64,000 nt of DNA from Deltaproteobacteria bacterium (GTDB lineage Bacteria > Myxococcota > Myxococcia > Myxococcales > 40CM-4-68-19), in NCBI GenBank assembly GCA_005879535.1, contig VBKI01000070.1:105847-169846 (forward strand), given 5' to 3'. Within the stretch, counting starts at the first letter, position 1. Each line of letters starts with the position of its first letter. Positions 1-64,000 of the stretch are shown here, piece by piece. The notes below the pieces were generated by a model. That model was not told the DNA's origin. It searched no databases and saw nothing but the letters and a program-made list of their open reading frames with translations. A program made the position numbers and the translations under genes.

Positions 1-1565
1 AGCCATTGGTCGGGAAGGTGCCCGGTCCGGCGGGAGTCACCTTCTTGTCCACCATCGATCCGGCGATGGCCAACGCCGGAATGATCATCAGGAAGCGGCC
101 CATGAGCATGTCGGCCGCGAGGGCCAGGTTGAAGAATGGCGTGTTCGCGTTCAGACCGGCGAACGCCGACCCGTTGTTTCCCGCGCCGCTCGAGAATGCG
201 TAGAGGATCTCGGAGAGGCCGTGCGGGCCGGCGTTGTTCAGCGAAGAGATCCCGTAGGGCACGACCACCGCCCAGGCCGCAAAGCCGAGGATGAGCAGCG
301 GGAAGATGAGCGCATAGAGCATCGCCAGCTTCATCTCGCGCGCCTCGATCTTCTTGCCCAGGTACTCGGGCGTGCGGCCGACCATCAGGCCGGCGATGAA
401 GACGGTGAGGACCACGAAGATCAGCATCCCGTACATCCCGGCGCCGACGCCGCCGAAGATGACCTCCCCGAGCTGGATGTTCATCAGCGACACCAGACCG
501 CCCAGCGGCGTGAAGCTGTCGTGCATCGAGTTCACCGCGCCGCAGGAAGCGTCGGTCGTGACCGTGGCGAAGAGCGCCGAGGCGGAAAGACCGAAGCGGC
601 TGCGCAAGGCCCCGCAGAGCGGGATTGTCGTGCGCCTCGGCCCAATAGACGGTGACGACGCCGGCGATGCAAAGCACCGCCATCGCGGCCCACAGTGCCC
701 AGCCCTGACGCTGGTCGCGGGCCATGCGGCCGTACGTGTAGGTCAGCGCTGAGGGAAGGGCGAAGATGGAGACCATCTGCACGAAGTTCGACAGGGGTGT
801 CGGGTTCTCGAACGGATGGGCGCTGTTCGCGTTGAAGAAGCCGCCGCCGTTCGTGCCCAGCATCTTGATCGCCTCCTGCGAGGCGACCGGGCCCATGGCG
901 AGGACCTGTTTCGCGCCTTCCAGCGTCGTCAGCTCGCGGTACGGGAGCAGGTTCTGCAGCACTCCCTGCGAGACGAGGAAGAGCGCGTAGAAGAACGAGA
1001 TGGGCAAGAGCACGTAGATCGTGGAGCGCACCAGGTCGATCCAAAAGTTGCCGATCGTCTTGCCGCCAAGAGACCCCGCTTTGCGCGTCAGGCCTCGCGC
1101 GATGGCAAGGGCCACGGCGATTCCCGCGGCGGCGGAGGTGAAGTTGTGCCACGCCAGCCCGGCCATCTGCGTGAGGTAGCTGACGGTGGTCTCCGGCACA
1201 TACGCCTGCCAGTTGGTGTTGGTCGTGAAGCTCGCGGCGGTGTTGAACGCGAGCGCCGGCTCCACTGCGGCTAGGTGCTGCGGATTCAGGGGCAGCAGGT
1301 GCTGCAGACGCTCGATGCCGTAGGTCACCAGCACGCCGAAGAAGCTGAATGCGAGCAAGGAGAACGCATACACGGGCCAGGTCTGCCCGTGCGCCAGATC
1401 CACTCCGCAGAGGCGATACGTGAGTCGTTCGAGTCGTCCGAACGAACGGGGCAGCGGCTGTCGCTCGGCTTCGAAGACGCAGAACATGTACGCGCCGAGC
1501 GGCTTCGTCAGCGCCAGCACGACGGCGAAGAACAAGATGATTTGCACCCAGCCGATGGCCGTCAT
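1..1565 (-). CDS. kdpA: KdpA, potassium-binding subunit of Kdp ATPase; 3' end outside window, internal frameshift
   Basis: Channel-like subunit of the KdpFABC high-affinity K+ pump in the inner membrane. Reverse-strand translation from the ATG at 1565 gives a KdpA N-terminus, then family landmarks such as [28 protein letters not shown] and a second-half block with [18 protein letters not shown] and [12 protein letters not shown]. The first block ends in NPALRG near 620 and the second resumes at [10 protein letters not shown] near 598 in a different frame. About ten residues, including the expected GNMEGKE-type loop, are missing between them. The gene is therefore either a pseudogene or carries an assembly deletion. 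The ATG overlaps the kdpF stop by one base (TGATG). The C-terminus and kdpB/kdpC would lie to the left of the window. Identity is certain; integrity is not. Confidence 0.9.
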
Positions 1566-1654
1566 CAGAAGTGCTCCGGTTTGACCAGCGCCCACGAGAG
1601 GTAGACGAGCAGAAGCACGGAGAGAGCGAGTCCGATTCCGTATTCGAGGCTCAT
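1565..1654 (-). CDS. kdpF: KdpF, small Kdp ATPase subunit
   Basis: A 29-residue single-span membrane peptide (begins MSLEYGIGLALSVLLLVYL, ends VKPEHF) directly upstream of kdpA. Length, one hydrophobic helix and the short charged tail with PE match KdpF, which stabilises the KdpABC complex. Its TGA shares one base with the kdpA ATG, and its own ATG shares one base with the preceding stop, so translation of the three is probably coupled. Confidence 0.85.
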   Translation of the reverse strand: MSLEYGIGLALSVLLLVYLSWALVKPEHF

Positions 1655-1737
1655 CAGAGCTTCTCGCAGAGGCGCACGTAGCCCCAGGAGAGGGCGAAGA
1701 ACGCGGCAGTTGCCAGGACGAGCAGGAAGTCGGCCAT
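1654..1737 (-). CDS. 27-residue membrane peptide leading the kdp operon
   Basis: Begins MADFLLVLATAAFFALSWGY and ends RLCEKL. It has one hydrophobic helix and a positively charged tail, with a TGATG overlap onto the kdpF start identical in form to the kdpF-kdpA junction. The chain of one-base overlaps argues that it is translated as part of the operon. It is too short for confident family assignment. It could be a second KdpF-like stabilising peptide or a leader whose translation controls kdpF/A. The function is inferred only from position. Confidence 0.6.
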   Translation of the reverse strand: MADFLLVLATAAFFALSWGYVRLCEKL

Positions 1738-1879
1738 GAATGTCTCCGGCCGCACCGTCAAGCATGCGCCGTGCCGTTTCCGTGCGTTGAAATGGGCCGC
1801 CGATTCGAGGACTGGCAGAGAATGCGGTTGCAAACTGCGCAGCGATTCCAGCCCTGCCCTTGCAATCTGCAACCGGTCC

Positions 1880-2959
1880 CTAGAACGCGGCCACGGCGCT
1901 GGCGAGCGCGAGCGTCTGGGTCGTCGAGAGGATCGCCTTTCCCGATGCGTCGCGCTGCGACGTGAACAGTGCGGCGCCGGCGATGTCGTGACGGGCTTCC
2001 AGCTTCACGATGAGCTGCTTCGCCGGATGCAGCTCGAGCGTCAGGGTGCCCTCGCGCAGCACTTGCGGCGCGCCCGAGAAGAAGCCATCCCGATCGTCGT
2101 AGTACTCGGCGCGGGCCGCGATCGCGGCGAGCTCGGACAAAGTGATCCGGGCAAACAATGCTGCCGCATGCCAGAGCGCGGCGCCCTGCGGCCGATCCTG
2201 CCATCCCAGATCGGCGGTCGCCCCCAGCGTCAACCTGTTCGTGGCCTTGAACTGCGCCGTGAGATCACCGAACAGCCGCCAATGCGAGTCGTCCCCGGGC
2301 AATTCCGGTCCGGCAAAGGTGTTGAAGCTGACGGAGCCGCGTTCGCCCGTCCAGGCGACCTGCGTCCCGACCGCCTTTGCGCGGTTGTTGTCGCCGATCG
2401 TTTGCCAACCGTTGAGGAAATGGAGCTGTGCGGACCAATGCGCGTCGATGGTGTATGCCGCTTTCACTCCCGCCTGGTAGTACGGTGAGAACTCTCCCAT
2501 CCAACCGCGGGTATAGTTCCAGTTGTCCTTGGAGAAGAAAGTCTCGAAGCCGATGTGCGACGGATAGATGCCCGCCTCCAGCAGGAGTCCGGATCCGATC
2601 GGAACGACGTAGCTGAGGCTGGCCTGGTACACGGAACGCCAGACGGCCGGCCCGATCCCGGAACCCGACATTTCACCCGCGTGCAGCACTTCGGTTCCGG
2701 TGCCGAATGCGAGCGTAAGGTGGAGGCCCACGGGCGCAGGGTCGACCACGACGTCGAGCGCGGCAGCATTCAGGCTCATCTCATTGGCGCGACGCGCGGT
2801 CGTTCCCGTCCCTTGAAGGAAGCTGGCGCCGTCGAAGGGCCGATTCGTATTCAGCGCATAGAACGCATCGATGAAGCCGTGCAGCTGGATGGGCGGCGTT
2901 TCCGGCGTACCGGCACCCGCCTGGGCGAGCAGCATGATCCCGACCAGCAGCGTGGACAT
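1880..2959 (-). CDS. Outer-membrane beta-barrel porin (OmpL/BBP2-like)
   Basis: 359 residues. The N-terminus (MSTLLVGIMLLAQAGAG) is a short Sec leader, followed by IQLHGFIDAFYALNTNRP, the usual first strand of the putative beta-barrel porin-2 (OmpL-like) family. Alternating amphipathic strands with aromatic girdle residues follow to a C-terminus ending LALASAVAAF, with a terminal Phe as expected for barrel insertion. It lies 142 bp upstream of the kdp peptides on the same strand, so it may supply outer-membrane passage for the same regulon; that link is inference. No strong ribosome-binding site is visible before the ATG. Confidence 0.75.
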   Translation of the reverse strand: MSTLLVGIMLLAQAGAGTPETPPIQLHGFIDAFYALNTNRPFDGASFLQGTGTTARRANEMSLNAAALDVVVDPAPVGLHLTLAFGTGTEVLHAGEMSGSGIGPAVWRSVYQASLSYVVPIGSGLLLEAGIYPSHIGFETFFSKDNWNYTRGWMGEFSPYYQAGVKAAYTIDAHWSAQLHFLNGWQTIGDNNRAKAVGTQVAWTGERGSVSFNTFAGPELPGDDSHWRLFGDLTAQFKATNRLTLGATADLGWQDRPQGAALWHAAALFARITLSELAAIAARAEYYDDRDGFFSGAPQVLREGTLTLELHPAKQLIVKLEARHDIAGAALFTSQRDASGKAILSTTQTLALASAVAAF

Positions 2960-2999
2960 GTCGCGCCCGGAAGCATTGGGCGTGCCAATTTCCTGCCAA

Positions 3000-3256
<257 letters not shown>

Positions 3257-3352
3257 TCAGTGCGTCATGAGCACGATCATCAGCGCCGGCGCGATGGCGC
3301 CGAGGACGTAGAAGGTCAGGCCCGGCACCCACGCTTTGATCTCGTTGAACAT
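3257..3352 (-). CDS. Possible 31-residue membrane peptide
   Basis: An ATG ORF beginning MFNEIKAWVPGLTFYVLGAI with one hydrophobic segment and a C-terminal LMTH. It sits between the response regulator and the sigma-54 fragment on the same strand. No clear Shine-Dalgarno sequence precedes it and I recognise no family. Its last codons abut the broken sigma-54 fragment, so it may be part of the rearranged debris rather than a gene. Confidence 0.25.
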   Translation of the reverse strand: MFNEIKAWVPGLTFYVLGAIAPALMIVLMTH

Positions 3353-3438
3353 GCGCGCGAGCCTAGGGCGACCGCGGTGAAGGTCTGCAAGGAGCGCGGG
3401 TGTGCGTAGCGCCGCGGCCCTGCGCGGGCAGGCGACGT

Positions 3439-3966
3439 TCAGCGGCCGCGCAGCTCCTCCTCGGCGAGGAGCATCACTTCCCGCTCCAGCCCGGCGGGAT
3501 CGTCCGGCGATCCTCTGGAGAGGACGGCGAGACGCTCGTCGCGGACTTGCGCGAGCAGCTTCCTCTTCTCCCGCTCCAGGCGGACCGTCTCGAAGGCGAA
3601 GTGCATCATCGTGCGCAGGTCCGTGTTGTCCCAGGGCTTGCGGATGAAGCGATAGACCTCGCCCTCGTTGATGGAACGGAGGGTGAGCTCGGGATCCTTG
3701 TCGCCGGTCACGATGATCCGGACCACGTGCGGATGGCGGACGCGCACCAGCTTCAGCAGATCGATCCCGGACATCTCCGGCATGTGGTGGTCGCTGATCA
3801 CCAGATCGATCGGATGTTTCTCGAACAGCTCCAGCGCCTCGCGGCCGCTGTCCGTGCCGAGGACGCTGTAACCGGCCTCGCCCAGCACGCGCGTGAGCGC
3901 CAGGCGCACGGGAAGCTCGTCGTCGACGACGAGGATGGTGCGCGCCGGCAGCAGGTCCACCGCCAT
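3439..3966 (-). CDS. Single-domain response regulator with C-terminal coiled coil
   Basis: 175 residues with a complete receiver domain: acidic pair Asp15/Asp16, phospho-acceptor Asp59 in DLVISDHHMPEMSG, switch Thr87 in IIVTGD and Lys110 in RKPW. The KPW and receiver layout resemble RpfG-class receivers, but there is no HD-GYP, GGDEF or DNA-binding domain. The last 60 residues are charged and helical. It may act as a phosphorelay intermediate or bind a partner. No histidine kinase is encoded in the window. The decayed sigma-54 activator just downstream suggests that a two-component locus has eroded here. Confidence 0.85.
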   Translation of the reverse strand: MAVDLLPARTILVVDDELPVRLALTRVLGEAGYSVLGTDSGREALELFEKHPIDLVISDHHMPEMSGIDLLKLVRVRHPHVVRIIVTGDKDPELTLRSINEGEVYRFIRKPWDNTDLRTMMHFAFETVRLEREKRKLLAQVRDERLAVLSRGSPDDPAGLEREVMLLAEEELRGR

Positions 3967-4119
3967 CTATCAGAGGTACCGGACACCCCGAGGCTCCACA
4001 ACGGCGCCCGCATCGAGAAAGGTGGGCGGCGTCGTACACGTCGGTTTCGTGCGTAACGCTTCCGGTGCGCGCGGCACCCACTTGCAGAGACCGGTCCCTT
4101 CCGGTCACGGGAGCTCACA

Positions 4120-4320
4120 ATGAAGAACATGATCTTGGTAGCGCTGGCGCTGACCGCGTTCGCGTTCGCGTGCGCGGGCGCGTCGGTGAAGAAGCAGGGT
4201 CAGGATTCCCGCGTCGGGTCCTGGGCGGGAGAGGGTTCGATCACCGACAGCGACTCGGGCACGTCCCGGGCGCAGGTCACGATCTTGTACGTGGACCCGA
4301 TGGGCGTGATTGCGCCCTGA
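4120..4320 (+). CDS. Small lipoprotein, unknown function
   Basis: 66 residues. MKNMILVALALTAFAFACAG gives a hydrophobic signal segment followed by a lipobox-like AFAC, so Cys18 is the probable lipidated residue. The mature part is short, Gly/Ser/Asp-rich, and ends in VDPMGVIAP. A GGGAG Shine-Dalgarno-like stretch lies about 6 bases before the ATG. No family recognised. It is divergent from the response regulator and convergent with the methyltransferase. Confidence 0.5.
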   Translation: MKNMILVALALTAFAFACAGASVKKQGQDSRVGSWAGEGSITDSDSGTSRAQVTILYVDPMGVIAP

Positions 4321-4368
4321 TTCGGGCGGTCGCGCTCCGGGCAGCAGTCCGGCCCGGGGCGCGAGCAG

Positions 4369-4965
4369 TCAAGGCTGCAGCAGGACTGCGACGCTTCCTC
4401 CCGGCAGCCTGCGAACAGCGGTGCAGCGCAGGCCACAGCCCGCGGCGAGAGCGCGCAGGCGGCGCGAGGTGAAGAGGCGCACGCGCACTCCTTGCAAGCG
4501 GCGGACGAGCGCGTATCCGATTCCCACCAGCGAAACCGCGGCGGCGGAGACCACGGCGCGGCCGCCCGGCGCGAGGTGGCGGCGGATGGCGTCGAGACCG
4601 GCGGCGGGGTCTTCGACGAAATCGAATACCCCGCAGCAGACGATCAGATCGAATCTCCGCCCCAGGTGGAGAGTCTCCAGCGAGGCGTGCGCCTCCTCGT
4701 CGAGCCACCGCCGCGCGAGCGCGACCATCTCCTTCGAGGCGTCCACGCCGCAGATCGAGGCGACCATCGGCCGCAACAGTGCGGCGATCTGGCCCGCTCC
4801 GCAGCCGACGTCGAGCACGGAGTCGGTGGTGCGAGGCGCCGCAAGCTCGACGATCCCCTTGCGCTGCCACGCCAGGACCGGCTCGCGAATGCCATGGGGC
4901 CGGCGGCGCGCGTACCTCCCTGACGTGCGCGCATAGAATTCGACGGCCCGCTCAAGGTTGTTCAT
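4369..4965 (-). CDS. Class I SAM-dependent methyltransferase
   Basis: 198 residues. Motif I is VLDVGCGAGQIAALL (about residues 49-63), the acidic SAM-ribose position is in ICGVDASKEM, and a post-motif RFDLIVCCGVFDFVED occupies the usual motif II place, followed by HLAPGGRAVVSA. This is a Methyltransf_11/25-type fold; the substrate cannot be read from sequence. It lies 33 bp downstream of the DoxX gene on the same strand, so the two are probably co-transcribed. Confidence 0.8.
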   Translation of the reverse strand: MNNLERAVEFYARTSGRYARRRPHGIREPVLAWQRKGIVELAAPRTTDSVLDVGCGAGQIAALLRPMVASICGVDASKEMVALARRWLDEEAHASLETLHLGRRFDLIVCCGVFDFVEDPAAGLDAIRRHLAPGGRAVVSAAAVSLVGIGYALVRRLQGVRVRLFTSRRLRALAAGCGLRCTAVRRLPGGSVAVLLQP

Positions 4966-4998
4966 CGCGCACTCCTCGAACGAGGAGACGCACCCACC

Positions 4999-5427
4999 CT
5001 ACCCCTGCAAGGCGTTGCGCCGCAAAGGCAGCAGCCTCCGGATCCGATCGTCCCGCAAGTACAGTCCGATCCAGACGAGGATCCCGAACAGGATGGGGGG
5101 AATGAACGGGTCCTGGGCGCGGATATGCGTCGCCACCGCGCCGCCGAGATACGCCGTCGTGAGGATCGCGCCGAGGACTGCGGTTCGGGGGATGGCATAC
5201 ACGACCACGCAGGCGATCTCCACGATGCCGATGGGAACCAGGGTCTGCTGCGGGTATCCAAATTTGCCCGTGAACACCTCGATCACGTTCAGGTTTCCGG
5301 TCAGCTTGACGACGCCGCTGAACAGCATTCCGAGGACCGGCAGCGCCGACGCAATCCGCCCGGCCCAAAGCCAGGAACGGCGTTGGTCCGCATGGACGGG
5401 GGGCGATACGCTCGAAACTTCAGTCAT
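4999..5427 (-). CDS. DoxX-family inner-membrane protein
   Basis: 142 residues with four predicted membrane spans (about residues 24-40, 65-82, 87-103, 108-122). FSGVVKLTGNLNVIEVF and the PIGIVEIACVVVY span match the DoxX-like family of small quinone/redox-associated membrane proteins. The specific activity is unknown. It forms a likely two-gene unit with the methyltransferase at 4369-4965. Confidence 0.75.
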   Translation of the reverse strand: MTEVSSVSPPVHADQRRSWLWAGRIASALPVLGMLFSGVVKLTGNLNVIEVFTGKFGYPQQTLVPIGIVEIACVVVYAIPRTAVLGAILTTAYLGGAVATHIRAQDPFIPPILFGILVWIGLYLRDDRIRRLLPLRRNALQG

Positions 5428-5600
5428 GAATTCTCCGTCGCAAGGGATCCCTCCCGGGGATCCGCATCCCGGCTATCGATGCCCGAGAACCGTCCCGGTC
5501 GCAAATCGTCGGCTCCCTCTTGCGCTCGCGCCCGGCGAGCGCGAAAGAGGGGGGTTTGAAGGCCCGGCGGGCGCATCCATTGAACCGCCGAGGAGGTCCC

Positions 5601-6101
5601 ATGCGTTCGTTTCCGAAGGCCGCCGGTGTCCTTGCCTGCCTGCTGATCGGCTGCCCCAGTGGTCCGCAGCCCACGCCGCAACCCCAGCCCATAGCGCAGC
5701 CCGCTCCGCCTCCGGCTCCCGCGCCTCCGCCGCGCGAAACGCCGCCTCCCGAGGTGCGCCAGACGGTCGCGGCCGCCAGCATCTACTTCGACTACGACAG
5801 CTCGACGCTCTCCGACGACTCGCGATCGAAGCTGCAGTCGTTCTTCGCCGCCGTCCAGAACCGTTCCGACCTCCGCGTCCGGATCGAAGGAAACTGTGAC
5901 GAGCGCGGCACCGCCGAGTACAACCTGGCGCTCGGGCAGCGCCGGGCCGACGCGGCGAAGCGATACCTGGCGGACCTCGGGTTTCCGGGATCGCGCATGA
6001 CGACCATCAGCAACGGGAAGGAGAAGCCGCGCGCGAGGGGCGAGGACGAGGCCGCCTGGCACGAAAACCGGCGCGACGACTTGCTGCCGGAAGGCCAATG
6101 A
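5601..6101 (+). CDS. Pal-like OmpA-family peptidoglycan-binding lipoprotein
   Basis: 166 residues from the ATG at 5601, chosen because a textbook AGGAGG lies at 5591 and a signal peptide with lipobox LLIGC follows (Cys21 or so). A Pro/Ala/Gln-rich linker leads to an OmpA C-terminal domain: IYFDYDSSTLSD, then RVRIEGNCDERGTAEYNLALG with the peptidoglycan-binding Asp and Arg, then GKEKPRARG. This is the Pal layout: outer-membrane anchored, binding peptidoglycan. Typical Pal has GHTDERGT; here it is EGNCDERGT, still a known Pal form. No tol genes are adjacent, so it may be a Pal paralogue. Confidence 0.85.
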   Translation: MRSFPKAAGVLACLLIGCPSGPQPTPQPQPIAQPAPPPAPAPPPRETPPPEVRQTVAAASIYFDYDSSTLSDDSRSKLQSFFAAVQNRSDLRVRIEGNCDERGTAEYNLALGQRRADAAKRYLADLGFPGSRMTTISNGKEKPRARGEDEAAWHENRRDDLLPEGQ

Positions 6102-6134
6102 CGGAAGCGCGGTAGGCTCGGTTCGCTTCGCCGA

Positions 6135-7178
6135 TCAGCGGCCGGACCACGCGGAGCGGAGCTGTTCCGCGTACCGTTCGGGCGGCTCGGTGTGCGCCTC
6201 GTCGCCGACGAGCTTGGGGCCGAACCAGGAGTCGTAGTTCGAGTACAGGCTCTTGAACGGAGGCCGGGCGCAGATCCGGAGATGGAGCGAATAGAACTGG
6301 CCGCTGCCGGCATCGGGGCTGGAGAAGAGCGCGAACGTGAACGGGTGCACGCCCGACTTCTCGTAGAAGGAAAGGATCCGTGAGAGCCCTTCGGCGAAGG
6401 AGGCGGCGGCGCGATCGTCCAGCTCGATGAGGCTTCCGACGCCGGGAAGCACGCCCCAGATCTCCTTCTGGTGCGCCGGGGCGAACGCGGCGATCCATTC
6501 AACCGGATCCGTCGACCCGATGTACCGCGCGCCGTCCCTGCGCTCCTGCTCGAGCAACTCCACCCAGAAGTTGCGGCCCTGGACACGGGAGTATTCGGCG
6601 CTGCGCTGGACGACGCGCGCCACGCCGGAAAACGGGACCGTTCTCACGTGCATCTGGAGATGCGGGTGAGGGACGCTCGAGCCGCCCGGCTGGAGGAAGT
6701 TCATGCCGGCGAGGTGATGGACGAGGGAAGCGTCCTGCGCTCGCGTGCGCCGGGCCAGGTCAGCGCAGGTGCGGATGGCATCGCCCAATGCCTCCCTGGA
6801 GAGCTGGGAAGGAAAGAGCACGTGCCGCGACGGATCGACGATCACCACCGAGTCGTAGCGGCATTTCGAGAACAGGTTCGGCAGCGCGAGCGCTTTGCCG
6901 ACGGAGAGCTGTCCCTCCTCGACCAGATCGGGCAAGAAGCGCGTCCCCTTCTCTTTCGCGCTGCAGAACGGGCACCCGGCCTTCGATCGGGTCTCGAAGT
7001 CGCGCAACATTTCCACGTCCGCGGTCCCGAGGAAGGCCTTGGCCTTCTCGCCGAGCGCGAGGTTCACGGAGGCGACGGTGCCGGTGAGCGGATCGATGCG
7101 CTGCTCGATCTCTTGTTCGGTGCGGTTGCCTGCGGGATCGATGAGAAAGGTGCGCTCGGTGATCGACGCCAGCTCCAT
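6135..7178 (-). CDS. GalT-like HIT-superfamily nucleotidyltransferase
   Basis: 347 residues. A Cys69-Pro-Phe-Cys72 zinc pair and the catalytic His171-Pro-His173-Leu-Gln175-Met-His177 (HxHxQxH) match galactose-1-phosphate uridylyltransferase-type enzymes, which pass a UMP (or other NMP) through a His-nucleotide intermediate. N-terminal and C-terminal halves both look HIT-like. Overall similarity looks closer to uncharacterised GalT-like proteins than to Leloir GalT, and no galK/galE is nearby, so the sugar substrate is open. The RidA gene follows 23 bp downstream in the transcription direction of this strand. Confidence 0.75.
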   Translation of the reverse strand: MELASITERTFLIDPAGNRTEQEIEQRIDPLTGTVASVNLALGEKAKAFLGTADVEMLRDFETRSKAGCPFCSAKEKGTRFLPDLVEEGQLSVGKALALPNLFSKCRYDSVVIVDPSRHVLFPSQLSREALGDAIRTCADLARRTRAQDASLVHHLAGMNFLQPGGSSVPHPHLQMHVRTVPFSGVARVVQRSAEYSRVQGRNFWVELLEQERRDGARYIGSTDPVEWIAAFAPAHQKEIWGVLPGVGSLIELDDRAAASFAEGLSRILSFYEKSGVHPFTFALFSSPDAGSGQFYSLHLRICARPPFKSLYSNYDSWFGPKLVGDEAHTEPPERYAEQLRSAWSGR

Positions 7179-7201
7179 GTCGCCGCCTCCTGGTCGGACT
7201 T

Positions 7202-7636
7202 CTACTCCAAGGCGACGACGTCGATCTCCACCAAAGCGGCCTCATTGGGGAGCACTGCCTGCACGGTCGATCGCGCCGGCGGAGCGCCGGTGAAGAACTT
7301 CGCGTACACCTCGTTCATCGCCTGGAAGTCGCCGATGTTGCGGAGAAACACGGTCGTCTTCACCGAGCGATCCAGGCTGGTGCCCGCGGCGGTGAGCACC
7401 GCTGCGAGGTTCTTCAGCACCCGCTCCGTCTGCGCCTTGATGTCGCCTTCGATGACCTTGTTCGTCGCGGGGTCGCGCGCGACCTGGCCGGCGGCGAAGA
7501 CGAAGCCGCCCGCCTTGATCGCCTGCGAGTACGGACCCGCGGCAGGTGGAGCATCCTTCGTGGCGACGGGTTGTTTCGCTGCGGGTGACGAGACGAGCAG
7601 TGCCAACGAACCCAGCAATCCGAGCGGATTCTTCAC
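7202..7636 (-). CDS. RidA/YjgF-family protein with signal peptide
   Basis: About 144 residues from a GTG at 7636, preceded by AAGGGG some 7 bases upstream; an in-frame GTG at 7642 and an upstream ATG at 7732 are alternatives. The first 20 residues (VKNPLGLLGSLALLVSSPAA) form a Sec-type leader, unusual for RidA. The rest is canonical: PPAAGPYSQAIKAGGFVFAAGQ, then FLRNIGDFQAMNEVY and PPARSTVQA with the Arg that binds the substrate carboxylate, and a final LVEIDVVAL. Cytosolic RidA deaminates reactive enamines; an exported form suggests a periplasmic role. Confidence 0.8.
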   Translation of the reverse strand: MKNPLGLLGSLALLVSSPAAKQPVATKDAPPAAGPYSQAIKAGGFVFAAGQVARDPATNKVIEGDIKAQTERVLKNLAAVLTAAGTSLDRSVKTTVFLRNIGDFQAMNEVYAKFFTGAPPARSTVQAVLPNEAALVEIDVVALE

Positions 7637-7685
7637 GGCCACACCCCTTGTGGCCGCGCAACATCGCACATTCGCGAATTCCGAA

Positions 7686-8117
7686 TCAGGGGGCTGCCGT
7701 ACCGGGCGCGACGAAAGTTTGTCGCGTGACACCGGATGCCGACAGCCGAGCCAGGCAGAACGCCGAAATCGCCATCACGATGTCCCGGACGGCGATGTCG
7801 TAGTACCCGCCGATGACGAGGTTGAGGGCGATCCCCAGCAACCACAGAGCCACAATCCAGGCGAACAACCGCGTCCAGGGGGTCAGCAACACGCCGACGC
7901 CGGCCACGATCTCGATGATTCCCACGAGGTGCATGAAGAACCGGGGCGTCATCGGGAGCAGATGCGCAATCGGAGGAGCGAGGTATTTGTCCCACTGAAC
8001 GAGCAGATCCGTGAATTTGTCGAGACCCGCGACGATCGGGACGAGCCCAAACACCAGCTTCAGCGTCCGCCGGATGGTGTCGTCTGCCGTCCCGCCTGCT
8101 GAATCCATCACCGCCAT
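7686..8117 (-). CDS. DoxX-like integral membrane protein
   Basis: 143 residues with four hydrophobic spans (about residues 20-38, 60-80, 84-103, 108-125). The pattern of a first span with FGLVPIVAGLDKF, HLVGIIEIVAGVGVLL and a short C-terminal tail is typical of DoxX/DUF417-type membrane proteins. It lies upstream of the RidA gene on the same strand and diverges from the lipoprotein at 8274. The substrate or partner is unknown. Confidence 0.65.
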   Translation of the reverse strand: MAVMDSAGGTADDTIRRTLKLVFGLVPIVAGLDKFTDLLVQWDKYLAPPIAHLLPMTPRFFMHLVGIIEIVAGVGVLLTPWTRLFAWIVALWLLGIALNLVIGGYYDIAVRDIVMAISAFCLARLSASGVTRQTFVAPGTAAP

Positions 8118-8137
8118 TGATGCAATCCTTTCCAGTC

Positions 8138-8153
8138 GCTCGCGCGCGCGAGC
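8138..8153. repeat. Perfect 16-bp palindrome in divergent intergenic region
   Basis: GCTCGCGCGCGCGAGC is its own reverse complement. It lies 21 bp upstream of the DoxX start and 120 bp upstream of the 8274 lipoprotein start, a place where an operator for both could sit. In DNA this GC-rich a CG-alternating palindrome can arise by chance, so regulation is only a possibility. Confidence 0.3.
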
Positions 8154-8273
8154 TGTTTGGTCGTCATGAGCGTATTGCTTCGCAAAAGGTTCCTTCAGCG
8201 GCGCATTTCAGCTCTCCGACAGGCTTTTCATCGCTGGTGGCCATGCGGACATTGCGACGCCTCGGGAGGACCC

Positions 8274-9890
8274 ATGCGCGCTGTCATGCTGCTTTGCGCT
8301 CTCCTGGTCGCTTGCGGACCGGTCGCCTCCGGCACCGGTTCGACCGGCGGCCCTTCGATCGATGCCGGCCCGGACACGGACGGAGGAATCGACGGCGGAC
8401 GGCCCATCCAGCAATTTGGACTGCGCATCGGCGTGAACGGCCAGGGCGCTATCCAGTCCATCCCAGCGGGCATCGACTGCGGCCAGGTCTGCGCGGCCTC
8501 GTTCGACGAAGGCACGTCCGTCTCCCTCACCGCGGCTCCCGCGAGCGGCTTCCGATTCGACGGGTGGGGCGGCGCCTGCAGCGGACCCGGCGGGTGCACG
8601 GTGACGATGAAGGCCGAAACCCAGGTCTGGGCAACGTTCGTAGCCATCCCGCCCACCCAGCACGCCGTGACCGTCATTCTCACCGGCACAGGCAGCGGGA
8701 CCGTCTCGTCGCAGCCGAAGGGTATCGATTGTGGCGGCACTTGTTCGGCGACGTTCGACAATGGCACCGGCGTGGCTCTCACTCCTGCGGCCGCCGCCGG
8801 CTCGCAGTTCGGCGGATGGGGCGGCGCCTGCACCGGAACGGCCGGCTGCACGGTGACGATGGATCGCGAGCAAGTGGTCGCGGTGCGCTTCCAGCCCGTC
8901 GCGCCGCCGCCGCAGAAGCTCGCGTACACGATCACGGAAATCCCCGGCGTCGAGGGAAACTCGTCCCTCATGCCCAGCGGGATCGACAGCCGTGGCGACC
9001 TCGTTGGGAGCTACTGGATCACGAACGGCAGCATCGTCGACGCGCACGCCTTCTTCTATGACGTGGGCACGGGCGCGACTCGCCGCATCGGAGGCAACGA
9101 CGGAAGCAGCAGCCAGATGGCGAACGGCGTCAACGATTCCCTGGCAGTCGCTCTCGCAACCAACGCCCGGCCCGGAACCCATCAGCATGGGTTCCTCTGG
9201 CGCGACGGCAATCAGACGGACATTGGTGCCCTTCTAGCCGGGACGAACGGCCCGCAGACGGCGGCCACGGCCATCAACCAGCGTGGCTCCATCGCGGGCT
9301 GGTCGCTGGGCCCGAAGAACTTCCAGCGCGCGGTCCTCTGGGACGGATCCACTCTCCACGATCTCGGCTCTGCAAACGACAACTGGAGCTACGCGTACGC
9401 CATCAACATCGACGGCGTCGTCGCCGGCGCGAGCAGCGTGGCGAGCGACCCGTTCAACACGCATGCCGCGGTCTTCCAGAATGGCACCGTGAAGGACCTC
9501 GGCACGCTCGGCAACCGATGGTCGACGGCGTCCGCCATCAACGATCGGGGGCGGGTCGTCGGCAGTGCCATGACCGCGACGGGAAAGGACATCCACGCCT
9601 TCGTCTACGATCTGCCGGACGGCCCGATGCGCGACGTCTCACCGAGCGCGAACTGCGGACTGTTCGCCGTCAACAACAGCGGCGACGCGGTGGGTTACTG
9701 CACCCCCGACCAGAAGGTCAATCACGGCGTTCTTTGGCACGATGGCGCCTTCATCGACCTGAACGACGCGATCAGCGACCCGTCCTGGTTCATCGGTGCG
9801 GCGCGCGCGATCAACGACCGCGGGCAGATCGCCGTCACCGCAAATCACAATGGCGGCGCGTTCCAGGCGGTCCTGCTGACGCCGCGCTAG
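8274..9890 (+). CDS. Lipoprotein with InlB-type repeats and HAF repeats
   Basis: 538 residues from the ATG at 8274, selected for its GGGAGGA ribosome-binding site and its lipobox LLVAC. After a Gly/Asp-rich linker there are two divergent InlB B-repeat units, each with GIDCG..C..SF/TFD and GWGGAC..GGCTVTM (about residues 60-120 and 130-200), whose four Cys could pair. The remaining 330 residues consist of HAF/HAAFF-type beta repeats (NDSLAVA, NQRGSIAG, NIDGVVAG, NDRGRVVG, NNSGDAVG, NDRGQIAV). It is surface or periplasm facing; the ligand is unknown. The gene ends at a strong terminator. Confidence 0.75.
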   Translation: MRAVMLLCALLVACGPVASGTGSTGGPSIDAGPDTDGGIDGGRPIQQFGLRIGVNGQGAIQSIPAGIDCGQVCAASFDEGTSVSLTAAPASGFRFDGWGGACSGPGGCTVTMKAETQVWATFVAIPPTQHAVTVILTGTGSGTVSSQPKGIDCGGTCSATFDNGTGVALTPAAAAGSQFGGWGGACTGTAGCTVTMDREQVVAVRFQPVAPPPQKLAYTITEIPGVEGNSSLMPSGIDSRGDLVGSYWITNGSIVDAHAFFYDVGTGATRRIGGNDGSSSQMANGVNDSLAVALATNARPGTHQHGFLWRDGNQTDIGALLAGTNGPQTAATAINQRGSIAGWSLGPKNFQRAVLWDGSTLHDLGSANDNWSYAYAINIDGVVAGASSVASDPFNTHAAVFQNGTVKDLGTLGNRWSTASAINDRGRVVGSAMTATGKDIHAFVYDLPDGPMRDVSPSANCGLFAVNNSGDAVGYCTPDQKVNHGVLWHDGAFIDLNDAISDPSWFIGAARAINDRGQIAVTANHNGGAFQAVLLTPR

Positions 9891-9903
9891 AGGCGCGAAA
9901 GGG

Positions 9904-9929
9904 AAAAGGCGGCCCGGCGGCCGCCTTTT
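9904..9929. terminator. Bidirectional intrinsic terminator
   Basis: A perfect 11-bp stem (AAAAGGCGGCC / GGCCGCCTTTT) with a CGGC loop. The A-tract at one side and T-tract at the other let it work in both directions. It lies exactly between the convergent genes ending at 9890 (+) and 9957 (-). Confidence 0.9.
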
Positions 9930-9956
9930 CGCTGCAAGGACCGGGATCAGGTCCGG

Positions 9957-11555
9957 TCAATCGTCGTCGTCGTCGTCGTGGCAGGCCGTTCCGCGCCCGA
10001 TGCAGTTCGCCTTTCCGGTCAGCTGCAGGATGTCGAGACCGGAACCGTTGCGGTCCGTGGCGTAGATGAAGCCGCGATTGTCGACCTCGACGTTGTTCGT
10101 CATGTAGCCGTCGGGTTGAACGGTATTGGCATTCGAGACCGGGACGTAGAAGCCAACTTCGACCGGCCCCTGCGGCTCGCGGATGTCCCATGCGCGGATT
10201 CCACCGGTGAAGTACGCGAGGAACGTCACCCGGCCGTAGAACGGGTTCCTGAAGTTCTCCTCGCTGGAGTGCACGCCGAAGCGCGCGCCTCGCTTGCAGT
10301 AGTTCCCGCGGGGATACCTCTCGCCTGCGCGCGGATCCACCCACATGGTCGAGAGCACCATCGGGCCCTGCCACGGGTTCTGCTCGACGCGCGTGCCCGG
10401 GGGAGCAGTTTTCGAGTTTTCCACGGTCACGTCGACGACGAAGCTCCAGTGCGGCGCTTCCTGGCACAGATCGGCGGTGGCTTCGGAGGCGAGCAGCACG
10501 ACGTCGCGCGTCTTGAACTCGGTGAAGTTGGCATAGCTCGCCGGCTGGAGCCCGAACACCGGCATGCTGGTGTGGCCGCCCTGATCCGGCGACATGTAGA
10601 GGATGCCGACCTGCGGCGCCTCGAGGTCGGCGTTCGTCAGCTTGTCGTCGGTGTTCGCGGCGGGCGTGAGCAACTTCGCGCGGTCCAGGATCTGCATGAC
10701 GCCGTCGTCCCCCACTCCCCACGCGGCGTAGACACGGTTGCCGATCACGTCCGGAGCGCGCGCCAAAAAGGCGGCAGCCTGCGGATGTTCGAACGCCGAG
10801 ATCGCGCCGTGCAGCGAGGGCGGCACCGGACCCGTTCCGTTCGGCTGCGAGCCCGGCAAGCCGAAGGTACGGATGATGGTGGGTGTTGCGTTCGGATTGC
10901 TCCAGTCCGCGATCACCATCGACTGCCCCTGCCGCCACCTCATCCCGGTGGTTGCAGCGACGTCCTTGCTGCCCGGCAAGTACGCGATACCGCTCTTGCA
11001 TTCCCACCAGACCTTGTGCGTGTTGCGGATTCCGCGCAGCGCGCTAGCGAGGAACGGGCTGGTCACGTTGGTGACGTCCCAGACCTCGTACCCTGCGAAC
11101 GAGCTCCCCTGGATGTTGCGCATCAGGTAGACGTGGTTCGGCGTGCCGCGCGGCAGGTCGCTGCCCAGGCACAAGCGCACCATCTGCGCCTGGCCGCCGG
11201 CCGCCGGTACGGGGATGTGGAACTTCTCGACCGGACGCGAAGGATTGGTGGCGTCGATGATCATCGTTCCGTTCAGCTCGAGCGCTCCGCCGTTCAGCGG
11301 ATTCGGCTTCGGAGCGGCAGACGAGTGCGTCCCCGCGAAGGCGATGGTCCGGCCGTCGGGATAGAGAATCACGTTCGGCTGATAGGATGGACGGCCTTGC
11401 AGGTCGACGTGACCCACGCGCCGCATGTTCCTCTGCTCCCCGCTCTGACTGATGCCGCGATCGTCGCGCGCCACCGCTCGTCCGGCCAGCGTTGCTGTGA
11501 CGGCAACAGCCATGCTCGCGAGAACGCGCTTGCGCCCGGTTCCAGAGATCAACAT
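9957..11555 (-). CDS. Secreted LVIVD-type repeat protein with poly-Asp C-terminus
   Basis: 532 residues from the ATG at 11555, chosen for the AGGGGG just upstream and the Sec leader (RKRVLASMAVAVTATLAGRAVA). The body carries repeated strand motifs of the LVIVD/choice-of-anchor propeller kind (HVDLQGRPSYQPNVILYPDG, MIIDATNPSRPVEKF, YEVWDVTNVTSPF, GIRAWDIREPQGPVEVGF, NVEVDNRGFIYATDRNGSGL). Eight or more blades are plausible. The protein ends in CHDDDDDD. Such proteins are usually periplasmic or extracellular with unknown ligands. An acidic tail of the same sort occurs on the tannase at 41099. Confidence 0.75.
   Translation of the reverse strand: MLISGTGRKRVLASMAVAVTATLAGRAVARDDRGISQSGEQRNMRRVGHVDLQGRPSYQPNVILYPDGRTIAFAGTHSSAAPKPNPLNGGALELNGTMIIDATNPSRPVEKFHIPVPAAGGQAQMVRLCLGSDLPRGTPNHVYLMRNIQGSSFAGYEVWDVTNVTSPFLASALRGIRNTHKVWWECKSGIAYLPGSKDVAATTGMRWRQGQSMVIADWSNPNATPTIIRTFGLPGSQPNGTGPVPPSLHGAISAFEHPQAAAFLARAPDVIGNRVYAAWGVGDDGVMQILDRAKLLTPAANTDDKLTNADLEAPQVGILYMSPDQGGHTSMPVFGLQPASYANFTEFKTRDVVLLASEATADLCQEAPHWSFVVDVTVENSKTAPPGTRVEQNPWQGPMVLSTMWVDPRAGERYPRGNYCKRGARFGVHSSEENFRNPFYGRVTFLAYFTGGIRAWDIREPQGPVEVGFYVPVSNANTVQPDGYMTNNVEVDNRGFIYATDRNGSGLDILQLTGKANCIGRGTACHDDDDDD
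9960..9977 (-). repeat. GAC/GAT codon run encoding six C-terminal aspartates
   Basis: Six consecutive Asp codons (five GAC, one GAT) immediately before the stop of the LVIVD protein. A trinucleotide run of this type is prone to length change, which would alter only the acidic tail. Confidence 0.8.
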
Positions 11556-11806
11556 TGGTTCCCCCTGTGGTTGTGGCCGGCCCGGCGAAAGCCGTTCCGA
11601 CGAACATCTGCTGACTGCGGAGACTGCCCCCTCAGCACGGTCGGGACCGACCGGCGAGACAGCGGATGCTCCGCTCACACGTTCCCGTCAAGACGAGTTG
11701 CGTCACGGCATGTTCGAGAATTTCCACCATGTAGTGCGCTTCCCGTCGGACCCCAGAAGGCAGTGCGGTGTTTGCAGAACAGATTCTGGCCGGTTAGGCT
11801 CTGTCT

Positions 11807-12166
11807 GTGCTGCGCCGCGTAATTGCTGCAGTCGCGCTTCTCGGCCTGGCGTCCGCGCCGGTCGTCGGACGGACGCGGCTTCTCTGCCGCTATACGGGCG
11901 TCGAAATCACCGACTGCGCCGAGCAGGAGCTGCCTGGTCAGTCGGTTCTACGAACCGACGGCTGCTGCGACCCGCAAATGACTCGGCCTCTCGCCGCCAC
12001 GATCGGTGCCGAGCGATACGAGCTGGCGTCGCCGATGGTTTGCGCGCTTCCCGTCTCGGTCGCAGCGGATACGCCGGCAATTGCGTTTGCCGTTGTTGCG
12101 CGGGTCTCGCCCGCGGGGGCCGTGGGACCACCCGTCTTTCTGATCACCCGCGCCTTGCTCATCTGA
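11807..12166 (+). CDS. Small exported Cys-containing protein at head of copper island
   Basis: 119 residues from a GTG at 11807. It has a clear signal sequence (VLRRVIAAVALLGLASAPVVG) and a short mature part with five Cys, including a CC pair in TDGCCDPQM, and a hydrophobic end GPPVFLITRALLI. Size, leader, CC pair and GPP-containing tail are shared in outline with the protein at 18873-19226 on the far side of the cus genes. It lies 96 bp before cusC on the same strand. A metal-binding or sensing role is inference from context; no family recognised. Confidence 0.55.
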   Translation: MLRRVIAAVALLGLASAPVVGRTRLLCRYTGVEITDCAEQELPGQSVLRTDGCCDPQMTRPLAATIGAERYELASPMVCALPVSVAADTPAIAFAVVARVSPAGAVGPPVFLITRALLI

Positions 12167-12262
12167 GCCTTCGGGCTGGATTGTCCGCTGCCCTGCCGCG
12201 CATTCGTGTGCGGCACGGTTCGCTGTCCACCCATGCCGTCGCTTGCCGACGGGAGGCACTCA

Positions 12263-13510
12263 ATGGTCGCAGTGTTGTTTGCATTTGCGCTCGCAGCGCC
12301 CTCCCCGCTTCGCCTGGCGGAGTTGCTCCGGGAGGCACGGGAAAAGAATCCCGATCTGAAGGCCGCAGAGGCGCGCACGCAGGCTGCGAGAGAGAGCGTT
12401 TCGCCGGCCGGGGCTCTCGATGACCCGATGCTGATGGTGCAGCTCTGGAACGCGCCGGTGGATTTCTCTTCCATCCCGGTCATGGTCCAGCTCACGCAAC
12501 CGATTCCGCTCGGTGGAAAAAGAGCCGCGCGTACCGATGCCGCCCGCGCCGACGCTTCGATGGCGGAGGCCGAGCTGGCCGGCAAACGGCGGGAGATCGA
12601 AACGCAGGTTGCCTCCGCTTACTTCGATCTGTTCCTCGCCGAGCGGACGCTGGAAGTGGACGACGAGCTGGAGGGCCTCCTGAAGGTGCTCTTGCAGTCG
12701 TCGGAGGCGCGCGTCTCGACCGGCAAGGGCGAGCAGGTGGAGCTCTTGCGCGCGCAAGGTTCGCTCGTCCAGCTCAAATCGGATCGGGAGACCGCAGTCG
12801 ATCACCGCCGATCCGCGTGGTCGCGGCTGGCGTCCTTGCTTGACCGCGATCTGGCCGCGCCCACCGGAACGACCACGCAGCCCGGAATGCTGACGTCACT
12901 GCCGGAGGTGAGCGAATTGCAGCAGCGCGCATTGCGCGAGCGGCCGGAGCTCGCCGCCGCCCGCGCGCAGATCGCAGCGGCCGAGGCCCAGGCGCGGCTG
13001 GCCAAGGCCTCCACGGTACCTGACCTGGGCGTCTTCGCGGCCGAGATGCACGTATTCAGGAACCCTGGCGGCCCGTCGAATTTTCTCTTCGCGGGCGTGC
13101 AAGTAAACCTCCCGATCTTCAGCGGCGGCAAGAACCGCCCGCGCATCGCCTCCGCACAGGCCCTGGTCATCGCGGCGCAGGAGGCAACGCATGCGCTGCG
13201 CAACCGCGTAGCCTCGGAGATCGCCGAGACGTACGCACACCTGCTCGCGGAGCAGCATCAGATCGACCTGCACCACCAGCTCATTCCGATCGCGCGCCAG
13301 ACGGTCGAGAGCGCGCAATCGAGCTACGCCGCGGGGCGCACGGCCTTCGTCATGGTCCTCGACAGCGCGCGCGAGCTGCGCATGCACGAGCTAGATCTGG
13401 CGACGCACTTCGCGATGTACGAACAGCGCCTCGCCGAACTGCAGCGGGCGGTCGGGGCGGATCTGGGACTCGAGCGATCAGCGGAGGCAGGCCATGAAGA
13501 GCGTCATTAG
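12263..13510 (+). CDS. cusC: TolC-family outer-membrane channel of a Cus/Czc efflux pump
   Basis: 415 residues from the ATG at 12263 with GGGAGG six bases upstream; an in-frame start at 12206 has no such site. It has a short leader, then two outer-membrane efflux protein repeats. LRLAELLREAREKNPDLKAAEARTQ opens the first helical hairpin and FAGVQVNLPIFSGGKNRPRI begins the second barrel half. It provides the exit duct for the RND pump encoded by the next two genes, with which it overlaps by 17 bp. Assigned CusC/CzcC by family and operon; copper versus other metals rests on CusA below. Confidence 0.85.
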   Translation: MVAVLFAFALAAPSPLRLAELLREAREKNPDLKAAEARTQAARESVSPAGALDDPMLMVQLWNAPVDFSSIPVMVQLTQPIPLGGKRAARTDAARADASMAEAELAGKRREIETQVASAYFDLFLAERTLEVDDELEGLLKVLLQSSEARVSTGKGEQVELLRAQGSLVQLKSDRETAVDHRRSAWSRLASLLDRDLAAPTGTTTQPGMLTSLPEVSELQQRALRERPELAAARAQIAAAEAQARLAKASTVPDLGVFAAEMHVFRNPGGPSNFLFAGVQVNLPIFSGGKNRPRIASAQALVIAAQEATHALRNRVASEIAETYAHLLAEQHQIDLHHQLIPIARQTVESAQSSYAAGRTAFVMVLDSARELRMHELDLATHFAMYEQRLAELQRAVGADLGLERSAEAGHEERH

Positions 13511-14912
13511 CATCGCGGCGCTGGTCCTTCTCGGTGCCTGCGCGAAGAAGGACGGTTCGGGTGCGCTGCACGCCGGTGACATGCTGGTGCGTGTCCAGCT
13601 CGATCCCGACCCGCCGGTGGCCGGCGACAACGTCCTGTGGATCGAGCTGATGGATGCGCAGGGCAAGGGCATCGACGGCGCACAAATCGGGTTCATCTAC
13701 GACATGGCCGCGATGGGCGCCATGCCCGAGATGAAAGGCGGCGGCGACGTCAAGGCGAAGGGCGGCGGAAGGTACGGGATCACGTATCCGCTCTCGATGT
13801 TGGGCGACTGGACACTCACCCTCGGAATCGACGCTCCCGGACACTCTCACACCGAGTTGCGTCTGAAGGTATCGCCGCCGCACAAGGGCTACACGGTCGA
13901 GACGCGCGGGGCGATGCCGGCGCGCGAAGGCGGGGCGCAGACCATCGAGCTCGCACCTGAGCGGCAGCAGCTGATCGGCGTTGTCTACGCCCGGGTCGAG
14001 CGAAGACCGTTGACCATCACCCTGAGGGCGACCGGCCGCGTCGAGGTGGACGAGACGCAGGTCAGCGAGGTGGTGCTCAAGTACGACGCGTACGTCGAAC
14101 AGCTGTTCGTGGACCAGACCGGGCAGCCGGTAAAGAAGGGTGACCCGCTGCTCACCCTGTACAGCCCCGAGTTGCTCTCGGCGGAGCGGGATTATCTCGT
14201 CGCGCTCCGTACCCCCGGCGTCCCGGGGAGCGAGCAGCTGGTCCGGGCGGCCGAGGAGCGTCTCAAGCTGTGGAACCTCGGTGAGGCGCAAATCGCGCGG
14301 CTGCGCAAGCGAGGCACCGCGGAGCCGCGCGTCGTCATCCGCAGTCCCGCCGACGGAACCGTGCTGGAGAAGAGCGTCGTCGCCGGAACAAGGGCGATGG
14401 CCGGGAACGTGCTTTATCGAATCGGAAATCTGGGACGGATCTGGGTCGTAGCGGACCTGTTCGAATCGGATGCTCCATATATGGAGCCGGGTCTCCCCGC
14501 GACGCTGGCGCTACCGTTCGCGGGCGGCCATTCGCTGAAAGGCACTGTCCAGTTCGTGTATCCGACCGTCGATGAAAAAACGCGATCGGTCAGGGCGCGA
14601 CTGGTCTTTCCCAACGCGCGGCTCTCGCTCAAGCCGGGGATGTTCGCCGACGTGAAAATCGAGGTGCCGCTGGGCTCCCGGCTTTCAGTCCCCGACGATG
14701 CCCTTCTCGCGTCCGGCGAACACCGCTACGCATTCGTGAAGCGCGGTGAAGGAGAGCTGCAGGCCAGGGAAGTCAAGGTCGGCGCGCTCGGCGATTACGA
14801 CGAGGTCCTCGCTGGCCTCAGCGAGGGCGAGGAGGTCGCGACACAGGCAACGTTTCTCTTGTCGAGCGAGGCGCAGCTACGCAGTGCCCTTCCGCGCTGG
14901 AACAATCCGTGA
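13494..14912 (+). CDS. cusB: Efflux RND periplasmic adaptor (CusB-like) with N-terminal FixH/YtkA-like domain
   Basis: 472 residues. Lipoprotein leader with lipobox LLGAC. Residues about 30-135 (VRVQLDPDPPVAGDNVLWIEL to GDWTLTLGI) form an immunoglobulin-like FixH/YtkA-type domain placed before the adaptor. Then come the CusB core: RATGRVEVDETQVSEV, a membrane-proximal barrel, lipoyl halves with YDAYVEQLFVDQTGQPVKKGD and IRSPADGTVLEKSVVAG, and the alpha hairpin between them. It links CusA to CusC and may hand Cu/Ag over in the periplasm. Its stop overlaps the cusA start by 4 bp. Confidence 0.85.
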   Translation: MKSVISIAALVLLGACAKKDGSGALHAGDMLVRVQLDPDPPVAGDNVLWIELMDAQGKGIDGAQIGFIYDMAAMGAMPEMKGGGDVKAKGGGRYGITYPLSMLGDWTLTLGIDAPGHSHTELRLKVSPPHKGYTVETRGAMPAREGGAQTIELAPERQQLIGVVYARVERRPLTITLRATGRVEVDETQVSEVVLKYDAYVEQLFVDQTGQPVKKGDPLLTLYSPELLSAERDYLVALRTPGVPGSEQLVRAAEERLKLWNLGEAQIARLRKRGTAEPRVVIRSPADGTVLEKSVVAGTRAMAGNVLYRIGNLGRIWVVADLFESDAPYMEPGLPATLALPFAGGHSLKGTVQFVYPTVDEKTRSVRARLVFPNARLSLKPGMFADVKIEVPLGSRLSVPDDALLASGEHRYAFVKRGEGELQAREVKVGALGDYDEVLAGLSEGEEVATQATFLLSSEAQLRSALPRWNNP

Positions 14913-17900
14913 TCACCAGGGTCATCGCCTGGTCCGCGAAGAACCGCCTCGCGACGCTGTTGCTCGTCGCACTCGCGAGTGCGTGGGGCGTGCTGTCGCT
15001 GCGGCACACTGCGCTGGATGCGATCCCCGACCTCTCCGACGTCCAGGTGATCATCTTCTCGGAATGGATGGGCCGTGCCCCCGACCTGGTCGAGGACAAC
15101 ATCACGTATCCCGTGGTGTCGTCGCTGCTCGGCTCGCCGCGCGTCACCGCAGTCCGCGGGCAGTCGATGTTCGGCATGTCGTTCGTGAACGTCATCTTCG
15201 AGGACGGCACCGATCTGTACTGGGCGCGCAGCCGCGTGCTGGAGAAGTTGTCGAGCATTTCGAACAAGCTGCCGCGAGGCGTGACACCGATCCTCGGCCC
15301 GGACGCTACCGGCGTCGGCTGGGTGTTCGAATACGCGCTGGTCGACAAGACCGGACACGCGACGCTGCAGCAACTCCAGTCGATCCAGGACTGGAACATC
15401 CGTTACGCGCTTCAGGCGGTGCCGGGCGTGGCAGAGGTCGCGAGCGTCGGCGGGTTCGTGAAGGAGTATCAAATCAATCTCGACCCTGACAGGTTGGCGG
15501 CGCTCAACATCCCGCTCGGCACTGTCGTGAACATGGTCCGCATGTCGAACGCGGACGTGGGTGGTCGGGTCCTGGAAATCAGTGGAACCGAGCACTACGT
15601 GCGCGGCCGCGGCTACGTCAAATCGCCCAAGGACCTGGAGAAGGTCGTGCTGGGCTCGCACATGGGGACGCCGGTGCTGCTGCGCGACGTCGGCACGGTG
15701 CGCATGGGGCCGGCGCAGCGGCGGGGACTTGCGGACCTCGACGGTGAGGGCGAAACGGTGGGCGGAGTCGTCGTCGCGCGCTCGGGCACGAATGCGCTCG
15801 ACGTGATCGACGCGGTCAGGTCGCGCATCGCCGAGCTGAAACCTACCCTGCCGGAAGGGGTGCAGATCGTTCCGACCTACGACCGGTCGCGGCTCATCCG
15901 CGAGAGCATCGCCACGCTGAAGCACACGCTGATTGAAGAGTTGATCGTCGTCACGCTGGTCATCCTGCTCTTCCTGCTCCATTTCCGTTCGACGCTCGTC
16001 CCGGCGCTCCTGCTGCCGATCGCGGTGGTGCTTGCCTTCATTCCCATGAAGCAGATGGGTCTGACCGCGAACATCATGTCCCTGGGCGGGATCGCCATCG
16101 CCATCGGCGCGATGGTCGATGCGGCGATCATCGTCGTCGAGAATGTCCACAAGCGGCTGGAGGCGATCAAACCCGGGGACCAGCGCGCCGAAGTGGTGCT
16201 GCGCGCGCTTCAGGAGGTGGGCCGGCCGATTTTCTTCTCGCTGCTCGTCATCACGGTGGGATTTCTACCCGTATTCACGCTGGAGGGTACTGAAGGCCGC
16301 CTCTTCTCGCCGCTCGCCTGGACCAAGACCTTCTCGATGGCGTTCGCGGCGTTGCTCTCGATCACGCTGGTCCCCGCCATCGCGACCACCTTCATCCGCG
16401 GGAAGATCCGCGACGAGGACCACAATCCGGTCAGCCGTCTTCTCGGCCGCCTGTACGATCCCGTCTGCCGCTTTGCCCTGCGCTTCCGCTGGCCGGTGAT
16501 CGCCGGCGCGCTCGTGCTCATGGCTCTCACGGTGCCTGTAGTGAAGTTCCTCGCCAGCGAATTCATGCCGCCGCTCAACGAGGGCACCCTGCTCTACATG
16601 CCGACCAGCGTTCCCGGCATGAGCGACGCCACCGCGCGAGATGTCCTTCAGCGGCAGGATCAGGTAATCAAGCGATTCCCGGAAGTCGAGAGCGTATTCG
16701 GCAAAGCGGGACGTTTCGACACGCCTACCGACCCAGCCCCACTCTCGATGTTCGAGACCGTCGTGAACCTGAAGCCTGGCGTGAAAGACCTGGACGCGCT
16801 GGTGCGCAAGCTGGATGCCGCGCTGCAATTTGCGGGCATGCCCAACGTCTGGTGGATGCCGATCCAGACGCGCACCGAGATGCTGGCGACCGGCGTGCGC
16901 AGCCCGCTCGGCGTGCTGGTGCTCGGCCCCGACACGAAGGTCATCGATCGGATCGGCGAGGAGATCGAGACGGCGTTGCGCGAAGTTCCCGGAACGCGCA
17001 GCGCGTTCTCGGAACGGATCGGCGGCGGGTATTTCCTCGACTTCGACGTCGATCGTGACCGCGCGGCGCGCTTCGGCCTCAATGTCGGCGACGTCGAGGA
17101 TGCCGTCGAGACCGCCATCGGTGGCCTGACGGTGTCGACCACCGTCGAGGGACGCGAACGCTATCCGGTGACGGTTCGATACGCCCGCGACTTCCGTTCC
17201 GACCTGCAATCGCTCGGGCGCGTGCGAGTCGCCACGATGGACGGAGCGCAGATCGCCCTCGGACAGGTGGCGAATCTGAGATTGCGCACAGGTCCGTCGA
17301 TGCTGCGCGACGAGAACGGACAGCTGGCAGGGTACGTTTTCGCCGACACGAGCCGCCCTATCGATGACTACGTCCACGACGCGAAGAAGGCGGTCGCGGA
17401 CAAGGTCAAGCTCCCGCCGGGTTACCGTCTCGACTGGGCGGGGCAGTACCGCTACCTCGAGCGTGCCAAGGCGCGCCTTGCAATCGTAGTGCCCCTTACG
17501 CTGCTCATCATCTTCATGCTGCTCTTTTTCAACTCGGGGAGCGCAATCGAGGCGGCAATGGTGATGCTCGCCGTCCCCTTCTCCCTGATCGGCGCGTTCT
17601 GGCTGCTCTGGCTGCTTGGCTACAACATGAGCGTCGCGGTGTGGGTCGGACTCATCGCGCTGGCCGGCCTCGATGCGGAGACTGGCATCGTGATGCTTCT
17701 GTACCTCGACCTGGCCTGGAAGGAACGCAAACCATCCACGCGCGACGAGGCGCGTGAGGCCATCGTGCAGGGCGCGGTCAAACGCATCCGGCCAAAAATG
17801 ATGACGGTGGCAACCATCCTGGTCGGCCTGGTGCCGATCCTCTGGTCGCAGGGCACGGGCGCGGACGTGATGAAACGCATCGCCGCGCCGATGGTCGGGG

Positions 17901-18004
17901 GCGTCGTCACCTCTGCCATCCTCGAGCTCGTCGTCTACCCCGCGCTGTACCTCATCTGGAAGGGACGGGGCCTTCCGCAGACCATTCAAGGAGAAGCAGC
18001 ATGA
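14909..18004 (+). CDS. cusA: CusA/CzcA-type heavy-metal RND transporter
   Basis: 1031 residues, full family length. It has twelve membrane segments in two sets and two large periplasmic loops. TM4 contains GAMVDAAIIVVENVHKRLE, the HME-RND proton-relay signature with Asp and Glu. The second loop has LLYMPTSVPGMS and WWMPIQTRTEMLATG, matching the regions that hold the Cu/Ag-binding methionines of E. coli CusA, so copper/silver is more likely than Zn/Co/Cd. Proton-driven export from periplasm or cytoplasm through CusBC. The start is a GTG overlapping cusB. Followed by an ATGA junction to a tiny ORF. Confidence 0.9.
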   Translation: MITRVIAWSAKNRLATLLLVALASAWGVLSLRHTALDAIPDLSDVQVIIFSEWMGRAPDLVEDNITYPVVSSLLGSPRVTAVRGQSMFGMSFVNVIFEDGTDLYWARSRVLEKLSSISNKLPRGVTPILGPDATGVGWVFEYALVDKTGHATLQQLQSIQDWNIRYALQAVPGVAEVASVGGFVKEYQINLDPDRLAALNIPLGTVVNMVRMSNADVGGRVLEISGTEHYVRGRGYVKSPKDLEKVVLGSHMGTPVLLRDVGTVRMGPAQRRGLADLDGEGETVGGVVVARSGTNALDVIDAVRSRIAELKPTLPEGVQIVPTYDRSRLIRESIATLKHTLIEELIVVTLVILLFLLHFRSTLVPALLLPIAVVLAFIPMKQMGLTANIMSLGGIAIAIGAMVDAAIIVVENVHKRLEAIKPGDQRAEVVLRALQEVGRPIFFSLLVITVGFLPVFTLEGTEGRLFSPLAWTKTFSMAFAALLSITLVPAIATTFIRGKIRDEDHNPVSRLLGRLYDPVCRFALRFRWPVIAGALVLMALTVPVVKFLASEFMPPLNEGTLLYMPTSVPGMSDATARDVLQRQDQVIKRFPEVESVFGKAGRFDTPTDPAPLSMFETVVNLKPGVKDLDALVRKLDAALQFAGMPNVWWMPIQTRTEMLATGVRSPLGVLVLGPDTKVIDRIGEEIETALREVPGTRSAFSERIGGGYFLDFDVDRDRAARFGLNVGDVEDAVETAIGGLTVSTTVEGRERYPVTVRYARDFRSDLQSLGRVRVATMDGAQIALGQVANLRLRTGPSMLRDENGQLAGYVFADTSRPIDDYVHDAKKAVADKVKLPPGYRLDWAGQYRYLERAKARLAIVVPLTLLIIFMLLFFNSGSAIEAAMVMLAVPFSLIGAFWLLWLLGYNMSVAVWVGLIALAGLDAETGIVMLLYLDLAWKERKPSTRDEAREAIVQGAVKRIRPKMMTVATILVGLVPILWSQGTGADVMKRIAAPMVGGVVTSAILELVVYPALYLIWKGRGLPQTIQGEAA

Positions 18005-18048
18005 ATTGGATTGTCACCAGCGTCCTGGGTCCTGCAGTCACCGCGTGA
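18001..18048 (+). CDS. 15-residue coupling ORF between cusA and the Lgt-like gene
   Basis: MNWIVTSVLGPAVTA. Its ATG overlaps the cusA stop (ATGA) and its TGA overlaps the next GTG (GTGA). This continuous overlap is what translational coupling needs and would be surprising in random spacer. The peptide itself may matter less than the ribosome traffic it allows. It could instead be the relic of a longer small membrane protein. Confidence 0.35.
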   Translation: MNWIVTSVLGPAVTA

Positions 18049-18827
18049 TTCCGTACTTCGTCATTCCGCCGCTGCGAATCGGGCCGGTTGCGCTGCAGCC
18101 GTTCGGTATCCTCTCCGCAGCGGGGATCCTGCTCGCCTCGCGGCTCCTGGTACGCGAGGCGAGCAGGCGCGGACTCCAGACCGAGCCGATGGAGAAGCTC
18201 GCGACGTGGGCGGTTGCCGGCGGCATCGTCGGAGCCCACCTGGTGCATCTGCTCCTCTACCATCCGGAAGAATTGCGGGAGAACGGGCCGCTGCAGATCC
18301 TGAAAGTATGGGACGGCCTCTCTTCGACCGGCGGCGTGGTCGGCGGGATCATCTGCTGCATCGCGTTCCTGCGGCGACACGGCCTCCGGTTTGCGACGTA
18401 CGCGGACGCTTTCGCTATCGCTGTTCCTCCCGGGTGGGCAGTCGCGCGACTCGGTTGCTTCTCGGTCCACGACCATCCGGGAGTTTTGACGAGCTTCTTT
18501 CTGGCAGTGGCCTTCCCCGGAGGGGCACGCCACGACATGGGACTCTACGATGCGCTCGTCCTGACCGGGATCACGATCCTCGTTTACATGCTTGACCGAC
18601 GTACAGCGCTTCAGGGGAGGCTGCTGGCTGTCGTCGCGCTATTGTATGGATCTTCCAGGTTCGTTCTCGACTTCCTGCGCGCACGCGATCTCCCGTACTC
18701 AGACGCGCGGTACTTCGGTTTGACGCCCGCTCAGTATGGCGCTCTCCTCCTCATGATGTGGGGTCTCTGGAAGCTTGCTCGCGGGCGGCGAGACATTGTT
18801 CACCTGCCCGCGTCTGCGCCACATTGA
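18045..18827 (+). CDS. Lgt-like (prolipoprotein diacylglyceryl transferase family) membrane protein
   Basis: 260 residues from the GTG at 18045, coupled to the tiny ORF before it. Six or seven spans and Lgt landmarks are visible: PLRIGPVALQPFGILSAAGI at the N-terminus, WDGLSSTGGVVGGI, and GWAVARLGCFSVHDHPG in place of the Lgt signature. In canonical Lgt the SFHGG-type motif carries an essential His; here it is SSTGG. It may therefore not be the housekeeping lipidation enzyme, but a relative specialised to this copper locus, where several lipoproteins occur. Activity is uncertain. Confidence 0.7.
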   Translation: MIPYFVIPPLRIGPVALQPFGILSAAGILLASRLLVREASRRGLQTEPMEKLATWAVAGGIVGAHLVHLLLYHPEELRENGPLQILKVWDGLSSTGGVVGGIICCIAFLRRHGLRFATYADAFAIAVPPGWAVARLGCFSVHDHPGVLTSFFLAVAFPGGARHDMGLYDALVLTGITILVYMLDRRTALQGRLLAVVALLYGSSRFVLDFLRARDLPYSDARYFGLTPAQYGALLLMMWGLWKLARGRRDIVHLPASAPH

Positions 18828-18872
18828 ACACGCGGTTGCATCCCGCCACGGTGCCGCACAGAATCCCCGCCA

Positions 18873-19226
18873 ATGGTGCGGGTGATCGCAACCGTCGCCT
18901 CGTTGGTGTTGAGTGCGCAGGGCTTCGTGCCCTTGGTACTGGCCTGCTGCAGCGCTCCGGCGGTGCATGCCTGCTGTTCGAAGGCGAGAGCGGCCGACAT
19001 TCCGGACCTTCCGCTGCTCAGCCGGGCACCGTGCTGCACGCCTGCCCCGCCGCAGGCGATCCACAGAGAAGACTCCGTCAGCCCGGACCGCGTCAGCAGC
19101 GCGCCTCCTGCCGTGATCGTCCGGCCGACCGATGTACCCGTCTACCTCACCTCGATTCCGCCACGCCGCAGGACCGTTCCCGGCGCCGTGCCAGCGCTGG
19201 GACCACCTCTGCCGCTTCGGATCTAG
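18873..19226 (+). CDS. Small exported cysteine-pair protein
   Basis: 117 residues. Hydrophobic leader (VRVIATVASLVLSAQGFVPLV) then three CC pairs (LACCSAP, HACCSKA, APCCTPA), a Pro-rich middle with VPVYLTSIPP and the end GPPLPLRI. No catalytic motif. Three vicinal Cys pairs plus its place among copper genes suggest soft-metal binding in the periplasm. It looks like a counterpart of the protein at 11807-12166, but this is by layout, not alignment. Confidence 0.5.
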   Translation: MVRVIATVASLVLSAQGFVPLVLACCSAPAVHACCSKARAADIPDLPLLSRAPCCTPAPPQAIHREDSVSPDRVSSAPPAVIVRPTDVPVYLTSIPPRRRTVPGAVPALGPPLPLRI

Positions 19227-19320
19227 ATGGACGTCATGCGCCTTCTGTAAGACCGCGGCGCGTCGGTCCGTCTTGATCTTCGCTTCACTTCAAACGCCGC
19301 TCGCGCGGCAGAGGTACGTC

Positions 19321-20643
19321 TTGAACAACTGGACGGTTGCGCTCGCAGCGAGCGCACTGGTCGTCAGCCCCGGGATCGCGCACGCGCAAGAGCACGAGCA
19401 CGGATCCATGCCCGGCATGGAACACGCCGAGCCGGTTGGGCCTGGTGCAGAGCCGTTATCGTTCACGCACTCGCGCGAAGGCTCGGGCACGAGCTGGATG
19501 CCGGACTCCTCGCCCGTCTTCGCGCACCACTTCATGGCCGGCGACTGGATGCTGATGCTCCACTACGCCGCGACCTTGGGGTACGACGATCAATGGAGCG
19601 ATCGCGGTTCGCGCCGCCTCACCTCGACGAATTGGGTCATGGGGATGGCGGCACACCCGCTCCTCGGAGGACAAGTCACCTTCCGGACCATGCTCTCGGC
19701 CGAGCCTGCCACCGCGGGCGGCGAGCTGCAGCTTCCGCTGCTGCTCCAGAGTGGCGAGACGTATGGCGGTCAGCCGCTGCACGATCGCCAGCACCCGCAC
19801 GACCTCTTCATGGAAGTCGCCGCAATCTACCGCCGTCCCATCGCCGACCTGTTCGGCATCGAATTGTACGGCGCGCTTTCAGGAGAGCCGGCGCTGGGGC
19901 CGACCGCGTTCATGCATCGCGCTTCAGCGATGAACAATCCGTTCCCGCCGATCGGCCACCACTGGCAGGACTCGACGCACATCTCCTTCGGCGTGCTGAC
20001 TGCGGGCGTCTACAACCGATGGGTCAAGCTGGAGGGATCCATCTTTCACGGGCGCGAGCCCGACGAGAATCGCTGGGATTTCGACTTCGGCGCGCTCGAT
20101 TCCTGGTCCGGACGGCTATCCGTGAACCCGACGCAACAGACCAGCTTCCAGGTCTCCTATGGCTACGTGAACAGCCCCGAGGCGGCGCAACCGCAGGAGA
20201 ACCTCCATCGAGTGACCGCGTCAGGAAGCTACAGCGCGCCGATGCTCTCGGACGGCAACGTCGCATTGACTGCGCTCTGGGGAAGAAACGTCGAGGCGGG
20301 CCATTCATCGGACAGCGCGCTCGTCGAGGCGAATCTCGATCTCGACGGCAAGAACGTGCCCTTCGTGCGCTTCGAATACGTCCAGAAGCTCGGCCATGAC
20401 CTCGTGCTGCCGGGCGACCCGGACGCAAAGTACGACGTGTTCCAAGGCTCGTTCGGATATGTGCACCGCTTCACCGGCGGGCCCGTCGTGCCGGTCATCG
20501 GCATATCCGTGGACATCGGGATCGTGCCCGCCTCCATCGAGGCGCAGTATGGGACGCGGACTCCCGTGGGGGCCTTCGTCTTCATCGGGCTACAGCCGCC
20601 GAAGATGTCGTTGGGCCACGAACACCACATGAGCGGCATGTGA
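19321..20643 (+). CDS. Outer-membrane protein of copper locus with His/Met-rich termini
   Basis: About 440 residues from a TTG at 19321 preceded by AGAGG; longer in-frame starts exist. After a signal peptide ending AHAQ, the mature N-terminus is [14 protein letters not shown] and the C-terminus [10 protein letters not shown], both copper/silver ligand-rich. Between them is a beta-rich body with [31 protein letters not shown] and [13 protein letters not shown], motifs found in uncharacterised outer-membrane proteins beside copper pumps. Likely binds or passes Cu ions at the outer membrane. It overlaps the ATPase start by 4 bp. Confidence 0.7.
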
Positions 20644-22955
20644 AGAAAAACGAGACGGCGGCGCAGTCGCGAACCGGAATCGATCCGGTCTGCGGCATGA
20701 AGGTGGATCTCGATCATCCCAAGGGCGGGAAGGTGATCTACCAGGGCCGCGAGATCGGCTTCTGCAGCGGGAGATGCAAGGCAAAATTCGAGGCCGATCC
20801 GCAGAGGTACCTCCGTCCGAAGAAGGCCGAATCGCCGCCGCCGCCGGGCACCGAATGGACTTGCCCCATGCACCCGCAGATCGTCCGCAACGGCCCCGGA
20901 TCGTGCCCCATCTGCGGCATGGCGCTCGAGCCCCGCGCCGTATCACTCGACGAGAGCAATCCCGACCTGGACGACATGAGCCGGCGGTTCTGGGCGAGCC
21001 TCGTCTTCACGGTGCCGGTGTTTCTGCTCGGCATGTCCGAATTCCTGCCGGGAACGCCGGTCCAACATGCGCTTGGTCATTGGTTGCCGTGGATCGAGCT
21101 GGTGCTGACGACGCCCGTGGTCCTCTGGGCAGGCTGGCCGCTGTTCGAGCGCGGCTGGGCGTCGATCGTGAACCGAAGTCTCAACATGTTCACGCTGATC
21201 GCTCTCGGTACCGGTATCGCGTACGTATTCAGTGTCATCGCGACCGTCGCCCCGAGCCTTCTTCCGGAAACAATGCGGCGCGGCGGAATGGTTCCCGTCT
21301 ACTTCGAGCCGGCGGCGTTCATCGTTTCGCTCGTCCTCCTCGGCCAGGTCCTCGAGCTTCGAGCGCGGGCGAGAACGCGCGGAGCGCTCAAGGCACTGCT
21401 GGGGCTCGCTCCAAAGGTCGCTCGCCGCATCGACAAGGACGGCTCCGAGCACGACGTCGCACTCGCGGAGGTGATGCCCGGCGACCTGCTCCGGGTTCGC
21501 CCGGGCGAGAAGGTGCCCGTCGACGGCCTCGTCATCGAGGGGCGCAGCAGCGTCGACGAGTCGATGATCACGGGGGAAGCAATCCCGGTCGAAAAGGGCC
21601 CTGGCAGCAGGGTCACCGGCGCGACGGTCAACCAGACGGGGAGCCTGGTGATGCGCACCGAGCGCGTCGGCGAGTCGACCCTGCTGGCGCAGATCGTGCG
21701 CATGGTCAGCGAGGCGCAGCGGAGCCGCGCGCCCATCCAGCGACTTGCGGACAAGGTAGCGGGTTGGTTCGTGCCCATCGTCGTTGCTGTCGCCGGGCTG
21801 ACCTTCGCGACCTGGATGCTGGTCGGACCGGAACCGCGATTCGCGCACGCGCTGGTGAATGCCGTGGCCGTCTTGATCATCGCTTGCCCGTGCGCACTCG
21901 GTCTCGCCACCCCGATGAGCATCATGGTGGGCGCGGGACGGGGCGCGACCGCGGGCGTCCTCATCCGCAATGCCGAGGCGCTCGAGGCCATGGAGAAGGT
22001 CGACACGCTTCTCGTCGACAAGACAGGCACAATCACCGAGGGAAAGCCGCGGATCGTGACCGTTCAATCTTTCGCACCATTCGCCGAATCGGAGGTGCTC
22101 CGGCTCGCAGCAAGCCTGGAGCGCGCCAGCGAGCATCCGCTCGCGCGCGCCATCGTGGAGGGCGCACGAGAGCGCGGAATGTCATTGGGACCTGCAGGCG
22201 AGTTCACCTCGACGACCGGCGGTGGCGTCAGCGGCCACGTCGAGGACCGCCAGGTCTGGGTCGGAAGCCCGCGGTTTCTGGAAAGCGTGCATGTTCCCGT
22301 CGAAGGAGCGAAAGAGCGGGCGGAAAGGCTGCGCGCCGAAGGGCAGACCACGCTGTTCGTCGCCATCAATGGGCAGCTCGCGGGGTTGCTTGGAGTCGCA
22401 GATCCCATCAAGCCATCCAGCGTAGAGGCGATTCGGCTACTGCGAGCTGAAGGCATCCGGGTCGTGCTGGTCACGGGCGACAGCCGTACGACCGCGGAGA
22501 CCGTGGCGCGGAAGCTGGGCATCGAGGACCTTCACGCAGAGGTCCTGCCGTCGCAGAAGAGAGACCTCGTGCTGCGGCTGAAGCGCGAAGGCCGCATCGT
22601 CGCGATGGCCGGAGACGGCATCAACGACGCGCCGGCGCTTGCAGCCGCGCACGTCGGCATCGCCATGGGCAGCGGAACCGACGTGGCAATGGAGAGCGCC
22701 GGAATCACGCTGGTGAAGGGCGACCTCCTCGGCATCGCTCGAGCCCGGATTCTGAGCCGCGCCACCATGCGCAACATCCGGCAGAACCTGTTCTGGGCGT
22801 TCGCCTACAACGTGGCCGGCGTGCCGCTCGCGGCGGGCGTTCTCTACCCGGCCTTCGGCCTGCTGCTAAGCCCGATGATCGCCAGCGCAGCAATGAGCTT
22901 CAGCTCGGTCTCGGTGATCGTCAACGCTCTGCGCCTTCACCGAATTCGCATCTAA
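20640..22955 (+). CDS. copA: Copper-translocating P1B-type ATPase with N-terminal YHS and CxxC-type metal-binding modules
   Basis: 771 residues from a GTG overlapping the previous stop (GTGA). Residues 14-57 form a YHS domain ([22 protein letters not shown]), and 75-100 the [16 protein letters not shown] heavy-metal-binding segment, instead of the classical HMA domain. Eight spans follow with [10 protein letters not shown] in TM6 (about 415-424, CopA-type Cu+ site), DKTGT phosphorylation site (about 459), SEHPLA (about 496) and GDGINDAPA (about 657). Exports cytosolic Cu+ to the periplasm, where CusCBA can take over. Confidence 0.92.
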
Positions 22956-22973
22956 GTAGCGGACGTAAAAGCA

Positions 22974-23966
22974 TCACCGCGTCGCCGGGTACGGGTCGCG
23001 GAACACGAGCAGGCGCCCCTTGCCGGGATCGCACACGTAAGCGCTCCCCGAATCGTCCGTCGCAACGCAATGCGCGTCGGGCGCGGTCTCCGCGCTGCCG
23101 AGCACCGCCGGCCGGCCGCGCCCGTCGATGCCGATCACGGTCAGCGTCGCCGCCCCGGCGCCGGGCACGTAGAGGTGCGAGAGCCTGGCCGCGAATGCGA
23201 TCACGTCCACGCCGTTCCCCGCCGGAGCGTGGCCGAGGACCGTGCCGCCGTGCTCGACATCGAGAACGACTGCTTTTCCCTCCTTGCAGCCCACGAAAGC
23301 GTATCCGTGCGGGACGTCGAGCGCGAGACCGCGTGCGCCTTCGCAACCGTTGGGCCAGCGCGCCACGATCGTCCGCGATGCGAGGTCGATGGCGAGCGTC
23401 GCGTCGTGCCAGGTGTTCGTGTACGCGCGGCGCCGGAGGGGATCGATCTCGAGAGACTCCGGTCCGTCAGCCACCTCGATGCTCCCGGCGCGCACGAGCG
23501 CCGGCGGTCCTTTCCGGTCGAGCCGGAATGCTTCGATCGTCTTGGAGCCCGGTTCGCTCACCCAGACCTCGCGCAACGGCGCCACCCATCGGACGTAATC
23601 GGGAGCGCCGCCGAGCTTGACCGAGCTGAGGATCCGTTTCGCCGCCGGATCGACGATCGCCAAGGTGCCTGCGGTGCGGTCGGAAGCGAAGATCAGCCCG
23701 TCGCCGCTGTCGGCAGAGGTCGTCCCCTGCGAATGGCCGCGTTCGCGCTGTGGCGAAGTGGAGAACCCGGCGATCTCGCTGACGCCTTGCGTCTTCGGAT
23801 CGACGAGGTCGAGGCGACCCGATGCTCCGGCAGGCACGAGCAGCTTGTGCAGCTCCGGGGAGAAGCGCAGGTCATCGAAGCCGATGCCGCCCTCGCCGCC
23901 GGGCAGCGCGAGCGGCGTGAGGATACCTGCTGCGCCGAGAAGGACGAGGACCGCTGTGACGTTCAT
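22974..23966 (-). CDS. YncE-like beta-propeller protein, exported
   Basis: 330 residues with a Sec leader (MNVTAVLVLLGAAGILTPLA). Successive blades carry DLRFSPELHKLLVPAG, LIFASDRTAGTLAIVD, VRWVAPLREVWVSEPG, LEIDPLRRRAYTNTWH, ALDVPHGYAFVGC and HCVATDDSGSAYVCDPGKGRL, typical of seven-bladed YncE/SMP-30-like propellers. The ligand is unknown. Its ATG overlaps the stop of the outer-membrane protein gene upstream (ATGA), so the two are one unit. Convergent with the copper ATPase, with no obvious terminator in the 18-bp gap. Confidence 0.7.
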   Translation of the reverse strand: MNVTAVLVLLGAAGILTPLALPGGEGGIGFDDLRFSPELHKLLVPAGASGRLDLVDPKTQGVSEIAGFSTSPQRERGHSQGTTSADSGDGLIFASDRTAGTLAIVDPAAKRILSSVKLGGAPDYVRWVAPLREVWVSEPGSKTIEAFRLDRKGPPALVRAGSIEVADGPESLEIDPLRRRAYTNTWHDATLAIDLASRTIVARWPNGCEGARGLALDVPHGYAFVGCKEGKAVVLDVEHGGTVLGHAPAGNGVDVIAFAARLSHLYVPGAGAATLTVIGIDGRGRPAVLGSAETAPDAHCVATDDSGSAYVCDPGKGRLLVFRDPYPATR

Positions 23967-24736
23967 TGCTTCCTCCGGAGAGTGGGGAGTCCGATGCCGA
24001 ACGCCCAGGTGAAGCCGGCGCGGATCTCCGTCGTGCTCACCGGTCCCGCCCGCGCCAGCCGGACCGCAGCGTCAATGGAAAAGCTCTCCCGCAGCCGCCA
24101 GATCGCACCGAGGAGCCCCGAGATCGTGGTCGGTGCGTTGCGCTCCGCCTCGACGAAGAGCTCGGCGACCGGCCGGACGACCCATGCATCGTGGCCTTCG
24201 GCGATCAAGCTCGCAAACATTCCGGGCGTGTGCGTGCGCGTCCACGATGCAGCGCCGTTGAGGTGGAGCGTCAGCGCGTCCCATCGCTGGGATGCAATCA
24301 ACGCCAGCTCCGCGCCGGCACCGCCCTCTCCGTCGGTTGCCGGGAGCAGCGCGCTCATCTCCGCCGCAATGCTGATGCCGCTCTTCTCCTGCAGGACGCC
24401 CTCGCGAAGGACGTGCTTGAGCGAAAGCGCCGCATCCTCGACGGCCCATCGTCGTCCGGAAGCCGAATTTCCGAGCTGCACGAACTGCCTGCCTTCGAGC
24501 ACGAGCTCCCAGTCCGCTGCAAGACCCCAGTTCAGAATCAAGCTCGGGGCGATGAGAAATCGTCCGGAACCTTCCTTCAGGAATCCGACCGGACCGACCT
24601 CCATCTCGATGTCGCCCTGCTCCGCCACCGCGGCATCGGTCGCGTCGAATGGCCGATACGCCCGCGCGGAGCCCGACAGCGCCACCGAGAGCAGGAGCAG
24701 CAGCGCGACCGAGGTCCTGCCGGATCTGGAGGACAA
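23963..24736 (-). CDS. Outer-membrane protein, transporter-like
   Basis: About 257 residues from a TTG at 24736; a GTG at 24808 would overlap the UBP gene by 50 bp. The leader RTSVALLLLLSVALSGSARA is clear. The mature part has alternating strands (YRPFDATDAAVAEQGDIEMEVG, GRFLIAPSLILNWGLAADWELVLEG, EIRAGFTWAFGIGLP) of an 8- to 12-strand barrel, resembling MetA-pathway phenol-degradation-like OMPs. No terminal Phe. Coupled to the beta-propeller gene downstream. The exact start and function are unsure. Confidence 0.6.
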   Translation of the reverse strand: MSSRSGRTSVALLLLLSVALSGSARAYRPFDATDAAVAEQGDIEMEVGPVGFLKEGSGRFLIAPSLILNWGLAADWELVLEGRQFVQLGNSASGRRWAVEDAALSLKHVLREGVLQEKSGISIAAEMSALLPATDGEGGAGAELALIASQRWDALTLHLNGAASWTRTHTPGMFASLIAEGHDAWVVRPVAELFVEAERNAPTTISGLLGAIWRLRESFSIDAAVRLARAGPVSTTEIRAGFTWAFGIGLPTLRRKQ

Positions 24737-24758
24737 CCGTGCCAGGCCGATCGCGCGA

Positions 24759-25100
24759 TCAGGGGTGGGACGGATGGGGCGCGGTGTAATGACGCGACGT
24801 GGACTCACCGGGAAGGAAGCTCAGACCGTCGACCGTCATGTCGTCGACGTAGCAATACGCCCAATCCTCTCCGGGCTCGAACGACTTGATCGCCGGGTGC
24901 TTCGTCCGGTGGAAATGCTTGGTCGCGTGGTGATTCGGAGACGAGTCACAGCAGCCGACGTGGCCGCAGCTCATGCAGAGCCGCAAGTGGACCCATTCGC
25001 CGCCGGATTCCAGGCATTCCTTGCATCCCGCGCCGCTGGGCTTGACCGCCGTGCGACCGGGCTCGCCGAGCTTTTCGAGATCGTTGCAGACCCGTTCCAT
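24759..25100 (-). CDS. UBP-type zinc-finger protein
   Basis: 113 residues from the ATG at 25100 with AGGAGG directly upstream. The whole protein is one ZnF-UBP domain: CKECLESGGEWVHLRLCMSCGHVGCCDSS, NHHATKHFHRTKHPAIKSF, then EDWAYCYVD. All Cys/His ligands of the eukaryotic-like fold are present. In eukaryotes it binds ubiquitin C-termini; bacterial stand-alone copies are common but of unknown role. Divergent from the DUF5996 gene. Confidence 0.85.
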   Translation of the reverse strand: MERVCNDLEKLGEPGRTAVKPSGAGCKECLESGGEWVHLRLCMSCGHVGCCDSSPNHHATKHFHRTKHPAIKSFEPGEDWAYCYVDDMTVDGLSFLPGESTSRHYTAPHPSHP

Positions 25101-25160
25101 GAAGCCTCCTTGTTGGACGTGAGCATCGCCACCACGCAGCGGCCGCGCTACAAGAAGATC

Positions 25161-26093
25161 ATGACAAGCCGAGTTGCAAGCGACGTGTGGCCCACCCTGC
25201 GACTCCGTGACTGGCAGGAGACGTACGGGACGCTGCACATGTGGACGCAGATCGTCGGCAAGACGCGGCTCGCGCTGGCCCCGATGGTGAACCACTGGTG
25301 GCAGGTACCGCTGTACGTGACGGCGCGGGGACTCTCGACGTCGCCGATGCCCTCCGGCGGCCGCGCGTTCGAGGCGGAATTCGACTTCTTCGATCACGTG
25401 CTGGCGCTGCGGAGGAGCGACGGCGTGACGCGCACGCTGGCGCTCGGTCCCCGATCGGTGGCGGACTTCTATCGGGAGTACATGGCGCTGCTGAAATCCC
25501 TCGAGCTCGACGTGCGCATCCGCCCCGTGCCTGTGGAAGTGCCGCGCGCCATCCCCTTCCTCGAGGATCGCGAGCACGCCTCGTATGACGCGGACGCCGC
25601 GCAGCGCTGCTTCCTCGTCCTCACGCAGGCCGACCGGCTGCTCAAAGAGTTTCGCGGACCATTCCTCGGCAAGTGCAGCCCGGTCCACTTCTTCTGGGGA
25701 AGCTTCGATCTCGCCTGCACCCGCTTCTCGGGCCGACCCGCGCCGGAGCATCCGGGCGGCGCCCCGAACTGTCCCGACTACGTGATGCACGAAGCGTACT
25801 CGCACGAATGCATCAGCGCGGGCTTCTGGCCGGGCGGGGGCCCAGTGGAAGAGCCCGTCTTCTACGCGTACGCATACCCCGAACCGGCGGCTTTGCCGCG
25901 GGCGAGGATTCTTCCCGCGGAGGCGCGCTACGACACCGTCATGCGCGAGTTCCTTCTTCCGTATGAAGCCGTCCGTACCGCCGCGCGGCCGGACGAGTCG
26001 GTGCTTGCCTTCCTCCGGAGCACGTACGAGGCCGCCGCGGATCTCGCCGGGTGGGACCGCTCCGCGCTCGAGAGGAGAGTAAGCGCCCGTTGA
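25161..26093 (+). CDS. DUF5996-family protein
   Basis: 310 residues from the ATG at 25161 (AAGAAG upstream). Features include WPTLRLRDWQETYGTLHMW near the start, NHWWQVPLYVTARGLSTSPM and GKCSPVHFFWGSFDLACTRFSGR. This arrangement is the DUF5996 signature, a family of unknown function common in soil bacteria. No signal peptide. It diverges from the UBP zinc-finger gene with only 60 bp between the two starts, so they may share control. Confidence 0.75.
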   Translation: MTSRVASDVWPTLRLRDWQETYGTLHMWTQIVGKTRLALAPMVNHWWQVPLYVTARGLSTSPMPSGGRAFEAEFDFFDHVLALRRSDGVTRTLALGPRSVADFYREYMALLKSLELDVRIRPVPVEVPRAIPFLEDREHASYDADAAQRCFLVLTQADRLLKEFRGPFLGKCSPVHFFWGSFDLACTRFSGRPAPEHPGGAPNCPDYVMHEAYSHECISAGFWPGGGPVEEPVFYAYAYPEPAALPRARILPAEARYDTVMREFLLPYEAVRTAARPDESVLAFLRSTYEAAADLAGWDRSALERRVSAR

Positions 26094-26158
26094 TTCGCGC
26101 TGGAGGAACACCCAAGGCCGAGAAGCAACGCCGAGAGGAGCTTTTTCATCGGCGCAGC

Positions 26159-27067
26159 ATGGCAGCGAATCAGAATGACCCGAGCGTCATCAAAGTGCCT
26201 GTGAACCGTGAACCGCGCCAGATCGTCACCGCCCACCGGCAGCTCGAGGGAGCCGGCTTCGTCGTCCGTCGCCCGTTGCCGAGCGGAGAGGTGGACATGG
26301 TGGACCCCTTCCTGCTCATCGATGAGATGGGACCGGTCGACTACGGTCCGGGAGAGGCGGTGGGCGCACCTGACCATCCGCATCGCGGCTTCGAAACCGT
26401 GACGTATTCGCTGGCAGGCGAGTTCGAGCACGAGGACTCGGCCGGCCACCGCGGCGTGCTCCGGGCAGGGGACGTGCAGTGGATGACCGCCGGAGCCGGC
26501 ATCATCCATTCAGAGATGCCTTCGCGACGGATCCGGGAGGAAGGCGGCCGCGTGCACGGATTCCAGATCTGGATCAACCTGCCCGCGCGTCTGAAGATGG
26601 CTCGGCCGCGCTATCAGGAGGTCCCGGCCGCGAAGATTCCGGAGGCGGTGACCGCTGACGGCAAGGCGCGGGTGCGGATCGTAGCTGGCGAAGCGCTCGG
26701 CGCAAAAGCGGTGATCGACACACACACACCGATTGTCTACCAGGACTGGTCGCTCGAGGAGCTCGCCGACGTCACCGTTCCGGTTCCTGCCAGCCACAAC
26801 GCGCTCGCGTACGTCTTCGAGGGGTCCGCGAAGGTGGGCGAGCAGGATCTGCGCGAGGGACAACTCGCCGTCCTCGGCGCGGGCGACGCCGTCCGCCTGC
26901 GCGGTGGCAAGGGACGCTTGCTGCTGCTGGCGGGCGAGCCGCTGCGCGAACGCGTCGCGCACTACGGGCCGTTCGTGATGAACAGCGAGGACGAGATCCT
27001 GCAGGCGATGCGCGACTTCCAGAGCGGGCGCATGGGGGAGATCACGCGCACGGCGCAGGTGCAGTGA
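26159..27067 (+). CDS. Pirin-family bicupin
   Basis: 302 residues from the ATG at 26159. The N-terminal cupin has the pirin metal site DHPHRGFETVTYSLAGEFEHED (two His, a further His, Glu) and QWMTAGAGIIHSEM. The C-terminal half is the Pirin_C cupin. Bacterial pirins are Fe-binding cytosolic proteins, some with quercetinase activity, some modulating enzymes; which applies here cannot be read. The stop overlaps a possible GTG of the next small gene. Confidence 0.9.
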   Translation: MAANQNDPSVIKVPVNREPRQIVTAHRQLEGAGFVVRRPLPSGEVDMVDPFLLIDEMGPVDYGPGEAVGAPDHPHRGFETVTYSLAGEFEHEDSAGHRGVLRAGDVQWMTAGAGIIHSEMPSRRIREEGGRVHGFQIWINLPARLKMARPRYQEVPAAKIPEAVTADGKARVRIVAGEALGAKAVIDTHTPIVYQDWSLEELADVTVPVPASHNALAYVFEGSAKVGEQDLREGQLAVLGAGDAVRLRGGKGRLLLLAGEPLRERVAHYGPFVMNSEDEILQAMRDFQSGRMGEITRTAQVQ

Positions 27068-27132
27068 GTCACCAACTCCTTACAAAGATGTCGTGGTCTC
27101 GATGCGCCGTGGTGGATACGAAATCAGTCGCC

Positions 27133-27321
27133 ATGACGGAACGACCAAAAGACGTCTTCGACGCATGCCCACATCCAGGCCTGGAGTATCTCGGTCAGAA
27201 CCGCGACGCCCGGTTCATGCGCTGCGACTTCTGCGGCGAAGTCTTCGTGTTGCAGGGCGGCCAGGTGTGGGCGATTCCCGCAGTGCGACAGGATGAAGGG
27301 TCGACGAACGAGGGCGGCTGA
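27133..27321 (+). CDS. Small zinc-ribbon-like protein
   Basis: 62 residues from the ATG at 27133; a longer GTG start at 27064 would overlap the pirin stop. Two half-knuckles are visible, ACPHPG and MRCDFCGE, separated by about 18 residues, giving three Cys and a His as a candidate zinc site. No known family. Base composition is like its neighbours. Probably a real small gene, but with no strong ribosome-binding site. Confidence 0.45.
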   Translation: MTERPKDVFDACPHPGLEYLGQNRDARFMRCDFCGEVFVLQGGQVWAIPAVRQDEGSTNEGG

Positions 27322-27328
27322 GGATGGA

Positions 27329-28543
27329 TCAGCGAGGACGTTGGCCCGCACGGCGGTTCTGGCCCGCTGGCAGCCAGCGGCCGAGATGAAGCCAACCCAT
27401 CTCGAACGGCGCGCCGCGGCGTTCGATCTTCGCGGTCGCCAACGCCGTCTCCTGCGCTTCCCCAGCGTCGACGTCGCGGACGATCACCGCAGCGTTCACG
27501 AGCGACCCGTTACCGCCCGGGTCCGATCGATTCGAGGGTCCTTCGAAGAGACGCCGCTCGGCACGGATGTCGACGGAGTATCCGGACGGAGTGCGCTTCC
27601 AGGAAGCCGACAACGCTGGCTGAACGCCATTTCCGGGAAAGAGTCGAGTCGTGCGCGTCTTTCCGCCGGGGAGAAGCTCGATCAAGACGCCGACCGTCGT
27701 CCTGGGGTCGGGCTCGAGCTTCGGAGCGAATCCGCTCGTCCAGGGATCGCCGCCACGATCCCACCAGAGCTCGACGCGGTCTCCGACTCTGCCCTTCTGC
27801 GACACGCTCGAAAGCTGGACGTCGTCGTCCTTGACGTCGATTCCGAACCGAAGCTGCGGCCCGCTGCTCCGCACCCGGACGACGAACGAAAGATCGTCCG
27901 GGTTGGACCACGAGGAGTCTCCTTCGATGACGTAGTCGGCGCGATCCACGACCGTCTCGACGAGGTGCGGGGGCGAGAATGCTCCGTGCGCGGGAGATGG
28001 GCCACCGTCGGGGTCAACGTACAGGTCGAGCCAATAGGCGGTGCTGGTTTCACCCCCGTCGGCCGGTCGAAGAATGCGATGCGACCGTGCGTTCCCCTTC
28101 TCGTAGGCCGTCCCCATCTCCACCTCGGCCTTCGTTGCCCGATCGACCACGGCGTAGGAGTCTCCGACCACGTGAAACGTCCCGGAGCGATACGCGAGGC
28201 TGATGCCGCGCGTCCATTCCTCACGGCTGCCTCCCCGTTCCCGCACATTCAGCATGCCGGGCACCGCGTCCACCTCCACCGAAAGGCCGAGAGCCCCGCC
28301 ACAACGCGGGCAACCGAGCAGCGGCACGTCGAGGGCGAGCGTTTGCGGCGATGAAGCGAGGACTACGACGACGTGCCGGGGCTCGTCGTCGCCGCGGCGG
28401 GTGACACAGCCCAGATCCGGACGGCCATCACCGTCGAGATCTGCCGGAGGCTGGGCACACGCGACGCGCTCGTCGTGAACGGCTTCTTCGAGCGAAACAG
28501 GCGCCGCCGCGAGGACGATGGCGAAAGCAAGTGCGCAGTGCAC
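27329..28543 (-). CDS. Secreted protein with CBM9-like segment, last gene of injection-module operon
   Basis: 404 residues from a GTG with GGGAG upstream. Leader MHCALAFAIVLAAAPVS. Near residue 35 an FG-GAP-like ADLDGDGRPDLGCV, and two Cys in LLGCPRCGG. The C-terminal half (VVDRADYVIEGDSS to ATAKIERRG) has the RVELWWD and sandwich pattern seen in CBM9-like domains. It lies 29 bp downstream of the GH19 hydrolase gene. A periplasmic protein in this position could protect the producer against the hydrolase, or could be a co-secreted sugar-binding protein. I do not recognise a named family. Confidence 0.6.
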   Translation of the reverse strand: MHCALAFAIVLAAAPVSLEEAVHDERVACAQPPADLDGDGRPDLGCVTRRGDDEPRHVVVVLASSPQTLALDVPLLGCPRCGGALGLSVEVDAVPGMLNVRERGGSREEWTRGISLAYRSGTFHVVGDSYAVVDRATKAEVEMGTAYEKGNARSHRILRPADGGETSTAYWLDLYVDPDGGPSPAHGAFSPPHLVETVVDRADYVIEGDSSWSNPDDLSFVVRVRSSGPQLRFGIDVKDDDVQLSSVSQKGRVGDRVELWWDRGGDPWTSGFAPKLEPDPRTTVGVLIELLPGGKTRTTRLFPGNGVQPALSASWKRTPSGYSVDIRAERRLFEGPSNRSDPGGNGSLVNAAVIVRDVDAGEAQETALATAKIERRGAPFEMGWLHLGRWLPAGQNRRAGQRPR

Positions 28544-28572
28544 GGAACCGCTCCCGCTGCGCGGCCGCCTGA

Positions 28573-31500
28573 TCAGTCGAGGAGGACGCGTTTGGCGTTG
28601 AAGAAGAACTCGATCCTCTGGTCGATCCCGTTATAGCCGCCGTTGATGACGAGCGTCACTGCCCGGACCGTGTCGACGTCCGCCTTGGTGGCGACATCGT
28701 TGAGGTCCCGCCATCCGCCACGCCGCCAGAACCACGCCGCAGCGTCGCAGGCGAGACGCAGGTCGGTCGCGAGCAGCTCCGGATTCGCCGTCAGATCGAC
28801 ACCGATGTAGGCGCCGTACACCGAGTAGTTGAGGCGCCCCGTGAGTTGGAGGAGTCCTCGTCCCTTGTAGCGTGCGCCATCGCCGGGTCGGATGTTGTGC
28901 AGATCGAAGCGGAAGTCGTACGCCTCGCCCACATGCGGACCTGCCGGGTGGCCTGACCACTTCCCCTCCTCGGTCGAGGAGAAGAACGCGCTCTCGTGTC
29001 CGATCTGCGAGAGGAAGTGCGCCTGCAAGAGCGGCGTCGTGATCCCGTACCGCTCCATCGCCTCGTTCAGGTGCGCGATCAGCGCGTCGATGTCCGCGCG
29101 CTTGGCCAGCGGCACGATCCGCTCCAGCTGGTCCGCGGTCACACCCGCCATTCCGCGGAGCTGCTTCAGGAACCCGAGCGGATGAAAGTGCCATATCGTC
29201 GGAGAAGCGGGCGCTGGTGTCACGCCGGCGAAAGCGTCGGTCCAGAACTGAAGCTTCTGGATGAAGTCGGTTTGCGCCTGGAGGTCTGCGCTGCTCATGT
29301 TCCAGGGCGGCTTCTTCAGTCGATCCCACTTCTTCAGCTTCTTGTCCGTCCCCGCGTCCCACTCGCTCGGATGCAGGCAGACCGTGTTCCGAAGTCGATC
29401 GCGCAGATTGGAATCGCGCAGAGCGTCGCGCATATCGCCCTCGATCCCCGCATTCCCTCCGGACCGGGCCTTTCCGGAAGCGTCCTTCTGGACGGCATCG
29501 AGCAGGATTTGAACGTCACAGAAGCCGTCCTCGCTGAAGAACTCCTCCCCGGCCTTCTTGCTCGCCTTCTCCTCCAGCAGTTGCCACGTCTCCCAATCGT
29601 AGAGGGATACGGCGCTGAGATTCGCGTGGCTGAAGGTGCGGGCGGTCGTGTCGAGGTGCAGATCCACCCAGCTGTTCGTCCCCGGCGCCGTCTCGGCCCA
29701 GAGGTGGCCGTCCTTGTCACGGCGGAGCGCGCTTGCCGCCGGCTTCTTGAACTCTTTCTTCGCCGTGACGGAACTGGCGTTTGTGTCGAAGAGGAAGGTC
29801 GTCTGGGGATCGTAGGTGAGCGTATCCGTGCGGGCTGACTTGATGGTGAACGTGCGCTGGAAGAGTCCGTTGCCGGCCGGAAGCGGTCCATCCAGATCCG
29901 CAGCCGGTACGAAGCCGTGGCACCGATCGCTGTCGAATGTGACGACGATTTCGATGCTCGTGAAGGCGTCCTTGCTGCCGAGGCGCTTGACCGCGTCGCC
30001 GGCGCGAGCGTGCACGCGGATGCGGTCGGGCGGATCCTTCGGAGGATCTTTCAGGACGAATGGGACCGGATCGATGAGCTCGCGGGTTGCTCCGCTGTTC
30101 TTTCCCAGCTCTTCTTTCGGCCACCAGCCGCTCTTGCCGTGGAGCTCGACGTGCTGGTACGTGACGCCGTCCGAGACGCAGTCTCCCAGTACATTCAGGA
30201 CGTCGCCAGGGCCGCCGTGGATGGACACCTGCGCGGGCGCGACCGGAATGACGAAGTCGAGATCCTTCTCGAGCCGGTAGTGATCCGGAGCGGCGTTGGT
30301 GGCATCGTCGATGATGCTGTAGCGCTGCCACCCTTGCGCGGTCTTTCCATCGACCCCTACGCATTCCCAGCGTTCCTTGGCCACGTAGGTGTCGCCCAGC
30401 CACTCCAGGGAATCGCGCGCCGCCGCGGCGATCGGCAGTTTCTTGAAGTCACCCTTTTCGATCTGGGTGAGGCTTCGCGGCAGATCCGTTCGCGTCACTG
30501 GCGCCTTGTTGAGGAGATCCGGCAAGGGAGCCGTGAGGACGTACCGGTTCTTCGATGCCGATCCGAGCTCGGCAGCGCGTGCCCAGGCGCTGACCTCGCC
30601 GCCGGTGACGTCGCGGAAGCCGACGTGCACCCAGCTTTCCGACGCATCCTGCACCACGGCGAGATCCGCAACTTCAGTCGCGGCAGGAAGCACTTCATGG
30701 GCAGCTGCCGTGAGCGCCTCATCGAGATTCTTCGGGACGACTTTCAGCAGGCGTGCCTCCCCACCGAGCTTGGCGACCTTCCTGACCGCGTCCGTGGAGG
30801 CGATTCGCTCACTGGGGACCCACCCCTCGAGCGAACGATGCTTCACTTTGCGGAACGTCTGCGAAACCTTCTGCTCGGCGTGGCGCCGCACCCACGTGCT
30901 TGCCGGCAGTGGGATCCGCTGGGCGGGGTCGCCATCCCACGCTGAGAACCACGAGGTGGGCGTTGCCGCGATGGAGAGCACGACGTCCTTCGGCGGTCGA
31001 TGCGCGTCTTTGTAGAAGTCGCCGAGCGCGTGCTCCCGCGCCCACCCTTTTGTCACGGTCGCCGCCGGCGCCGCCGCCTGGTAGCTGACGAGCTTGAACG
31101 TCTCGGGCACGTCGTGGCGGCCCCGCGACGTCACGTAGTCGTCCTGGCTGGCACCAAGCGCGATCTTGGCGAGCTTCGATTCGTCGCACCAGCAGGTTGC
31201 TGGATGGTCCGTGTAGAACGGATCGAGCGCCCGCGTCAGCGTGTAGCCATTGGCGCAGAAGTGCCCGAGCTCGCTCGTGCGCTTCCAACCTTGCACGACG
31301 TGGCGCCAGCACTTCACATGATCCGAGCCTTCGTACCGCTCGGAGATCCGCAGCAGAGCTCCTTTCGGCAGGTCCACGGGAATCTTCGCGTTCTTCGACT
31401 CGGGAAGCAGCTCGCACTTCTTCGGTTGCGCTCCCGGTGCGAGGCGGTACGTCGCGTCCGTGAACCAATGCTCGTTGTTGGGATTGGAGAGAAACCCGTG

Positions 31501-32736
31501 CGTATCGGCGAAGATCTCGAAGTGCACGAGGTTGGTGGGACCGATCGGCGGTGCTCCCGCCGCCGCCTTCGTATCGCGAAGGTAGACTCCTGCCCAACCG
31601 AGCACGTCTCCTCTGGAGATCTTCACCGGCCTCTTCGGCTGGACGACCTTGCCCCACGCATCCGGCTCGGTGAGGGCCCAGTCATCCTCGAAAGTGGACC
31701 TGTCGACGGGAGCGAAACCACCCTCCGCGATCTCGTGGTAGGCGGTCCTGGCCTCGAACCGGACCTTGAACGGGTCCTTGAAGCGAGCGGTGGTGCCCTT
31801 CGGCAGAATCCCGATCACGGGCGACGTCGCTTTCCCTTCTGCGCGGATGACGACGCCACGCTTGTCGGGCCCGGGATCGTCGACCTCGACCTTCACCCGC
31901 CGCTCGATTGCGGTCGCGACGCCGTCCAGGAGCACGAAGCCGTGCAGATCGCCGTGATTGACCCCTCGCGCCTTGCTGCGCTTCGCGTGTTTCTTCCAGG
32001 CGGCCGCTGTCGGGATCGCCACGTCGATCTCGAAAATCGTTCCCGCCGGGATCTCTCCCTCCAACTTGGACGGATCCGTCGCCGAGAGCACCTTGACCGC
32101 CGCCGTGGAGAGGAACCGCGTGCAGTCCGGTTCCGCCGACGACGTCGCATCGTCGATCTTGAGCCAACCCTCGAGCGCCTGCCACTTCACTTTGGCAAAG
32201 CCGTGCGCCGTCTTCGCCCAATGGCCCTCCGGCGGCGCTTCTCCGGTGAGCACGATCCTCGCGTCCCGCGGCACGACTCCCACCGACGAGGCCGCTCCTG
32301 CATCGCCCGCAAGGCGGAGGCCTTTCCCGGAGCCGGACGTCTTCACTTTTTCCGGCCGCCTCGCGCGGAGGAAGACAGGCGGCTCCCGAGTCGGATCATC
32401 GCGGTATGGTTGCCAAGGAATCAGGTGCATGGCCAACGACCAGAACCCGATCTTCTGCCCCAGCGGAGTGGCCGTCTCGTGGTGCAAGAGCGCGAACCCC
32501 GCCGAGAACTCGTACTTCCCGTCAGGAAGATCGACCGTCTGCAACTGCTTGTCGATTCGATATGCGATGAGCGTTCCGTCGCGCACAGCGACGACTGGCT
32601 TCACGGTGTGAAGGTGGAGTCCCCCGTGCCAAAAGCGGTTCTTCCCAATTGGAAAAAACCCTTCGGTATCCGTCTCGCTGGCGCTCGCGAGCTTGTCGAG
32701 GTCCTTCTCGTCCTTGATTGGCGTATCAGCATCCAC
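28573..32736 (-). CDS. Giant GH19 lysozyme/chitinase-type hydrolase with SH3-like repeats; candidate type VI-like effector
   Basis: 1387 residues from a GTG with GGGGGA just upstream, and no signal peptide. Residues about 15-110 resemble a degenerate M23/LytM fold (NRFWHGGLHLHT, PVVAVRDGTLIAYR, GFALLHHET). About 110-1130 is a series of SH3-like segments (VKWQALEGWLKID, FRKVKHRSLEGWVPSE, YQHVELHGKSGWWPKEE). The last 220 residues are a GH19 domain: AHFLSQIGHESAFF with the catalytic Glu, YKGRGLLQLTGRLNYSVYG, AAAWFWRRGGW, INGGYNG. GH19 enzymes cleave chitin or peptidoglycan. Lack of a leader plus linkage to VgrG and PAAR points to delivery by a contractile system. Confidence 0.8.
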   Translation of the reverse strand: MDADTPIKDEKDLDKLASASETDTEGFFPIGKNRFWHGGLHLHTVKPVVAVRDGTLIAYRIDKQLQTVDLPDGKYEFSAGFALLHHETATPLGQKIGFWSLAMHLIPWQPYRDDPTREPPVFLRARRPEKVKTSGSGKGLRLAGDAGAASSVGVVPRDARIVLTGEAPPEGHWAKTAHGFAKVKWQALEGWLKIDDATSSAEPDCTRFLSTAAVKVLSATDPSKLEGEIPAGTIFEIDVAIPTAAAWKKHAKRSKARGVNHGDLHGFVLLDGVATAIERRVKVEVDDPGPDKRGVVIRAEGKATSPVIGILPKGTTARFKDPFKVRFEARTAYHEIAEGGFAPVDRSTFEDDWALTEPDAWGKVVQPKRPVKISRGDVLGWAGVYLRDTKAAAGAPPIGPTNLVHFEIFADTHGFLSNPNNEHWFTDATYRLAPGAQPKKCELLPESKNAKIPVDLPKGALLRISERYEGSDHVKCWRHVVQGWKRTSELGHFCANGYTLTRALDPFYTDHPATCWCDESKLAKIALGASQDDYVTSRGRHDVPETFKLVSYQAAAPAATVTKGWAREHALGDFYKDAHRPPKDVVLSIAATPTSWFSAWDGDPAQRIPLPASTWVRRHAEQKVSQTFRKVKHRSLEGWVPSERIASTDAVRKVAKLGGEARLLKVVPKNLDEALTAAAHEVLPAATEVADLAVVQDASESWVHVGFRDVTGGEVSAWARAAELGSASKNRYVLTAPLPDLLNKAPVTRTDLPRSLTQIEKGDFKKLPIAAAARDSLEWLGDTYVAKERWECVGVDGKTAQGWQRYSIIDDATNAAPDHYRLEKDLDFVIPVAPAQVSIHGGPGDVLNVLGDCVSDGVTYQHVELHGKSGWWPKEELGKNSGATRELIDPVPFVLKDPPKDPPDRIRVHARAGDAVKRLGSKDAFTSIEIVVTFDSDRCHGFVPAADLDGPLPAGNGLFQRTFTIKSARTDTLTYDPQTTFLFDTNASSVTAKKEFKKPAASALRRDKDGHLWAETAPGTNSWVDLHLDTTARTFSHANLSAVSLYDWETWQLLEEKASKKAGEEFFSEDGFCDVQILLDAVQKDASGKARSGGNAGIEGDMRDALRDSNLRDRLRNTVCLHPSEWDAGTDKKLKKWDRLKKPPWNMSSADLQAQTDFIQKLQFWTDAFAGVTPAPASPTIWHFHPLGFLKQLRGMAGVTADQLERIVPLAKRADIDALIAHLNEAMERYGITTPLLQAHFLSQIGHESAFFSSTEEGKWSGHPAGPHVGEAYDFRFDLHNIRPGDGARYKGRGLLQLTGRLNYSVYGAYIGVDLTANPELLATDLRLACDAAAWFWRRGGWRDLNDVATKADVDTVRAVTLVINGGYNGIDQRIEFFFNAKRVLLD

Positions 32737-32784
32737 GACTTCCCCCGATGGACTGTGACATCGCGGTCACGTCCGCCGTGACGC

Positions 32785-33789
32785 TCACTTGATGCGGATC
32801 CACTCGAGCAGCGGCGAGGCATCGACATCGGTCCCCTGGCGGCGCAGGAACGCCTCCACCGCGTTGCGCTCCGGCTCGCGATTCTCGAACACCCTGGATG
32901 CCGGCTGCGGCGGCAGGCCGCTCGTGATCCCCAGCAGATTTGGAAGGTACGTTCCGATCAGGTTCTCGTGGAGGTCGGCGGCGTCCGGCATCAGCAGCAC
33001 CCGCCACATGGTCAGCGCGAGGCGCTGCCCGCGCGTTGGCGTCTCGTCTCCACGCAGTGAGACCAGGTTGTACGCGCCATCGATGAGCGCCTGCCGCGTC
33101 TTCGGCGTCAGTTCCTTGCGCTCGGAAAATTCCGCCAGCGAATCGAAGGCGGGCTGCGAAGCCATCGTTTCATCCGCGTACTGCTCCCACAGGAACTCGG
33201 CGAAGATCGGATCGAGCCTCCCCGTGACCGGCGCGGCGAGATCGAGCGTCTGTTTCAACGGAAGATCCCGGACCAGTGTTTGCGCCGCGATGCGCAGTCC
33301 CGGCAGCACCTGCTCCGCCGGCACCACCAGCTTGCAGGCAGGTTCTTCCAGCACGCGCTCCGCGCGCCGGGATGCGCTGTCCGAGAACGTCACCAGTTCC
33401 GCGCCCGGGTCGAGCGGGACCCGCGACCAGCTTCCCTGCAGCGGCTGCATCATCAACTCGCCGTCGTAATCGGTCTGTTCGACGATGACGTCCACCGGTC
33501 CGTCGGGCGCCGGATCGACCTTTCCACGGAGCGTTTCCGCGAGCGCTATCGACAACTGCACCTTCCGCGACTTCAGGCCGGGCTTGAAGGGCACCCACGG
33601 ACCCGGCTTGGCGGCAACGACCTTCACCAGCAGGATGTGGCTCGAGCGCACGACGACCGATCGCGACGTCGACTGCGTCATGGCGCGATCACCACTTGGA
33701 AGACTCGATCTGCGCGCTGGCCGTGCGCAAGCCACGAATCCCAACGCAAGAACGGTGACCACGACCGGCGTGAACCGCGCTGGAGGCAT
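32785..33789 (-). CDS. Lipoprotein between VgrG and hydrolase; candidate immunity or accessory protein
   Basis: 334 residues. MPPARFTPVVVTVLALGFVAC is a lipoprotein leader with lipobox FVAC (Cys21). No known domain is visible; residues 40-150 are beta-rich (VVVRSSHILLVKVV), and the remainder helical. It lies 18 bp after the VgrG-like gene and 48 bp before the GH19 hydrolase. Immunity proteins against periplasmic peptidoglycan effectors are typically exported and adjacent to the effector, which this fits, but usually they are smaller. The function is inferred only. Confidence 0.55.
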   Translation of the reverse strand: MPPARFTPVVVTVLALGFVACARPARRSSLPSGDRAMTQSTSRSVVVRSSHILLVKVVAAKPGPWVPFKPGLKSRKVQLSIALAETLRGKVDPAPDGPVDVIVEQTDYDGELMMQPLQGSWSRVPLDPGAELVTFSDSASRRAERVLEEPACKLVVPAEQVLPGLRIAAQTLVRDLPLKQTLDLAAPVTGRLDPIFAEFLWEQYADETMASQPAFDSLAEFSERKELTPKTRQALIDGAYNLVSLRGDETPTRGQRLALTMWRVLLMPDAADLHENLIGTYLPNLLGITSGLPPQPASRVFENREPERNAVEAFLRRQGTDVDASPLLEWIRIK

Positions 33790-33807
33790 CTGTCGCGTTC
33801 GATTCTC

Positions 33808-36800
33808 TCAAGTGCGGGCATCGACGGCATACCAGGCGAGGGCGAATGGACTGCGCGTTTCCAGGCCGAACCCGTCCACGGCGACGGCGCGACCGTTGGG
33901 CGCGGACTTGTCCTTGGTGACGGTGATCTTTGCCGCCGTGGCGATCGTGCCGACGCCCGTCGTCGCGTGGAAGTTGATCTCGAAGTCCGGCGTCCAGGTG
34001 CATTTGTATACGGAGACGTACAATCGGTTCGCGACTCCGTTCGCCGTGGGATCTGGCTTGGCGTCCGTGTTGGTCCAGAAGCAAAGGTCCGTGCGGAAAC
34101 CGAGGTTGAACCGGAAGTGCGCCAGCGTGCCGCCGGCGCTGATGTGTCCGCGGCGGCAGCCGATTCCCGGCGCGTCCCACATCTCTCGCTGCCAGCGTTG
34201 TCCGATGGGGCGTGCTGTCGGCGCCGGATAGCCGCCGCCGTGATTGCCGGTTGTGCCTCCCTGGAAGCCGGTCGAACCCACGGCCGAGTCTCCTCCGGTT
34301 CCCTCGCCCCCGAACGGCGACACGTCCAGAATGAACGATGCGTCGACAACCGGAGCGGTTTTGACGCACATCGCGGCGTCCGCCGCGCTGACGGGCGCCT
34401 CGGTGGCACCGATGTAATGATACTTCCCGTAATGCGTGTTGTCGGGCAGGTGCGAGATGAACGCGTACTTGTGGTTTCTCGCAGGAGGAGTCACGCCGCC
34501 GACGGGCGGCAGGTTGTACGCAGAGCTGATGTTGTTCAGGAAGATGTGCTGGATCCAACCGCCGAAGACCTTGTCCAGGCCGCGCTTCCCGTCCTGCCCT
34601 CCGCCAATCACGTCGACCTTCGCGTCGGCGTGCCAGCCGCTGTTCGCTCCGGTCCACGCGCCCCCGCCCGACGACGACGTCGTGAAGCCCGCGAAGTTCG
34701 CGGCGGTCTGCCCGGCCGCGGGGGACGGGCTGCAGTTGACCTTCTGACCCTTGCTGTCGTTGCTGACCCCCTGCACCCGGACCAGCACGAGGTTCATCAT
34801 GATGAACGGCTCACGGTCGATCCTCGTGCCGTCCTTGGCCATGAACTCGAACGTCTTGCCTTCGTTGCAGTTCACGAAGGGGCAGATGTGGAAGCTGCCC
34901 ACCGCGCCGGCGAGGAGCGTGTTCGTGAGCCCTTCGGCGTCGCTGCCCAGGGTGGGAGCCTCGGGATTGTCCTTGAGCGCGATCACGTCCTTGTGATCGC
35001 CGTCGGGCGCGGGCCGGCGGTCGCGGATGACGGCCCAGCGCACCGGAACGCCGGCGGGATCGATCGCGACCGACAGCTTGATCCGGTCCTTGTCGAGAAT
35101 CGAGTTCTCGAGCAGCACGATGGGCTTGTTGACGGCATAGTCCTCGTTGAAGTCGTTCGCCGCCGGCGTCGGATCGGCGATCTTCCAGGCGTGGCGATTG
35201 ACCGGCGAGTTGCCGGCGCGATTCGTGATCGCGGGCGTGGACGGAATGTCCGCAGTCAGCTTCTTGAACTTGACCACCGTGATGAGAACGGTGTCGGCAT
35301 TGGTCGGGTTGTCGTCCTTGAGGTGGATCCACAGCGACACGTCGCGCAACGCGCCGCTCACCGTCTTGCCCTGCACCCAGAGCTTCTTGTCCTCGTTCTT
35401 CTTCGTCGCATCCTTCGGATCGAACCCGATCTCGTGAGGCACGGCGGTGGCCGCCTCGCCGCCCGTCTTCAACTCGTTGGGGAACAGCTCGATCCTCGCG
35501 GTGTTGTTCCCCTCGAGCACGAGCGTTCCCTTGAACTTCTCCGGTTTCACCTTCCGCACGACGAGGAGCGCGCGGCCGTGGTGGGCGCCCGTGTCCTGTT
35601 CGTGGACGAAGCGCCCGACCTTGACCTTGTTCTCCGCCGACATCGCGTCGGGATCGGCGTCCGCCTTCTTCCGGCTCTGGCAGATGTCGAGCTGGATCTG
35701 CACGGCGGTCGCGACGACGTGGTCGGCGTCGTCTTCGACACCCTTGAGGGCGAGGATGAAGCCGGCGTCCAGCATGTCCACGCTGGGCGCCTTGCCCTCG
35801 GCCCACAGAGTCCTGTCGCCCTTGGCCGGGATCTTGCTCGCATCCGCGATCGTGTACGGAAGCGCCGCCTTTTCGCCCTGGGTCGGCTTTTCGTTCGTGA
35901 ACGCGGTGACGCCGCCCTTCGCGGAGATCACGAGGCTGCCCGAGAACGCCGCCGGCTTCACCTGCCGGACGATGAGCTGCGCGCGCTCGAAGTGACCCGC
36001 AGCGTCCTGCACGAGAAGATTCCGGCCGACCGCGATCTTGTCGTCCTGCGACAGCGGCGGCGGATCGCCGGCCGGTGACGGCCGCCCCTTGCAGATGTCG
36101 AGCGTGACCTCGACCGAGGTCGCCTTGCAGACGGCATCGGGGCCGATGGTCTTCGATCCTCCAGCGAGCTTGAGCGTGAGCTTCACGTCGTCGAGCGCGG
36201 CGCTGGGCTTTGCCCCCTCGGCGTAGAGTGCGACGCCGCCGCTGAGCTGCGACCCCTTGAAGACGTTGTCCTTGCCGTCGAACTTGATCTCGTCGTCCTT
36301 GTCGGCGCTCTTGAAAAACTTGATGCTGTCGTTCGAGCGCGTGAACGTGCCGCTGCCCGCTGCCTCGAAGGACTCGCTCGTGGAGAGGACGACCTTTTGC
36401 CGCTTGGGCTTCGTGTACGGCTTCGTCGCTCCCGTCGAATCCTTGAAGAACTTCTTCACCACGACGTCGAGTTTCGCAGGAGTGATGACCGGATCGACCT
36501 TCGCCTTTGGAGCAGGCTTCGGAGCGGACTGCGGCGCCGGCGCGGCCAGCGCGGCAGGAGGTGCAGCCGCGCCAGGTTGCGCCGGTGCGCTCTGCGGCTG
36601 CTGGGGCGGCGGAGCTTGTTGCGCCTGCGCGGGCGGCGGCGGCGTCGAAATCCGCACGGCCTTCAGGCTCACCAGGTAGCCGTGCTTGCTGAAGCGATGC
36701 CGCGCCCGATCCACGCGGTAGATGCCGTCGATCTGCGTCCCCACCTTCTGCAGCTCGACCTGGACCTCGGGCCGCAGGCGCGGGTCGCCGATCAACTCCA

Positions 36801-37653
36801 TTTCCGCCGTCACGAATCCGTCGGCGATCTTCTGCAGCCGGCCCTTCGCCATCCGGTCGGCGGTCGCCGTGTCCGTGGGGGCGTGCTCATGTCCCGCGAT
36901 GGAGAGCGTCTTGCCGGCGCCGTACTTCTTGGCCCCCTCGTCGCGCTGCCCTCCTGCGGCCTTCGCTTTGCCAACGATCTCCTGGCGCGCCTGCGGATCC
37001 CACCCGTGCACCGTGACTTCCTCGACCTGGGAGAGTGCGTTGATCCGGACCTTGACCTTCTTGAGCCCGTCGCCCGGCGCGATCACCACCTGAGAGCTGG
37101 TGGACGGGGCGGCGACGACGATCTTCTTGCCGTCGAGCCGGACCCGGTTGCCGTCCTTCTGCGCGATCCGACGCAGCAGGACGGCGTCGGTGACGTTGGA
37201 CTGGAGGATGTGACTCTTGCTGCCCGTCGGAGCCTCTCCGGTGAGGCCATGATCGCGCGCGACGTTCTTCACGATCTCGTCGTCGTCGACGTTGTTGAAC
37301 GCTCGCGTCGCCGGAGAGAGGGCGAGTCGGTGCAGGCGTTCGTAGCAGATGACGTGCAGCGCCGGCGGAACGTCGCGGCGGAAGCGCGGCTCGAGGCAAA
37401 CCACCTCGCCGTCGAAGATGCGGCTGAGCCGCGACCCGAAGCCGAGATCGATCTGGACCGCCGTCCCGCTCTGGAACTGTCTCCCGTCGATCAGCTTCAG
37501 CGAGGGATCGTGGAAGGATACCTCGCAGCGGCCGAACAGCTCGCCGTCGAGATCCACGTCGACGGAGACGAGCCGCGCTTCCTCGTCGAGCGCGAGGCGG
37601 GTCCCGTCCACGAAGACGTGGCAATTCGGGATGTGGCGCGGTGAGGCGGGCAC
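33808..37653 (-). CDS. VgrG/phage gpD-like spike with long repeated C-terminal extension
   Basis: 1281 residues from a GTG. Residues 1-333 form a phage late control D/VgrG-type hub (CHVFVDGTRLALDEEARL, LGFGSRLSRIFDGEVVCLEP, RRIAQKDGNRVRLDGKKI, VTVHGWDPQARQEI, MAKGRLQKIADGFVTAEMEL). A Pro/Ala linker (334-390) follows. About 390-805 contains related beta units, recognisable by LYAEGAKPSAALDD / LWAEGKAPSVDMLDA / LWVQGKTVSGALRD and VRQVKPAAFSGSLVIS / VRKVKPEKFKGTLVLE. The final 470 residues (VFGGWIQHIFLNNISSAYN, FAFISHLPD-like, GIGCRRGHISAGG) match nothing I can name. Classic VgrG gp5 needle repeats are absent. Most likely a cargo-bearing spike. Confidence 0.75.
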   Translation of the reverse strand: MPASPRHIPNCHVFVDGTRLALDEEARLVSVDVDLDGELFGRCEVSFHDPSLKLIDGRQFQSGTAVQIDLGFGSRLSRIFDGEVVCLEPRFRRDVPPALHVICYERLHRLALSPATRAFNNVDDDEIVKNVARDHGLTGEAPTGSKSHILQSNVTDAVLLRRIAQKDGNRVRLDGKKIVVAAPSTSSQVVIAPGDGLKKVKVRINALSQVEEVTVHGWDPQARQEIVGKAKAAGGQRDEGAKKYGAGKTLSIAGHEHAPTDTATADRMAKGRLQKIADGFVTAEMELIGDPRLRPEVQVELQKVGTQIDGIYRVDRARHRFSKHGYLVSLKAVRISTPPPPAQAQQAPPPQQPQSAPAQPGAAAPPAALAAPAPQSAPKPAPKAKVDPVITPAKLDVVVKKFFKDSTGATKPYTKPKRQKVVLSTSESFEAAGSGTFTRSNDSIKFFKSADKDDEIKFDGKDNVFKGSQLSGGVALYAEGAKPSAALDDVKLTLKLAGGSKTIGPDAVCKATSVEVTLDICKGRPSPAGDPPPLSQDDKIAVGRNLLVQDAAGHFERAQLIVRQVKPAAFSGSLVISAKGGVTAFTNEKPTQGEKAALPYTIADASKIPAKGDRTLWAEGKAPSVDMLDAGFILALKGVEDDADHVVATAVQIQLDICQSRKKADADPDAMSAENKVKVGRFVHEQDTGAHHGRALLVVRKVKPEKFKGTLVLEGNNTARIELFPNELKTGGEAATAVPHEIGFDPKDATKKNEDKKLWVQGKTVSGALRDVSLWIHLKDDNPTNADTVLITVVKFKKLTADIPSTPAITNRAGNSPVNRHAWKIADPTPAANDFNEDYAVNKPIVLLENSILDKDRIKLSVAIDPAGVPVRWAVIRDRRPAPDGDHKDVIALKDNPEAPTLGSDAEGLTNTLLAGAVGSFHICPFVNCNEGKTFEFMAKDGTRIDREPFIMMNLVLVRVQGVSNDSKGQKVNCSPSPAAGQTAANFAGFTTSSSGGGAWTGANSGWHADAKVDVIGGGQDGKRGLDKVFGGWIQHIFLNNISSAYNLPPVGGVTPPARNHKYAFISHLPDNTHYGKYHYIGATEAPVSAADAAMCVKTAPVVDASFILDVSPFGGEGTGGDSAVGSTGFQGGTTGNHGGGYPAPTARPIGQRWQREMWDAPGIGCRRGHISAGGTLAHFRFNLGFRTDLCFWTNTDAKPDPTANGVANRLYVSVYKCTWTPDFEINFHATTGVGTIATAAKITVTKDKSAPNGRAVAVDGFGLETRSPFALAWYAVDART
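35230..36240 (-). repeat. Tandem degenerate ~140-residue units inside the VgrG-like protein
   Basis: Three copies of an LW/YxxGKxxS..L.D segment (about residues 476, 614 and 759), two of them followed by LDIC(K/Q)(G/S)R and a VR.VKP..F.G.LV segment (about 564 and 704). They diverge enough to be ancient protein-level duplications rather than recent DNA repeats. Boundaries are approximate. Confidence 0.6.
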
Positions 37654-37659
37654 GGCAGA

Positions 37660-38466
37660 TCAGAGCGAGAAGCGGAACCGGGGCCGCTCGACGAACAGCG
37701 TGTCCGAGGTGACCCGGGCGCCTTGGGCGTCCTTGACCACGAACTGGAACTCGACTTCGTTGCGGCCCGCCGCAGCTGGCGGGATGGCGACCTTCCACTT
37801 GGGCTTCACGCTCGGCGCGGCGTTTTCCTGCAGCGATTGCGCCTTCTGACCCTGGGCGCCGTCGGCGTCGAGCGCCCAGATCTCGATGGTGAGGGAACCG
37901 GTCAGGTTGGCGGTGCACTCGATCCAGAGATGGACCTCCTGGTCCTTGCGGGCGCGCTGGACCGACCACCGCGCCGACTTCACCTGGCCCTGGACAGGTG
38001 TGGCGGCGAGGTTCTGCTGCTGTCCCGCGGAGCTCGTGTGCGTATCGCTCTTCTTCTTTTGCTTCGGCGGCTTCGCCGCCGTCGTGCTCTGCAGCAGGAT
38101 CTGCAGCGCATTCATCAAGTACGATCCAAGTCCCTGCGCGCTGGCTCCATCGTCGATGTTGACGTCCGGCGAGCCCTCGATGATGGGCCCCGACGCGCCG
38201 CAGTGCTTCGTCTGATCGTTCATCCGTGCGAACGGCTTGCCGTTCACGTACACGGTGGGCGACCCCTTCTTGATCGTGAAGGTATTCGGGCCGCAGCAGG
38301 CGGCATGGATCCCCAGATCGTCCTGTCGCGCCGCCGGCTTGCTGTTGATGAGGACGTCGGGCGAGCCGGTGACGATCGGGCCCACGGCTGGATGCGGGCA
38401 GGCCGGACAGCCGTGCGCATCCGCATCGACTTGCGCTTTGTCCCCGAGACGGGCCGCAGCGGGCAT
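37660..38466 (-). CDS. PAAR-domain tip protein with C-terminal beta domain
   Basis: 268 residues from the ATG at 38466 (GGGGGTG upstream; a TTG four codons earlier is an alternative). The first 105 residues are a DUF4150/PAAR-like domain: CPACPHPAVGPIVTGSPDVLIN, RQDD, GPNTFTIKKGSPTVYVNGKPFARMND and GPIIEGSPDVNID. Such cones sharpen the VgrG tip. After a Lys/Gln-rich linker, residues about 160-268 form a beta-sandwich-like domain (DQEVHLWIECTANLTGSLTIEIW, NEVEFQFVV). First gene of a five-gene operon, 6 bp before the VgrG-like gene. Confidence 0.85.
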   Translation of the reverse strand: MPAAARLGDKAQVDADAHGCPACPHPAVGPIVTGSPDVLINSKPAARQDDLGIHAACCGPNTFTIKKGSPTVYVNGKPFARMNDQTKHCGASGPIIEGSPDVNIDDGASAQGLGSYLMNALQILLQSTTAAKPPKQKKKSDTHTSSAGQQQNLAATPVQGQVKSARWSVQRARKDQEVHLWIECTANLTGSLTIEIWALDADGAQGQKAQSLQENAAPSVKPKWKVAIPPAAAGRNEVEFQFVVKDAQGARVTSDTLFVERPRFRFSL

Positions 38467-38497
38467 GCACACCCCCAAGCGGGTTCAGCATACTACT

Positions 38498-40240
38498 TTG
38501 AAGCTGATCAGGCGAGCGGCCCCTCGCTCATCGGTCGGGCGACGTCGTACGCCCCGCGGCGCGCTCCAGTCCTGCATCGTCGCGCTTCTCGCCGCCGTGG
38601 CTTGCCGACCGGCGGCCGGTCAGCAACGCCCTGCAGACCTCGTGCTCCTCCACGGCGAAGTGTTCACCGTCGACCCGCAGCGGCCCCGCGCTCAGGCCGT
38701 CGCCGTGCGCGGAGATCGCATCGTCGCGGTGGGCAGCGACGCGGAGATCCAGAAGCTCGCGGGCGTCGGCACGAAAGTGATCGATCTGCGCGGCCGGCTG
38801 GCGATTCCCGGCTTCATCGAGGGCCACGGTCACTACACGGCGCTCGGCGAATCGAAGCTCATCCTCGACCTAACGAAGGCAAAGACCTGGGACGACATCG
38901 TTGCGCAGGTGGCGGACATCGAGGGACGGGGGTGGCATCAGGAGAAATGGGCGCGGCCGCCGCAGCCCAATGTCGAAGGGGTGCCCCTTCACGCCTCGCT
39001 CGATCGTGTGAGCCCGTCGAACCCGGTGGTCCTCGAGCACGCCAGCGGTCATGCGGCGTTCGTCAACGCCCAGGCGCTGAAGCTTGCCGGGGTGACCCGC
39101 GAGACGCCCGATCCTCCGGGCGGCGAGATCGTGAAGGACGCCAGCGGGGAGCCCACCGGGCTGCTCAAGGAGACGGCGCAGGGACTGGTGCGCGCGGGAA
39201 TCGCGAATCAGCCGCGGAATTCTCCAGCGGAAGATGAGGCGCGTTTCCGCAAGGTGGTGGAGCTCGCCGGCGCCGATGCGCTCTCCAAAGGCGTCACCAC
39301 CTTTCACGACGCCGGGGCGAGCTTCGCCACCATCGACGGCTACAAGAAGCTCGCCGACGAAGGAAAGCTCCCGCTGCGCCTCTACGTGATGGTGCGGTTC
39401 GAGTCCGATCCCTCGCTCGAGGCGAACCTCGATCGACACCGCCTGATCGGGTACGGGCACGGGATCCTCACGGTGCGCGCAATCAAGGAGCAGATCGACG
39501 GCGCGCTCGGGAGCCACGGCGCCTGGCTGCTCGCGCCATACGCGGATCTGCCTTCGAGCACCGGCCTCGTGCTCAAGCCGATGCCCGACTTCGAGAAGAC
39601 CGCCCGCATCGCCATCCGGCACGGGTTTCAGGTGAATACCCACGCCATCGGGGACCGTGCCAACCGCGAGGTCCTCGACGTCTACGAGAGGATCTTCCGC
39701 GACTTCCCCGGCAAACGCGACCTGCGCTGGCGCATCGAGCACGCGCAGCACGTCGAGCCCGCCGACGTTCCGCGCTTCAAGAAGCTGGGCGTGATCGCGT
39801 CGATGCAGGGAATGCATATCGTCTCCGACGCCCCCTGGGTCCCAAAGCGCCTGGGGGAGGAGCGCGCGCGGCGCACGTCGTATCCCTGGCGGTCGCTAAT
39901 CGATGCCGGCGCCGTGGTCACCAACGGCACCGACACGCCGGTCGAGGACGTCGATCCGATCCCGAGCTTTCATGGCGCGGTGTCGCGCAAGTCGAAGGAC
40001 GGCACGGTGTTCGTGCCGGAGCAGCGCGTGTCCCGCGAGGAGGCGCTGCGCGCCTATACGCTCGGCAATGCTTACGCCGCGTTCGAGGAGAAGGAAAAAG
40101 GCTCACTCTCGGTGGGGAAGCTCGCGGACATCGTCGTGCTTTCGAAGAACATCCTCGCCATCCCCGAGGACGACATTCCATCTGCGCGCGTCGACCTGAC
40201 GATTCTCGGCGGACAGGTGCGGGCCACCCGACCTCCGTAG
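38498..40240 (+). CDS. Amidohydrolase family 3 (YtcJ-like) exported enzyme
   Basis: About 580 residues from a TTG at 38498 that gives a leader with lipobox-like AVACRP; the longer in-frame region overlaps the PAAR gene antisense and is unlikely. Metal-site motif GFIEGHGHYTALGE, then HASGHAAFVN, VTTFHDAGASF, HAIGDRANREVLDVY, IEHAQHV and a late GTDTPVEDVDP, all in the order of the amidohydrolase-3 family, which hydrolyses amides or N-formyl groups with a binuclear metal site. Exported form; substrate unknown. Confidence 0.85.
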   Translation: MKLIRRAAPRSSVGRRRTPRGALQSCIVALLAAVACRPAAGQQRPADLVLLHGEVFTVDPQRPRAQAVAVRGDRIVAVGSDAEIQKLAGVGTKVIDLRGRLAIPGFIEGHGHYTALGESKLILDLTKAKTWDDIVAQVADIEGRGWHQEKWARPPQPNVEGVPLHASLDRVSPSNPVVLEHASGHAAFVNAQALKLAGVTRETPDPPGGEIVKDASGEPTGLLKETAQGLVRAGIANQPRNSPAEDEARFRKVVELAGADALSKGVTTFHDAGASFATIDGYKKLADEGKLPLRLYVMVRFESDPSLEANLDRHRLIGYGHGILTVRAIKEQIDGALGSHGAWLLAPYADLPSSTGLVLKPMPDFEKTARIAIRHGFQVNTHAIGDRANREVLDVYERIFRDFPGKRDLRWRIEHAQHVEPADVPRFKKLGVIASMQGMHIVSDAPWVPKRLGEERARRTSYPWRSLIDAGAVVTNGTDTPVEDVDPIPSFHGAVSRKSKDGTVFVPEQRVSREEALRAYTLGNAYAAFEEKEKGSLSVGKLADIVVLSKNILAIPEDDIPSARVDLTILGGQVRATRPP

Positions 40241-40301
40241 CCGGGAGCCCCCTTGTTCGCCGGCTTGCTCCGTGCCACGATTTTTGAAGGAACTGTCCGT
40301 C

Positions 40302-40976
40302 ATGCCCACCGTGAGCGAAGCGATTCGTTCCAGCCGCTGGGCGCATTCGCTGACGCCGGAAGAACTTGCGCGCGTGGAAGCCACGGTCATCGAGCGCACG
40401 GTGCCTGTCGACGGGTACGTTTGCCGCACCGGCCAGCCCGTTGATGCGTGGATCGGCGTCATCGAAGGACTCGTGAAGCTCTGCCCGGCTTCGCAGGCGG
40501 GGAAGTCGGCGGCGTTCACGTGCGTGACCGCGGGCGGGTGGTTCGGCGAAGGATCGGTATTGAAAGATCGGGTGTGGCGGTTCGACGCCGTCGCGCTGCG
40601 CAGGAGCCGGATCGCCTACGTCCCGAGGGAAACTTTCGAGTGGCTCCTGGACGACAACATCGGGTTCAACCGGTTCCTGCTGCACCAGCTCAACGAGAGG
40701 CTTGGGCTCTTCATCGGGATGATTGAGACGGATCGCCTCCTCGATCCGGATACGCGCGTGGCGCGTTGTCTGGCAGGCCTGTTCAACGAATACCTCTATC
40801 CCGGCATCCATCAGCGGCTGCAGCTCTCACAGGAAGAGATCGGCCACCTCTGCGGCCTCTCCCGCCAGCGAGCGAACCAGGCGCTGCAGGTGCTGGCGAA
40901 GGCCGGAATTCTCGAGGCCGAGTACGGTCACATCACCGTTCTCGATCTCGATGCCTTGCGCAGTTTCGGTCGATGA
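40302..40976 (+). CDS. Crp/Fnr-family transcription regulator
   Basis: 224 residues from the ATG at 40302 (AAGGAA upstream). N-terminal cNMP-binding-type beta barrel (DGYVCRTGQPVDAWIGVIEG, GGWFGEGSVLKDRVWRFDAVALR), a dimer helix, and a C-terminal winged helix HTH (LQLSQEEIGHLCGLSRQRANQALQVL). The Fnr [4Fe-4S] Cys cluster is absent; the Glu/Arg pair of the cAMP pocket is not conserved either, so the effector is unknown. It ends at a stem-loop terminator before the tannase gene, which it could regulate. Confidence 0.88.
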   Translation: MPTVSEAIRSSRWAHSLTPEELARVEATVIERTVPVDGYVCRTGQPVDAWIGVIEGLVKLCPASQAGKSAAFTCVTAGGWFGEGSVLKDRVWRFDAVALRRSRIAYVPRETFEWLLDDNIGFNRFLLHQLNERLGLFIGMIETDRLLDPDTRVARCLAGLFNEYLYPGIHQRLQLSQEEIGHLCGLSRQRANQALQVLAKAGILEAEYGHITVLDLDALRSFGR

Positions 40977-40999
40977 TTGTCGTCAGGATGCCAATCTGT

Positions 41000-41025
41000 A
41001 AAAAGCTGTCCGCACGACAGTTTTT
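41000..41025 (+). terminator. Probable intrinsic terminator after the Crp/Fnr gene
   Basis: A CTGTC/GACAG stem with loop CGCAC, flanked by AAAAA (with one bulged G) on the left and TTTTT on the right. Position, 24 bp past the stop, suits termination of the regulator transcript. The symmetric A/T flanks could also make it act as an operator or from the other strand. Confidence 0.65.
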
Positions 41026-41098
41026 GACTCCGGCGAGGGTAATCGCGTAAACGCGGAGCCGGTTCGCACCCCCGCAACCGAAATCAACGAGGAAAATC

Positions 41099-42766
41099 AT
41101 GAAGCTCCTTGGAAGAGCAGTGTCTGTACTCGCGTTGTTCGTCGCGGCGGCCCTGCCGTCGCGCAGCGCAGGAGCCGCTCAGCGCACCTGCGAAAGCCTG
41201 AAGGATCTGAAGTGGCCGAAAGATACGACCATCACCATCGCCACGATGGTTGCGCGGGGGGCGTTCGATCCGCCCGGCGCGACGCCGCCCATCGATACCG
41301 CCGCCTGCCGCGTCGCGGGATCCATCAACCCGACCAGCGACTCCAACATCCAGTTCGAAGTCTGGATGCCGGCGACCGGGTGGAACGGAAAGTTCCTCTC
41401 GGCAGGTGAAGGGGGCTACGCCGGCGCGATCAACTACGGCGGCATCGCAGATGCGCTCCGGCGCGGCTACGCCGGCGGTTCGACGGATACCGGACACGTC
41501 GGCGGCACCGCGGACTTCGCGCCGGGCCATCCCGAGAAGGTCACGGACTTCGGCTGGCGCGGGAAGCATCTACAGGCCGCGCGTTCGAAGGACATCATTC
41601 GCGCCTTCTATCGCCAGTCGATCTCCCACTCGTATTTCAGCTCGTGCTCCAACGGCGGCCGTCAGGCGTTGATGGAGATCCAGCGGTTTCCGGAGGACTA
41701 CGATGGAGTGCTGGTCGGCGCGCCGGCTAACGACTGGTCCCATCTCTTTGCGGGTTTCATCTGGAACGAACAAGCGCTGTGGAACACGCCTGGCGCGTAC
41801 CTGAAAACCAGCAAGCTTGCCGCGATCCAGAGCGCGACGCTCGCGACCTGCGACGCGCTCGACGGCGTCAGCGACGGCGTGGTCGAGGACCCGCGCCGCT
41901 GCACGTTCGATCCGGCCAGCATCGCCTGTCCCTCCGGCACTGACGGCGATGCCTGTCTCACGCCGGCGCAAGTTGGTGCGGTACGGAAAATCATGTCCGG
42001 TGCCCGCAATCCGCGTACGGGGAAGCAGATCTTCCCCGGCTGGTTCACGAGCGCAGCAGCAGCGGCAGGGTCCTGGGGAGCGTGGATCACGGGTCCTGCC
42101 ACACCTGGCGCATCCATCCAGGCATTCTTCGGAAATTCATACTTCGGCCGCATCATCAACGAAATCCCGGCCCCCGGGGTATGGGACTTCTCGACGTTCA
42201 ACTTCGACAGCGACATGACGAACGCGGATCGCAAGGCGGTGGGCGGCGCTCTGACGATGAACTCCACCGACCCGGAGCTCGGCGACTTCCGGCATGCCAA
42301 CCACAACGGCAAGATCATCCATTGGCACGGCTGGGAGGATCCCGCGATCTCGGCGCTCACCTCGATCAACTACTACCGGGAAGTGGTTGCCGCCAACGAG
42401 GAGGCGTCCGACTTCTACCGGCTCTTCATGGTTCCCGGCATGGTGCACTGCGGTGGCGGGCCGGGACCGAATTCGTTCGGCCAGTCGCTGGCGCAAGCGA
42501 AGCCGCTCAACAATGCGCCGGAGAACGACATCCTCAGCGCGCTCGAGCGCTGGGTCGAGAAGGGCGTCGCACCGACACGGATCGTGGCGGTGAAGTACGT
42601 CAACGATCAGCCTGCGTCGGGCATCCTCCGCACCCGCCCGCTCTGCGCGTATCCGAGGACGGCGGTCTACAAGGGCAGCGGCAGCACGGACGACGCGGCG
42701 AATTTCGACTGCCGCAAGCCCAGCCAGAAGGGCGACGACGGCAATCAGGACGACGACGAGGATTGA
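41099..42766 (+). CDS. Tannase/feruloyl-esterase family exported hydrolase
   Basis: 555 residues. Sec leader (MKLLGRAVSVLALFVAAALPS...AGA). Catalytic CS-D-HC layout of the family: YFSSCSNGGRQALME with the Ser nucleophile next to Cys, WHGWEDPAISA with Asp, and VPGMVHCGGGPGP with His-Cys. Tannase members split galloyl, feruloyl or terephthalate-type aromatic esters. Ends in an acidic tail GDDGNQDDDED. The last 22 bp overlap the 3' end of the convergent sigma-factor gene. An AGGAAAA ribosome-binding site lies before the ATG. Confidence 0.88.
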   Translation: MKLLGRAVSVLALFVAAALPSRSAGAAQRTCESLKDLKWPKDTTITIATMVARGAFDPPGATPPIDTAACRVAGSINPTSDSNIQFEVWMPATGWNGKFLSAGEGGYAGAINYGGIADALRRGYAGGSTDTGHVGGTADFAPGHPEKVTDFGWRGKHLQAARSKDIIRAFYRQSISHSYFSSCSNGGRQALMEIQRFPEDYDGVLVGAPANDWSHLFAGFIWNEQALWNTPGAYLKTSKLAAIQSATLATCDALDGVSDGVVEDPRRCTFDPASIACPSGTDGDACLTPAQVGAVRKIMSGARNPRTGKQIFPGWFTSAAAAAGSWGAWITGPATPGASIQAFFGNSYFGRIINEIPAPGVWDFSTFNFDSDMTNADRKAVGGALTMNSTDPELGDFRHANHNGKIIHWHGWEDPAISALTSINYYREVVAANEEASDFYRLFMVPGMVHCGGGPGPNSFGQSLAQAKPLNNAPENDILSALERWVEKGVAPTRIVAVKYVNDQPASGILRTRPLCAYPRTAVYKGSGSTDDAANFDCRKPSQKGDDGNQDDDED

Positions 42767-43971
42767 TTGAGCTCAACGAGGCGGCGCGTCAGGTAGCGAC
42801 GCTCCGCCTCGTTCTGCGCAAGCTCGAGCGCCTTCCGGTAGGCGGCCCTTGCCTCTGCGCGGCGGCCGAGGCGCCGCAACAGGTCGGCGCGCGTCGAATG
42901 CCAGAGGTGGTATGCGCCGAGGGCACCGGCCAGCTCGTCGACCATCGGCAGCGCCTTCTCGGCACCCGATGCCATCGAGACTGCGACCGCGCGATTGAGC
43001 GCCACCACCGGCGACGGGTGCAGCACCTGTAGCCGATCGTAGAGCAATGCGATCTGCCCCCAATCCGTCTCCTCGGCTCGCGTCGCCTCTGCGTGAACGG
43101 CGGCGATTGCCGCCTCGAGCGCATATGGGCCAGGCGGCGCGAGCACCAGCGCTCTCTGAACGAGAGCGCACCCTTCTTCGATCTCCGCGCGATCCCATTT
43201 CGAGCGGTCCTGGTCGGCCAAGGCCACCAACTCGCCCTGGGCATCGACGCGGGCGCCGCGCCGTGCGTCGTGCAGGAGCATGAGCGCCAGGAGCGCGTCG
43301 AGCTCCGGGACCACCACCGGCGGCAGCGCCCGCAACAGCCTCGCCAGCCGGATGGCCTCGGCGCAGAGCTCGCGCCGGATCAGCGCATCTCCGCGCGCCG
43401 CCGAGTACCCTTCGTTGAAGACGAGATACAGGACCGCCATTACCCGCGGCGCCCGCTCCGGCAGCTCCTCCAGCGACGGAACCTGGTACGGGATCCCCGC
43501 TCCTCGAATCTTCCCTTTCGCTCGCACCAGTCGCTGCGCCATGGTGGCGGGGGTGGTCAGGAAGGCGCGCGCGATCTCGTCGGTGGTGAGACCGCACAGG
43601 GTCCACAGGGTCAGCGCCACCTGCGCTTCCGGAGCGAGCGCGGGGTGACAGCAGGTGAAGATCAGCCGCAGCCGTTCGTCCGGAACGTCCTCGTCGTCCG
43701 AAAACGCCGGCATCTGCGGTTCCTCCTGCTCCGAAAGCGCGGCCGCCATCGCGCTCAGCCGGGAACTCCGCCGCAGCCGGTCGATCGCCTTGTGCCTCGC
43801 GGTCCCGTACAGCCAGGCGCGCGGGTTGCGCGGCGCGGCCGCCGTCCATTCGACGACGGCGGCCGCGAACGCGTCCTGCAAGGCTTCCTCGGCGACGTCG
43901 AAGTCGCCCACTGCGCGAATCAGGGCCGAGAGCAGCCGGCCCCATTCTTCACGGTGCAGCTGCTCGATCAT
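42745..43971 (-). CDS. ECF42-type RNA polymerase sigma factor with C-terminal TPR-like extension
   Basis: 408 residues from the ATG at 43971, which overlaps the stop of the DGPF gene (ATGA). Sigma region 2 (DFDVAEEALQDAFAAAVVEW, PRNPRAWLYGTARHKAIDRL) and region 4 (LTLWTLCGLTTDEIARAFL...MAQRLVRAKGKI) are followed by the long helical C-terminal extension (NEGYSAARGD, ELDALLALMLLHDAR, YDRLQVLHPSPVVALNRAVA) that defines this ECF group. No anti-sigma factor is adjacent, as usual for ECF42, whose activity depends on the extension. Last residues are a Ser run. Confidence 0.88.
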   Translation of the reverse strand: MIEQLHREEWGRLLSALIRAVGDFDVAEEALQDAFAAAVVEWTAAAPRNPRAWLYGTARHKAIDRLRRSSRLSAMAAALSEQEEPQMPAFSDDEDVPDERLRLIFTCCHPALAPEAQVALTLWTLCGLTTDEIARAFLTTPATMAQRLVRAKGKIRGAGIPYQVPSLEELPERAPRVMAVLYLVFNEGYSAARGDALIRRELCAEAIRLARLLRALPPVVVPELDALLALMLLHDARRGARVDAQGELVALADQDRSKWDRAEIEEGCALVQRALVLAPPGPYALEAAIAAVHAEATRAEETDWGQIALLYDRLQVLHPSPVVALNRAVAVSMASGAEKALPMVDELAGALGAYHLWHSTRADLLRRLGRRAEARAAYRKALELAQNEAERRYLTRRLVELNQSSSSS

Positions 43972-44309
43972 GAATCGAACGTCATGATCGGCCTGACCTC
44001 GATCGATCCGAAGCGAGCCCCGGGGATCTTGCCGGCCACGTGGATGGCTTCGTCCAGATCCTTCGCCTCGATCAGGTAAAAGCCGCCCAACTGCTCCTTC
44101 GTCTCGGCGAACGGTCCATCCGTGGTGAGCCGCTTGCCGTCGCGGACGGTGACGGTGGTGGCGGTCGCGGTCGGCTTGAGCGCGTTCCCGCCGAGGATGG
44201 CCTTGGCGAACTCCTTCCCGAACGCCCGGTACTCGGCCATCTCCTTCGGGTCGTAGCCGCTCGTCTCCCAGCGCTTCTCGTTCTCGTAGATGAGCAACAG
44301 GTACTTCAT
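43968..44309 (-). CDS. DGPF/YCII-related protein, ECF42 partner
   Basis: 113 residues. MKYLLLIYENEKRW opening and the hallmark TTDGPFAETKEQLGGFYLIEAKDLDEA, ending EVRPIM. GAGGAAACACC precedes the ATG. DGPF proteins are the conserved genomic neighbours of ECF42 sigma factors and are thought to be part of their regulon or input; the ATGA overlap with the sigma gene ensures co-expression. Confidence 0.9.
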   Translation of the reverse strand: MKYLLLIYENEKRWETSGYDPKEMAEYRAFGKEFAKAILGGNALKPTATATTVTVRDGKRLTTDGPFAETKEQLGGFYLIEAKDLDEAIHVAGKIPGARFGSIEVRPIMTFDS

Positions 44310-44398
44310 GGTGGTGTTTCCTCCTTGCCCTGTAGTCGAACGGGACATGGCCCGGATCGACAGCGGGACGCAAAATGTCGCGACGCCGGACGTTCGTC

Positions 44399-45463
44399 TC
44401 AGGCCGTCAACGCAGCGAACTCGCGCAGGAACCGATCCATTTCCTCCGGTCTTCCCAGAGTGACGCGCAGGTGTTTGGGCATTGCCGGGAACAGCCGGCC
44501 GACCTCGACGCCGCGCTGGCGCAACGCCGCGATCAGCGGTTTCACCTCGCGCCGCGTGTCGATCATCACGAAGTTCGCCTGCGAGGGGATCATGGTGAAC
44601 CCGCGACGGCCCAGCTCCGCAACGACCTGAGCGCGGGTGGCTGCGTTTCGCCTGCGGCCCTGCTCCGCCCAGGCTGCGTCGGCCACGCTCGCCCGCCCCG
44701 CGGCCAGGGCGATCACGTTGACCGAATCCCACGCCGCCTGCGCTGCGAGCTTCGCGATCACCGCTGGCTGCGCGACCGCATATCCGAGCCGGACTCCGGC
44801 CATGCCGTAGATCTTCGAGAACGTGCGCGTCACGATCAGGCCGGGGCGCGTCTTCACCAGCGGCAGGACGCTCTCGTAGTCCGGACCGTCCGCGTAATGG
44901 TGGTAGGCCTCGTCGACCAGCACCGCGCTCGACGATGCCTGGAGGAACGCGCCCATCCGGGCCTTCGGCGTCACGCTCGCCGTGGGGTTGTTGGGATTGC
45001 AGACGTAGACGAGAGCCGCGCCTTCCCCCTGCATCCGAACGAGGTCGTGCGCAAACGCGGAATCGAGCGGGACGGTCACCACCGGCGACCCGCGCGCCTT
45101 TGCGTAAGCGGCGATCGCCTCGAACGTCGGCTCCGCCATCACCAGCTTGCCCGGATATGCGCTGGCGGCCAGCTTGAGGATCTCGCTCGATCCGTCGCCC
45201 AGCAGGAACCACTCGCGGGGCAGGCCATGCAGCCGTGACAGGTCGTCGATCAGCTGGCCGGCGGCCTCGTCGGGGTATCGCCATGCGCGGGCGCACGCCG
45301 CGCGCATGGCATCCAGCGCCGCCGGCGAAGGCCCATATGGATTCTCGTTGGCGCTGAGGCGGACGGCGGCCGGAACTGCTTCCGCGAGCAGCGGCCGCAC
45401 CGCGGCAGCCGCTACACCCGCACCCAACCATCGTCCGAGATCGCGCCTCGTCAAAGCATGCAT
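44399..45463 (-). CDS. Tat-signal PLP aminotransferase (HisC-like class I/II)
   Basis: 354 residues. TRRDLGRWLGAGVAAAAV is a twin-arginine-type leader, ending near AEA. The mature enzyme is a fold-type I PLP aminotransferase with LSANENPYGPSPAAL, GDGSSEILKLAASAY, CNPNNPTASV, VDEAYHHYADGP, RTFSKIYGMAGVRLGYA (PLP Lys) and SQANFVMID. It matches histidinol-phosphate aminotransferases in outline, but a Tat leader and absence of his genes argue for a periplasmic role on another substrate. Confidence 0.85.
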   Translation of the reverse strand: MHALTRRDLGRWLGAGVAAAAVRPLLAEAVPAAVRLSANENPYGPSPAALDAMRAACARAWRYPDEAAGQLIDDLSRLHGLPREWFLLGDGSSEILKLAASAYPGKLVMAEPTFEAIAAYAKARGSPVVTVPLDSAFAHDLVRMQGEGAALVYVCNPNNPTASVTPKARMGAFLQASSSAVLVDEAYHHYADGPDYESVLPLVKTRPGLIVTRTFSKIYGMAGVRLGYAVAQPAVIAKLAAQAAWDSVNVIALAAGRASVADAAWAEQGRRRNAATRAQVVAELGRRGFTMIPSQANFVMIDTRREVKPLIAALRQRGVEVGRLFPAMPKHLRVTLGRPEEMDRFLREFAALTA

Positions 45464-45499
45464 GGGTCGGCTCCCTTCGGAGCCGACTCTAGCGCTCGC

Positions 45500-46234
45500 T
45501 CAGACCGCTGTCCTCGCACAGGCAGGCGACGACAATCGCGCGACCAGACGCAACGGCATCAGCCGCGAAGGCACACCGACCAGCGTCTCGATGCCGAACC
45601 GACCGGCGAGCGCCTGCTCCAGGCGCGCGCGCCCGAAAGCGTGCAGGTGCCATTCCTCGTCCATTGCCCTGGACATCCTGTACTCGCCGGCCACCAGCCG
45701 GCTGCCGAGCGGGAGTCCGAAGAGGATCCTCTTGATGCGGTTGATCAGCACCTCGTTCGGAACCGAAATGACCGCGATGCCGCCCGGAGCCAGGACGCGA
45801 TGCATCTCGCGGATGACGGATTCCGGGTCGAGGACATGCTCGAGGACTTCGGAGCAGTAGACGCGATCGAACGCGCCGTCGCGGAACGGGAGCGCCATCG
45901 CGTCGCTGCGCACGAGGCTTGCGCGAGCGCCGAGGCGGACGCGCGCCTTGCGCAGGATGAACGGGGACAGATCGATGCCGAATTGCACGCCGCCGATACG
46001 CTCGAGCACGTTCCCGCCGCCGACGCCCACCTCGAGCACGCGCGAGGACGGCGTCGCGTCGAGAAGCCGGCGGATGGCCCGGACCCGCAGCTGTTCGACG
46101 GCGCGAATCAGCAGCGCGGATCTCGTGTGGTACGCATCCGGATCGAACCGGCGCACCATCTCCTCGTTCCAGGGCGCGAATTCCTGGCGATCCCGAGGCC
46201 GGGCCCGCCTGATTCCGGATGCTGTCGTCGCCAT
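45500..46234 (-). CDS. Class I SAM-dependent methyltransferase
   Basis: 244 residues. Motif I VLEVGVGGGNVLERI (about residues 65-79), FGIDLSPFIL, motif II/III AFDRVYCSEVLEHVLDPES and VLAPGGIAVISVPNE are all in place (Methyltransf_11 type). The C-terminal part (LHAFGRARLEQALAGRFGIETL) resembles small-molecule or lipid methyltransferases. Located 36 bp upstream of the aminotransferase on the same strand; its start faces the DHFR-like operon. Confidence 0.85.
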   Translation of the reverse strand: MATTASGIRRARPRDRQEFAPWNEEMVRRFDPDAYHTRSALLIRAVEQLRVRAIRRLLDATPSSRVLEVGVGGGNVLERIGGVQFGIDLSPFILRKARVRLGARASLVRSDAMALPFRDGAFDRVYCSEVLEHVLDPESVIREMHRVLAPGGIAVISVPNEVLINRIKRILFGLPLGSRLVAGEYRMSRAMDEEWHLHAFGRARLEQALAGRFGIETLVGVPSRLMPLRLVARLSSPACARTAV

Positions 46235-46333
46235 GCCAGCGCGGTGGCCATGGCCATGGCCCGGGGCAACTGCGGCATCGCCACCGACGTCCGGGACTCG
46301 ACGCTCGCGACTGCCCGGATGCGGATCGTCGGG

Positions 46334-46362
46334 TTGACATTTAAGTTAGTACTTAATAGTGT
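46334..46362 (+). promoter_or_regulatory. Sigma-70-type promoter of the DHFR-like/AHSA1/ArsR operon
   Basis: A perfect -35 box TTGACA (46334-46339) and, after 17 bases, TAGTGT (46357-46362) as a weak -10. Transcription would start about 46369, at the ATG, so a leaderless or very short-leader transcript is possible; the alternative -10 TTAATA gives a shorter spacer. Confidence 0.55.
46341..46356. promoter_or_regulatory. ArsR-type operator: TTAAGT-TAGT-ACTTAA inverted repeat
   Basis: A perfect 6-4-6 inverted repeat, strikingly AT-rich in this GC-rich DNA, exactly inside the -35/-10 spacer. Winged-helix repressors of the ArsR family bind such 12-2-12 or similar AT-rich dyads. The ArsR gene is the third gene of this operon, so autoregulation is the natural reading. 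Confidence 0.7.
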
Positions 46363-46369
46363 CGACGGC

Positions 46370-46933
46370 ATGCGAAAGCTCACCGTGTTCAATCAGATCT
46401 CGGTCGACGGTTACTTCAGGACGGCGGGTGGCGACTCCGCCTGGATGCACCAGCAGGACGACGATGCGGAGTTCAACGAATTCACCGCCTCCAATGCCCG
46501 GGGCGGAGGCGCGCTGCTCTTCGGCAGGACGACCTACGAGATGATGGCCAGTTTCTGGCCGACTCCGGCCGCGGCGGAGCAGTTCCCGGTCGTGGCGAAG
46601 CAGATGAACAGCCTTCCCAAGGTCGTGTTCTCGAGAACCCTGAAAAAGGTGTCGTGGAACAACACCAGACTGGCGAAGGGCGACCCGGTGGCGGAAGTGC
46701 GAAGGATGAAGAACGAGCCGGGAGAGCAGATGGTGATCATGGGAAGCGGCACCATCGTGTCGCAGCTGATGCCGGCGGGTTTGATCGACGAATACCAGTT
46801 CGTAGTCATTCCCGTGGTTCTCGGCGAAGGCAAGACCATGTTCGAAGGCACCAGGATGTTGAACCTGACGCTGACGAAGTCGCGCACGTTCCGCAACGGA
46901 AAGGCCTTCCTGGTCTACGAACCAAAGGCATGA
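46370..46933 (+). CDS. Dihydrofolate-reductase-like (RibD C-terminal domain) protein
   Basis: 187 residues. Begins MRKLTVFNQISVDGYF, with LLFGRTTYEMMASFWPT, KVVFSRTLKKVSW, MVIMGSGTIVSQLMPAGLIDEY and IPVVLGEGKTMFEG, the order seen in the RibD_C/YyaP-YwjB group. These bind NADPH but are rarely true DHFRs. First gene of an operon with an AHSA1 protein and an ArsR repressor, a recurrent trio in soil bacteria. No ribosome-binding site is obvious. Confidence 0.85.
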   Translation: MRKLTVFNQISVDGYFRTAGGDSAWMHQQDDDAEFNEFTASNARGGGALLFGRTTYEMMASFWPTPAAAEQFPVVAKQMNSLPKVVFSRTLKKVSWNNTRLAKGDPVAEVRRMKNEPGEQMVIMGSGTIVSQLMPAGLIDEYQFVVIPVVLGEGKTMFEGTRMLNLTLTKSRTFRNGKAFLVYEPKA

Positions 46934-46941
46934 GGCCACCC

Positions 46942-47466
46942 ATGGGCAACGATGACCCGTCTCGCAAAGGGCAAGTGGTCGTCGAAGGCGACACCGCGAC
47001 CCTGATCTTCAGGAGGATTCTCCGTCATGCGCCGGAGCACGTCTGGGATGCGATCGCCACGCCCGAGGGTCTGAAGGAATGGCTGATGTGCTCCGAGGCC
47101 AGGATCGATGGACGAACGGGCGGCACCATCGAGATGGTCTCCGGCCCGCCTCGATACCGCTCGAAGGGAAAGATCCTGAGTTGGGATCCGCCGCGTGCGT
47201 TCGAGTACGAATGGAACGTGGCTCCGGTCGCCGAGATGCCTCTCGGACAGAATGCCATCTTTCGTTACGAGTTGACCCCACGAGGAGGCTCGACTCTTCT
47301 GACGGTCACCTACCGTCGGATCACGAAGCAGACCGCTCCAGGCTTTCTGCCTGGAACCCATGCGTTCCTTGACCGGCTCGAAGCTCAACTCGACAAGAAA
47401 CCGCTGCCGGACTGGACCGGTCGATTCAACGAGCTTCTCAGCCAATATCCGGCCTGGACGAAGTGA
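46942..47466 (+). CDS. SRPBCC (AHSA1-like) domain protein
   Basis: 174 residues from the ATG at 46942; another ATG at 46930 overlaps the previous stop (ATGA) and adds four residues. ATLIFRRILRHAPEHVWDAIATPEGLKEWL, GGTIEMVSGPP, SWDPPRAFEYEWN and FRYELTPRGGSTLLTVTYR follow the AHSA1 family of the helix-grip fold, which encloses hydrophobic ligands. The ligand is unknown. Its partner is probably the ArsR protein encoded 4 bp downstream. Confidence 0.85.
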   Translation: MGNDDPSRKGQVVVEGDTATLIFRRILRHAPEHVWDAIATPEGLKEWLMCSEARIDGRTGGTIEMVSGPPRYRSKGKILSWDPPRAFEYEWNVAPVAEMPLGQNAIFRYELTPRGGSTLLTVTYRRITKQTAPGFLPGTHAFLDRLEAQLDKKPLPDWTGRFNELLSQYPAWTK

Positions 47467-47469
47467 CGC

Positions 47470-47805
47470 ATGCGACCCTTGCAGCAGAACGACGTGTTTC
47501 ACGCGATTGCGCACCCGGCGCGACGAACGATTCTCAGGCTGCTGAAAGGCGGGCAAAAGCCGGCGGGGAAGCTGGCTGAGTCCTTTGGGGTCTCGTTCGC
47601 AGCCGTCTCACAGCATCTCAAGGTCCTCAAAGATGCCGATCTGGTCTCGGAGCGACGCGAAGGGCGGCAGAGGATCTACCGGCTTCATCCGATGCCCTTG
47701 AAAGAGGTGGTGAGCTGGATCGACGAGTTCGAGGTCTTCTTCAATGCCCGACTTGATGCTCTCGCCGATCATCTGGATCGAAAGCATGGCCGAAAGAAGA
47801 AATGA
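47470..47805 (+). CDS. ArsR-family winged-helix repressor
   Basis: 111 residues: DVFHAIAHPARRTILRLLKGG and the recognition helix region GKLAESFGVSFAAVSQHLKVLKDADLVSERREGRQRIYRL. No CXC metal site, so not a classical arsenic/zinc sensor. The group usually pairs with AHSA1 proteins, as here. C-terminus ends in a basic HGRKKK. Likely binds the dyad at 46341-46356. Confidence 0.88.
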   Translation: MRPLQQNDVFHAIAHPARRTILRLLKGGQKPAGKLAESFGVSFAAVSQHLKVLKDADLVSERREGRQRIYRLHPMPLKEVVSWIDEFEVFFNARLDALADHLDRKHGRKKK

Positions 47806-47811
47806 GCCTGG

Positions 47812-48315
47812 TCACATCCGCTTTGCCCGCTCCTGCTCCAGCGTTGCGATCGCGCCCTCCAATGTCGCGATGTCCAGCCGCAGGCGGCTGCGCTCGTCAC
47901 TGCTGATCCACCAACTCTTGACCCTGCGCGCCATGCTCGCCAGGCTCTCGTTGGCTGCCTCGAGGGCGCGCTCGATGTCCGCCAGCTCCTCGACCCGGCG
48001 GAGGTCCGGCGGCAACGACTGCACGTACTCGTGCCGTCTGGCACCCCGCCAGATCCCGAACCAGATGACGGCGAACAGGGCGGTGAAGATGGCGACGAGC
48101 AGGAAGACCCCGTTGCCGATGCCCGACGACGGCTTTGCAAACGCGTACCGGACGCACGCGATCGTGGCGGCTGCCTGAGCCAGCCATGCGCAGAGCAGGA
48201 CGATGCGCGCGATCTGGCGGAGGAAAGGCGGCCCCTTGAACGCGAGAATCGCGGCGACGATCGGCGCCGCGACGAAGAGAATGAAGAAGGCCTGAAGGAG
48301 ATCGCTGGGAAGCAT
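47812..48315 (-). CDS. Membrane protein with C-terminal coiled coil, unknown function
   Basis: 167 residues. Two or three membrane spans (about residues 8-26, 38-58, 69-90) followed by a basic GARRHEYVQ and a long helical tail (RRVEELADIERALEAANESL, LRLDIATLEGAIATLEQE) that should form a coiled coil in the cytoplasm. No family recognised. It converges on the ArsR gene and diverges from the LemA gene. Confidence 0.6.
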   Translation of the reverse strand: MLPSDLLQAFFILFVAAPIVAAILAFKGPPFLRQIARIVLLCAWLAQAAATIACVRYAFAKPSSGIGNGVFLLVAIFTALFAVIWFGIWRGARRHEYVQSLPPDLRRVEELADIERALEAANESLASMARRVKSWWISSDERSRLRLDIATLEGAIATLEQERAKRM

Positions 48316-48553
48316 CGCGCCTCGCTCCGCACCAGGACGAGCATCCTGCAGCCGCGCGTCCCGTCAAAGTTTGCAGGTCCTCGCGTGCCGCAAGGATGTA
48401 TTGCGGGGTGGTCGCGGCGCGCGAAACGGGCGATGCCGCGCATCCGCCGCCACTTCGATGCGCCCTGTTCCGCCACGAGATTTGGACGCGCGCTGCGGCC
48501 ACCGATACCGTGCGCAGAGCCGGTCTCCGGTCGTTCAACCCAGGGGGAAATCG

Positions 48554-49141
48554 ATGATGGGCTGGATCGTCCTTGCCGTTCTGCTTCTCGCCGTCGTGCT
48601 CCTGGTGAGCGCCTACAATCGTCTGGTCGAGCTGCGCAACCGCTACAAGAACGCGTACTCGCAAATCGACGTCCAGCTCAAGCGTCGGTATGACCTGGTT
48701 CCCAACCTGGTCGAGACGGCAAAGGGCTACCTCAAGCACGAGCGCCAGACGCTGGAAGCGGTGATCCTGGCGAGGAACCAGGCCAGCCTCGCCGCACAGC
48801 GCGCTGCCGCCACTCCGGGCGAGGCCACGGCGATGCGGGACCTTGCGGGCGCGGAGGCAGCGCTGGGCGGCGCCCTGGGTCGCATGTTCGCGTTGGCCGA
48901 GGCGTACCCGGATCTGAAGTCGAATACGACCATGAACCAGCTCTCGGAGGAGCTCTCGTCGACCGAGAACAAGGTCGCCTTCGCCCGGCAGGCCTACAAC
49001 GACGCGGTGATGTCCTACAACACCGGCCGGGAGATCTTTCCGGTCTCGATCATCGCCGGAGCGACCGGCTTCGTCGAGGCGCGGCTCTTCGAGATCGAGC
49101 GCACGGTCGAGCGCGAGCCGGTGAAAGTCTCCTTCGCCTGA
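48554..49141 (+). CDS. lemA: LemA-family membrane protein
   Basis: 195 residues from the ATG at 48554 (an ATG follows at 48557), behind AGGGGGAAA. One N-terminal span with the short exterior end, then the LemA helical bundle: NRLVELRNRYKNAYSQIDV, LKRRYDLVPNLVETAKGYL, EAYPDLKSN, ELSSTENKVAFARQAYNDAV and YNTGREIFP. The function of LemA is unknown; it often precedes an M48 protease gene, and here that gene begins 11 bp later. Confidence 0.92.
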   Translation: MMGWIVLAVLLLAVVLLVSAYNRLVELRNRYKNAYSQIDVQLKRRYDLVPNLVETAKGYLKHERQTLEAVILARNQASLAAQRAAATPGEATAMRDLAGAEAALGGALGRMFALAEAYPDLKSNTTMNQLSEELSSTENKVAFARQAYNDAVMSYNTGREIFPVSIIAGATGFVEARLFEIERTVEREPVKVSFA

Positions 49142-49152
49142 GCCACGGACAG

Positions 49153-51102
49153 ATGGACTTCTTTGAGGCGCAGGAACGGGCGAAACGCCGGACGGGATGG
49201 CTGGTCGTGCTGTTCAGCCTCGCCGTCTGCGGAACGGTGATGGCGGTGTATGCCGTGGCAATGGGCGCCCTGCATTTGCTTGGCCTGCGTCTGTTGACCA
49301 ATCTGCCGACGCAATTCTGGGACCCCAACCTGTTCTGGAGGATCGCGGCCAACACCCTGATCTTGATCGTCGGGGTCAGCATCTACAAGACGCGGGCGGT
49401 GAGCGCCTCGGCGGATGCCATTGCTCTCGGCCTCGGTGGGCGCCTGTTGGATCCGAACACGGTCGACCCGCACGAGCGCCGGCTTCTCGACGTCGTGGAG
49501 GAGATGTCCATCGCGTCCGGGCTCCCGGTGCCTGCCGTGCATCTGTTGCCGCAAGAGGCGGGAATCAACGCGTTCGCCGTTGGCCTCGACGCCTCCCGCT
49601 CGGCGATCGCGGTGACCGACGGATGCCTCAGGCTGCTCTCGCGTGACGAGCTGCAGGGCGTCGTGGCCCACGAGTTCAGCCACCTTCTGAACGGCGACGC
49701 GAGGATGAACGTTCGCCTCCTGGGATTGGTCCACGGCATCCTGGTGATCGGCCTCATTGGCTCTGCGATCCTGAGGTCGTTTGGCCGGTCGAGCGACGGA
49801 AGCCGCCGCAAGGGCAATGTCGGCGGCTTGAGCGCCGTGATTTTCGTCGGGGTCTCGCTGTACGTGATTGGATCCATCGGCGTCTTCTTCGCGCGGCTCA
49901 TCAAGGCCGCGGTCAGCCGGCAACGCGAGCTGCTCGCCGATGCGGCGGGAGTGCAGTTCACCCGCAACCCGGCGGGGCTCGCGGGCGCGCTGAAGAAGAT
50001 CGGCCGTCTCTCGCGGGGCTCCCGCCTTCTCGCTCCCCGCGCGGAGGAGGCGAGCCACTTCTACTTCAGCGAGGGAATGGCGCGTTTCACCGCGCTGATG
50101 TCGACCCATCCTCCGCTGCCGGAGCGCATCCGACTCCTCGATCCGCAATTTGCCGGAGAGCTGCCGGAAGGGCAGCTCGAAGCTGTTGCGCTGGAGGATG
50201 AGATTCCAGGCGTCGCCGCCGCCGTCCCTGTCGCACAGCGACTCTCGCTGCGGCCCACCGTGGCGGTCGCCAGCATCGGAGCGCTCGGAGATCAGCACAT
50301 CGCCTACGCGCAATCCTTGCTGGCGCAAATTCCGCAGCGCCTCCGCGATTCCATCCGGGAGCCGTGGGTCGCGAGGGCCGTCGTACTGGCGCTGCTCCTC
50401 GACGGCAAGCCGGAGATCCGGACGGCGCAGTTGAAAGCCCTGCTCGCGATCGGCGATGCAAAGCTCGCCGAGGAGGTGTCCCGCGTGGCCGGCGCCCTGA
50501 GGACCTGTCCAGTGGAAGCGCGGCTGCCGGTCGTCGACCTCGCGCTGCCGGCTTTGAGGCGGTTGTCCCGCGCGCAGTGCGGCGATCTTCGCGCCGCCGT
50601 CGGCCGGCTGATCCGCGCCGACTCGCGCATCGGCTTGTTCGAATACACTCTGCAGCGTGTCCTGCTCCGCCATCTGGCCGCGCACTTCGGGCCGAGACGA
50701 CCGCCCGGGGGTCCGCAGGTCGAGGTCCGCGAAGCGTCGTCCCTCCTGCTCTCGATGCTCGCCTATGCGGGGGCCACGGATCCCGGCGAGGTTGCGCGAG
50801 CCTTCGAGGCGGCACGGGCGGAGTTGTCGCCGGGCCGCTTCCAGCTCACCCTGCTGCCGCGGAGCGATTGCGACCTGCATGCGCTGGATCGGGCCCTCGA
50901 CCGGCTCGTCGAGACGGCGCCGCGGCTCCGCGGCGAGATCCTCGGCGCCTGCGTCGCCGCCGTGGCGACGGACGGGAAAGTGACCATCGCCGAGGGCGAG
51001 ATGCTCCGCGCCATCTCCGACTCTCTCGGTTGTCCGATGCCGCCGCTGCTGCCCGGTGAGCACGTTCAGGCGATGGCCAGGCCTGCAACACGCACAGGCT
51101 GA
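49153..51102 (+). CDS. M48 family membrane metalloprotease with long C-terminal extension (TerB-like end)
   Basis: 649 residues. Two N-terminal spans, then GINAFAVG, the zinc motif His173-Glu-Phe-Ser-His177, two more spans, and the third ligand Glu259 in RQRELLADAAGVQF: an HtpX-type membrane protease. Normal HtpX ends near 300; this protein continues for 300 residues, helical, ending in ACVAAVATDGKVTIAEGEMLRAI, which has the TerB acidic loop pattern. The extension might recognise substrates or sense stress. Coupled with lemA. Confidence 0.85.
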   Translation: MDFFEAQERAKRRTGWLVVLFSLAVCGTVMAVYAVAMGALHLLGLRLLTNLPTQFWDPNLFWRIAANTLILIVGVSIYKTRAVSASADAIALGLGGRLLDPNTVDPHERRLLDVVEEMSIASGLPVPAVHLLPQEAGINAFAVGLDASRSAIAVTDGCLRLLSRDELQGVVAHEFSHLLNGDARMNVRLLGLVHGILVIGLIGSAILRSFGRSSDGSRRKGNVGGLSAVIFVGVSLYVIGSIGVFFARLIKAAVSRQRELLADAAGVQFTRNPAGLAGALKKIGRLSRGSRLLAPRAEEASHFYFSEGMARFTALMSTHPPLPERIRLLDPQFAGELPEGQLEAVALEDEIPGVAAAVPVAQRLSLRPTVAVASIGALGDQHIAYAQSLLAQIPQRLRDSIREPWVARAVVLALLLDGKPEIRTAQLKALLAIGDAKLAEEVSRVAGALRTCPVEARLPVVDLALPALRRLSRAQCGDLRAAVGRLIRADSRIGLFEYTLQRVLLRHLAAHFGPRRPPGGPQVEVREASSLLLSMLAYAGATDPGEVARAFEAARAELSPGRFQLTLLPRSDCDLHALDRALDRLVETAPRLRGEILGACVAAVATDGKVTIAEGEMLRAISDSLGCPMPPLLPGEHVQAMARPATRTG

Positions 51103-51123
51103 CTGACATCAAGGACAGATCGC

Positions 51124-52341
51124 CTACTCCGCGTAGATCTTGATGCCAGTCGCGGCGGCGAAGGAAAGCCGCTGCGCCTCGGCCCACTCCGGGTGGCGCA
51201 CGATCACGTGGCCGTCGGAGAGCAACGTCTGCTTCCAGTTCCGCCGCGGTGTGCCCTCGCGCAGGAGCTTCTCCTCCACCGCCCAGGGACCGGCCTCGCG
51301 CAGCCATTCGCGGAGCCCGTCGATGCGCGCGATGCGGCCCCGGCCGGCTGCGCGCTTGAAGACGATGCCGACGTTGTACTTCCGCGCGGTCGGCGCCTCG
51401 AACTTCTGCCAGGTCGCCACGCGCGCCCATTCGCGAAAGAGGTCGATGTCGCAGGTGTAATTCATCTGATCGACCAGGTGCGCGCCGCCGGGGCGGCAAC
51501 CGATCTCGCCGAAGATGGCCTCGCCCCTGGGAGTGAGGAACCACTCCATGTGCGTGAAGCCGTCGCCCATCCCCAGGGCGGTGAGAACCTTGCGGCCGAG
51601 CTCGACGCCAGGGGCGAGGCGCTCCTGGTACATGTCGCGCACGGTGATGATCACCGGGCTCACCCACTCCTGCGAGCGCGCCTCGAGCGGCTTGGGCAGG
51701 TAGGCGGCGACGTTCTCGAAGGCCGGCTTGCCGTCGATGCAGACGGTATCGAACGTGAACTCTTCGCCCTGCACGTACTCTTCGCAGCTCGCCTCCGGCA
51801 CACCGCGCGTCGCCTCCAGGGCCGCCTCCAGCTCCGCCCTGGTCCGGACCGCGTACGTATCGGCGCTGCCCGCCCCGGCGATCGGCTTGAGGATCAGCGG
51901 CAGTCCAATTGCCTCGGCGGCTTCGTACACCTCGCGCTTGGTGCGCACGCGGCGCGACCGTGGCACGCGAAGGCCCGCGGCGCGCACGCGCTCCTTCATC
52001 AGCTCCTTGTCGCGGAAGCCGCGCACCGTATCCGGGCTCATGCCGGGCAACCCCCAGCGGTCGCGCATCCGGGCGGCCAGCATCACCAGCACCTCCCAGT
52101 TGGCGAGGACCCGATCGACACTCTTGCCACGCAGCCAGGCAGTGGCGCGCGCCATCACGTCGTCCTCGTCGAGGATGCGCGGCACCTCCAGGTAATCGTG
52201 CAGGTGCGGCCGCACTTCGGCGGGCAGCGCCGCGCGACGCGTGTCGCCGATGCCGAGCACCTCCGCGCCCACCTCGGAAAGCCCGCGCGTGTACTGGATC
52301 ATCTCGGGCGGAAACGCAGGCGAGAGGAAGACCGCGCGCAT
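51124..52341 (-). CDS. ATP-grasp ligase 1 of amidoligase cluster
   Basis: 405 residues. N-terminal Rossmann-like PreATP-grasp (MRAVFLSPAFPPEMIQYTRG, VLGIGDT), ATP lysines in LPLILKPIAGAGSADTYAV, EEYVQGEEFTFDTVC, and Mg site HMEWFLTPRGEAIFGEIGCRPGG. Such enzymes join a carboxylate to an amine through an acyl phosphate. It is transcribed away from the other cluster genes, from a 65-bp divergent spacer shared with ligase 2. Confidence 0.85.
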   Translation of the reverse strand: MRAVFLSPAFPPEMIQYTRGLSEVGAEVLGIGDTRRAALPAEVRPHLHDYLEVPRILDEDDVMARATAWLRGKSVDRVLANWEVLVMLAARMRDRWGLPGMSPDTVRGFRDKELMKERVRAAGLRVPRSRRVRTKREVYEAAEAIGLPLILKPIAGAGSADTYAVRTRAELEAALEATRGVPEASCEEYVQGEEFTFDTVCIDGKPAFENVAAYLPKPLEARSQEWVSPVIITVRDMYQERLAPGVELGRKVLTALGMGDGFTHMEWFLTPRGEAIFGEIGCRPGGAHLVDQMNYTCDIDLFREWARVATWQKFEAPTARKYNVGIVFKRAAGRGRIARIDGLREWLREAGPWAVEEKLLREGTPRRNWKQTLLSDGHVIVRHPEWAEAQRLSFAAATGIKIYAE

Positions 52342-52406
52342 CGAGGGCAGCTTAGCACCCGGAGCGGTTTGACGGAGTCGCCGCGGATCGCCATTCTCCC
52401 GCCGCC

Positions 52407-53624
52407 ATGCCCCGAAACGTGATCTTCGCGGCGCCCTTCCCCACCGACATCACCATGCGATTCGTTCGCGCCGCCGCACGACTGCCGGAGGTGCGGCTGC
52501 TGGGGATCGTGCACACGCCTCCTGAGGGAGAGGATGCGGCCGTCTATCGCGACCTGGTCCGGGTCACCGACCCGCTCTCGACGCAGGACTTGATCGAGGC
52601 CACCGAGATCCTGCGGCGCCGCCACGGCCATCCCGACCGCATCATCGGGATTCTCGAGGCGATGATGGTGCAGCTCGCGCAGACCCGCGCGCACTTCGGC
52701 GTCCCGGGGACCCAGCCGAAGATCGCCGAGCTGTTCCGCGACAAGGCGCGGATGAAGACAGCGCTGCGCGAAGCCGGGCTCCCGGTGGCAAGGAGCCGCC
52801 TCATCGGCGGTCCGGGCGATGCGCGCAGCTTCGCCGACGAAGTCGGCTTTCCGCTGGTCCTCAAGCCGCCGGCGGGAATGGGCGCCAAGTCCACCTGGCG
52901 GGTGAGCTCGCTGGACGAGCTGCTGCGTGGGAGCGCAGGAATGGGCGCCAGCGAAGCGAGACCGGTGCTGGCCGAAGAGTTCCTCCGCGGGCGCGAATTC
53001 AGCTTCGAGACCATCACGCTCGGTGGCGTTCCCCGGATCGAATCCATCTCGCAGTACCAGCCCACCTGCCTGGAAGTGCTGGAGAACCCCTGGATCCAGT
53101 GGTGCTGCGTGCTCCCCCGCGACATCTCGGGCGCTCAGTACGACGGCGCACGGAAGATGGCGCGCGGGGCGATCGCGGCGCTGGGCCTGACCGACGGGAT
53201 GACGCACATGGAATGGTTCCAGCGCCCGGATGGCAGTCTGGTGATTGGCGAGATCGCGCAAAGGCCCCCGGGCGCCAACATCACGACCATGACCGGACTG
53301 GCGCACGGAGTGGACGCCTTTCGCGCCTGGGTCCGCGCCGTGGTCGACGGCGAATTGGAGGGCACCTGGGACCGGAAGTACGCGGTCGGCTCTGCTTTTT
53401 TGCGCGGGATGGGGCACGGGCGCGTGGCTCACGTGGGTGGCGTCCACGAGGTCCACCAGGCGGTCGGAAGGCTGGTCGTGGAAGCGAAGCTACCCTCCGT
53501 CGGCGCTCTGAAGAGCGACGGATACGAAGGGGACGGTTACGTGATCGTCCGGGACGAAAGCACCGACGTCGTCCAGCAGGCGCTGAAGAGGATCATCGAG
53601 ACCGTCGAGGTGCATTACGCCTGA
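52407..53624 (+). CDS. ATP-grasp ligase 2 of amidoligase cluster
   Basis: 405 residues, same layout as ligase 1: MPRNVIFAAPFPTDITMRF, FRDKARMKTALREAGLPVARS, FPLVLKPPAGMGAKSTWRV, AEEFLRGREFSFETITLGG and HMEWFQRPDGSLVIGEIAQRPPG. Paralogue of ligases 1 and 3 by motif order and length. Begins the plus-strand part of the cluster; 66 bp separate it from ligase 3. The substrates are unknown. Confidence 0.85.
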   Translation: MPRNVIFAAPFPTDITMRFVRAAARLPEVRLLGIVHTPPEGEDAAVYRDLVRVTDPLSTQDLIEATEILRRRHGHPDRIIGILEAMMVQLAQTRAHFGVPGTQPKIAELFRDKARMKTALREAGLPVARSRLIGGPGDARSFADEVGFPLVLKPPAGMGAKSTWRVSSLDELLRGSAGMGASEARPVLAEEFLRGREFSFETITLGGVPRIESISQYQPTCLEVLENPWIQWCCVLPRDISGAQYDGARKMARGAIAALGLTDGMTHMEWFQRPDGSLVIGEIAQRPPGANITTMTGLAHGVDAFRAWVRAVVDGELEGTWDRKYAVGSAFLRGMGHGRVAHVGGVHEVHQAVGRLVVEAKLPSVGALKSDGYEGDGYVIVRDESTDVVQQALKRIIETVEVHYA

Positions 53625-53690
53625 TGGTCGTCGTGCAAAGCTTAGCGCCAGCGGCGTTACCCCGACCCCGGTTCTGATAGGCTTCCTCGA

Positions 53691-54803
53691 ATGCCCGCAG
53701 ACGTCATCTTCCTCGAGCCGTCCTTCCCCCGGAACCAGCGCGAGTTCGTCCGCGCGCTGCACGCCGTCGGCGCACGGGTGACCGGAATCGGCGAGCGTCC
53801 GAAGGAATGGCTCGACCCGGAGCTGCGCCACTGGCTCACCCACTACGAGCAGGTCGGCAACGTCACCGACGAGGCCCAGGTGGAACGCGCCGTCCGCTTC
53901 GTCCAGTCGAAGGTGCGCGTCGACCGGCTGGAGGCAGTGGTCGAGGCGCACGTGATGTGCGCGGCGCGGGTCCGGGAGATGTGCGGAATCCCCGGGACCA
54001 GCGTGCGGACGACATTTCTCTGCCGCGACAAGCCTGCGATGAAGGACGCCCTCAGACAGGCTGGAATCCCCTGCGCCCAGTCGATCGGCTCCGGGAGCCC
54101 GGACGAGATTCGCGGCTTCGCCGCCCGCGTCGGCTTTCCGCTGGTGATCAAGCCGCGTGACGCGGCGGGCGCCTCCGGCACAGCGCGGGTCGACAATCCC
54201 CCCGAGCTCGAACAGGCGATGGCTTCGTTCGGGGTCGGTCGCGGGCGGAGCGCCGCCGTGGAGGAGTTCATCGAGGGCCACGAAGGCTTCTACGACACCG
54301 TCGCCATCGGCGGACGGGTCGTCCAGGAATTCATCACGCACTACTACCCGACGGTGCTGGAGGCGATGCGGACGCGGTGGATCTCGCCGCAGTTCGTAAC
54401 CACCAACCGCCTCGGCGCCGAGGGATACACCGAGCTGAAGCAGATGGGCCGCAAGGTGCTCGCGGCGCTCGGCATCGAGACGTCGGCCACGCACATGGAG
54501 TGGTTCGCCGGACCCAAGGGACTCAAGTTCAGCGAGATCGGCTGCCGCCCGCCGGGCGTCGGCACCTGGGACCTGTATTGCGCCGCGAACGAGTTCGACC
54601 TCTACCGCGAGTGGGCGATGGCCGTCGTGCACGGCAAGCCGAGCCAGCCACCGTCGCGACGCTTCGCCGCCGGTTTGATTGCGCTGCGGCCCGACCGGGA
54701 CGGCGTGATCGCCGGTTACGAGGGCGTCGACGACGTCCACCGACGCTTCGGCGATCGGTTACATGGCGAACGCATGGATGCGCCTCAAGCACCCCGACTA
54801 TGA
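53691..54803 (+). CDS. ATP-grasp ligase 3, C-terminus displaced by deletion/frameshift
   Basis: 370 residues as read. MPADVIFLEPSFPRNQREF start, LCRDKPAMKDALRQAGIP, FPLVIKPRDAAGASGTARV, VEEFIEGHEGFYDTVAIGG and HMEWFAGPKGLKFSEIGCRPPG show a complete catalytic core. After VDDVHRRFGD (about 54755) the frame runs into out-of-frame codons and stops at 54803. The proper end (GYMANAWMRLKHPDYDELRG...) continues in the +1 frame to 54861. Compared with ligases 1 and 2, about 15-20 residues are missing at the junction. The core may still be active, or the lesion may be an assembly error. Confidence 0.85.
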   Translation: MPADVIFLEPSFPRNQREFVRALHAVGARVTGIGERPKEWLDPELRHWLTHYEQVGNVTDEAQVERAVRFVQSKVRVDRLEAVVEAHVMCAARVREMCGIPGTSVRTTFLCRDKPAMKDALRQAGIPCAQSIGSGSPDEIRGFAARVGFPLVIKPRDAAGASGTARVDNPPELEQAMASFGVGRGRSAAVEEFIEGHEGFYDTVAIGGRVVQEFITHYYPTVLEAMRTRWISPQFVTTNRLGAEGYTELKQMGRKVLAALGIETSATHMEWFAGPKGLKFSEIGCRPPGVGTWDLYCAANEFDLYREWAMAVVHGKPSQPPSRRFAAGLIALRPDRDGVIAGYEGVDDVHRRFGDRLHGERMDAPQAPRL

Positions 54804-54861
54804 CGAGCTGCGCGGCATGCTCGACTTCGTCGGCCGGACCGCCAAGGTGCGGGCCCGGTGA
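54757..54861 (+). other. Out-of-frame native C-terminus of ATP-grasp ligase 3
   Basis: In the +1 frame relative to 53691, bases 54757-54861 encode GYMANAWMRLKHPDYDELRG followed by MLDFVGRTAKVRAR and TGA. The TGA overlaps the GTG start of the next gene (GTGA), matching the coupled junctions elsewhere in this cluster. That makes it the original 3' end of ligase 3. Confidence 0.8.
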
Positions 54862-55814
54862 CCCCGAAGGGCCCCTCCGCAGTCGTTCTCCTCGGCGCGC
54901 AGCGCTTCGATCCCACGCTGGGAGCGGCGGTGGCCGAGCTGGGCGTGACCGGCCGCATCGCCACCATCACCGCCGGATGGCAGGAGCGCGAGCTCGAGGA
55001 CGAGGAGCTTTCGGAGCACCTGGGAAGGAAGACGGTGAACCTGCGGCTGCACACCCGCGGCGAGGAGCTGTTCGCCGCCGATCCCGAGCTGCGCGCGGCA
55101 CACCGCGAACGCCAGGAAGCGCTCCGGCATCGCCAGGACTTCTATCGCATCCGCCTGGAACACCAGCTCGATGCCGACCACGTGATCCGCCAGCGCGTCG
55201 CCCCGCCGGAGATCCTCGCCGAGCAGACCGAAGCGTCGATCGACTCCATCCGCGACCTCGACCGCTGGCACCTGGCGCAGTGCGCCCGGGAACACGAGGC
55301 GTTCGAGCACCGCTTGCACCTGCGCGATCGCCCCACCGTGGCGCGGCACCGCAAGGAGATCTCCCAGATCGTCGCCGACTGCGCCGCCATTGCCGTCGCT
55401 GGAGGCCACGTCGTCACGCTGATCAACCGGATGAAGCTCTTCGGGATCGGCGAGCTGGCCGGCGGGCGGGTCGTCTTCGCCTGGTCGGGCGGAGCGATGG
55501 CCGTCAGCGAGCAGGTGGTCCTCTTCCACGACGATCCCCCGCAAGGTCCCGGCGCCAGCGAAGTGCTCGACACGGGCCTGGGCATCTGCCGGGGCGCGGT
55601 GGTCTTCCCCGAGCCGGAGAAGCGCCTCCGCCTCGACCGGAAGGATCTCGTCGCGCGGATGGCCCGCCGATTCTCGCCCTGCTTCTGCCTGGCGTTGCCG
55701 GCGCGCTCGCGGATCACCTGGCGAGCAGGTCGATTCGACTCCAGCCGCGGAGTGCAATGGCTTCGAGCGGACGGCGAGACGGTTCCTTTCGAGCCGCAGG
55801 AGGCGCTCCGATGA
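54858..55814 (+). CDS. Peptidase S51/class I GATase-like protein
   Basis: 318 residues from a GTG. It begins SAVVLLGAQRFDPTLGAAV, holds a charged helical insertion (about 60-150), and has VVFAWSGGAMAVSEQVVLFHD (Ser about residue 209 at the nucleophile elbow), the Cys/Ser place of S51/cyanophycinase-like and GATase1-like folds. It could hydrolyse the amide bonds that the ligases make, or act as an amidase. Overlaps its neighbours on both sides (GTGA, ATGA). Confidence 0.7.
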   Translation: MTPKGPSAVVLLGAQRFDPTLGAAVAELGVTGRIATITAGWQERELEDEELSEHLGRKTVNLRLHTRGEELFAADPELRAAHRERQEALRHRQDFYRIRLEHQLDADHVIRQRVAPPEILAEQTEASIDSIRDLDRWHLAQCAREHEAFEHRLHLRDRPTVARHRKEISQIVADCAAIAVAGGHVVTLINRMKLFGIGELAGGRVVFAWSGGAMAVSEQVVLFHDDPPQGPGASEVLDTGLGICRGAVVFPEPEKRLRLDRKDLVARMARRFSPCFCLALPARSRITWRAGRFDSSRGVQWLRADGETVPFEPQEALR

Positions 55815-56941
55815 GCGGGAAGCTCGCCATCGAAGAGGTCCTCGCCGATCCGCAGCAGGCGGGCCGCTTCCTCGAGACCCACCGCTTTCCCTTGGTCGAG
55901 GGAACCCACGTCACCGTCATCTGGGTGGGGCAGGCAGATGGCGTGAGCCTCCGCCACTGGATCTACGGCCTCGAGTCGTCCACCGCGCTCGCGCGCGTGC
56001 CGGGCACCGACCTCTGGTACCTGACCCTCGAGATCCCGCCTGCTTCGCGCGTCGAGTACAAGCTGGAGATCCACCGCGGCGGCGGCAGTGAATGGGTGGA
56101 GGATCCCCTCAATCCCAACCGCGCCCGCGATCCGTTCGGCGCCAATTCAGTGCTCCAGACCGAAGGGTACGAGGCGCCTTCCTGGACTCGCCCCGATCCG
56201 CATGCGCGGCCGGGCGCGCTCGAGCCGCTCTCGATCGAGAGCGCCTTTCTGGGCAAGAGAGGTGGCGTCCTCTACCTGCCCGCGCGATTTCGCAAGAGCC
56301 GCCAGTACCCTCTCCTCGTGGTCCACGACGGCAGCGATTACCTGAACTACGCGGGCATGAAGACGGTACTCGACAACCTCATCCACGCCCGCGAGATCCC
56401 GGAGCTGATCGTCGCCTTCACCGACTCGCCGGAGCGGCTGACCGAATACGCCAACGACGAGCGCCACGCGCGGTTTCTCACCGAAGAGCTCCATCCGCAG
56501 CTGGCGAGCACGTTCCCGCTGCTCAATCGCGCGCAGTCTCGCTGCCTGATGGGCGCCAGCTTCGGCGCGGTGGCCGCGTTCTCTACCGCCTGGCGATATC
56601 CCGGGCATTGGGGGCGGCTGCTCTTGCAGTCCGGCTCCTTCGCCTTCACGGACATCGGCAAGCGCAACCGCCGCGGGCCGCTCTTCGACCGGGTGGTCGA
56701 GTTCGTCAACAGCTATCGGGAGGAGCCGAAGGCGGTGAGCGAGCGGGTCTTCCTCAGCTGCGGCGTCTACGAATCGCTGATCTACGAAAACCGCTCGATG
56801 GTGCCTTTGCTCGCGGCCACGGGCATGGAAGTCCGCTTCGTGGAGTCCCGCGACGGCCACAACTGGGAGAACTGGCGCGACCGCCTCCGGGAAGGTCTCT
56901 CCTGGCTCTTCCCCGGGCCGTTGAGCTTCATTTACGAGTGA
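55811..56941 (+). CDS. Esterase with N-terminal CBM48-like domain (Fes/EstD-like alpha/beta hydrolase)
   Basis: 376 residues. The N-terminal 115 residues (VTVIWVGQADGVSLRHWIYG, YLTLEIPPASRVEYKLEI, DPLNPNRARDPFG) form an immunoglobulin/CBM48-like fold as in enterochelin esterases. The catalytic domain has LLVVHDGSDYLNYAGM, RCLMGASFGAVAAFSTAWRY (Ser about 249) and SRDGHNWENW with the His. Such enzymes cut ester-linked peptides or siderophores. ATG overlaps the previous stop; no signal peptide. Confidence 0.82.
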   Translation: MSGKLAIEEVLADPQQAGRFLETHRFPLVEGTHVTVIWVGQADGVSLRHWIYGLESSTALARVPGTDLWYLTLEIPPASRVEYKLEIHRGGGSEWVEDPLNPNRARDPFGANSVLQTEGYEAPSWTRPDPHARPGALEPLSIESAFLGKRGGVLYLPARFRKSRQYPLLVVHDGSDYLNYAGMKTVLDNLIHAREIPELIVAFTDSPERLTEYANDERHARFLTEELHPQLASTFPLLNRAQSRCLMGASFGAVAAFSTAWRYPGHWGRLLLQSGSFAFTDIGKRNRRGPLFDRVVEFVNSYREEPKAVSERVFLSCGVYESLIYENRSMVPLLAATGMEVRFVESRDGHNWENWRDRLREGLSWLFPGPLSFIYE

Positions 56942-56948
56942 GGATCGC

Positions 56949-58184
56949 ATGGCCGAGGTCACGCGTCGCATCGGATTGTCGCTCGGGGCCGACCTCTGCT
57001 GGCCTCTCTGCTTCGAGCACATGCTCAAGCGGCTCGACCTTCGCATTCCCTGGCAGGGCGACACGCTGCTCTTCGACGTCGAGCGCGTCACCATCGAGCC
57101 GTTCGAGCTGCGCCAACCCTGCAAGTACGACGTGGTCGTCGATCGGCTGACGCACTGGTATCACACCAGCCGCGAGTGGATTAAGAAGTGCATCGTCCTG
57201 AATGACCTCTACGTCTTCAACAATCCGTGGAGTGTCCAGGCCAACGAGAAGCACACCTCCTACTGCGCGATGATGCGGCTGGGGATGCCGATTCCCGAGA
57301 CGTGGATGCTTCCGCCCAAGAGCTACGATCCCACGCCCGATCTGAAGCCGACGCTCATCCGCTACGCCAAGCTGTTCGACCTGAAGAAAGTGGGCGACGC
57401 GGTCGGCTGGCCGTTCTTCCTCAAGCCCTACGACGGCGGCGGCTGGCGCGGCGTGAACCGCGTCGCCGACGAGAAGGCCGCCTGGAAGGCTTACGAAGAC
57501 AGCGGCACGGCGGTGATGCACGCGCAAGCCGCGGTGGAAGGATTCGACCTCTTCGTCCGCTGCATCGGCTTCGGGCCGCAGACCCGTTGCGTGCTCTACG
57601 ATCCTTCCGCGGCGCTGCACGACCGCTACACGATGAAGGCCGGGTTCATGCCGGCCGCGGACATCCAGCACCTGCGCAAGGTGACCTTGACCATCAACGC
57701 CTTCTTCGGCTGGGAGTTCAACTCCTGCGAGGCGTTGCGCAAGAAGGGCGTGTGGTACCCGATCGACTTCGCCAATCCCTGCCCCGACTCGCAGGTGACC
57801 TCGCTGCACTTCCACTTTCCCTGGCTGGTCAAGGCCTATCTGCGCTGGACGATCTTCTGCGCCGCCACCAAGCGAAAGATGCGCCGGACGCTCGACTGGG
57901 AGCCTTTCTACGCCGTGGCGGCGCAGGACCTCTCCTACGAGGAGAAGCTGGATCGCTACGCGAAGATCGCCGAGGAACGGTTCGAGACGGCGCGGTTCGA
58001 AGAGTTCTGCAAGAAGCATCTCGGCCACCTCGACCAGATCGCCTTCGACTTCTTCGGCAGCCCCGAGGCAAAGGAGGCCGTGCGCGTCAAGGTGGCCGCC
58101 CTCTTCCCGGAGCACGAGCTCGAGCGCTTCACCGAGCTGTTCTGGAACCGGATCCAGGACTGGCGCCGCCAGGGATGCCCATGA
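56949..58184 (+). CDS. ATP-grasp ligase 4 (RimK/carboxylate-amine ligase type)
   Basis: 411 residues, distinct from ligases 1-3. WPFFLKPYDGGGWRGVNRV (ATP loop), VEGFDLFVRCIGFGPQTR, GWEFNSCEALRKKGVWYPIDFANPCPD (Mg site) and a helical end with LSYEEKLDRYAKIAEERFE. Similar to large cytosolic RimK-related ligases paired with esterases. It begins 7 bp after the esterase and overlaps the next by ATGA. Confidence 0.8.
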   Translation: MAEVTRRIGLSLGADLCWPLCFEHMLKRLDLRIPWQGDTLLFDVERVTIEPFELRQPCKYDVVVDRLTHWYHTSREWIKKCIVLNDLYVFNNPWSVQANEKHTSYCAMMRLGMPIPETWMLPPKSYDPTPDLKPTLIRYAKLFDLKKVGDAVGWPFFLKPYDGGGWRGVNRVADEKAAWKAYEDSGTAVMHAQAAVEGFDLFVRCIGFGPQTRCVLYDPSAALHDRYTMKAGFMPAADIQHLRKVTLTINAFFGWEFNSCEALRKKGVWYPIDFANPCPDSQVTSLHFHFPWLVKAYLRWTIFCAATKRKMRRTLDWEPFYAVAAQDLSYEEKLDRYAKIAEERFETARFEEFCKKHLGHLDQIAFDFFGSPEAKEAVRVKVAALFPEHELERFTELFWNRIQDWRRQGCP

Positions 58185-58918
58185 GCTTCTTCCTGAAGTC
58201 GCGCTGGCATTCCTCGCGCCTGGGCTGCGAGGCCACCCTCGCCCGCTGGGGCGAGTTCGGCCAGCCCGTGCTGGTCTTTCCCACCGCGGGCGGCGACGCG
58301 GAGGAGATCGAGCGGTTCCAGTTGATCAAGGCGCTCGGCTCGCTGCTGGAGTCGGGCCGCATCAAGATCTACTCCTGCGACAACGTGGCCGGCTCGATGT
58401 GGTTCAACAAGCAAGGCAGCCCGGACCAGCGCATGAAGATGCAGAACGAGTTCCACCAGTACGTGAAGCACGAGCTGGCGCCCGCCATCCGCACCGACTG
58501 CCACACGCCTGACATCGGCGTCTGGGCGGCGGGCTCGTCGATCGGCGCCTTTCACGCCGCCGCTGTGGTCTGCCGCTTTCCCGACCTCTTCCACCGCGCG
58601 CTCTCGATGAGCGGCACGTACAACCTGATGCGCTTCATCGAGGTGTCCGAACCGAACGAGGAATTCCGCGTCTCCTCGCCGCTTCACTTCCTCCCGCACC
58701 TGCAGGGCCCGCATCTCGAGCTGCTGCGCAAGCGGTACATCCACATCGCCACCGGCGAAGGACGGTGGGAGAACATCGGGGAGAGCTGGGCCTTGGCGAA
58801 TGCCCTCGGAGCGAAGGGCATCCCGAACCATCTCGATTCCTGGGGAATGAAATGGGACCACGACTGGGTGACCTGGCGTGCGATGATGCCCAAGTATCTG
58901 GACGAGTGGACCCGGTAG
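58181..58918 (+). CDS. Putative esterase (alpha/beta hydrolase, COG4947-like)
   Basis: 245 residues. PVLVFPTAGGDAEEIERF, GVWAAGSSIGAFHAAAVVCRFPD (Ser about 118), SMSGTYNL and a final HLDSWGMKWDHDWVTWRAM carrying the His. Small esterase type frequently found beside ATP-grasp enzymes. Coupled to ligase 4 by an ATGA overlap. Together with the larger esterase it suggests an acyl/peptidyl ester intermediate. Confidence 0.78.
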   Translation: MSFFLKSRWHSSRLGCEATLARWGEFGQPVLVFPTAGGDAEEIERFQLIKALGSLLESGRIKIYSCDNVAGSMWFNKQGSPDQRMKMQNEFHQYVKHELAPAIRTDCHTPDIGVWAAGSSIGAFHAAAVVCRFPDLFHRALSMSGTYNLMRFIEVSEPNEEFRVSSPLHFLPHLQGPHLELLRKRYIHIATGEGRWENIGESWALANALGAKGIPNHLDSWGMKWDHDWVTWRAMMPKYLDEWTR

Positions 58919-58929
58919 GAGCAACGACG

Positions 58930-60909
58930 ATGGACGACACGCGGGAACACAAGAAGACCGACGGCCTGCTCGAAGGCGAGGCGCGCCGCCGGTTCATGCG
59001 CGCCGTGCTTGCCGATCTCCGGGCGCTCGAGCAGATGCTGGAGGCCGGCGCCTTCGAGCGCGGAGTGGTCCGCATCGGCGCCGAGCAGGAGCTGTTCCTG
59101 GTCGACCGCGCCTATCACCCGGCGCCAGGCGCGCTGAAGATCCTCGAGCGCATCGACGATCCCCACTTCACCACCGAGCTGGGCCTCTTCAACCTGGAAG
59201 CGAACGCCGATCCGCAGCCGCTCGCCGGAAAGGGCCTCTCGAAGATGGAGGAGCAGCTCGCCCTGCTCTTCGACAAGGTGCGGAGGACCGCCGCCGAGCT
59301 CGACATGCACGCCGTGCTGGCTGGCATCCTGCCCACCATCGGCAAGTCCGATCTCGGCATGCACAACATGGTGCCGAATCCGCGCTATCACGCGCTCAGC
59401 CGCGCCATGGGCGAGGCCCGCGGCGAGGCCTTCGACTTTTCCATCAAGGGGATCGACGACCTGGTGGTCAAGCACGACTCGGTGATGGTGGAAGCGTGCA
59501 ACGCCAGCTTCCAGGTGCACTTGCAGATCCCGGAGCCGGAGCGATTTGCCCACTACTACAATCTGGCCCAGCTCCTCTTGGCGCCGGTGCTGGCGGCAGG
59601 GCCCAACTCGCCCGTGCTGTTCGGCAGGCGGCTCTGGTCGGAGACGCGCATCGCCCTCTTCGAACAGGCCTGCGACATCCGCACGCCCGGGCACCATCTG
59701 CGGGATTCGATCCCCCGCGTCTCCTTCGGCAGCGGCTGGCTGAAGGGTACCGTCGCCGACATCTTCCGCGAGAACGTCGTTCGCTTCCGCGCACTGGTGG
59801 GCACCGAGATCGACGAGCATGCCAGCGTCGCCTTTGCGAAGGGTCGCATTCCGGAGCTGAAGGCGCTGCGGCTGCACAACGGGACCATCTACCGCTGGAA
59901 CCGGCCCTGCTACGGGATCTCCGAAAACGGCAAGCCGCACCTGCGGGTCGAGCTGCGCGTCCTTCCCTCGGGGCCGACCATCGCCGACGAGGTGGCCAAC
60001 GGCGCCTTCTGGCTGGGGCTGATGATGGAGATGTCCGCCACCATCGACGACCTGCCAGCGCGGATCGAGTTCGACGACGCGCGCGTCAATCTCTACGCGG
60101 CGGCCCGCGAGGGCCTGGGAGCGCACGTCACCTGGTTCGATGGCAAGCAGATGCTGGCGCAGCAGCTCATCCTCGATCACCTGCTCCCTCTGGCGAAGGC
60201 GGGCCTGGACCGCGCCGGCGCCGACGCGGAGGATTCGGCCCGCTATCTCGGGATCGTCGAGCGCCGCGTGCGCACCGGACGCAATGGCGCGCGCTGGATG
60301 CTGCAGTCGCTCTCCGAGATGAAAGGCCGCGGCTCGACGGGCGCGCGCCTCAACGCGCTGACCGCGGCGATGATCGCGCGCCAGGAGACGGACCGCGTGG
60401 TCAGCGATTGGGAGCGGGCGCGGCTGGACGAGAGCGAGAGCGAACGGGTGGGCCACCACAAGGTCTCGCAGTACATGAACACGGACATCTTCACCGTCCG
60501 GCCCGACGACCCGGTGGAGCTGGTAGCCGATCTGATGGGCTGGGAGCGGATCCGGCACGTCCCGGTCGAGGACGACAAAGGACGGCTGGTCGGGCTGGTT
60601 TCGTATCGCGGCGTCTTGCGGCACCTGAGCGGCCTGCACAAGTTCCCGCCCCAGCCCGGCGGCGCCAGCTCGCCCGTCGCGGACATCATGAAGCGCGAGC
60701 TGATCACCGTCACGCCCGATACACCCACGCTGGAGGCCATCTCTCTCATGCGCCGTTATCGCATCGGTTGCTTGCCCGTCGTGCAGGACGGACACATCGT
60801 CGCCGTCCTGACCGAGGAGGACTTCGTCGGCATCGCTTCCAAGGTGCTGGCCGAGGAGCAGAAGCACGGCACGCCGGAGACAACCGGCGGCACGCGGGCG
60901 GACGCGTAG
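58930..60909 (+). CDS. GCS2-family carboxylate-amine ligase fused to a CBS-domain pair
   Basis: 659 residues from the ATG at 58930. Residues about 40-500: glutamate-cysteine ligase type 2 fold with RIGAEQELFLVD, TELGLFNLEANADPQPL, HAVLAGILPTIGKSDL, HNGTIYRWNRPCYG and LRVELRVLPSGPT. Residues about 515-640: two CBS motifs (MNTDIFTVRPDDPVELVADLMGWERIRHVPV, MKRELITVTPDTPTLEAISL) that bind adenosyl nucleotides. GCS2 enzymes form gamma-glutamyl or similar amides; CBS would allow control by energy charge. A regulatory fusion consistent with an ATP-demanding pathway. Confidence 0.87.
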   Translation: MDDTREHKKTDGLLEGEARRRFMRAVLADLRALEQMLEAGAFERGVVRIGAEQELFLVDRAYHPAPGALKILERIDDPHFTTELGLFNLEANADPQPLAGKGLSKMEEQLALLFDKVRRTAAELDMHAVLAGILPTIGKSDLGMHNMVPNPRYHALSRAMGEARGEAFDFSIKGIDDLVVKHDSVMVEACNASFQVHLQIPEPERFAHYYNLAQLLLAPVLAAGPNSPVLFGRRLWSETRIALFEQACDIRTPGHHLRDSIPRVSFGSGWLKGTVADIFRENVVRFRALVGTEIDEHASVAFAKGRIPELKALRLHNGTIYRWNRPCYGISENGKPHLRVELRVLPSGPTIADEVANGAFWLGLMMEMSATIDDLPARIEFDDARVNLYAAAREGLGAHVTWFDGKQMLAQQLILDHLLPLAKAGLDRAGADAEDSARYLGIVERRVRTGRNGARWMLQSLSEMKGRGSTGARLNALTAAMIARQETDRVVSDWERARLDESESERVGHHKVSQYMNTDIFTVRPDDPVELVADLMGWERIRHVPVEDDKGRLVGLVSYRGVLRHLSGLHKFPPQPGGASSPVADIMKRELITVTPDTPTLEAISLMRRYRIGCLPVVQDGHIVAVLTEEDFVGIASKVLAEEQKHGTPETTGGTRADA

Positions 60910-60911
60910 AG

Positions 60912-62072
60912 GTGGAGGCCTACAAGATCGAGGCGCGCGGCATCGAGATCGAACGGCGCGAGATCGGCCGGCTCGTGGGAGAGGAGCCCGGCCCCACCGT
61001 GGTGATCGTCGCCGGCATCCACGGGAACGAGCCCGCCGGTACGGAGGCGGCCCGACGCGTCTTCGCGCGGCTGTCGAGAGGAGACCTCCGAATCCGCGGC
61101 GAGCTGGTGGCGTTCGCCGGCAACCTGGCGGGCCTGCGGCTCGGCGTCCGCTACCAGGCCAAGGACCTGAACCGCGTCTGGAGCGAAGCGCACATCGCGG
61201 CCTTGCGAGAAAAGCGGTCCAGCGAGCACGATCCCGAAGATCGGGAGCAGCTCGAGCTATTGGCTGCCATTGAGTCCGCCCTCGGCCGTGCCCGTGGCCG
61301 CGTCCATCTCGTCGACTTGCACACCACCAGCGCCGCGGGCATTCCCTTCGTCCTCTTCGGCGACACCCTGGCGCAGCGGCGCTTCGCACGGGCCTTTCCC
61401 CTGCCCGTGATCATCGGGCTCGAGGAGCAGCTCGACGCCGTGCTCACGGAATACTGGACGCGGCGCGGTTGCACGACGTTGGCCATCGAGGGCGGCCAGC
61501 ACGCGAGCCCAGACTCGACCGACGCGATCGAGGCATTCCTCTGGTTCGCGCTGGTCCGAGCCGGACTGCTCGAGGGCCACGCTCCGACCGAGGTCGCGCG
61601 CAGCGCCGCGCTCCTCGACCAGAGACGCGCCGGCCTCCCGCGCGTGGTGGAGGTGATCTCGCGGCGGTCGGTATCGCCCGAGGACGGATTCCGCATGGAG
61701 CCGGGATTCCGCAACATCGACCGCGCGCGGAAGGGGCAGCTTCTGGCGCGTGACCAGAACGGCGAGATCCGCGCTCCCGCCGACGGCATGGTCCTCCTGC
61801 CGCTGTACCAGGGATTGGGCCGCGACGGCTTTTTCTGGGGCAGGGAGGTCAGCGGTGCGCGCCTGCTGGCGTCGGAGGCATTGCGGGCGATCGGCGCGGA
61901 GCGGCTCCTCGGCATCCTCCCGGGAATGGCGCGTGACCCTCGCGACCCGTCGCGGTTCGTCGTCGACGCTCGGTCAGCACGGCCTCTCACGCTCGAGCTG
62001 TTGCATCTCTTCGGATATCGGCGAGTCCGCGAGGACGGCTCCCGGCTGATCGTCGAGCGCCAGCAGCCTTGA
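60912..62072 (+). CDS. Succinylglutamate desuccinylase/aspartoacylase-type M14 deacylase
   Basis: 386 residues from a GTG two bases after the GCS2 stop, a close but unhelpful spacing for a ribosome-binding site (TAGAGG). Zn site VAGIHGNEPAGTEAARR (His, Glu) and VHLVDLHTTSAAG (His), substrate Arg/Asn pair in GVRYQAKDLNRVWSE, and catalytic Glu in LAIEGGQH. The last 100 residues form the usual beta domain. It hydrolyses N-acyl amino acids, so may trim the amidated product or remove a protecting group. Confidence 0.85.
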   Translation: MEAYKIEARGIEIERREIGRLVGEEPGPTVVIVAGIHGNEPAGTEAARRVFARLSRGDLRIRGELVAFAGNLAGLRLGVRYQAKDLNRVWSEAHIAALREKRSSEHDPEDREQLELLAAIESALGRARGRVHLVDLHTTSAAGIPFVLFGDTLAQRRFARAFPLPVIIGLEEQLDAVLTEYWTRRGCTTLAIEGGQHASPDSTDAIEAFLWFALVRAGLLEGHAPTEVARSAALLDQRRAGLPRVVEVISRRSVSPEDGFRMEPGFRNIDRARKGQLLARDQNGEIRAPADGMVLLPLYQGLGRDGFFWGREVSGARLLASEALRAIGAERLLGILPGMARDPRDPSRFVVDARSARPLTLELLHLFGYRRVREDGSRLIVERQQP

Positions 62073-62132
62073 TCCGTCGCCCCGGCGGAGTCGCGGTTCC
62101 CTGAACCCCCTCGAGCGCGCGAGGATGGCGCG

Positions 62133-62900
62133 GTGTTCTCGCTCCGCAAGTGGTACCTCGACTGCGTCGGCGACTCCGGCGACCTTTGCATCGCCTACCG
62201 CGCGGAGTTGAACGTCGCCGGCGCGCAGCTCGCGACGGCCAGCCTCCTTCGTTTCGACGACCGGGGTGGCTTGCGCAGCCGGTGGACCGTGCGCTCCTGC
62301 CCCGAGCCCTCGGGTGAGGATGTATTGAGCTGGCAAGCGCCGCCGCTGGATCTGTCAGCGCGTTTCGAACGGCGAGACCCGTCCTGCAGCGCAACCCTGC
62401 TCGACGGGCCCGGCGGCACCGTTCGCTGGAACTGCACGCACCCGCGGGCGGCCGTGGAGATGCGGATTGCGGGCGAGGTGCTGCGCGGGATTGGATATGC
62501 CGAAGTCCTGGACCTGACGGTCCCGCCCTGGAAGCTGCCGATCGACGAACTGCGCTGGGGAAGGCTCCTGACGGTTTCGCACGGTGTGGTCTGGATCGAG
62601 TGGCGCGGGTCTCACCCGCAGCGGCTGGTGCTGGTCGACGGGATTCCGACCTCCGGTGAGGTCGAAGAGCGAGGGCTCCGCGGGGGCGGTGCAAGGGCAT
62701 TGCTGCACGAGCCGCGGGTCCTCCGCTCCGGTCGGATCGGAGAGACGGTGGTTTCCGCAGTGCCGAGGCTCGAGCGGCTGGTCCCAGGACGTATCCTGGG
62801 TTTGGAGGAAACCAAGTGGCGAAGCCGGGGAACGCTCCAGATCGGGTCCTGCAAGGAAGAGGGATGGGCGATCCACGAGCTGGTGCGCTGGCCGCGCTGA
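62133..62900 (+). CDS. Hypothetical protein, lipocalin/CrtC-like appearance
   Basis: 255 residues from a GTG. Beta-rich: RKWYLDCVGDSGDLCIAYRA, ARFERRDPSCSATLLDGPGG, GIGYAEVLDLTVPPWKLPID, LRWGRLLTVSHGVVWIEWRG. The last resembles segments of the AttH/CrtC carotenoid-hydratase-like lipocalin fold. No leader. Lies 60 bp after the deacylase, and its 3' end overlaps the start of the following gene by 37 bp. The assignment is tentative. Confidence 0.6.
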   Translation: MFSLRKWYLDCVGDSGDLCIAYRAELNVAGAQLATASLLRFDDRGGLRSRWTVRSCPEPSGEDVLSWQAPPLDLSARFERRDPSCSATLLDGPGGTVRWNCTHPRAAVEMRIAGEVLRGIGYAEVLDLTVPPWKLPIDELRWGRLLTVSHGVVWIEWRGSHPQRLVLVDGIPTSGEVEERGLRGGGARALLHEPRVLRSGRIGETVVSAVPRLERLVPGRILGLEETKWRSRGTLQIGSCKEEGWAIHELVRWPR

Positions 62901-64000
62901 GCGGGACGGCGGCCCGGGCGGGATATGCGGCCTTGTTCACCGCCGCCCTGCCGGCGCTGCTCGTCGCCTGGGCGCGCTCCGCCGATCGGTTCATCGAGCT
63001 GCCGGCCCTGGAGTCGCCTGCCGCGGGGTGGGTGATCGTCGTGGGGGGCGTTTCGCTCATGGTCTGGGCCTGGACGGCGCTCGTCCGGGACGGCGGCGGC
63101 CTGCCGATGAACGCATTCCCACCGCCGCGGTTCGTCGCGAGCGGCCCATATCGCTTCCTGGCCCATCCGATCTACGTCGGGTTTTGCGCCGCGGTGTTCG
63201 GTTGCGCCATCGCCCTCGCTTCTCCGAGCGGCCTGTGGATCGTCGGGCCTGCGACGGCGCTCGCCTGCGTTGCGCTCGTTCTCGGCCATGAGGCGGCAGA
63301 CCTTCGGCGCCGGTTCGGCCCGGATCTGCCTCGGCCGCTGCTCTCGCTGCCTCCGGACACGACGGAGCCGGTGCGCGGCGGCGATCGCGCGGCGGGCGTC
63401 GTGTTCGTCGCCGGGCCCTGGCTGGCGCTGTACGGGGCCGCCATGTTCCTCGGACCGGCTCCCGGCGCAATCGAGACCTGGCTACCGTTCGAGCGGCGCC
63501 TCCCCGTGATCGAGACGGCAGAGATCCTCTACGCCAGCACGTACCCCGTTGCCCTTGCAGCGCTGTTCATTCCCAGGACGCGCGGCGAGGCGCGAAAGCT
63601 CCTGGTGCGGGCGCTTCTCGCGATGGCGCTGGTGTTTCCCCTTTACTTCCTGCTGCCGCTCGTCACGCCACCGCGCCCCTTCGTCGCGAGCGGCTGGTGG
63701 GGCCAGCTTCTTCTGGAGGAGCGGGTCCACGACTCCATGGCGGCAGCCTTCCCGTCGTTCCACGTCGTGTGGTCCCTGCTCGCGGCCGGCGCGTGGTCGG
63801 CGCGATTTGCGAAGGCGAGGGCCCCCGCGTACGGATGGGCCGCGCTGGTCGCGCTGAGCTGCCTCGCCACCGGGATGCACTCGATCGCCGACGTTGCCGC
63901 CGGCGCGCTCGTGTTTCTGACGGTGGTGAGCGCCCGACGGATCTGGAAAGTGCTCCACGGCGCAGCAGAGAGAGCCGCCAATCATTGGACCGAATGGCGG
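62864..64000 (+). CDS. ICMT/PEMT-like methyltransferase fused to PAP2 phosphatase domain; runs off window
   Basis: At least 379 residues from the ATG at 62864 (AAGGAAGAGGG upstream), incomplete at the window end. Seven or more spans. Residues about 85-150 (ASGPYRFLAHPIYVGFCAAVFG, LVLGHEAADLRRRFG) carry the isoprenylcysteine-carboxyl-methyltransferase-type signature. Further on, AAAFPSFHVVWSLLAAGAW and ATGMHSIADVAAG match the second and third PAP2 motifs (SxxxGH-type His and HxxxD). PAP2 proteins dephosphorylate lipid phosphates. An unusual two-domain membrane enzyme, perhaps for lipid-head-group or isoprenoid modification. Confidence 0.75.
   Translation, partial: MGDPRAGALAALSGTAARAGYAALFTAALPALLVAWARSADRFIELPALESPAAGWVIVVGGVSLMVWAWTALVRDGGGLPMNAFPPPRFVASGPYRFLAHPIYVGFCAAVFGCAIALASPSGLWIVGPATALACVALVLGHEAADLRRRFGPDLPRPLLSLPPDTTEPVRGGDRAAGVVFVAGPWLALYGAAMFLGPAPGAIETWLPFERRLPVIETAEILYASTYPVALAALFIPRTRGEARKLLVRALLAMALVFPLYFLLPLVTPPRPFVASGWWGQLLLEERVHDSMAAAFPSFHVVWSLLAAGAWSARFAKARAPAYGWAALVALSCLATGMHSIADVAAGALVFLTVVSARRIWKVLHGAAERAANHWTEWR

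What the first reader, a model, noticed from the sequence alone, without database searches (positions are those of the whole stretch)
51124..62072. Large coupled amidoligase cluster: four ATP-grasps, GCS2-CBS, M14 deacylase, S51-like protein, two esterases
Eight plus-strand genes with overlapping or nearly touching ends, plus one divergent ligase. Ligases of three types, hydrolases of three types and a nucleotide-sensing CBS ligase together look like a pathway for assembling and maturing a non-ribosomal peptide, gamma-glutamyl conjugate or storage amide. ATP-grasp/GCS2/esterase/M14 neighbourhoods are recognised in comparative genomics of amidoligases, but I know of no defined product for this combination.
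Basis: partly seen in the sequence, partly recalled or inferred. Interest (0 to 1): 0.85.

Follow-up and report, generated by a model that had tools for sequence, protein, structure and literature searches.

The report
Conserved amidoligase–esterase cluster, glycogen-synthase partner
This is a real, strongly conserved set of enzymes found in several bacterial phyla that appears to build and recycle an unknown cell-internal compound made from amino acids, and in most relatives (though not in this genome) it travels with its own private copy of glycogen synthase, which hints that the compound also contains or accompanies glucose.

Summary
The nine-gene cluster at 51124–62072 is real and far beyond chance. 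In 195 Myxococcota genomes the RimK-like ATP-grasp (AG4) occurs in 25 and the S51-like protein in 26, 24 of them shared (Fisher p≈2e-27). The same genes recur, with order rearranged, in Acidobacteriota, Gammaproteobacteria, Actinomycetota and Eiseniibacteriota. All nine window genes show purifying selection (dN/dS 0.11–0.26), and the catalytic residues checked are conserved except the S51 nucleophile.

It forms one clade (SH-aLRT 99), separate from the housekeeping GlgA of the same genomes. It is present in 22 of 25 AG4-positive and 1 of 170 AG4-negative Myxococcota genomes. The window's own genome lacks it, and the window's third ligase (AG3) is broken by a 56-bp deletion and frameshift.

Best reading: a cytosolic, probably energy-gated pathway that makes and recycles a non-ribosomal amide metabolite, in most relatives linked to an ADP-glucose-type glucan or glucosyl unit. 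The pathway-level claim is strong; the product is unknown. Verdict: a new variant of the known amidoligase–hydrolase neighbourhoods, interest about 0.65.

The parts
51124..52341 (-). AG1: ATP-grasp ligase, L-amino acid ligase type; divergent partner of AG2
   Evidence: ORF 405 aa; PF13535 1.3e-08; orthologues 64-77% in Myxococcota, ~45% in other phyla; usually divergent to AG2 (15 of 21 loci with both)
52407..53624 (+). AG2: ATP-grasp ligase, L-amino acid ligase type
   Evidence: ORF 405 aa; PF02222 2.4e-10; group of its own in the tree of AG1-3
53691..54803 (+). AG3: ATP-grasp ligase, reading frame broken near 54753 by a 56-bp deletion relative to relatives
   Evidence: ORF as called 370 aa; PF02222 7.8e-10; family profile matches L-amino acid ligase 4wd3 at 8.7e-20 and BacD; deletion and frameshift
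54753..54861 (+). Out-of-frame remnant of the AG3 C-terminus (IGYMANAWMRLKHPDYDELRGMLDFVGRTAKVRAR), stop overlapping the S51 start
   Evidence: sequence, alignment with L083 and L183
54858..55814 (+). S51-like protein (cyanophycinase/peptidase E type fold), GTG start
   Evidence: PF03575 0.0029 in the window protein, 11 of 15 orthologues up to 8.4e-06; GGH and W-S/C-AGAM motifs
55811..56941 (+). est1: enterochelin-esterase-like alpha/beta hydrolase with N-terminal E-set (Enterochelin_N/CBM48-like) domain
   Evidence: PF00756 6.7e-19; PDB Fes 2b20 3.9e-15; Ser250/Asp348/His350 invariant in 71 rows
56949..58184 (+). AG4: divergent RimK/DDL-like ATP-grasp, no Pfam match; most conserved marker of the system
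   Evidence: orthologue alignment; Foldseek to DDL, RimK, ArgX (model pLDDT 65); K159, E261, D273, N276 invariant in 81 rows
58181..58918 (+). est2: second alpha/beta hydrolase (PF00756 family)
   Evidence: PF00756 6.4e-09; Ser120 and His227 invariant in 58 rows
58930..60909 (+). GCS-CBS: glutamate-cysteine-ligase-fold carboxylate-amine ligase with C-terminal CBS pair
   Evidence: CBS 2.4e-28; model pLDDT 79 matches plant GCL 2gwc, YbdK 1r8g and AcuB CBS pairs; E52, E54, E83, H197, R339, E341, R343 invariant in 39 rows
60912..62072 (+). AstE/AspA-type zinc aminoacylase, GTG start
   Evidence: PF24827 7e-20; H37, E40, H137, N87, R88, E193 invariant in 19 rows

Best explanation
A cytosolic pathway that makes and turns over a non-ribosomal, amide-linked amino-acid conjugate. 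Shown: the genes form one conserved functional set across at least five phyla, nearly all with intact catalytic residues, and most relatives add a dedicated ADP-glucose-type glycogen synthase. Inferred: the GCS-CBS enzyme makes the first amide (probably a gamma-glutamyl amide) with its activity set by adenylate binding at the CBS pair; the three L-amino-acid-ligase-type ATP-grasps and the RimK-like AG4 then extend it through acyl-phosphate chemistry; GlgA type 2 supplies a glucosyl or short alpha-glucan part to which the amino-acid part is joined, or with which it is co-stored; the two esterases, the S51-like protein and the AstE-type aminoacylase open ester and amide bonds to trim or recycle it. 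The likeliest role is reserve or stress protection. The window's copy is a reduced variant that lacks GlgA type 2 and has a broken AG3.
For: Synteny: 80 best AG4 loci, S51-est1 adjacent within 300 bp in 68 of 69, est1-AG4 in 70 of 75, est2-GCS in 43 of 44, GCS-AstE in 20 of 20. Genome-wide co-occurrence p about 2e-27 (S51), 2e-24 (GCS-CBS), 8e-25 (GlgA type 2); 6e-13 at genus level for S51. Same content in a different order in Gammaproteobacteria: AG2-S51-est1-AG4-est2-AG1-GlgA-AG3. GlgA type 2 is one clade with support 99 that excludes housekeeping GlgAs; GlgC adjoins in 4 loci (by sequence reading). GCS and ATP-grasp folds. Conserved catalytic residues and dN/dS 0.11-0.26. No recurrent transporter, regulator, NRPS or precursor among neighbours. 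AcuB, the closest CBS match in PDB, was solved with AMP, ADP and ATP.
Against: No product, substrate or expression data. The window genome lacks GlgA type 2 and has a broken AG3, so the full pathway may not run there. Two cluster-bearing Myxococcota genomes (G163, G053) have no GCS-CBS, and in Acidobacteriota GCS-CBS and AstE sit at a separate locus, so GCS-CBS may be an optional branch. The S51 nucleophile is not strictly conserved. GlgA might only be co-regulated.
Confidence: 0.45

Rival explanations
1. A purely amino-acid product: a gamma-glutamyl or N-acyl di/tripeptide compatible solute or nitrogen store, with GlgA only co-regulated as a parallel carbon store.
For: AG3 profile best matches L-amino acid ligases (4wd3, 8.7e-20) and BacD; GCS-fold ligase; S51-like and AstE-type hydrolases fit recycling; the window genome keeps nine genes without GlgA type 2.
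Against: Two esterases with intact nucleophiles, one with an E-set domain, are not needed for a plain peptide; GlgA type 2 is a dedicated paralogue with its own clade tied to the cluster.
Confidence: 0.3
2. A protein or peptide tagging system in which AG4 (RimK-like) adds residues to a target and the hydrolases remove them.
For: AG4 model matches RimK and the carrier-protein ligase ArgX.
Against: AG4 model confidence is low (pLDDT 65); no conserved carrier or target gene in the neighbourhood; does not explain GlgA.
Confidence: 0.1
3. A secreted bacilysin- or dapdiamide-like antibiotic pathway.
For: Weak matches of AG1-3 to BacD and DdaF families.
Against: All far below the curated cut-offs (for example 38.5 against 850 bits); no exporter, resistance or tailoring gene recurs.
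Confidence: 0.06
4. A low-molecular-weight thiol pathway (glutathione- or mycothiol-like: GCS plus ligase plus sugar plus deacylase).
For: GCS fold with a weak EgtA match, a glucosyltransferase in relatives, an aminoacylase.
Against: GlgA type 2 is GT5 glycogen synthase above the TIGR02095 cut-off, not an MshA/BshA-type GT4; no MshC/BshC-like gene recurs.
Confidence: 0.06
5. Chance neighbours with unrelated roles.
For: None found.
Against: Rearranged but content-conserved clusters in several phyla and co-occurrence p below 1e-23.
Confidence: 0.01

Closest known systems
Amidoligase-hydrolase gene neighbourhoods (Iyer et al. 2009, Mol Biosyst 5:1636; known here only as a citation in PMC12239564 and PMC4431377, text not held)
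   Same: Several ATP-grasp/GCS ligases linked to hydrolases of unrelated folds. Distant myxobacterial relatives (L175, L176, L178, L016) show the mix ATP-grasp + M17 + S8 + GATase-like + AG4-like + GCS2.
   Different: The window set has two esterases, an S51-like protein, GCS fused to CBS and, in most relatives, a dedicated glycogen synthase. Whether the 2009 paper lists this exact set could not be checked.
L-amino acid ligases (4wd3, BacD, BL00235)
   Same: ATP-grasp family; best PDB matches of AG3
   Different: Three ancient paralogues in one cluster; far below the BacD cut-off; substrates unknown
GCS2/YbdK/EgtA carboxylate-amine ligases
   Same: Fold and E/H/R active-site pattern
   Different: C-terminal CBS pair; sequence too divergent for Pfam GCS2 in the window copy
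Cyanophycin metabolism
   Same: ATP-grasp synthesis plus S51-type hydrolase logic
   Different: No CphA1 (matches about 31-38 bits against cut-off 850-877); S51 match sub-threshold
NAGGN osmoprotectant dipeptide system
   Same: ATP-grasp ligase making an intracellular capped dipeptide (TIGR03103 weak match to AG3)
   Different: No GNAT-fused ligase at cut-off (17 against 569 bits) and no glutamine-amidotransferase gene in the set
GlgA glycogen synthase (GT5)
   Same: Cluster GlgA passes TIGR02095 (515 against 328 bits)
   Different: A separate clade found with the amidoligase cluster, absent from nearly all genomes lacking it

Membership tests
GCS2 / glutamate-cysteine-ligase-type carboxylate-amine ligase (P0008) | GCS fold | tested here: met
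   AlphaFold model pLDDT 79; Foldseek 2gwc 4e-12, 1r8g 9e-12
GCS2 / glutamate-cysteine-ligase-type carboxylate-amine ligase (P0008) | Pfam PF04107 match | tested here: inconclusive
   Not matched by the window protein at E<=0.1; matched by 19 of 24 orthologues, best 3.7e-11
GCS2 / glutamate-cysteine-ligase-type carboxylate-amine ligase (P0008) | Gamma-glutamyl ligase activity | not testable with these tools
   Needs an assay; candidate active-site residues E52, E54, E83, H197, R339, E341, R343 invariant
AstE/AspA aminoacylase (P0009) | PF24827 above cut-off and zinc ligands H/E/H | tested here: met
   71.8 against 25 bits; H37, E40, H137, E193 invariant
Succinylglutamate desuccinylase AstE proper | TIGR03242 equivalog cut-off | tested here: not met
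   50.4 against 305.65 bits
Peptidase S51 (P0004) | PF03575 above cut-off with invariant Ser nucleophile | tested here: inconclusive
   17.7 against 23.9 bits; 11 of 15 orthologues at E<=0.01; Ser in 44, Cys 14, Thr 4, Gly/Ala 4 of 66
Enterochelin esterase Fes (P0005) | Equivalog cut-off NF007758 | tested here: not met
   104.7 against 222 bits; superfamily PF00756 and nucleophile Ser are met
L-amino acid ligase (AG1-3) | ATP-grasp domain with Mg/ATP residues | tested here: met
   ATP-grasp Pfam matches over cut-off; PDB L-amino acid ligase 8.7e-20 for the AG3 family; invariant K and E-I..R motif
L-amino acid ligase (AG1-3) | Ligation of two L-amino acids | not testable with these tools
   No assay
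RimK glutamate ligase (AG4) | TIGR00768 cut-off | tested here: not met
   15.9 against 143.4 bits; only the ATP-grasp fold is shared
Graspetide/RiPP cluster | Precursor peptide gene | tested here: not met
   Gaps of at most 66 bp between genes; no conserved small ORF family of at least 90 aa among neighbours. Peptides shorter than 90 aa in the flanks were not screened.
Anti-phage defence system | PADLOC model match | tested here: not met
   0 of 9 proteins
Full ten-gene system with GlgA type 2 | GlgA type 2 in the genome | tested here: not met
   Window genome has only the housekeeping GlgA (368.6 bits; the C75 end fragment is an assembly overlap of the same gene)

The most novel reading that the evidence does not exclude
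The system makes a hybrid reserve or protective polymer: an alpha-glucan built by a dedicated glycogen synthase and decorated through ester bonds with amino acids or gamma-glutamyl peptides made by the amidoligases, released by the two esterases, the S51-like protein and the aminoacylase, and gated by adenylate energy charge through the CBS pair. It would be a combined carbon and nitrogen store.
Probability: 0.15. Interest if true: 0.88.

Novelty: new variant of a known kind. Interest (0 to 1): 0.65.

Why it matters
A conserved set of about ten enzymes with no assigned product occurs in at least five bacterial phyla, in this sample almost entirely in metagenome-assembled genomes. Finding a private glycogen synthase tied to four ATP-grasp ligases and two esterases turns 'unknown amidoligase cluster' into a concrete test: look for an amino-acid-bearing glucan or glucosyl conjugate inside the cell. 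If confirmed it would add a new class of bacterial reserve or stress compound.

Tried and rejected
Plasmid search with AG4: no match. PDB sequence search with the S51 profile: nothing even at E<=10 that supports the fold, so the S51 label rests on weak Pfam matches and motifs. Est2 profile: no PDB match at 0.001. Defence systems rejected. RiPP/graspetide rejected for lack of a precursor. Second GlgA in the window genome considered because of a fragment on contig C75; rejected because it duplicates the start of the C103 gene. The KdpD/sensor kinase and Ser/Thr kinase neighbours are sporadic and at varying places, so they were left out. The Iyer 2009 amidoligase paper was sought by three identifiers and is not held. 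Literature searches for a GlgA/ATP-grasp/esterase cluster found none.
Full report
Observation. Window 51124-62072 holds nine tightly packed genes: AG1 (minus strand) and eight plus-strand genes, AG2, AG3, S51-like, est1, AG4, est2, GCS-CBS and AstE-like. Family scans confirm three ordinary ATP-grasp ligases, two PF00756 hydrolases, a CBS pair and an AstE/AspA zinc aminoacylase. AG4 has no Pfam match, but its family gives weak DDL matches and its model resembles DDL, RimK and ArgX (mean pLDDT only 65). The N-terminal half of P0008 misses Pfam GCS2, but 19 of 24 orthologues match and the model (pLDDT 79) matches plant glutamate-cysteine ligase, YbdK and AcuB-type CBS pairs. The S51 assignment is weaker: sub-threshold in the window, up to 8.4e-06 in orthologues, with a nucleophile position that is Ser, Cys or Thr in 62 of 66 rows.

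A broken gene. The window AG3 lacks 56 bp that the orthologues in G007 and in the same-genus genome G003 have, which shifts the frame and cuts off the conserved C-terminus. The G003 copy also has an indel of its own, so assembly error is possible. The part upstream of the break has dN/dS 0.11 against G007 and the other eight genes 0.13-0.26, so any decay would be recent.

Conservation. A scan of GTDB representative contigs with an AG4 alignment found 479 relatives, of which the best 80 were kept. Of these, 63 are Myxococcota, 6 Pseudomonadota, 4 Acidobacteriota, 2 Actinomycetota, 1 Eiseniibacteriota and 4 unplaced. All 80 titles are MAGs, so single placements in odd phyla may be binning errors, but broader searches gave 7 of 199 Acidobacteriota-phylum genomes, 14 of 296 genomes of the Actinomycetota class around G196 and 39 of 296 genomes of the order around G198. 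Neighbouring genes are within 300 bp in 68 of 69 (S51-est1), 70 of 75 (est1-AG4), 50 of 59 (AG4-est2), 43 of 44 (est2-GCS) and 20 of 20 (GCS-AstE) loci. In Gammaproteobacteria the same parts occur in a new order, AG2-S51-est1-AG4-est2-AG1-GlgA-AG3. In Acidobacteriota GCS-CBS, with or without AstE, lies at a second locus.

Co-occurrence. Over the same 195 Myxococcota genomes, AG4 orthologues (E<1e-100) are in 25, S51 in 26 and GCS-CBS with the CBS half in 26. AG4 and S51 share 24; the three discordant genomes (G154, G003, G155) are fragmented or incomplete. Fisher p is 2.4e-27, and 6e-13 counted by genus. Genomes are not phylogenetically independent, so these p-values overstate the evidence; the rearranged order across phyla is the stronger argument. 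Close relatives of the window genome lack AG4 (G001 97% and G002 96% complete), so the cluster is patchy within its genus.

The glycogen synthase. Screening every conserved ORF around the 80 loci showed a GlgA in 37 and an N-formylglutamate-amidohydrolase-like protein in 11. No other family recurs as a fixed neighbour; a Ser/Thr kinase family found in a dozen loci lies at varying places. GlgC adjoins in four loci (identified by reading the sequence, not by a family scan). The cluster GlgA passes the TIGR02095 cut-off. Genomes with the cluster often have two GlgAs; the four examined without it (G001, G002, G108, G022) have one. A tree puts 47 cluster GlgAs from several phyla in one clade with support 99 and no housekeeping GlgA inside. 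Genome-wide, scores split cleanly: 23 of 195 genomes score 504 bits or more and the rest 404 or less; 22 of the 25 AG4-positive genomes have type 2 against 1 of 170 others, and that one (G155) has S51 and GCS-CBS. The window genome has only the housekeeping form, whereas the same-genus genome G003 has the start of a type-2 GlgA beside AG3. A distant AG4-est2 pair (L024) also sits beside a GlgA, but that GlgA falls outside the clade on a long branch.

Mechanism. Conserved catalytic residues suggest that nearly all the enzymes work; the S51 nucleophile is the exception. Ligases of GCS and ATP-grasp type form amides through acyl phosphates (established knowledge of these families). The hydrolases provide trimming or turnover. 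CBS pairs bind adenylates in many proteins and AcuB, the nearest match, was solved with AMP, ADP and ATP, so energy gating is plausible but untested. The lack of any recurrent transporter or regulator points to an intracellular product (inference). GlgA type 2 points to an alpha-glucan or glucosyl partner, and two esterases fit ester links between the two parts (inference). Peptide-glycan copolymers made with ATP-grasp ligases are mentioned as a bacterial theme in PMC2824669.

Standing. Amidoligase neighbourhoods as a kind were described in 2009 by Iyer and colleagues; that text is not held, so whether this exact set was listed is unknown. A different relative in the same phylum combines AG4-like, YbdK-type GCS2, M17, S8 and GATase-like genes. 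The present set with its private glycogen synthase is rated a new variant.

Noticed in passing
L083:5182-6729, L228:14703-16214, L172:4535-5977 and other loci: A second, cluster-specific glycogen synthase clade (GlgA type 2) that tracks the amidoligase cluster across phyla but is absent from the window genome.
   Followed up: yes
L124:4107-5045, L126-L128, L130, L134-L139: An N-formylglutamate-amidohydrolase-like gene (PF05013) directly upstream of GlgA in 11 loci.
   Followed up: partly
L144, L153, L156, L238: A GlgC-like gene adjoining the cluster GlgA, read from sequence only.
   Followed up: partly
L175:2674-11105; also L176, L178, L177, L016: A distant myxobacterial amidoligase system: ATP-grasp, M17 aminopeptidase, S8 subtilase, GATase-like protein, AG4-like ATP-grasp, YbdK-type GCS2 and a 402-aa family without any Pfam match.
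   Followed up: partly
L015:1286-7413: AG4-like plus est2-like pair with an M61-like peptidase and a flavin amine oxidase (labels by eye; the M61-like protein has no NCBIfam match).
   Followed up: no
window 53691-54861 and L183:236-1239: AG3 carries different indels in two genomes of the same genus; either decay or repeated assembly error.
   Followed up: partly
G199:C57:54162-55388 and G199:C110:1231-2454: One gammaproteobacterial genome holds two AG4 orthologues, perhaps two clusters.
   Followed up: no
window 48371-51102: LemA-like protein and M48 peptidase immediately left of the cluster (labels by eye); not conserved with it.
   Followed up: no
L014 and L083 (between AG2 and GlgA, L014:1953-3982): Two ArsA-like ATPase genes (label by eye) between AG2 and GlgA in G007.
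   Followed up: no
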